From positions 1-20,929 of the IMG/VR virus record IMGVR_UViG_3300042924_003032: 20,929 nucleotides of DNA, one strand, 5' to 3'. The notes under the pieces were generated by a model. The model worked only from the letters and a program-made list of their open reading frames with translations, was not told where the DNA came from and ran no database searches. The DNA is from a virus. The position numbers and the translations under genes were made by a program. Below are positions 1 to 20,929 of this stretch, one piece after another (within the stretch, counting starts at the first letter, position 1; every line of letters starts with the position of its first letter).

Positions 1-336
1 AAATGTTTTATTACATTCCTGTGGATTTACATAATAACACTTATCAGTATCTGGACAATATACACACATCATATCAATTTCATTTTTATCATAATCTTGA
101 GTATGAGTTCCATTTTTATCTGCCCAACAAGTTCTAAAGGGAACTTCTATCTTATCATTTTTTGCCGTTCTATATTTAACTTGTATCCTTAAAAATTTTC
201 CATTTTTATATCCAACAAGGTCAAATGGAAAATGTTCCGTATGTGGAGTGAGGATTAAATATCCCTTCTCATACAAATCAAGTTGCGCTTTTAATACACC
301 CAAATCTCCTTTATTTTTAGTGTGATGTTCTCTCAT
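1..336 (-). CDS. PD-(D/E)XK homing-type endonuclease, I-Ssp6803I-like (partial, C-terminus cut by window edge)
   Basis: Translation of the minus strand from the ATG at 336 runs open for 112 codons to the window edge, so the C-terminus is missing. The N-terminus has NKGDLGVLKAQ, then GYLILTP, PFDLVGYKNGKFLRIQVKYR (Asp about residue 39, Gln-Val-Lys about 52-54) and, near residue 86, EIDMMCVYCPDTDKCYYV. This order of GD helix, P-[FY]-DLV, QxK core and E-I-D...YCPDTDK tail matches my recollection of the PDDEXK_5 family, whose best known member is the group I intron nuclease I-Ssp6803I of cyanobacterial tRNA-fMet. Here it seems free-standing, 61 bp downstream of tRNA-Arg. A TATAAATA box lies 21 bp before the ATG and there is no clear Shine-Dalgarno sequence. 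The family call is from motifs only; the DNA target is unknown. Confidence 0.8.
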   Translation of the reverse strand, partial: MREHHTKNKGDLGVLKAQLDLYEKGYLILTPHTEHFPFDLVGYKNGKFLRIQVKYRTAKNDKIEVPFRTCWADKNGTHTQDYDKNEIDMMCVYCPDTDKCYYVNPQECNKTF

Positions 337-357
337 ATAATCAAAATATCTTATTAT

Positions 358-365
358 TATTTATA
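358..365 (-). promoter_or_regulatory. T4-type late promoter core TATAAATA for the PD-(D/E)XK gene
   Basis: The minus strand reads CTCTTATAAATAATAATAAG here, an exact match to the T4 late core TATAAATA, ending 21 bp before the ATG at 336. The same spacing recurs at the other late boxes in this window, which supports function; a lone 8-bp match in AT-rich DNA would be weak. Confidence 0.5.
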
Positions 366-397
366 AGAGCAACAACTTACACATATGTTAGTTAAAA

Positions 398-470
398 CAG
401 GCATACTTGGATTCGAACCAAGGATAAGGCTTTAGAAGAGCCGTGTGATAGTCCACTTCACTATATGCCC
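398..470 (-). tRNA. tRNA-Arg (anticodon UCU)
   Basis: The minus strand folds as a 73-nt cloverleaf: acceptor GGGCATA against TATGCCT (a G-U closes the end), D stem GTGA/TCAC, anticodon stem CGGCT/AGCCT with loop CTTCTAA, T arm CTTGG-TTCGAAT-CCAAG, discriminator G. The anticodon TCT reads AGA. The outermost anticodon-stem pair (C-U) is mismatched. CCA is not encoded. It lies 41 bp downstream of tRNA-Ile and is probably cotranscribed with it. Confidence 0.93.
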
Positions 471-511
471 AAAAGAGACTTTGCTCACATGATAATCATC
501 AGATTATCAAG

Positions 512-583
512 TAGGACTGGAGGGAATTGAACCCTCTTCACACCGTTATAAGCAGTGGGCCTTAACCAATAGGCGACAGTCCC
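512..583 (-). tRNA. tRNA-Ile (anticodon UAU)
   Basis: The minus strand folds as a 72-nt cloverleaf: acceptor GGGACTG/CAGTCCT, D arm GCCT-ATTGGTTA-AGGC, anticodon stem CACTG/CGGTG with loop CTTATAA, T arm GAGGG-TTCAATT-CCCTC, discriminator A. The anticodon is TAT, which decodes AUA directly. Most bacteria instead read AUA with a CAU-anticodon tRNA carrying lysidine, so this form is notable. CCA is not encoded. The gene lies about 80 bp downstream of a strong sigma70-like promoter. Confidence 0.92.
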
Positions 584-669
584 AGAAACCCTCCTGTTTG
601 TGCATCGTTGAGAGGCATGGAGGGGGCGGGTCTTATGGAAGGGTTGGAACCTCGCCTGCCCATGAGAGT
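584..669 (-). other. GC-rich intergenic leader upstream of tRNA-Ile
   Basis: This stretch between the promoter and tRNA-Ile is clearly richer in G and C than the AT-rich surroundings. On the minus strand CCCTCC and GGAGGG could pair across about 25 bases just before the tRNA. No second tRNA folds here. It is best read as the 5' leader of the tRNA transcript, which must be removed by RNase P. Confidence 0.4.
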
Positions 670-698
670 ATTATAAGGTACTAGACCCTATCCGTCAA
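670..698 (-). promoter_or_regulatory. Sigma70-type promoter for the tRNA-Ile/tRNA-Arg pair
   Basis: The minus strand has TTGACG (698-693), a 17-bp spacer and TATAAT (675-670). That is 5/6 and 6/6 matches at ideal spacing. It overlaps the stop codon of the 63-aa gene and points at the two tRNA genes, with a predicted start near 663. It is the best host-type promoter seen in the window and would allow early tRNA expression by unmodified host RNA polymerase. Confidence 0.75.
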
Positions 699-886
699 GC
701 CTTTGCTGCCTTACGAGCGTTCTTCTCTTCAGTAATTTCTGTTCTACGAGTCTTGACGAGTTTAGAAAGTTCCTGAAGTGCTTTACGAGCTCTTGTACCT
801 GCTGCACTATTTCCACTCACAAACTTTTCATCTTCAGTTTGCCAAGCAGTTACTGCATCGGTGATTTGTTGTACTGTATTAGACAT
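695..886 (-). CDS. Small basic helical protein resembling histone H1-like Hc1
   Basis: This 63-residue protein is lysine/arginine-rich, predicted helical and has no hydrophobic segment. The middle reads SGNSAAGTRARKALQELSKL and the end VKTRRTEITEEKNARKAAKA. The spacing GN-x-AA-x3-R-x-R-x2-L-x2-L-x-K...R-x-E resembles the bacterial Hc1 (histone H1-like) family, which binds nucleic acid. The similarity is from memory and short, so a DNA-binding role is an inference. The ATG at 886 has no good ribosome binding site. A perfect 9-bp hairpin lies between it and the lysozyme-like gene upstream, so it may have its own transcript. Its stop codon overlaps the tRNA promoter. Confidence 0.7.
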   Translation of the reverse strand: MSNTVQQITDAVTAWQTEDEKFVSGNSAAGTRARKALQELSKLVKTRRTEITEEKNARKAAKA

Positions 887-926
887 AATGTTTTTCAGTA
901 AATTTTACTTTTATATGTATACGAGA

Positions 927-950
927 AAGGGAGAAACACAATTCTCCCTT
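927..950 (-). terminator. Hairpin terminator candidate after the lysozyme-like gene
   Basis: AAGGGAGAA (927-935) pairs perfectly with TTCTCCCTT (942-950) across a 6-nt loop, 15 bp after the stop of the 965-1588 gene. On the minus strand the stem is followed only by TCTCGT rather than a clean T run, so termination may be weak. On the plus strand TTATTATTCTATT follows it. Confidence 0.5.
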
Positions 951-964
951 ATTATTCTATTGTA

Positions 965-1588
965 TCAAACTTCTACCGTGATCAGTCGGTTAGCATACTC
1001 ATGAGCATACGAAGTGCGGGCACCATGAATGCCCCAACCAATCCAACTATACGCATAGTTCATGTAACGATTAATAGACTTACCAGGAGTTTTCATGCGG
1101 TCTACAATTCGTTGCCACTGAACCTCATTTGTTAGATAACGAAGTTGCGTTTGAAGTGATGATGGATCTCCACCATACTTTTTAGCAAAATCACCCAATC
1201 CATAATAACGATCGGCAGATGTCCATTGGATCAGACCGTAACCGCGCCAGCAGCCACGATAACTGGTCCTACTACCACCTTCGCAAATATTAGGCACGAA
1301 CATAGATTCCTGCTTAATATTGCCCAGGATAGTAGCAAGGGCGTTTCTGTCTCTAATTCCTTGTTCTTGAAAATATTCAATAGCAAGGTTTTCATATTCT
1401 GAACACCCTTTACAAATTAGCCTTTTCTCTTTTGGCTTTTCGGGAGCAACCTCTAGGATCGCTGTCTTCTCTGATTCAAACTCCTTAATAATGGAATATG
1501 AAGGAGCACTAGCAGATGATGGCAGTGTTGCCGTACTGGTTGTAACCGTTGCCAAAAGGGGCAGGGCTACAGTAAAGAAGTTTTGCAC
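965..1588 (-). CDS. Phage lysozyme-like protein (tail lysozyme fold) with N-terminal signal-like segment
   Basis: The 207-residue protein begins with a hydrophobic, alanine- and threonine-rich segment (about 4-28) resembling a Sec signal peptide, followed by a linker with a CKGC pair (59-62). Residues 66-207 match the phage tail lysozyme (Phage_lysozyme2-like) pattern: NALATILGNIKQES with candidate catalytic Glu94, NICEGG, YGLIQWTSADR, LQTQLRYLTNEV and a WIGWGIHGA block. It probably cuts peptidoglycan, either at infection as a virion component or at lysis after export. The start is GTG at 1588; no in-frame ATG lies nearby and no Shine-Dalgarno sequence is seen, so the start is uncertain. A CTAAATA box and an imperfect inverted repeat lie about 105-145 bp upstream. 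The fold call is stronger than the stage of action. Confidence 0.82.
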   Translation of the reverse strand: MQNFFTVALPLLATVTTSTATLPSSASAPSYSIIKEFESEKTAILEVAPEKPKEKRLICKGCSEYENLAIEYFQEQGIRDRNALATILGNIKQESMFVPNICEGGSRTSYRGCWRGYGLIQWTSADRYYGLGDFAKKYGGDPSSLQTQLRYLTNEVQWQRIVDRMKTPGKSINRYMNYAYSWIGWGIHGARTSYAHEYANRLITVEV

Positions 1589-1692
1589 TAAATTTAATTG
1601 AACTCTACATCCGTATAGAGAAAGGGGTACACCTTTTTCTCAAAAGGCAATCTCCACGGCTCTAATGTCACATCAAAATCTCATGATATAAT

Positions 1693-1723
1693 CCCTGTTA
1701 TGGGATTTTCCATAATACAGGGT
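1693..1723. repeat. Imperfect inverted repeat upstream of the lysozyme-like gene
   Basis: CCCTGTTATGG (1693-1703) pairs with CCATAATACAGGG (1711-1723), leaving a 2-nt bulge and a 7-nt loop. No T run follows on either strand. A CTAAATA box on the minus strand (1731-1725) abuts it, so the hairpin would sit at the 5' end of a transcript started there. The role is unknown. Confidence 0.4.
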
Positions 1724-1747
1724 GTATTTAGGATTTGTCAAGTCATT

Positions 1748-1933
1748 CTATTCTCCAATAAACTCCAAAGATAATACATCATGTTCGAAAATATCAGGAT
1801 TCATCCATTCACTAAACTCTGATTGAATTGCATAAGCATTTTCATCTTCTTGCAGTTCACATAAAAAATGAATTCGATCAATTGCCCAATCATGTGAATT
1901 GCGAAGAGTCAGTTCAAGAATGGTCATAGTCAT
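1748..1933 (-). CDS. Hypothetical small acidic protein (61 aa)
   Basis: I do not recognise this protein. It is acidic with alternating hydrophobic residues, without a signal peptide, membrane span or cysteine motif: an N-terminal MTMTILELTLRNSHDWAIDR and an acidic C-terminal half ending LSLEFIGE. The start could be the ATG at 1933 or the second ATG at 1927. An extended -10 promoter (TGCTATACT) lies about 20 bp upstream. It is divergent from the plus-strand GIY-YIG gene, with about 77 bp between their starts. Confidence 0.6.
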   Translation of the reverse strand: MTMTILELTLRNSHDWAIDRIHFLCELQEDENAYAIQSEFSEWMNPDIFEHDVLSLEFIGE

Positions 1934-1952
1934 TAGGTTTGTTTAGAAGACC

Positions 1953-1980
1953 AGTATAGCACTCTCAACCAACAATGCAA
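1953..1980 (-). promoter_or_regulatory. Extended -10 sigma70 promoter candidate for the 61-aa gene
   Basis: The minus strand has TGCTATACT, an extended -10 with TATACT at 1958-1953, and a weak -35 TTGCAT (1980-1975) at 16-bp spacing. It points at the 1748-1933 gene. The -35 matches consensus at only three of six positions, so the call rests on the extended -10. Confidence 0.42.
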
Positions 1981-1982
1981 GT

Positions 1983-1989
1983 CTAAATA
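1983..1989 (+). promoter_or_regulatory. Late-type box CTAAATA before the GIY-YIG gene
   Basis: CTAAATACC on the plus strand ends 21 bp before the ATG at 2011. This is the same distance and nearly the same sequence as the TATAAATA boxes on the minus strand, so it is probably a variant late promoter. Confidence 0.4.
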
Positions 1990-2010
1990 CCAACACTATA
2001 AGATAATTTT

Positions 2011-2436
2011 ATGAGTTGGCAGTACAACGGAGAAGTCTTTACCGATGTTCCCAAAGGAATGGAAGGATTTGTTTATATCATTACCAACTTAACAAACAAT
2101 AAAAAATATATTGGTAAAAAACACTTTTGGACAAGACAAAAGAATAAAAAGACAGGAAGAAGAAAAACAGAAGAATCTGATTGGAAAAATTACTTTGGTT
2201 CTTGTGATGAATTAAATGAAGATGTAAAAAAAATAGGTAAAGAACATTTCCTTAGAGAAATACTTTACCTATGTCCTCATAAGAAATCTATGAGTTATTA
2301 TGAAACTTATGAACAATTTAATCGTAATGTATTAATGAGTGAAGAATATTATAATACAAATATTGGTGGTACCTTTTATATGAGTGAATCTGAAAGGATT
2401 TATGGTGTGGTCATTAAGTCTTCTAAGATTAGCTAA
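2011..2436 (+). CDS. GIY-YIG family endonuclease (Seg-like, free-standing homing nuclease candidate)
   Basis: This 141-residue protein is the only plus-strand gene. Residues 19-35 read GFVYIITNLTNNKKYIG, a GIY-YIG variant with GFVY and KYIG as the two halves. A basic stretch KKHFWTRQKNKKTGRRK follows, then YFGSCDELNEDVKKIGKEHF and a candidate catalytic Glu in YYETYEQFN near residue 98. The length fits a nuclease domain with little extra DNA-binding region. T4-like phages carry comparable free-standing GIY-YIG nucleases (Seg proteins) as mobile elements. Its reversed orientation between minus-strand genes fits a separate insertion. A CTAAATA box lies 21 bp before the start; the Shine-Dalgarno sequence is weak. 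Its cleavage target cannot be told. Confidence 0.85.
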   Translation: MSWQYNGEVFTDVPKGMEGFVYIITNLTNNKKYIGKKHFWTRQKNKKTGRRKTEESDWKNYFGSCDELNEDVKKIGKEHFLREILYLCPHKKSMSYYETYEQFNRNVLMSEEYYNTNIGGTFYMSESERIYGVVIKSSKIS

Positions 2437-2472
2437 AGCCTCATCTTCAACCAGGACAAAGGTAGTCTAGAC

Positions 2473-2501
2473 AAAAAAAGGGGACTTGTCAAGCCCCCTT
2501 T
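2473..2501 (-). terminator. Rho-independent terminator of the 6523-2529 virion gene block
   Basis: AAAGGGG (2477-2483) pairs with CCCCTTT (2495-2501), with an inner CTT/AAG extension after one A-C mismatch and a GTC loop. On the minus strand it is followed by seven T residues, a textbook terminator just after the 45-aa ORF. It sits between converging genes and could partly stop the plus-strand GIY-YIG transcript, but that side lacks a T run. Confidence 0.75.
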
Positions 2502-2528
2502 GAATGTGTTATAATATCTGTATTCAAA

Positions 2529-2666
2529 TCATCCTCTATTTGTTTCAGTCATATAGTATTCAATGATTTCATCCCATGTATAGTCTGAAAGATCATATCC
2601 TTCCTCCACAAGATCATTTACCCATTCTTCAATTTCTTCAGCAAGAAGATAGTTCTGTTTCTTCAT
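2529..2666 (-). CDS. 45-aa ORF carrying the EEGYDLSDYTW module, overlapping the 427-aa gene
   Basis: From the ATG at 2666 the minus strand encodes 45 residues starting MKKQNYLLAEEIEEW and containing WVNDLVEEGYDLSDYTWDEI before the TGA at 2531-2529. This is clearly the same module as residues 37-60 of the 327-aa protein (WVNSLVEEGYDLSEYTWEDM), so the frame is coding. It overlaps the end of the 427-aa gene by 29 bp in another frame. Either it is a small separate gene read by coupling, or it is the true C-terminus of the 427-aa protein reached by frameshift or separated by a mutation. A strong terminator follows 28 bp downstream. The module's function is unknown; I associate it with virion proteins of T4-like marine phages. 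Confidence 0.72.
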   Translation of the reverse strand: MKKQNYLLAEEIEEWVNDLVEEGYDLSDYTWDEIIEYYMTETNRG

Positions 2667-3921
2667 TCATTTCTAACATTACATAATGTGCTTCTTCAAG
2701 AGTATCAACTTGCTCAGTATCAATTAAATATTCGAGAATAACATCATAAGCATCATACGATTCTTTAGTTGTAGTTTTCTCTGTTTTTTTCTTTAATCTT
2801 TCTTGTTCTTTCTCAATATCCGCCTCAACAGATGATTTATCAATTTGTGCTTCTGGTTTTCCAGTTGTTGGAGTTTGATCCTGTTTTTCATTAGAACCTG
2901 GTTTATCTCTCATTGCAGAAATTTCTTCATATCCAGACTGACCAGGTTTTACCTTAGCAGCAAGTTTTGGATTTGCCTTTGCCCACTGTTGCATCGCAGT
3001 TCCACCTTCTGATTTTTTAGGTGCTGCTGCTGATGATGGTACTGGTTTTGCAAATCCTGAAGGAGATGTGGAAGACCCACCCCCACCACCTGAAGAATTA
3101 GATCCACCACCACCTGAAGAAGATGAAGATTTTGGTCCTACAATCTTTGGTCCTACAATTGCAGGACCTACAATCTTTGGTCCTACAATTGCAGGACCTA
3201 CCTTACCATCTCCGCCTGCACCTCCAAGTTTTGCTCCCATATATCCAGCAAGAACACCAGTACCTCCTATTAAAGCACCCTTTGCAGCAGTCTTTACACC
3301 TTGAATTGCTTTTGCAGTTCTTACTTGTTTTAATAACTCAGTCGATTGTTTAGGTGATAGTGTCCCTTGTGGAACACTTATTCCAGATTTAGATGCTTTT
3401 GATTTTGCAATTTTTTCAACAGCAGCAGCAGTTCTTGTTGGATCTGTACTTTTTGCGAATTGTTTACCAACTCTTTTTTCAACCCCAGCAGTTGCTACTT
3501 TTGCAACTCCTGTTTTAACAGCACCTTTAGTTGCTTTTGCTCCTGCTTTAATTCCACTAGCAGCAGCTTTGGCACCTCTTCCTAAAAGTTTTATTAATCC
3601 AGCAACCTCAAGAAGTTCAAACTGCTCTTCAACAAAATCATTATAAATTACTTCTTCAGAAATAAAATTTATATCAGTACTTAAATATTTTTCTAAAATA
3701 ACTTCTTCATCAGAACTCGCTAAAAACTTAACAAAAGTTTCAGCAGTATAACCCTCAGAAAACATTGCCAAAGCTAAAGAAAGAATAATATCTTCTGTCA
3801 GTTCTGCAGTTTCTTCATCATAATACTCAGATTCTTCATTTAAAAAATCTTGGTCTTTTACATGAATGTTCTCATATAAAAAACCAAGATTGTTAATAAA
3901 GTCTTGCGAAATCCTAGACAT
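2638..3921 (-). CDS. Low-complexity modular virion-type protein (427 aa)
   Basis: The protein starts MSRISQDF, like the 327-aa protein's MSRITGTDAF. It has an acidic helical N-terminal domain (about 25-110), a basic Ala/Lys-rich region (115-215), a glycine-rich hydrophobic patch (218-238), five VGP repeats (241-264), Ser/Gly runs (265-288), a QQWAKANPKLAAKV module (311-324), a charged helix (360-385) and a C-terminal DVILEYLIDTEQVDTLEEAH module (393-412). The last module matches DIVQGYLIDEGYAETEEAAA in the 327-aa protein. Such proteins occur as virion components in T4-like cyanophages as I recall; no enzymatic motif is visible. Transcription probably starts at the TATAAATA box at 3952-3959. 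Its end overlaps the 45-aa ORF, raising the possibility of a broken or frameshifted C-terminus. Confidence 0.75.
   Translation of the reverse strand: MSRISQDFINNLGFLYENIHVKDQDFLNEESEYYDEETAELTEDIILSLALAMFSEGYTAETFVKFLASSDEEVILEKYLSTDINFISEEVIYNDFVEEQFELLEVAGLIKLLGRGAKAAASGIKAGAKATKGAVKTGVAKVATAGVEKRVGKQFAKSTDPTRTAAAVEKIAKSKASKSGISVPQGTLSPKQSTELLKQVRTAKAIQGVKTAAKGALIGGTGVLAGYMGAKLGGAGGDGKVGPAIVGPKIVGPAIVGPKIVGPKSSSSSGGGGSNSSGGGGGSSTSPSGFAKPVPSSAAAPKKSEGGTAMQQWAKANPKLAAKVKPGQSGYEEISAMRDKPGSNEKQDQTPTTGKPEAQIDKSSVEADIEKEQERLKKKTEKTTTKESYDAYDVILEYLIDTEQVDTLEEAHYVMLEMNEETELSSC
3141..3200. repeat. Exact 30-bp tandem duplication inside the 427-aa gene
   Basis: The 30 bases at 3141-3170 are repeated exactly at 3171-3200, with a 10-base partial copy before (3131-3140). 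They encode the VGPAIVGPKI repeats at residues 241-264. The identity at third codon positions shows a recent duplication or ongoing homogenisation. Confidence 0.9.
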
Positions 3922-3931
3922 GGTTATAAAT

Positions 3932-3957
3932 TAAATACCTTTTTATAAAGGTATTTA
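3932..3957. repeat. Perfect 11-bp inverted repeat at a late promoter
   Basis: TAAATACCTTT (3932-3942) and AAAGGTATTTA (3947-3957) are perfect inverted repeats around a 4-base TTAT loop. One arm contains most of the TATAAATA box. No T run follows on the minus strand, so it is not a typical terminator. Confidence 0.6.
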
Positions 3958-3959
3958 TA
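3952..3959 (-). promoter_or_regulatory. T4-type late promoter TATAAATA for the 427-aa gene
   Basis: An exact TATAAATA on the minus strand ends 30 bp before the ATG at 3921 and starts only 4 bp after the stop of the 498-aa gene. Spacing agrees with the other late boxes. Confidence 0.65.
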
Positions 3960-3963
3960 AAAA

Positions 3964-5460
3964 TCACTTACCAGGAAGTGCTTTTACTCCAAGTGCCTTA
4001 TTACGAGCAGCATCATTTTGTCTTGCCGTAGCAAGTTTCTTAGCAGCATTTGCAGCATCAGATTTTTTATATGCACCAGCAAATAAAGATCTGCCAATTC
4101 TTTCTAATGGATTTGAGGAAGTTTTGGCAAGTGATTGAGCACTTGGGCCTGCTTTATAAACTGCTTTACCACCCTTATATGCAAGATGCCCCGCAACTGA
4201 TTGACCACCTCTTTGAACTACACCAGTTTTGGCAAGACCAACTGTTTTTCTTTGTGATCCAGTTCCCGTAGTTATTGTATTCTTTTTAGTATCGAAGGTT
4301 GTTTTACCACCAATACCTTTGATAGCAGTTCCTGCTTGACGTTGACGATTTGCCTTTGCCATTGCCGCTCTTTCTTTTGCATTCGCCCCAGCAGCAGTAT
4401 CGAATGCTCTTCCTGCAAGTTCTGCGCCTCCAATAGCACCAGCAGTACCAAGAGCAGCACTACCAATACCACCACCTCCAAGAGCACCCAGAGCGCCTCC
4501 TGCGAGTCCTCCAGCGGCAACTGTAGCACCTTTAGCAAGTGATCTTGCCCATCCAGATCCCTTTGCTCTTTCATCTGCAGTAGATAATGCAGTATCAAGT
4601 GCTGCGGATGCTGGACCAGCAAATTTTCCTATTTTTGCCCATTTACCGGATGGTTTTACATCTGAGGCTGGTACTATTGCAGAAGAAGATGGTTTTCCCG
4701 TGGTTGTTAAACTTGATGATTGTCTTTTTGCTAATGCACTTGAAGATTTGTTAGTCTTGGCATCATATGCTGCTGCTCTTGCTTCTTTTCTTGCCGCTCT
4801 TTGGCGGCGAATTTCTGCTTCAAGAGATGGAGTAAATTCTCTTCCACCACCAGTAGTAGTGCCAGTAGTTGATTTATTTGTAGATGGAGTTGGTCTTGTT
4901 GGTTTTACTCCAGTAGTTACTCTTGGGTTAGGTTGCTTTACTCCAGGGGATGATTTGGGGTTAGGTGTAGATGACTGCCTTCTTGCAGCATCATATGCTC
5001 CCTGTCCCATTGCATCGGGAAATGCACTAATTGGTTTTGCTAATTTATCACCTTTTTGCGTTTGTCCAGATGCTGGTAATGCAGGTCCTTCAGATTTTCC
5101 AGATAATGTTCTATTACCATAAGGAACTCTACTTGAAGGTGGTTCCGGAAGACCATATTGTTTCTGTGCTTTTCCAGGAAATTGCTTCCAGACATCACGA
5201 GCAGCACCAGAAGGTTTTTTTGGAGTTGCTGGACTTTGTACTGTACTTTTTTTAAATTGAAGATCTGGTCTTGCTGCTGCACCAGATGGTTTTCTTTGCG
5301 CTCTTCTTTGTGCTTTTTCTGCTTCACGAGCATCAATTTTTGCCTTTTCTTCTTCATATGAAGAACCACCACTTCTTCTTTTTCTTGCAGGTCTTCTTTC
5401 ATTAGGTGCCACACCTTCATTTAAATATGATTCTTGCAAAAATTGGCTAAAATCCTTCAT
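3964..5460 (-). CDS. Basic, low-complexity putative internal head protein with T4-like capsid-targeting N-terminus (498 aa)
   Basis: The N-terminus MKDFSQFLQESYLNEG resembles the T4 internal protein targeting peptide (MKTYQEFIAEA in my memory), and LQE at residues 8-10 is a [LI]-x-E site of the type cut by the T4 prohead protease gp21. The rest is strongly basic and disordered up to about 270. It is followed by a WAKIGKFAGPASAALDT region, a glycine-zipper stretch (about 311-350, GGLAGGALGALGGGGIG and on) that could insert in a membrane, then AFDTAAGANAKERAAMAKAN and a basic C-terminus. This fits a protein packaged with DNA and possibly ejected into the host, but that is inference. TATAAATA lies 23 bp before the ATG, behind the terminator of the preceding gene. 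There is no GGAG-type ribosome binding site, only a purine-rich AAGAAAGAG. Confidence 0.75.
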   Translation of the reverse strand: MKDFSQFLQESYLNEGVAPNERRPARKRRSGGSSYEEEKAKIDAREAEKAQRRAQRKPSGAAARPDLQFKKSTVQSPATPKKPSGAARDVWKQFPGKAQKQYGLPEPPSSRVPYGNRTLSGKSEGPALPASGQTQKGDKLAKPISAFPDAMGQGAYDAARRQSSTPNPKSSPGVKQPNPRVTTGVKPTRPTPSTNKSTTGTTTGGGREFTPSLEAEIRRQRAARKEARAAAYDAKTNKSSSALAKRQSSSLTTTGKPSSSAIVPASDVKPSGKWAKIGKFAGPASAALDTALSTADERAKGSGWARSLAKGATVAAGGLAGGALGALGGGGIGSAALGTAGAIGGAELAGRAFDTAAGANAKERAAMAKANRQRQAGTAIKGIGGKTTFDTKKNTITTGTGSQRKTVGLAKTGVVQRGGQSVAGHLAYKGGKAVYKAGPSAQSLAKTSSNPLERIGRSLFAGAYKKSDAANAAKKLATARQNDAARNKALGVKALPGK

Positions 5461-5482
5461 TTCTCTTTCTTACTTTTTTAGT

Positions 5483-5490
5483 TATTTATA
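5483..5490 (-). promoter_or_regulatory. T4-type late promoter TATAAATA for the 498-aa gene
   Basis: The minus strand reads a T run directly into TATAAATA, 22 bp before the ATG at 5460. The box begins where the upstream terminator's T tract ends, forming a fused terminator-promoter unit. Confidence 0.7.
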
Positions 5491-5515
5491 AAAAAAGAGG
5501 GTACTGAGACCCTCT
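5490..5515 (-). terminator. Rho-independent terminator of the 327-aa gene
   Basis: On the minus strand AGAGGGT (5515-5509) pairs with ACCCTCT (5502-5496) around a 6-nt loop, followed by an uninterrupted T run. It lies 24 bp after the stop of the 5540-6523 gene. Confidence 0.88.
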
Positions 5516-5524
5516 ATCATTATT

Positions 5525-5552
5525 AAATTTAAAATAAATTTATTTTAAATTT
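5525..5552. repeat. 28-bp perfect A/T-only palindrome overlapping a stop codon
   Basis: Positions 5525-5552 equal their own reverse complement over all 28 bases, made only of A and T, with centre AAATTT. It covers the last codons and stop of the 327-aa gene and lies just before its GC-stemmed terminator. Confidence 0.9.
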
Positions 5553-6523
5553 GATGGTGTTGGTTTTGCCTGAGTCTGAACAGTTCTATGTTTTACTTCT
5601 GAACTACCTTTTTTATATTTTGCTTCATCTTCCTTCTGAGATTCCTTAGTTGGAAAGTATCCAGACTCAAGAATGCTTTCTTTCCACTCTTCACTCATAT
5701 TTGCCATGATTACTGCTGCTGCCTCTTCAGTTTCAGCATAACCTTCATCAATAAGATAACCTTGTACAATATCAAATGGGTCAAATGAAGAACTAATGCT
5801 TCTCAGTGATCCCGTTTGTGCCATTTTTTTAGGATCTTGCTTAATCTGACTTGGAGCATACCCAGTTTGATAACCAAAGGTTCTCTGCATTAAAGGATTA
5901 AAAGATCTTGCAGGGGCAGCAGGAGTGGTTGCTGGAGCGGTTGTAGGTGCTGTAGTGGTTGGTTTTGCTACTCCTCCTGTGGGGGCAGCAGCAGGTCTTG
6001 CTGGTGCTTGTGCTACAGGTCTTGCTGGAGCTGATGCAGGTGCTGCAACTCTTGGGCCAACTACAGGAGAACCTTGAATTTGTCTTGCTCTGGCAAAAGC
6101 AGCATCACGAGCACCTGCAAAAGGTGATTGATATGATCCTGGAGTTGGGGTTACTCTAAGTGCTCCAGGTGAAGAACTAGTTTGATAAGAAGTTCTATCT
6201 CTTCCAGAACCTCTCATACCATTCATTCCACCTCCTGCAGGTCTATATGCTGGTGATGGTGTAGGTTTTGCTGCTGCTTGTGTGGGAGCATTGCGAGGTG
6301 CAGTCATTTGTCCAGTGGTTGCTCTCTGACCCATTTCATTCAGATACTCTTCGTACATATCTTCCCAAGTATACTCACTCAGGTCATAACCTTCTTCTAC
6401 GAGTGAATTTACCCATGCTTCAACTTCTTCCCAAACTTGCTCTTCTGTGATCTGTTGTGGAGCATAAACCGCATTGTATGCTTCCATCATATTGAAAGCA
6501 TCAGTTCCCGTAATTCTAGACAT
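5540..6523 (-). CDS. Pro/Ala-rich modular virion-type protein (327 aa)
   Basis: The order is: an N-terminal MSRITGTDAFNMMEAYNAVY motif, module A at about 32-65 (WVNSLVEEGYDLSEYTWEDM), a long Pro/Ala/Thr/Gly-rich linker (68-210) with PAR and TTAP repeats, SFNPLMQRTFGYQTGY (207-222), module B at 247-288 (FDPFDIVQGYLIDEGYAETE and MANMSEEWKESI) and a basic tail. Modules A and B recur separately in the neighbouring 45-aa ORF and 427-aa protein. This architecture is what I recall from structural proteins of T4-like cyanophages; no enzymatic residues are visible. It has its own late promoter 24 bp upstream and its own terminator. A 28-bp palindrome overlaps its stop. Confidence 0.77.
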   Translation of the reverse strand: MSRITGTDAFNMMEAYNAVYAPQQITEEQVWEEVEAWVNSLVEEGYDLSEYTWEDMYEEYLNEMGQRATTGQMTAPRNAPTQAAAKPTPSPAYRPAGGGMNGMRGSGRDRTSYQTSSSPGALRVTPTPGSYQSPFAGARDAAFARARQIQGSPVVGPRVAAPASAPARPVAQAPARPAAAPTGGVAKPTTTAPTTAPATTPAAPARSFNPLMQRTFGYQTGYAPSQIKQDPKKMAQTGSLRSISSSFDPFDIVQGYLIDEGYAETEEAAAVIMANMSEEWKESILESGYFPTKESQKEDEAKYKKGSSEVKHRTVQTQAKPTPSNLK

Positions 6524-6547
6524 TGTTTCTTTATGTTTTTATAATTT

Positions 6548-6555
6548 TATTTATA
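6548..6555 (-). promoter_or_regulatory. T4-type late promoter TATAAATA for the 327-aa gene
   Basis: Exact TATAAATA on the minus strand, 24 bp before the ATG at 6523, overlapping by one base the T run of the terminator behind the nrd genes. Confidence 0.7.
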
Positions 6556-6581
6556 AAAAAAGAGGGTCTTAACGACCCTCT
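6555..6581 (-). terminator. Rho-independent terminator of the gp61-nrdA-nrdB unit
   Basis: On the minus strand AGAGGGTC pairs with GACCCTCT (8 bp, loop GTTAA) and is followed by seven T residues. The loop contains the TAA stop of the 48-aa ORF. It separates the nrd genes from the late virion block. Confidence 0.9.
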
Positions 6582-6715
6582 AACCATTCTTTCTTATAAT
6601 CGTAATCACCAAACAGAAATTCATCACTTTCTGCTGCTTCTCGGTATGCGTTCAGAATTTCCTGCTCACACCATTCATCATAATTGGAATCCTGAGAAAG
6701 TATCTTTGGTAACAT
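6569..6715 (-). CDS. 48-aa acidic ORF overlapping the 3' end of nrdB
   Basis: From the ATG at 6715, in a different frame from nrdB, the minus strand encodes 48 residues. It begins MLPKILSQDSNYDEWCEQEI and ends FGDYDYKKEWLEGR, with an acidic Glu/Asp-rich helix between. It overlaps the last 38 bp of nrdB and its stop lies in the loop of the terminator. Its composition is like a small phage regulatory or accessory protein, but I do not recognise it. The GGTGG before the start is too distant to be a convincing ribosome binding site, so translation might rely on nrdB coupling. The exact fit between nrdB and the terminator favours a real gene. Confidence 0.55.
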   Translation of the reverse strand: MLPKILSQDSNYDEWCEQEILNAYREAAESDEFLFGDYDYKKEWLEGR

Positions 6716-7820
6716 CTTGTTTAATTCCACCCACTATATAGGATTCAACTTCCGTTTCTTGTGGTGCTACTTGAAGACCTTTTGAAGAAATCCAATGATC
6801 AGTCCAAGGAAGAGGATTATTTTTCGCAGGAACATCATAAAGGGGTTTCAGTCCGATTGCTTTCATTCTACGATTGGCAATCCATTCAACATATTGCTGA
6901 AGAAGTTTGTCATTAAGACCAATCATAGATCCATCCTTGAACAGATATTCTGCCCAAAGTTTTTCTTGATTTACTGCGTTCTCAAAGGTTCTGTAAAACC
7001 ACTGCTCTTCCTCCTTAGCAATACGTACCATATCAGGATCATCACCCTCTTTCCACTTATTCAGAATATTTTGAGTGATGACAAGATGTTGATTCTCATC
7101 TCTAGCAATTAGTGAGATGATTTTGGCACTTCCTTCCATAAGTTTGAGTTCGCCAAATGCAAAACTGCAAGCAAAACTGACATAAAAACGAATACCTTCA
7201 AGAATATTAACGTTTGCAACTGCTCTGAATAATTTGCGCTTGAGTTCATACCTTGCCTCTTGTGCGTATGGAACTTGTTCTAATGCATGTTGCCATTCAT
7301 CAGAATTATCATAACGATGTGCTGCATTGATAAAGTCATTATATGCTTGTGTAACACTTACAGCACGTTCCATAATACGATCTTCTTTTAGAATCGTATC
7401 AAAGACCTCGGAGGGGTCTGAATAAACATTCTTGATGATATAAGTATATGAACGGGAATGGATCATCTCCATAAATTCCCAAACTTTCATACATGCTTCT
7501 AGTTCAGGAAGAGAGCAGTAAGGCGCGAACGCCATACCAGGTCCTCTTCCCTGAACAGAATCCAACATAACCTGATACTTTAGGTTGCTGGTGAAGATAT
7601 GTTTTTGCTCTGGACGTAGCATATGATAATCACTACGATCTTTTTGAAGAGAAACCTCTTCAGGTCTCCAGAAGTAACCTAATTGCTGTGTTGTTAGTTT
7701 ATCGAAGATTGGATATTTGTAAGAATCGTATCTTTGAATTCCTAGTGGTTGACCAAAAAACATAGGTTGCTTTTTGGTGTCTACTTCGTTTGAGTTAAAA
7801 ACTGTCATGGAATCGACCAT
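6678..7820 (-). CDS. nrdB: Class Ia ribonucleotide reductase beta subunit NrdB
   Basis: NrdB houses the diiron-tyrosyl radical that starts reduction of ribonucleotides by NrdA, giving the phage dNTPs. Alignment by eye to E. coli NrdB shows every metal ligand and the radical tyrosine: Asp in YQVMLDSVQGR, Glu/His/Tyr in EMIHSRSY, Glu in EGIRFYVSF, and Glu/His in ARDENQHL. The C-terminal FSGFQL matches the peptide that docks on NrdA. The start is set at the ATG at 7820 (MVDSMTVFNS), 380 residues, because GGAGG lies 8 bases before it. The longer frame would start at a GTG within the end of nrdA. It follows nrdA by about 22 bp and is complete, with no intron. Confidence 0.96.
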   Translation of the reverse strand: MVDSMTVFNSNEVDTKKQPMFFGQPLGIQRYDSYKYPIFDKLTTQQLGYFWRPEEVSLQKDRSDYHMLRPEQKHIFTSNLKYQVMLDSVQGRGPGMAFAPYCSLPELEACMKVWEFMEMIHSRSYTYIIKNVYSDPSEVFDTILKEDRIMERAVSVTQAYNDFINAAHRYDNSDEWQHALEQVPYAQEARYELKRKLFRAVANVNILEGIRFYVSFACSFAFGELKLMEGSAKIISLIARDENQHLVITQNILNKWKEGDDPDMVRIAKEEEQWFYRTFENAVNQEKLWAEYLFKDGSMIGLNDKLLQQYVEWIANRRMKAIGLKPLYDVPAKNNPLPWTDHWISSKGLQVAPQETEVESYIVGGIKQDVTKDTFSGFQL

Positions 7821-7828
7821 GGGTTTTT

Positions 7829-7833
7829 CCTCC
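7829..7833 (-). promoter_or_regulatory. Shine-Dalgarno GGAGG that sets the nrdB start
   Basis: The minus strand reads GGAGGAAAAACCCATG, a perfect core with 8-base spacing. Most genes in this window lack such a site, so it is informative for choosing the start at 7820. Confidence 0.85.
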
Positions 7834-7842
7834 AAACCTGTT

Positions 7843-10140
7843 TTAAATCTTACAAGACTCACAATCTTCCTCCTCTGCGTTTTCTAGTTGAGAAATTAAA
7901 TCTTCAAGAGACTGACGGGTTTCTTCAACCTCATCATTCTTCATGTCATGGGTATTTTGATAGTAACTGGTTTTCCAGCCGTACTTATATGTAGTCAATA
8001 GATCTTGTGCCATAACTGAGGTTGGAACTTCATTATCGGGATAATTTTCTGGATTATAGGACCAATTTCCAGAAATTGCTTGATCGAAGAATTTTTGCAT
8101 TATTGCAACAATATGGATATAACCGCGATTACTAGGCATATCCCAAAGAAGAGTATAGTTGTTCTTAAGTGATTGATATTGTGGAACAATTTGCTTAAGG
8201 GGTCCTTTCTTCGATTTTTTAATGGACAAGTATCCGCGAGGAGGTTCGATTCCATTAGTTGCATTTGACACAACGGAACTGCTCTCCGAAGGCATTTGTG
8301 CGGACAACGTGCTGTTCCTAACACCGTACTGCTTAACCTGTACTCTAAGAGTTTCCCAATCATATTTTAACTCGTTGGGTACTATTTCGTCAACATCTTT
8401 TTTATAAGTATCAATAGGAAGAATACCTTGCCCATACTTAGTACGATGAGAATATTCACAAGCACCCTTTTCTTTTGCAAGGTTAACCGTTGCCTGAATC
8501 AGATAGTATTGAAATGCCTCAGTAAGATCGTGAACTAGTTTCCAAGCACCAGGATCATCATAATGCTCACCATGCTTAGCAAGGTAGTGTGCAAGACCAA
8601 TATAACCTATACCAAGTGAACGACGTGCTCTGGTGGCAATTTCTGCTGCTTTAACTGGGTATCCCTGAAAATCAATAAGTTCATCAAGAGAGCGAACAGA
8701 AAGATCGCAGAGAACTTCAAGATCTTCAAGGTCTCTGAGTTTTCCGACATTAATTGCACTAAGGATGCACAGAGCGATTTCACCATCAGTATCATCAATA
8801 TGTTGAAGAGGTTTAGTTGGAAGAGTAATTTCTTGACACAGATTGCTCATCTCTACTTTATCAATAAAAGAAGAGTGAGAATTGCAGTGGTCAATATTCA
8901 TAATGTAAATACGACCAGTTTCCGCACGTTCTTTCAGGAGGTCCAAAAAGAGTTCTTGAGCTCCGATAGTCTTTCTAGGAATAGACTCATCTCGTTCGTA
9001 ACGTACATATAACTCGTCAAAAGCATCAGTTCCAAAAGCATCATACAGACCAGGAACTGAGTGTGGGGAGAAGAGTGAAACTTCTTCGTTCTTGATAAAT
9101 CGTTCATAGAACAGTTTAGAGATTTGAATACTGTAATCTAACTTACGAACACGATTATCTTCAGTTCCTTTGTTATTTTTTAATACTAGGATATCCTCTA
9201 TTTCTTGGTGCCAGATGGGGAAGTGGACCGTCGCGGATCCACCTCGTATGCCATTTTGCGTGCAACATCTGACAGTTGCTTCAAACTTCTTGAGAAATGG
9301 TACAACACCTGTGTGTTGAACTTCTCCACCTCGGATTTTGCTGTTGATGCCACGGATACGACCAGCGTTGATGCCGATTCCCGCCCTCTGTGCAACGTAT
9401 CTGCCAATAGCCATATCGCTAGTAAAGATACTATCGAGGGTGTCATCAACATCAACAAGAACACAACTAGCGTATTGTCTAAGTGGCGTTCGCACTCCCG
9501 CCATGATTGGTGTTGGGATGTTGATCTTGTGCTTTGAGATTGCATCGTAGTACTTCTTAACGTAATCTAAACGTGTCTCTTTAGGATACTTGGAGAATAT
9601 AGTTGCCGCAATTAGAAGGTACATAAATTGTGGCGTTTCATATAAAGCACCAGTGCTTCTATCTTGCACAAGGTACTTGTCAACGACCTGACGTAAACCT
9701 GCGTAAGTGAACATATAGTCACGACTATGATCAATATACGACTGAAGTTTATCAAATTCTTCATCACTATAAAAATTTAAAATATCCGTATCATATACAC
9801 CCTTATCTATACAATTTACAATATGTTCTTTGACGGTAGGACATTCATGCATACGTCCAAAAATTTGTTTTCGAATTGCAAATAAAAGAAGACGAGCAGC
9901 AACAAACTGATAATTAGGATGATCCAAATCAATTAAATCAGATGCAGATCTAATTAAAATTTCTTGAACTTCAGCAGTTGTAATACCATCATAAAATTGA
10001 ATACCAGACTTCATTTCAACCTGAGATGCTGATACTCCTGCCAAATCTTTACAAGATTCCTCAACCATTACATGAAGTTTGTTGAGATCTAGAGGTTCTG
10101 TTTTACCGTTTCTTTTAATAACTTTTGTTCCGTTGCTCAT
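7843..10140 (-). CDS. nrdA: Class Ia ribonucleotide reductase alpha subunit NrdA
   Basis: NrdA is the catalytic subunit that reduces ribonucleoside diphosphates. An N-terminal ATP-cone is visible (KVIKRNGKTEPLDLNKLH). Catalytic positions are present: Cys in SCVLVDVDD (about 226), Asn-x-Cys-x-Glu in SNLCQEI (433-437), Cys in LCILSAINV (458), the radical-path Tyr pair in KTSYYQNT (726-727), and the C-terminal redox pair CESC (760/763). The length of 765 residues is normal for class Ia. I place the start at the ATG at 10140; the longer frame uses TTG at 10152. The ATG overlaps the gp61 stop as ATGA and has GGAAG upstream, implying coupled translation. There is no intron or split, unlike nrdA in some phages. 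Confidence 0.96.
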   Translation of the reverse strand: MSNGTKVIKRNGKTEPLDLNKLHVMVEESCKDLAGVSASQVEMKSGIQFYDGITTAEVQEILIRSASDLIDLDHPNYQFVAARLLLFAIRKQIFGRMHECPTVKEHIVNCIDKGVYDTDILNFYSDEEFDKLQSYIDHSRDYMFTYAGLRQVVDKYLVQDRSTGALYETPQFMYLLIAATIFSKYPKETRLDYVKKYYDAISKHKINIPTPIMAGVRTPLRQYASCVLVDVDDTLDSIFTSDMAIGRYVAQRAGIGINAGRIRGINSKIRGGEVQHTGVVPFLKKFEATVRCCTQNGIRGGSATVHFPIWHQEIEDILVLKNNKGTEDNRVRKLDYSIQISKLFYERFIKNEEVSLFSPHSVPGLYDAFGTDAFDELYVRYERDESIPRKTIGAQELFLDLLKERAETGRIYIMNIDHCNSHSSFIDKVEMSNLCQEITLPTKPLQHIDDTDGEIALCILSAINVGKLRDLEDLEVLCDLSVRSLDELIDFQGYPVKAAEIATRARRSLGIGYIGLAHYLAKHGEHYDDPGAWKLVHDLTEAFQYYLIQATVNLAKEKGACEYSHRTKYGQGILPIDTYKKDVDEIVPNELKYDWETLRVQVKQYGVRNSTLSAQMPSESSSVVSNATNGIEPPRGYLSIKKSKKGPLKQIVPQYQSLKNNYTLLWDMPSNRGYIHIVAIMQKFFDQAISGNWSYNPENYPDNEVPTSVMAQDLLTTYKYGWKTSYYQNTHDMKNDEVEETRQSLEDLISQLENAEEEDCESCKI

Positions 10141-11123
10141 ACTTTCTTCCAATTGTTAAACTTGATTTTTGCTTCTAGACCAGAGTAGATATTTGATTTT
10201 AACACATCTGTAACGTTAAGTCCAGCGAGCACCATATCATTAATATCTTTTTGATGAATTGTTGCTGGCCAAATAATTACTTTATCACCTCTGTCGATGG
10301 TTTTTGATATTCGGTTGACGATTTCTCGATTACGTGGTTCGTTATCAAAAACGTAAATATAATCGCGCCAACCAAACGACCTAATATCAATGTCGGACCC
10401 ACACATAGCAACAGCATTTTGTACAAACGTGGAATCGAAGGGTCCTTCAACAATGTAAATGGATTTCGAAGTATCAATTTTGTCCAACCCATAAATTTTA
10501 GGTGACTCCTCATTAAGCATCACAGTGATATATTTAACAGAGTTTGGGATGAGTGATCTTCCTTGAAATCCAATCAGATTGTTATCAGTATCATACATTG
10601 GTATAATAATGCGACATTCATCTCTACCAATGATATCAAATGTATGTTTTTGAGTATTCGTCCATTGTTTAAATTTGTCAGCATAATAAAACTTTTCTGG
10701 ATTTAATTTTCTCTTCTCCAGATATTCTCTAGCAATAGGATTTTCAGATGCCTTAGGTAAATCCAAAGATTTTTTAAAGACTGGTTTTTTAAATTCAAAT
10801 TTTGGTTTGTCCACAACAAAGGAGTTTTCTTGTCCAACTCCTCTAGTATGACCTTCTTTAAATTTTTCTAGAATGTATTGCTTATGAAGAGTGGGATCTA
10901 ACTCTTTAAGAAAGTTATTAAAGGATAAACTTGCACCGCAATTATGGCACTTAAAGTTTGTATTGTTCTTGACTGGATAAATATACCCTCTTGTTTTATT
11001 TTTATTCTTCTGCGAATCGCCACAAAGAGGGCAGCGAAAGTTGTAGAGATCTGCCTTGACCCTCTTGAATTTTTGCAATCTTGATGAAACTAATCCAATG
11101 TACTTGGAGTCAATCAAATCCAT
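10137..11123 (-). CDS. 61: DNA primase subunit gp61 (T4 gene 61 homologue)
   Basis: The 328-residue length is close to T4 gp61. A zinc finger is formed by CPLC (31-34) and CHNC (59-62) with GDSQKNKNKTRGY between, as in phage DnaG-type primases. A TOPRIM-like region follows: SIYIVEGPFDS with Glu226, and YIYVFDNEPRN with Asp260, the likely metal sites. It makes RNA primers for lagging-strand synthesis in a primosome with the gp41 helicase, also encoded in this window. The start at 11123 lies 11 bp after the preceding gene's stop. Its end overlaps nrdA by ATGA, linking primase and precursor synthesis in one transcript. Confidence 0.9.
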   Translation of the reverse strand: MDLIDSKYIGLVSSRLQKFKRVKADLYNFRCPLCGDSQKNKNKTRGYIYPVKNNTNFKCHNCGASLSFNNFLKELDPTLHKQYILEKFKEGHTRGVGQENSFVVDKPKFEFKKPVFKKSLDLPKASENPIAREYLEKRKLNPEKFYYADKFKQWTNTQKHTFDIIGRDECRIIIPMYDTDNNLIGFQGRSLIPNSVKYITVMLNEESPKIYGLDKIDTSKSIYIVEGPFDSTFVQNAVAMCGSDIDIRSFGWRDYIYVFDNEPRNREIVNRISKTIDRGDKVIIWPATIHQKDINDMVLAGLNVTDVLKSNIYSGLEAKIKFNNWKKV

Positions 11124-11134
11124 TATAAAGGGTA

Positions 11135-11551
11135 TCAGTTCGTGCGCTCTATTATAACCTGCTGGGGTTGTGCTGTCAAGAACTTGGGGACAAATGCATT
11201 AATAACCCCAATAAGCACGATTACAAAGGCAAGTATACCACCTGCTTGCCATCTAAATTTTTTAAGATCTTCTATTTTTTCATCAATTTTATCAAATCTT
11301 TCTTCTATTCCTTTATGTTCTTTATCATTATCTTCTTTCATCTCATCTATCATCTTAACAAGAAGAGCATCATTTTTCATACTTTGTTCTATTCTTTCAT
11401 CATGCTTTGCAAGAATTGTAGCAATACGCGAATTACCTTCGGAAATCTTATCAACTGCTGCTTCTAATTTTGATAACATCTCGCGGGAGAGATCCTCATA
11501 AATACCGAGTTTTGATTCAAGAACCGCTAGTTTTGATTCTTGTGAAAACAT
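11135..11551 (-). CDS. Coiled-coil protein with C-terminal membrane segment (138 aa, holin-like candidate)
   Basis: Residues 1-98 are predicted helical coiled coil, rich in Glu/Lys with heptad-like spacing (for example EERFDKIDEKIEDLKKFR). They are followed by one hydrophobic segment (about 103-122, GGILAFVIVLIGVINAFV) and a short polar tail. The topology, long coiled coil then one membrane span, resembles XhlA-type holin-associated proteins and anchor proteins of phages. No family is certain. The start at 11551 has AAAGGAAAG upstream, inside the end of the previous gene, so it is likely coupled. It lies just before gp61. Confidence 0.7.
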   Translation of the reverse strand: MFSQESKLAVLESKLGIYEDLSREMLSKLEAAVDKISEGNSRIATILAKHDERIEQSMKNDALLVKMIDEMKEDNDKEHKGIEERFDKIDEKIEDLKKFRWQAGGILAFVIVLIGVINAFVPKFLTAQPQQVIIERTN

Positions 11552-11552
11552 T

Positions 11553-11792
11553 TTACTTTCCTTTTTTCTTTTTCTTAGAATTTATTAATGCATTCTTATA
11601 AGGTGGAGGAAGTCTTCTAGCAATCTTACTTCTTCCATCAAATAAAGGTTTATCATAACCAGCAGTTGGTCCAGGATCAAATCCTTGAGCACTTCCACCA
11701 AATCCAGCTTTACCGGAAGTGCTTGCAGTTGTCATAGTCATTTCTTCACGTATATCTCTAACAATAGAAATAAGTTTGTCTATTTTATCCAT
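11553..11792 (-). CDS. Hypothetical small basic protein (79 aa)
   Basis: The N-terminus MDKIDKLISIVRDIREEM is a predicted amphipathic helix. It is followed by a Thr/Ser/Gly-rich region (TASTSGKAGFGGSAQGFDPG), AGYDKPLFDGRSKIARRLPP and a lysine-rich end (NSKKKKKGK). I associate similar proteins (MDKL...VRTIREE...TG...GF) with T4-like cyanophages next to a 120-130 aa partner, as here, but no function is known to me. The start overlaps the preceding stop as TAATG. Confidence 0.72.
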   Translation of the reverse strand: MDKIDKLISIVRDIREEMTMTTASTSGKAGFGGSAQGFDPGPTAGYDKPLFDGRSKIARRLPPPYKNALINSKKKKKGK

Positions 11793-12172
11793 TAAATTAC
11801 CTGCAATAATGCGAGACAGTCTTGATCTTCTTGAATTGTATCAATAAAAGTTTTTGGATATTCTGGTATACGATTCAAAAAAATTAAAAAACTTTTGATT
11901 ATTGACCAATGAGATTGTTCTAAATTATAAAACAACAGTGGAACAGTTGCATCATTAAAAACATTAAACAATACTATAAGATGATTTAATATCAAATGAA
12001 CTTTTAAATCATCATTATTTTTTGTATTTTTATATCGATTTAAAAGTCTCTTTACGTATTTAAATCTTTTCAAATCGTTATCAAAATCTTCTTTTGTCAC
12101 AGATTGAGGATTATCATAATATTTTATAGCAAATATTAAATAATTATCTTTATTCAGTTCTTCAAATCTCAT
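11792..12172 (-). CDS. Hypothetical conserved-looking phage protein (126 aa)
   Basis: This helical protein begins MRFEELNKDNYLIFAIKYYD, with DDLKVHLILNHLIVLFNVFN and WSIIKSFLIFLNRIPEYP in the middle and end. The pattern F-EEL...NYL-FA-K-Y-NPQ...LKRFKY-KRL...LILNH-IVL-NVF is one I remember from T4-like marine phages adjacent to the small protein encoded next. The function is unknown; there is no membrane span or catalytic motif. It follows the 12182-12760 gene by 9 bp. Confidence 0.72.
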   Translation of the reverse strand: MRFEELNKDNYLIFAIKYYDNPQSVTKEDFDNDLKRFKYVKRLLNRYKNTKNNDDLKVHLILNHLIVLFNVFNDATVPLLFYNLEQSHWSIIKSFLIFLNRIPEYPKTFIDTIQEDQDCLALLQVI

Positions 12173-12181
12173 ACCATATTA

Positions 12182-12760
12182 TCAAGCATCTGGATATCTA
12201 ATATCATCGGCAGCGTCATTAATAATACCACCACTATTACTAGAATCTTTACCCATAGCAACAAGAGTTTCCGTTTTAACTCTTAGATTTCCGTGCATAT
12301 CAGTGTAAGTAGTAACTCCTACCCATCCAGCGTGAGCAGGTGCATACTTACGAGCATTGCCAGTAGCAGCATTTGCAACTGTTTGCTCGGCAGTATCTAC
12401 ACCAAATACAGCAGAAAATCTATTTGATTTTACATCTGGTGCAAAATACTGACCATCTTCTAAAGTATATTTTGGTTTTTCAGTTACAGTGTAAGCAACT
12501 CCAACAGTTGCTCCAAACCCAGCGGTTCCTATTCCAGTGATGAATTGGGTTGAACCAATTGATAATATAGTAGCAGAGGTTATTCCACTAATTACTGCTT
12601 GACCGTAAGTAGCTCCAATACCAATTACAAGAATATCTCCGGCAGAAATACCAGCAGTTACAAAAGTTGTACCACTACCGGTTACCGTTTTCGTATCAAG
12701 ATTGATTGTTATAGTTCCAGTCAGATTGCTTAAAGAATCTCTATTGCCCCAAAGAGCCAT
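12182..12760 (-). CDS. Probable virion structural protein (192 aa)
   Basis: The protein begins MALWGNRDSLSNLTGTITIN and is beta-rich with many Gly/Thr/Ser and no charged helices. Residues 1-95 look like repeated beta strands (TGSGTTFVTAGISAGDILVI). The C-terminal half has FAPDVKSNRFSAVFGVDT, HAGWVGVTTYTDMHGNLRVK and TETLVAMGKD. The start MALWG and the end GW...Y-D-GN-R-K-ETLVAM are features I associate with a small structural protein of cyanophage virions. It has a TATAAATA box 30 bp upstream behind a terminator, which supports late expression. Confidence 0.78.
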   Translation of the reverse strand: MALWGNRDSLSNLTGTITINLDTKTVTGSGTTFVTAGISAGDILVIGIGATYGQAVISGITSATILSIGSTQFITGIGTAGFGATVGVAYTVTEKPKYTLEDGQYFAPDVKSNRFSAVFGVDTAEQTVANAATGNARKYAPAHAGWVGVTTYTDMHGNLRVKTETLVAMGKDSSNSGGIINDAADDIRYPDA

Positions 12761-12790
12761 GTTTCTTACCCTATAATTTCTTTATATTGA

Positions 12791-12798
12791 TATTTATA
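12791..12798 (-). promoter_or_regulatory. T4-type late promoter TATAAATA for the 192-aa structural gene
   Basis: Exact TATAAATA on the minus strand, 30 bp before the ATG at 12760, joined directly to the T run of the upstream terminator. Confidence 0.7.
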
Positions 12799-12830
12799 AA
12801 AAAAGGAGACCTTTACTTTTTGTCTCCTTT
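12798..12830 (-). terminator. Rho-independent terminator after the 54-aa ORF
   Basis: On the minus strand AAAGGAGAC (12830-12822) pairs with GTCTCCTTT (12810-12802), followed by a T run. The loop carries the TAA stop of the 54-aa ORF, the same arrangement as at the 48-aa ORF after nrdB. Confidence 0.85.
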
Positions 12831-12977
12831 ATGCAAAATTATCCTTAAAAAGTTTGCTGTTAAATCAAGTAATCCATTTTCTTCAAATCTTTTTGTTTTT
12901 GCCAACCACTCAGAAGTAGTTAGTAATAGACCAAGAACAATGGTTACTCCCCAGTTAGTTACAAAACAAGTAATCAT
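12813..12977 (-). CDS. Small membrane protein (54 aa), holin-like candidate
   Basis: The ATG at 12977 overlaps the TGA of the 57-aa gene (ATGA). The product begins MITCFVTNWGVTIVLGLLLT, a single likely membrane span at about 5-24, then SEWLAKTKRFEENGLLDLTA, a hydrophobic patch and a basic end HKGDKK. The stop lies in the terminator loop. The size and short N-terminal span followed by a charged end would suit a holin or other small inner-membrane phage protein, but I do not recognise it. Confidence 0.65.
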   Translation of the reverse strand: MITCFVTNWGVTIVLGLLLTTSEWLAKTKRFEENGLLDLTANFLRIILHKGDKK

Positions 12978-13147
12978 TCTTGTGGTTTAAAGAGTAATTC
13001 TTTAACTGTAGAAAGAATCATATTATCTATACTATTATCAGTTGTATTTACATACTTTTCAAGAAGTTCAATCACAAGATTTTTAACTGCAGGATGTGTT
13101 GCAATTTTAAGGAGAAGTGGTTTTACCACTACTACAACTGCGTCCAT
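12974..13147 (-). CDS. 57-aa ORF with perfect ribosome binding site
   Basis: GGAGG stands 5 bases before the ATG at 13147, one of only two perfect Shine-Dalgarno sites seen here. The product starts MDAVVVVVKPLLLKIATHPA, a hydrophobic or amphipathic N-terminus that could lie along a membrane, then VKNLVIELLEKYVNTTDNSI and KELLFKPQE. It overlaps the membrane-protein ORF by 4 bp, so the two are almost certainly cotranslated. A CTAAATA box ends 30 bp upstream. The function is unknown. Confidence 0.68.
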   Translation of the reverse strand: MDAVVVVVKPLLLKIATHPAVKNLVIELLEKYVNTTDNSIDNMILSTVKELLFKPQE

Positions 13148-13177
13148 AATGTCCTCCGTGTGAAGAGTATCCTGTCC

Positions 13178-13184
13178 TATTTAG
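13178..13184 (-). promoter_or_regulatory. Late-type box CTAAATA for the 57/54-aa pair
   Basis: On the minus strand CTAAATA lies within the small palindrome TCCTAAATAGGA and ends 30 bp before the ATG at 13147. It fits the spacing of the TATAAATA boxes, though the first base differs. Confidence 0.4.
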
Positions 13185-13186
13185 GA

Positions 13187-14653
13187 TCAAGCAAGTCTAC
13201 GTCTTCTTTCTTCTTCTCTTTCTCCTCTTTCTCTCCTTGATAATTCTGCAGATCTTCTTTGTCTCTTTGTAGCAACTCTATCTGCTGTTGTTTCTTCTCT
13301 TTCTGAAGGACGATCTCTTTCAGGTACTCCTCTTTCTGCTTCATGCTTAGCACGAATTCTACCACCTTTAGTCATTAATCCCTTACCTTCTGGAGATTTT
13401 TTTATTGCTTCTATAGCAGGATTTCTTTTAGGTCTTGGCTTACCCGCATCTTCTCTTCTTCTTTCATCAAGAACCTCACCTTCTGGTTCATAAGACATCT
13501 TGAGACCCATCGCTCTCAATTTATTTTTAAAGTTAGAAACTTTAGTTGGCATTGATCTTGAATCATCCTCAGTTTTTTTATCAGTTCCACAAGACTCTTC
13601 TTTCATTGCCTGCTTACGAATAGTTGCAAAATATACATCTTCACCCTTTTCACCATATTGCTTCTTCATAGATGCTTTCATTCCAGATTTATCATACTTT
13701 TTTTTCAATTTTTTTTCTTTAGTAACCTCACTTTTAGTCATTTCTCTTTCATTTAATAAACCAAGAAATTTAGAATAAGAACTCTCATTTACACCATCAC
13801 TAGGAGAAATTACAACATTATTTTTACCTTTCATTACATCATAAACTTTTTTTTCGGAATTATTATTTTTTTTTACTTCCCCAAGAAATTCTTCTTTCAC
13901 ACTTGAAGTATCTTTACCATCGGGTACACCACCTTTTTTGCGCTGGATTGCATTGTGAACTGCACCACGATATTCTTTTGCAGGGCTTTCTTTTTTACCA
14001 TCGCCATCATAATCCTTACCTGCTGTTGCTGATGCAGTCATTTCACCTTTAGTTCTTTCACCTTCATAAGGTTGACCATATCCAGTCATTTCAACAGATT
14101 CAATATTTGGATTTGCCCTTAATGAATTAATCTTTTCACGAGTTGCAAATCTAACATAAGATGTTCCATTTTTATCAGTGACTCTCACTTTATACTTCTT
14201 ATCACCAGAATTATATTTGTTGCCCTGTGATGCTTCTTCTAATTCATCTTTAAGTTGATCATAATCAACAACATCATTTTTCTTCTCTACAAAAACATTA
14301 TATAATGCTTTTGCAACAGAAAAAGATGCTAAATCAGAAACTCCTTCCAAATATGATTCTTTTACAATTCCACCCTTTCCAAAAAGTTTCTCTCTTACCA
14401 TAGACTTTTCTTGCTCTGACATAGAGCTGTTCTGCATATATTGAGTGTATGCGGATCTTAAAGGAATATTTTCTCTTCTTGCACGGTACTTAATATCATA
14501 AACCGCTTGTCTAACTCTTTTTTCTGGAGTTTTAGATTCACCACCTTGTGAGTCTCTATCACCACCTTGGGAGTCTCTATCACCACCACCTTTTGATAAA
14601 GACGCCTGTGGGAATTTTCTTGCAGGTAAATCTTCAGCAATATGCTTTTTCAT
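13187..14653 (-). CDS. Highly charged modular virion-type protein (488 aa)
   Basis: The protein begins MKKHIAEDLPARKF, followed by GDRDSQGG twice (24-38) and a helical region around 45-140. A stretch with DYDGDGKKES (214-223, an EF-hand-like Asp-x-Asp-Gly-Asp pattern) precedes AKEYRGAVHNAIQRKKGG (225-242). MTKSEVTKEKKLKKKYDKSG (305-324) and YGEKGEDVYFATIRKQAMK follow. The Arg/Glu-rich C-terminus from about 393 (GEVLDERRREDAGKPRPKRN) ends in ERRRRLA. These blocks recur in other low-complexity proteins of T4-like cyanophages in my memory, and the C-terminal block is strongly typical. No enzyme motif is evident; a structural or DNA-associated role is plausible. A CATAAATA box lies 33 bp upstream. 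Confidence 0.74.
   Translation of the reverse strand: MKKHIAEDLPARKFPQASLSKGGGDRDSQGGDRDSQGGESKTPEKRVRQAVYDIKYRARRENIPLRSAYTQYMQNSSMSEQEKSMVREKLFGKGGIVKESYLEGVSDLASFSVAKALYNVFVEKKNDVVDYDQLKDELEEASQGNKYNSGDKKYKVRVTDKNGTSYVRFATREKINSLRANPNIESVEMTGYGQPYEGERTKGEMTASATAGKDYDGDGKKESPAKEYRGAVHNAIQRKKGGVPDGKDTSSVKEEFLGEVKKNNNSEKKVYDVMKGKNNVVISPSDGVNESSYSKFLGLLNEREMTKSEVTKEKKLKKKYDKSGMKASMKKQYGEKGEDVYFATIRKQAMKEESCGTDKKTEDDSRSMPTKVSNFKNKLRAMGLKMSYEPEGEVLDERRREDAGKPRPKRNPAIEAIKKSPEGKGLMTKGGRIRAKHEAERGVPERDRPSEREETTADRVATKRQRRSAELSRRERGEREEERRRRLA
14540..14581. repeat. 21-bp tandem duplication in the 488-aa gene
   Basis: Two adjacent 21-bp units (14540-14560 and 14561-14581) differ at one base and encode the repeated GDRDSQG residues near the N-terminus. 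Confidence 0.85.
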
Positions 14654-14669
14654 GAGAAAACTTTTTACT

Positions 14670-15965
14670 TTACTTTTTTCTATTTCTATTTATGAAATTC
14701 TTTATACTAGAAATTCCCATAACTTCCATTGCATTTTTTCTATATCCATCAGTTCCGATTAAAGTATTTCTTTTTCCAGGAACTCTCATTTTTCTGGACA
14801 TATGCTTTTCAGTATACGCTTCAGAAACATCTTTAATCCATGACTTAAACATCATACCATCTTCAGTAACACAAATTAAATAATTAGTTCCTCTACGAAT
14901 AATTCTTCCAGAAAGACCAGTATTTAAATTTTCAACTATAGTACCAACTTTAAAAATATTTCCAGAAACATAATTTTCTCTCAATGATTGTAAATCAAAC
15001 TTTGGTGCAATTTCCCATAAGTTATATCCTTCTTGCTGTATTTCTTCAATTCCCATACCTTGACGAACTAAGTCAAAAAGTTGAATAATTTCTTTTCTTG
15101 GTATTGATTGTGGTATTAAATTTCTAAAGGTAACCAGGTCACCTTCAGCAGCAGCAAGTCTTAGTCTGGATGAAGTTATTCCATCTACTTCCTTTCCATC
15201 AGCATCAATTTCACCAACAGGTAAAACCTCAATCATATCAAACAAATATAACTGTCCATTATAATTGTTTGCTAAATTCTCAAATTCTTTTACTCTTGTA
15301 GTTCCACATACAATTCTTACAGATGAATACCCATCATTATGCACTTTTTTGAGAGTATCAAAAATTGTAATTTGATTAGGATCATTTACTATTCTTTCCC
15401 CATGATCTGGAAATAATTTTCTCATAAAAAATATCTTTGTATCAGGATCTAATGGATTCTTTTTGGGATCAAAACTACGTGAAGGAACTATCACATATTC
15501 ACCACCTTCTTCTGCTGCAATTTGTGCTGCAGTATCCATCAATTCTTGATGTGCAACTGTAGGAGGATTAAATCTACCAAATACAATTGTTAATGTATCT
15601 TTTGTTTTTTCAACGGGAAGAAAACTTTGTGAAACTTGTTCTTGAGGAATTTCTTCCTGAGGTATTTGCTCTTGAGGAATCTGTTCTTGAGGTACTTGCT
15701 GGACCTGCTGAACTTGTTGAGTCATCGTAGGATCACTGTACCCAGGAGAAGCAATTTGTTTTTCTTTTGGTGTCTGTGCTGGATCTTTTCCAGGTACTCT
15801 TTGCCTCTTATTATAATACTGCAATCCACCACCAACTGTTTTAGCCTCAAATTCACCAGTTGCTCTATTATACCAACCACCATGACCATCTCCAACAAGA
15901 CCTAATCTTTTTGCTTGTTGAGAAGCTGCGGTTGCTTCTGTAATAAATTTTGAGAATAATTTCAT
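14670..15965 (-). CDS. Nucleotidyltransferase with T4 internal-protein-like capsid-targeting N-terminus (431 aa)
   Basis: I place the start at the ATG at 15965; the longer frame begins at an unlikely TTG. The N-terminus MKLFSKFITEATAAS resembles the T4 internal-protein targeting peptide, with ITE at 8-10 as a candidate gp21 protease site. Next come KRLGLVGDGHGGWYNRATGE (19-38), Gln/Pro repeats (83-113, QEQIP), then a cytidylyltransferase-like domain (about 124-300). That domain has FGRFNPPTVAHQELM, a (H/T)-x-x-H nucleotide site at 136-139, PSRSFDPKKNPLD, and ITSSRLRL (263-270), the ISSTxxR-type motif. The C-terminus carries GTIVENLNTGLSGRIIRRGT (341-360) and LICVTEDGMMFKSW. The substrate is unknown: NMN, nicotinate mononucleotide, phosphopantetheine and glycerol-phosphate enzymes share the fold. 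Packaging of the enzyme in the head is inferred from the N-terminus. Confidence 0.85.
   Translation of the reverse strand: MKLFSKFITEATAASQQAKRLGLVGDGHGGWYNRATGEFEAKTVGGGLQYYNKRQRVPGKDPAQTPKEKQIASPGYSDPTMTQQVQQVQQVPQEQIPQEQIPQEEIPQEQVSQSFLPVEKTKDTLTIVFGRFNPPTVAHQELMDTAAQIAAEEGGEYVIVPSRSFDPKKNPLDPDTKIFFMRKLFPDHGERIVNDPNQITIFDTLKKVHNDGYSSVRIVCGTTRVKEFENLANNYNGQLYLFDMIEVLPVGEIDADGKEVDGITSSRLRLAAAEGDLVTFRNLIPQSIPRKEIIQLFDLVRQGMGIEEIQQEGYNLWEIAPKFDLQSLRENYVSGNIFKVGTIVENLNTGLSGRIIRRGTNYLICVTEDGMMFKSWIKDVSEAYTEKHMSRKMRVPGKRNTLIGTDGYRKNAMEVMGISSIKNFINRNRKK
14687..14694 (-). promoter_or_regulatory. Late-type box CATAAATA for the 488-aa gene
   Basis: CATAAATA on the minus strand fits NATAAATA and ends 33 bp before the ATG at 14653. 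It lies inside the end of the nucleotidyltransferase gene. Confidence 0.5.
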
Positions 15966-16002
15966 TACTTTATATAAGTATACTTCTACACACAATATAA
16001 AG

Positions 16003-16009
16003 TATTTAG
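16003..16009 (-). promoter_or_regulatory. Late-type box CTAAATA for the nucleotidyltransferase gene
   Basis: CTAAATACTT on the minus strand ends 37 bp before the ATG at 15965 and lies 6 bp beyond the 3' end of tRNA-Ala. This supports the shorter start, since the TTG at 15995 would lie within the first bases of the transcript. Confidence 0.45.
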
Positions 16010-16014
16010 TAATA

Positions 16015-16087
16015 TGGAGATAAGGAGACTCGAACTCCTGACATCAGCCTTGCAAAGACCGCGCTCTACCAACTGAGCTATATCCCC
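16015..16087 (-). tRNA. tRNA-Ala (anticodon UGC)
   Basis: A 73-nt cloverleaf on the minus strand: acceptor GGGGATA/TATCTCC including the G3-U70 pair that marks alanine tRNAs, D arm GCTC/GAGC with AGTTGGTA loop, anticodon stem CGGTC/GGCTG with loop TTTGCAA, T arm AGGAG-TTCGAGT-CTCCT, discriminator A. The anticodon TGC reads GCA and GCG. CCA is not encoded. It lies alone between two protein genes on the same strand, so it must be cut from a longer transcript. Confidence 0.96.
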
Positions 16088-16102
16088 AATAAAAGAATTA
16101 TA

Positions 16103-16501
16103 CTATCTAATTGACATTAGATCAAATAATTCTGGATGAAGTTTACCATATTTTCTTATGATTTCTCCTGCTTTTGCATTTGCTTCGTTTTCAGCAGGAC
16201 TTCCAGGATTTGATGAGATTTTTTTGCCTTCTACAACTTGTTTATAATGTACAAATTCATGGGATACTGTTCTCAATATATCTATAGGATGACGGTTAAT
16301 AATACTAATATAAAGTATTTCCCCATTCATCATGCCAAAAGTCATATTCTTTTTGGCAAAATCAGAGTCGTCTATGAGTACATATGGAATATCATATGTT
16401 AAACGAAGTTCTCTTTTAAGGAAGACAATAAATTTTTTAAGAATAACATCAAACTGCATTCTTGTGGTTGGTCTTCCTTTTCTTTTGCCAATTAGAGACA
16501 T
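16103..16501 (-). CDS. Small HExxH zinc metallopeptidase-like protein (132 aa)
   Basis: Residues 78-87 read TVSHEFVHYK, a consensus HExxH site (His81, Glu82, His85). The downstream PAENEANAKAGEII supplies a third ligand candidate, Glu104 or Glu106. The N-terminus is basic (MSLIGKRKGRPTTRM) and helical. The size is that of a minimal metallopeptidase domain, with no signal peptide. In a T4-like phage it could process a virion or host protein, but the substrate is unknown. It follows the 61-aa gene by 16 bp and precedes tRNA-Ala. No ribosome binding site is visible before the ATG at 16501. Confidence 0.78.
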   Translation of the reverse strand: MSLIGKRKGRPTTRMQFDVILKKFIVFLKRELRLTYDIPYVLIDDSDFAKKNMTFGMMNGEILYISIINRHPIDILRTVSHEFVHYKQVVEGKKISSNPGSPAENEANAKAGEIIRKYGKLHPELFDLMSIR

Positions 16502-16517
16502 TTTTTTAAATTATTTA

Positions 16518-16703
16518 TTAAACACCAAGAAAAGCACCAATACTATCATCAAGATTTTGAATTACTGCACGAATATCAGAAATACGTGGAGGAACACTTT
16601 CTGTATTATAAGTATATCCCTTTTGAGATTCAAAAAGTATTTGTCGAACTGCAGCAGCAGAACGAACATCCATTTTAATTGTTACTTGTTTTTCTTTAGT
16701 CAT
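16518..16703 (-). CDS. Hypothetical protein (61 aa) downstream of mazG
   Basis: The protein begins MTKEKQVTIKMDVRSAAAVR and ends IRAVIQNLDDSIGAFLGV; the middle has KGYTYNTESVPPRISDI. It is probably a small alpha/beta protein. I recall similar V-R-SAAAVR...KGYTY...VP-RI--IR--I-NLD proteins in T4-like cyanophages, of unknown function. The ATG overlaps the mazG stop (ATGA), so it is cotranslated with the pyrophosphohydrolase. Confidence 0.75.
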   Translation of the reverse strand: MTKEKQVTIKMDVRSAAAVRQILFESQKGYTYNTESVPPRISDIRAVIQNLDDSIGAFLGV

Positions 16704-17116
16704 CGGTCGTCAGCAGAACGGTTTTCGGAGAAATAAGCGTCAAAAGCGCCTTCAGGATAACGCTTGAGAAGTTTTTGAACATTTTTAGCAACTACATCAT
16801 CAAGGGACACTCCAAGTGCCATACATGCCTGAGCAACATACCATATAATATCACCTAATTCAATGATCAGATGATCACGGTTGTCTTCATTATAAGGTTT
16901 ACCTTGAAAGACCATCTTCTTAACGATTTCCATAAACTCACCACCTTCAGCATTAATACCAACTGCAGCAGTCAGAAGTCGTTCAATATTAGCACCCTTC
17001 TCATCAAGTTCAACCAAACGATCAGAAAGGGAAACAAAATCCTTAGATGCATCAGAAGTTACAGCATCTACAAACTCAACATACTTATCAAAATTAACGT
17101 GTTTAGCAGTTTCCAT
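16700..17116 (-). CDS. mazG: MazG-like nucleotide pyrophosphohydrolase
   Basis: Residues 52-90 hold the MazG metal-binding pattern: AVGINAEGGEFMEIVKK gives Glu57, Glu60 and Glu63 (ExxE), and IIELGDIIWY gives Glu86 and Asp89 (ExxD). The C-terminal KLLKRYPEGAFDAYFSENR is typical of phage MazG proteins. These all-alpha enzymes cleave (d)NTPs to NMPs and PPi, and phage versions have been proposed to alter nucleotide pools or ppGpp. The length of 138 residues is that of a single-domain MazG. Its ATG overlaps the gp41 stop by one base (TAATG), so it is translated with the replication genes. Confidence 0.9.
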   Translation of the reverse strand: METAKHVNFDKYVEFVDAVTSDASKDFVSLSDRLVELDEKGANIERLLTAAVGINAEGGEFMEIVKKMVFQGKPYNEDNRDHLIIELGDIIWYVAQACMALGVSLDDVVAKNVQKLLKRYPEGAFDAYFSENRSADDR

Positions 17117-18495
17117 TAAAATTTAAATCCTTCAAACGTTTTTTTAGGTTTTTTGTCTTCGTAATCATTATACTCATTATCCCCCCCACTGTCAAGTATG
17201 TCTTTCTGGGCAGTTTGTTCACAATCATAAAGTCTCATTTTTGCCCTATCAATACCAACAATAAAACGCTTGTAGATAGTAGGGTCATTGTATCGGTTCT
17301 TCAGTTGCTTTACCATAATCTGTCCCAACTGCTCAAGTTCTTCAGTACTAATAAGAGCAAACATAAGATCGGCAGTAGCAGGAAGACCAAAGGATTCTGA
17401 AGTATCAGTCAGTTCCACATCAGAATTTCCATAACCACTGCGAGTAGTCTGGGTGGCAGATACAATAGGAACATTAAATTCTACTGCTAAACCGCGAAGT
17501 TCTTCTGCAATTGACTTAATATACGAATAAGAATTGATAGAACTGTTTGCCTTATGCCTACTAGAAGCACAAATATTGAGATAATCAATGAAAATAATAT
17601 CAGGTCGAAATGACTTCTTAAGAGCAAGTTCATTGAGAAGTGCCTTAAAGTGACCAGAATGTGCAGAAGCGGTTGGATATTCCTTAATAATTAAAGATCC
17701 CTGTGTCTTTTTTACAATACCAGTTACTTTATTTTCAAATGTTGAACGTGGAAGATCAATTAATTGTTGAATTGGCACATTTAAAAGGTTTGCATCAATT
17801 CTTTCAGCAATGCGTTCTTCTGCCATTTCCAACGTAATGTACAGAACGTTCCGTCCTTGGAGCAAGACGGAGCTAGCCACATGGCACATGAATAGAGATT
17901 TTCCGACACCCGTACCAGCAAGAGCGATGTTAAGAGTTTTGTTAGGGAGACCACCTTTCGTGATTTTATTGAAGTATTCAAGATCAAATTCAATTTTGTC
18001 TTCTTTTCTGTGGTAAAACTCATATCTTTCTTCATAGTTTTGTAAATAGTCATGTCCAATATTATTATCAAAAGATACGGCGAGAGCATCTGAAAGAATA
18101 TTGGGAATTGCATCCCGATTCTTTTTGTCATTATTTCCATCGGCAATATGGATAGATTCCATAAGTGCTAAGTAAATAGCACGATCACGACACCATCTTT
18201 CAGTAGTATCAAGTAACCACTGCTTATCTGCAGGGAAATCATTCAAATTTTTATTAATTTCTCTGATTTCTTTAATTTGTTCTTCAGTCAAATCTGTGCG
18301 ATTTTCTACCTCAATGTTGAGTGCTTCAATTGTGATCGCTGAACCATACTTAACAATGAATTGAACAATCTCCTCAAAAATAACCTTTTCGACCTTTTGC
18401 TCAAAATAATCTGGTTGAATGAAAGGTATGACCTTGCGTGAGTAGTCTTCATTAAATACTAAATTTCTGAGAATGGTTGTCTCAATTCGTTCCAT
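17116..18495 (-). CDS. 41: Replicative DNA helicase gp41 (T4 gene 41 homologue, DnaB type)
   Basis: The hexameric helicase unwinds DNA at the fork and acts with gp61. With the start at the ATG at 18495 (MERIETTILRNLVFNEDY) it is 459 residues. It has the N-terminal DnaB-like helical domain, Walker A ALAGTGVGKSLF (191-202), TLEMAEERIAERI, Walker B DIIFIDYLNICASS (Asp304), and a RecA-like core ending VSATQTTRSGYGNSDVE. The longer frame starts with TTG-ATG at 18525/18522, deeper inside uvsX; I prefer 18495, which overlaps uvsX by 14 bp. No ribosome binding site is seen, so coupling to uvsX is likely. Confidence 0.93.
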   Translation of the reverse strand: MERIETTILRNLVFNEDYSRKVIPFIQPDYFEQKVEKVIFEEIVQFIVKYGSAITIEALNIEVENRTDLTEEQIKEIREINKNLNDFPADKQWLLDTTERWCRDRAIYLALMESIHIADGNNDKKNRDAIPNILSDALAVSFDNNIGHDYLQNYEERYEFYHRKEDKIEFDLEYFNKITKGGLPNKTLNIALAGTGVGKSLFMCHVASSVLLQGRNVLYITLEMAEERIAERIDANLLNVPIQQLIDLPRSTFENKVTGIVKKTQGSLIIKEYPTASAHSGHFKALLNELALKKSFRPDIIFIDYLNICASSRHKANSSINSYSYIKSIAEELRGLAVEFNVPIVSATQTTRSGYGNSDVELTDTSESFGLPATADLMFALISTEELEQLGQIMVKQLKNRYNDPTIYKRFIVGIDRAKMRLYDCEQTAQKDILDSGGDNEYNDYEDKKPKKTFEGFKF

Positions 18496-19489
18496 AAGAG
18501 AATTGTTGTTTCGCGGCAGCATCAAGTTGCTGCATTACTTCTTCGGTAAAATATTGGTCAGGATTTTTGAGAATCTCCTTACCGTAGATCTTTTTGCCAT
18601 TGATCTCATAACGTCCAGCAACGTTCTTCCACATACCTACAGATTCACCAAGTTCTAGAAGACCGTAATAACGATCTAGTCCACGTTCATCATAATACAA
18701 ACGTACTTCAACATCTTGATTTTCTTTACTTAAACGTGACTTAGCAGTCTTACATTTAATGATATTTCCAATAATTTCTGTTCCATCTTTCTCCTTTTTC
18801 TTTGAGAGATAAATGATAGTAGAAGCAGCGTATTTAAGACCACTACCACCACCCATTTCCTTAGTAGGAACATAAGCGCCAATCACATCATAAGTATGAT
18901 TAGTCACAATCATTGGAATTTTTGCCTGCCCTAACTTAAGAGTAAGCATACGGAATGCACCTTTAATGAGTTGGGATTTGGTCATGTCCCGAACTTCTTT
19001 GTCATTCAGAGCATCATTAATCTCTTTACTGGTTGAAAGCATACCCAAAGAGTCTAGTACAAAAATACAAGGTTTGCGTTCTGCTTCTGGTTTTTTCATA
19101 TACATATCTACTGCCTTAAGCGCCGTTCCGCGAAACTCTTCAACAGTAACAACATTGACAACCACAAGACGAGAAGTATCAATTCCACGAGATTCTAGTA
19201 AAGATTTAGTAATAGCAGCTTCAGTATCAAAGTAGAGACAATAACCATCGGGATTGGTATCAAGAAAATTCTTAACAACGGCGAGGCTGAAGAAAGTTTT
19301 TCCAGTAGAAGACTCTCCAGCAATAGCAGTAATCTTATTCCCAGATACACCACCAAATATGCTACCTGAAACCAGTGCATTAAAAATGTATGAACCCGTA
19401 TCAACATAAGTTTCAGTCTCATCAATGTCGGAAGCAAGTTGTGTATACTCACCACCAATTTCTTTTACGATATCTTTAAGAAAATCCAT
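18482..19489 (-). CDS. uvsX: UvsX recombinase (T4 RecA-type)
   Basis: UvsX forms filaments on single-stranded DNA and drives strand exchange for repair and recombination-dependent replication. The protein is 335 residues. Walker A is GESSTGKTFFSLAV (58-71), CLYFDTEAAI follows, Walker B is KPCIFVLDSLGML, and the MIVTNHTYDVIGAY and MGGGSGLKYAASTIIYLS blocks correspond to the DNA-binding loop region of UvsX. The N-terminus MDFLKDIVKEIGGEYTQLAS is typical. The 46-aa ORF overlaps its start by 14 bp and it overlaps gp41. Confidence 0.95.
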   Translation of the reverse strand: MDFLKDIVKEIGGEYTQLASDIDETETYVDTGSYIFNALVSGSIFGGVSGNKITAIAGESSTGKTFFSLAVVKNFLDTNPDGYCLYFDTEAAITKSLLESRGIDTSRLVVVNVVTVEEFRGTALKAVDMYMKKPEAERKPCIFVLDSLGMLSTSKEINDALNDKEVRDMTKSQLIKGAFRMLTLKLGQAKIPMIVTNHTYDVIGAYVPTKEMGGGSGLKYAASTIIYLSKKKEKDGTEIIGNIIKCKTAKSRLSKENQDVEVRLYYDERGLDRYYGLLELGESVGMWKNVAGRYEINGKKIYGKEILKNPDQYFTEEVMQQLDAAAKQQFSYGTN

Positions 19490-19616
19490 TTTTAGTATTC
19501 CTTTGAAATTTAAACGACCATAGTTTTGCGTACAAGTCTTTATGCTTGTCTTTGTTCCTTTCCAACAATTCCATAATAATAATTAGATCTTTATCTGTTA
19601 TTGGTAATGTTATCAT
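19476..19616 (-). CDS. 46-aa ORF between the 54-aa ORF and uvsX
   Basis: The ATG at 19616 overlaps the TGA of the 54-aa ORF (ATGA). The product begins MITLPITDKDLIIIMELLER and continues NKDKHKDLYAKLWSFKFQRN, ending 14 bp inside uvsX in another frame. The start LPI-x-D-x-[DE]-L resembles the 54-aa ORF, suggesting related small proteins. The clean overlaps on both sides support translation. The function is unknown. Confidence 0.68.
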   Translation of the reverse strand: MITLPITDKDLIIIMELLERNKDKHKDLYAKLWSFKFQRNTKNGFS

Positions 19617-19777
19617 GCTACCATACCATACTCTTCACGAAGTATTTTTTTGTAAGGCAAACCTTGTTCTTTAAGTTCCTTTACCAATTTTAATTTTTGA
19701 TAAAGTGCAGTGTTTCCACCCAGAGTTAAAGCACTCACGATTGTATTTAATTCTTCGTCATTAATAGGCAAATCCAT
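19613..19777 (-). CDS. 54-aa ORF between gp43 and uvsX
   Basis: The ATG at 19777 overlaps the gp43 stop (TGATG). The product begins MDLPINDEELNTIVSALTLG and contains LYQKLKLVKELKEQGLPYKK near the middle, a short helical protein with a basic second half. The LPINDEEL start is similar to LPITDKDL of the next ORF. The function is unknown, but its place in the tightly coupled replication cluster suggests a small replication or recombination accessory factor. Confidence 0.7.
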   Translation of the reverse strand: MDLPINDEELNTIVSALTLGGNTALYQKLKLVKELKEQGLPYKKILREEYGMVA

Positions 19778-20929
19778 CAGGAAAAAAATGATTCAAGGTT
19801 TACGGTTTTTTCTTCTTTCCACCCAATAATATTCAAAATTGTTTTGAGTGGATCCAAGAATGCTTTCTCAAATTGTAATTCATAATCAATATATTTGTCA
19901 AGACCAAGTTCAGTAGGAAATTGTTGAATAAATGAGATTACATTTTCCTGAATAATATTTGGTTTCTTTAGAAAAATGAACTTAACCTTTTCACCATTAT
20001 TAATCAGAGAATACTTATTGGTAAGATTTTTCTGTTTTATATAATGATTGAACAGTAATGCACCACGAACTTGAATCGGAGTTTTAGGTGCGTAAATATT
20101 GGAAGAAGAATGATACTTACGAACATCAGATGCAGTTCTAGGAAATGCAATTTGTTCTGGGGGAAGGGATTTAAACTCCTCACGACATTGATCAATAAAC
20201 TTAATCATATCATCTTCAGTACCACTCATTAAGATATTAAAAGATTCTTTCAACATCTTACGACAAGGGGCAGGTGTAGAAGATTTAATTGCTTCAATAC
20301 CTTTAATTTTAAGTTTGGGTTCAGCATAACGAACACCTTCACTATCCCACACACTTAAAATGTATCGCTTCTTTGCAGTCCAAATACCACGTTCGGCAAT
20401 ACACTCACGCTTCATGATCATTTTTTGCTCATAAGCATTCACATATTCCGCCAGTTCTTCGTAAGAATTTTCAATATACTTTTCAAATTCCACCTGACAG
20501 ACCTTATCAAGGAACGAAACAACGCTTTGAGTAGTTTTCTCTCTTCCTTTGTATACACTCTCAACCAAAGGACCCATATTAACGTAAAGAGAATCAGTAT
20601 CCGAAGCAATAACGTAATCAACATCTGTACTCTTAAGAATTTTGTTTAGATAAGCATTTACCTTATTCATGATCCAGTTAATTGAAACTTGACCAGACAA
20701 AGTAATTGCTTCGGCATTTGCAAGCTTAAAATAACGAAAATACTGATTACCAATCGCACCATAGGCAGAGTTCAATTGAATCTTACGTGCCATCTGAATG
20801 TTATTGCAACGAGCAATCTCCTTAACTAACTCCTTGTTCTTGGTCTTTTCGTATTCTTGCTCTGCCGCAAGCATTTTCTTTTTAAAGATTACACGTTCAT
20901 TATAAATCTTTTCCATCAACTCTGGGAGA
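19777..20929 (-). CDS. 43: Family B DNA polymerase gp43, C-terminal part (partial)
   Basis: The frame is open to the right edge, so only the palm, thumb and C-terminus (about 383 residues) are present. Motif B is KIQLNSAYGAIGNQYFRY (KxxxNSxYG) and motif C is VIASDTDSLYVN, whose Asp pair binds metals. The partial frame starts near PELMEKIYNERVIFKKKM, the fingers helix region. The C-terminus NLESFFS resembles a sliding-clamp (gp45) binding peptide, as at the end of T4 gp43. It leads the cluster with uvsX and gp41; the exonuclease domain lies outside the window. Confidence 0.95.
   Translation of the reverse strand, partial: LPELMEKIYNERVIFKKKMLAAEQEYEKTKNKELVKEIARCNNIQMARKIQLNSAYGAIGNQYFRYFKLANAEAITLSGQVSINWIMNKVNAYLNKILKSTDVDYVIASDTDSLYVNMGPLVESVYKGREKTTQSVVSFLDKVCQVEFEKYIENSYEELAEYVNAYEQKMIMKRECIAERGIWTAKKRYILSVWDSEGVRYAEPKLKIKGIEAIKSSTPAPCRKMLKESFNILMSGTEDDMIKFIDQCREEFKSLPPEQIAFPRTASDVRKYHSSSNIYAPKTPIQVRGALLFNHYIKQKNLTNKYSLINNGEKVKFIFLKKPNIIQENVISFIQQFPTELGLDKYIDYELQFEKAFLDPLKTILNIIGWKEEKTVNLESFFS

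Follow-up and report, generated by a model that had tools for sequence, protein, structure and literature searches.

A probable T4-type capsid-targeting leader on a cyanophage nucleotidyltransferase, a likely enzyme cargo of the virion

Background

The capsid-targeting sequence of bacteriophage T4 is well known. According to a review of mutagenesis work, only the first ten residues of the T4 internal protein IPIII are required, with targeting depending mainly on residues 4 and 7 and processing on residues 8 and 10 (PMC9026906). In the T4 genome (NC_000866) ipII starts MKTYQEFIAEARV and ipIII starts MKTYQEFIAEASVV, both reading MKTYQEFIAE/A, where here and below a slash marks a cut or predicted cut.

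The T4-GC190 'cytidyltransferase' gene family has been reported as core in marine T4-like cyanophages, and its products have been found repeatedly in virions. Detection has been published for the S-SM1 orthologue (SSM1_190, starting MKKFSAFLNEA), the S-SCSM1 orthologue (NMNAT, MKSFLQFLKEA) and the S-CREM2 orthologue gp154 (MKNFSSFLTEA); the S-SZBM1 orthologue, with a leader one residue shorter (MRFRQFIIEA), has also been detected. Virion presence and the idea of injection are already published, and what is new here is the link between the T4 capsid-targeting leader and cyanophage virion enzymes. The accessible text of the papers on the family makes no connection to a targeting leader, and a search of freely available journal papers returned only the T4 review, wider searches judged by title and abstract likewise turning up no paper that joins such a leader to a cyanophage.

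The nucleotidyltransferase gene and its family

The window (the whole 20,929-nucleotide stretch analysed, IMG/VR record IMGVR_UViG_3300042924_003032) covers part of a T4-like cyanomyovirus genome, and the isolate closest to it is the freshwater phage S-SRM01. The features considered are as follows:

14670..15965 (-), nucleotidyltransferase gene, ATG start, 431 aa, T4-GC190 / phrog_395 family
15936..15965 (-), leader MKLFSKFITE, predicted capsid-targeting propeptide, residues 1-10, predicted cut after Glu10
15810..15923 (-), DGHGGWY module, residues about 15-52
15624..15806 (-), Gln/Pro-rich linker, probably disordered, residues 54-114 (low confidence, pLDDT below 50)
15057..15605 (-), HIGH-superfamily nucleotidyltransferase domain, residues 121-303 (pLDDT mostly 82-92)
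15549..15560 (-), T136-V-A-H139 nucleotide-binding motif, TVGH in most relatives
15159..15170 (-), S266-R-L-R269, second motif (SxxR), consensus SASKMR
14826..14945 (-), small C-terminal beta domain, residues about 341-380
16003..16010 (-), ACTAAATA, late-promoter motif differing from the standard NATAAATA, 45 nt before the enzyme ATG
3964..5460 (-), second leader protein of the window, MKDFSQFLQE/S, 498 aa, with TATAAATA 30 nt upstream

The translation of the enzyme gene opens with MKLFSKFITEATAAS. The mechanically called reading frame begins at a longer TTG start at 15995, which was rejected in favour of the ATG, the point where orthologue conservation sets in. The corrected start proposed in the preliminary description is accepted because 80/80 of the nearest environmental orthologues are conserved from precisely this ATG onward. 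By sequence the protein is an orthologue of the T4-GC190 / phrog_395 family: it matches the phrog_395 profile with 294 bits (5e-87) and shares 54.7% identity with PSSM2_194 of P-SSM2, labelled T4-GC 190. In several phage records the enzyme goes under the name 'ribonucleotide reductase A' or 'NrdB', a misannotation that appears to have been propagated.

The nucleotidyltransferase domain scores above threshold against PF01467 (CTP_transf_like; 26 bits, gathering cut-off 21). The domain assignment of the preliminary description thus stands, although its alternative HxxH form does not apply: the first motif is of the TxxH form and the second reads ITSSRLR. T136, H139 and R269 do not vary in 61 diverse sequences, so that selection must act on the active site, and S266 is almost invariant. 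A conserved [LM]RE (LRENY in the window, 14976-14984; present in clades A, B and D) precedes the C-terminal beta domain. It fits the [LI]xE cleavage rule, which is too common a pattern to make it more than a possible second cut. Elsewhere in the window, a plus-strand gene candidate (2011-2436) has GFVYIITNLTNNKKYIGKK near its start and resembles a GIY-YIG homing endonuclease.

The leader and its conservation

The preliminary description likened the start of the enzyme to the targeting peptide of the T4 internal proteins. The window leader MKLFSKFITE/A is indeed like that of ipII and ipIII, and the start of ipI, MKTFKEFTSTTTPVSTITEA, is similar only in part. All the key positions of the T4-type leader (4, 7, 8 and 10) are suitably occupied in the window enzyme. 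The leader is present in 207/207 orthologues with complete 5′ ends, drawn from three environmental clades (A, B and D); as the queries were chosen, the proportion of loci with and without the leader should not be taken as a frequency. Among 136 sequences with distinct first 60 residues, K2, F7 and E10 are kept in 100%, only F, Y or L occurs at position 4 and only L, I or V at position 8, and 97% have Ala as residue 11; positions 3, 5, 6 and 9 are variable. Since the same positions are kept, the conservation mirrors the T4 mutagenesis, and this extends to the processing Glu. The leader is predicted to be helical at residues 4-20.

In S-SRM01, S-SCSM1 and most of T4, the motif was fitted by 0/2,876 internal Met windows and by 3/114,834 internal 9-mers, and these background counts, with the 207/207 conservation, rule out a chance resemblance. 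A generic phage N-terminus was likewise rejected, as each genome has no more than a handful of leader ORFs: the window has 2, S-SRM01 has 4, S-SCSM1 has 2 that are credible, and the scanned portion of S-CREM2 has 3. A T4 protein of 54 aa, gp61.1 (gene 61.1, L089 18966-19130), starts MKTFKEFIKED and matches the capsid-targeting pattern.

Residues 8-10 (ITE) fit the [LI]xE cleavage rule, as the preliminary description pointed out. The window contig is without gp21 and gp23, so the comparison with the protease and the capsid protein rests on relatives, in which the capsid protein has such a site: FLSE/A in S-SRM01, FLAE/A in S-SCSM1, LLTE/A in S-CREM2 and FLTE/A in T4. Actual cleavage of the capsid protein at such a site is known for T4 only. 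A 'primosomal protein' of S-SRM01 (L086 35233-35883) closely resembles the prohead protease gp21 of S-SCSM1 and occupies the corresponding position; its name is probably wrong.

An apparently detachable leader and its other carriers

Downstream of the leader, the window enzyme and that of S-SCSM1 have the DGHG module and that of S-SM1 has a different spacer, and in S-CRM01, S-CREM2 and Phage C48C1 the enzyme starts almost directly behind the leader (in Phage C48C1 the leader, IKNFSQYLLEE, would be given by an unannotated non-ATG start). The leader is thus kept whereas the sequence behind it differs from clade to clade, as expected of a detachable signal. The second leader protein of the window (3964-5460) is unrelated to the enzyme and has no match in Pfam or PHROGs; the leader is retained in almost all of its relatives.

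Similar starts are found among the virion proteins of S-CREM2: MKDFDSFLEE in the SAM lyase (L387 3837-5081), MKDLHSFLTE in gp13 (L387 10310-10546), MQTFSMFFSED in gp136 (L389 3302-4015) and, from a GTG start, [M]KRFDAFLTEE in an APH-like kinase (L387 10579-12846). The virion protein gp12 of the same phage (L387 7704-10313) has the leader-like FASFMAE/AA within its N-terminus and, behind it, a relative of the DGHG module of the window enzyme; its authors named it Cas9, a name that no Pfam match supports. The DGHGGWY module also occurs in S-CRM01 gp128. In its general form, RLGLVxDGHG[GS][WY] ... A[KR]TVxGxL, the module corresponds to no Pfam family and is common to otherwise unrelated virion enzymes, being internal once, in the kinase; carriers include the window (15810-15923), L313 2378-2929 and the kinase gene at L387 10579-12846.

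Presence in virions

The preliminary description read the protein as addressed to the phage head. Its presence in virions is published for the leader-bearing orthologues of the four isolates named above; virions of the window phage itself are not among them. The best test comes from S-CREM2, whose virion table is printed in the article itself. When about 142 kb of this phage were scanned in six frames, the only ATG-started leader ORFs were the SAM lyase, a small protein and the nucleotidyltransferase. According to the published tables all three are in virions (3/3; hypergeometric probability about 0.011, based on hand counts of about 205 genes and 46 virion proteins). Adding the GTG-started kinase, a case spotted only while reading the virion list, gives 4/4 and about 0.002. 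In S-SCSM1 the two leader proteins make a weak test taken alone: one belongs to the virion, and the other, gp030 (106 aa), is without virion-protein annotation. In two proteome studies the authors caution that carry-over contaminants are possible after CsCl purification.

Homologues lacking the leader, named in the preliminary description as evidence against targeting, do exist in one clade, that of S-CAM1, P-HM1 and S-PM2; the complete orthologues of clades A, B and D all keep it. The enzyme of S-CAM1 and P-HM1 is 187-188 aa long, with the beta domain as a separate gene or fused elsewhere, and in S-PM2 (L312 1777-3552) the leaderless nucleotidyltransferase is fused to DUF6267. DUF6267, encoded by the adjacent gene in S-SM1 and P-HM1, contains a KWDGAP motif that recalls ligase-type nucleotidyltransferases. 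The leaderless S-PM2 enzyme was undetected in the virion; this fits the model but counts little, because the same study missed several known virion proteins.

Late promoter motifs and probable late expression

The late promoter of cyanophages has been described as NATAAATA (PMC2984593), and the variant ACTAAATA precedes the window enzyme. A late-type motif at -65 to -20, found in about 4% of random stretches, precedes the gene at 44/53 distinct loci of clade A and 32/34 of clade D. In clade B it lies directly upstream at 0/33 loci, perhaps because the gene there overlaps the preceding one.

Within the window, NATAAATA occurs at seven sites on the minus strand, which bears the genes (16519, 14694, 12798, 6555, 5490, 3959 and 365), versus two on the opposite strand. 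Sites lie upstream of 13187-14653, 12182-12760, 5540-6523, 3964-5460 and 2638-3921, and most stand 30-41 nt before genes of unknown function. None precedes the nrdA, nrdB, primase, uvsX, gp41 and mazG genes of the window, and this distribution suggests that late genes are probably embedded within its replication-gene region.

Interpretation and alternatives

The presence of a T4-like leader on a nucleotidyltransferase, first noticed in the preliminary description, is borne out by the translation, the T4 comparison, the conservation and the domain profiles. The further reading of an enzyme addressed to the head draws support from the conserved T4 positions, the four virion isolates, the promoter motif and the S-CREM2 enzymes, and it is likely that the window protein is a late-expressed virion enzyme cargo loaded by a T4-type leader. 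The first ten residues would act as a T4-type capsid-targeting sequence and bind the enzyme to the prohead core, and the prohead protease gp21 would probably cut the leader off after Glu10. The DGHG module, linker, nucleotidyltransferase and C-terminal beta domain would then stay inside the head, and the enzyme would probably enter the host with the DNA and act ahead of phage gene expression.

An abundant late cytoplasmic protein could instead co-purify with virions, its N-terminal helix serving its own fold or the binding of a partner rather than the prohead. The carry-over caution of the two proteome papers, the predicted helix and the retention of the enzyme by the leaderless clade are all in keeping with this. 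The conserved positions, on the other hand, are those of the T4 signal, down to the processing Glu, the leader is common to unrelated proteins (with the 3/3 result in S-CREM2), and virion detection has been repeated in four isolates, which makes co-purification improbable. Still smaller is the probability that the leader is a scaffold-binding peptide of a structural or assembly part of the head core, with catalysis irrelevant to delivery: the invariance of T136, H139 and R269 and the retention of the nucleotidyltransferase as a free enzyme in the leaderless clade argue against such a role, even though T4 internal proteins are located in the core and the S-SCSM1 gene adjoins the virion proteins gp089, gp282, gp280 and gp279, whose function is unknown.

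The structure comparison with NadD and CoaD suggested in the preliminary description settled the superfamily and gave no single substrate family, because in a Foldseek search with the predicted structure NadD, CoaD and FAD synthetase structures match at similar levels. A profile search of solved structures gave a single, non-significant match (E 0.67). One refinement of the cargo reading, in which an NMN/NaMN adenylyltransferase would be delivered to restore NAD depleted by host defence, is possible though doubtful. The best Foldseek E-values belong to NadD structures, relatives are annotated NMNAT with a role in NAD proposed, and phage NAD salvage has been discussed (PMC9503650). CoaD and FAD synthetase structures nevertheless fit about as well, and the enzyme falls below the curated models for NadD (TIGR00482, 13.6 bits, cut-off 112.45) and NadR (11.5 bits, cut-off 341.15) and has no match to that for NadM, so NMNAT was rejected as a firm name.

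Beyond this one enzyme, there is a somewhat better than even chance that in cyanobacterial myoviruses a single T4-type leader, often with the DGHG module (hitherto without a name) behind it, is a general address loading an enzyme set into the head (nucleotidyltransferase, kinase, SAM lyase and HNH-like nuclease). If so, the injected proteome would be predictable from sequence. The enzyme family has repeatedly been met in virions without explanation, and the ten-residue leader would supply one; it would also tell true cargo from carry-over and yield a list of what some very abundant viruses of oceans and lakes deliver as infection begins.

Comparison with known systems

Among known systems, the T4-GC190 'cytidyltransferases' of cyanophages (SSM1_190, the S-SCSM1 NMNAT and gp154) are orthologous to the window enzyme and published as virion proteins. 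With bacterial NadD and CoaD it has the HIGH-superfamily fold in common, although it fails the curated NadD, NadR and NadM cut-offs. T4 Alt is likewise a head-carried enzyme, noted in its record as acting on the host at once, but it is an ADP-ribosyltransferase unrelated to the window nucleotidyltransferase. The leader itself is matched most closely by T4 IPII and IPIII, which like the window enzyme have a ten-residue N-terminal leader with K2, aromatic residues at 4 and 7, I/L at 8 and E10, belong to the shared T4-like lineage with a gp21-type protease, and have a late promoter motif. They differ in that the cut after Glu10 is only predicted in the window enzyme, and in that T4 internal-protein cargo is 100-193 aa long whereas the window enzyme has 431 aa, with an intact active site and a DGHG module. 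The addressing system of T4, a phage of E. coli, would extend to the phages of cyanobacteria.
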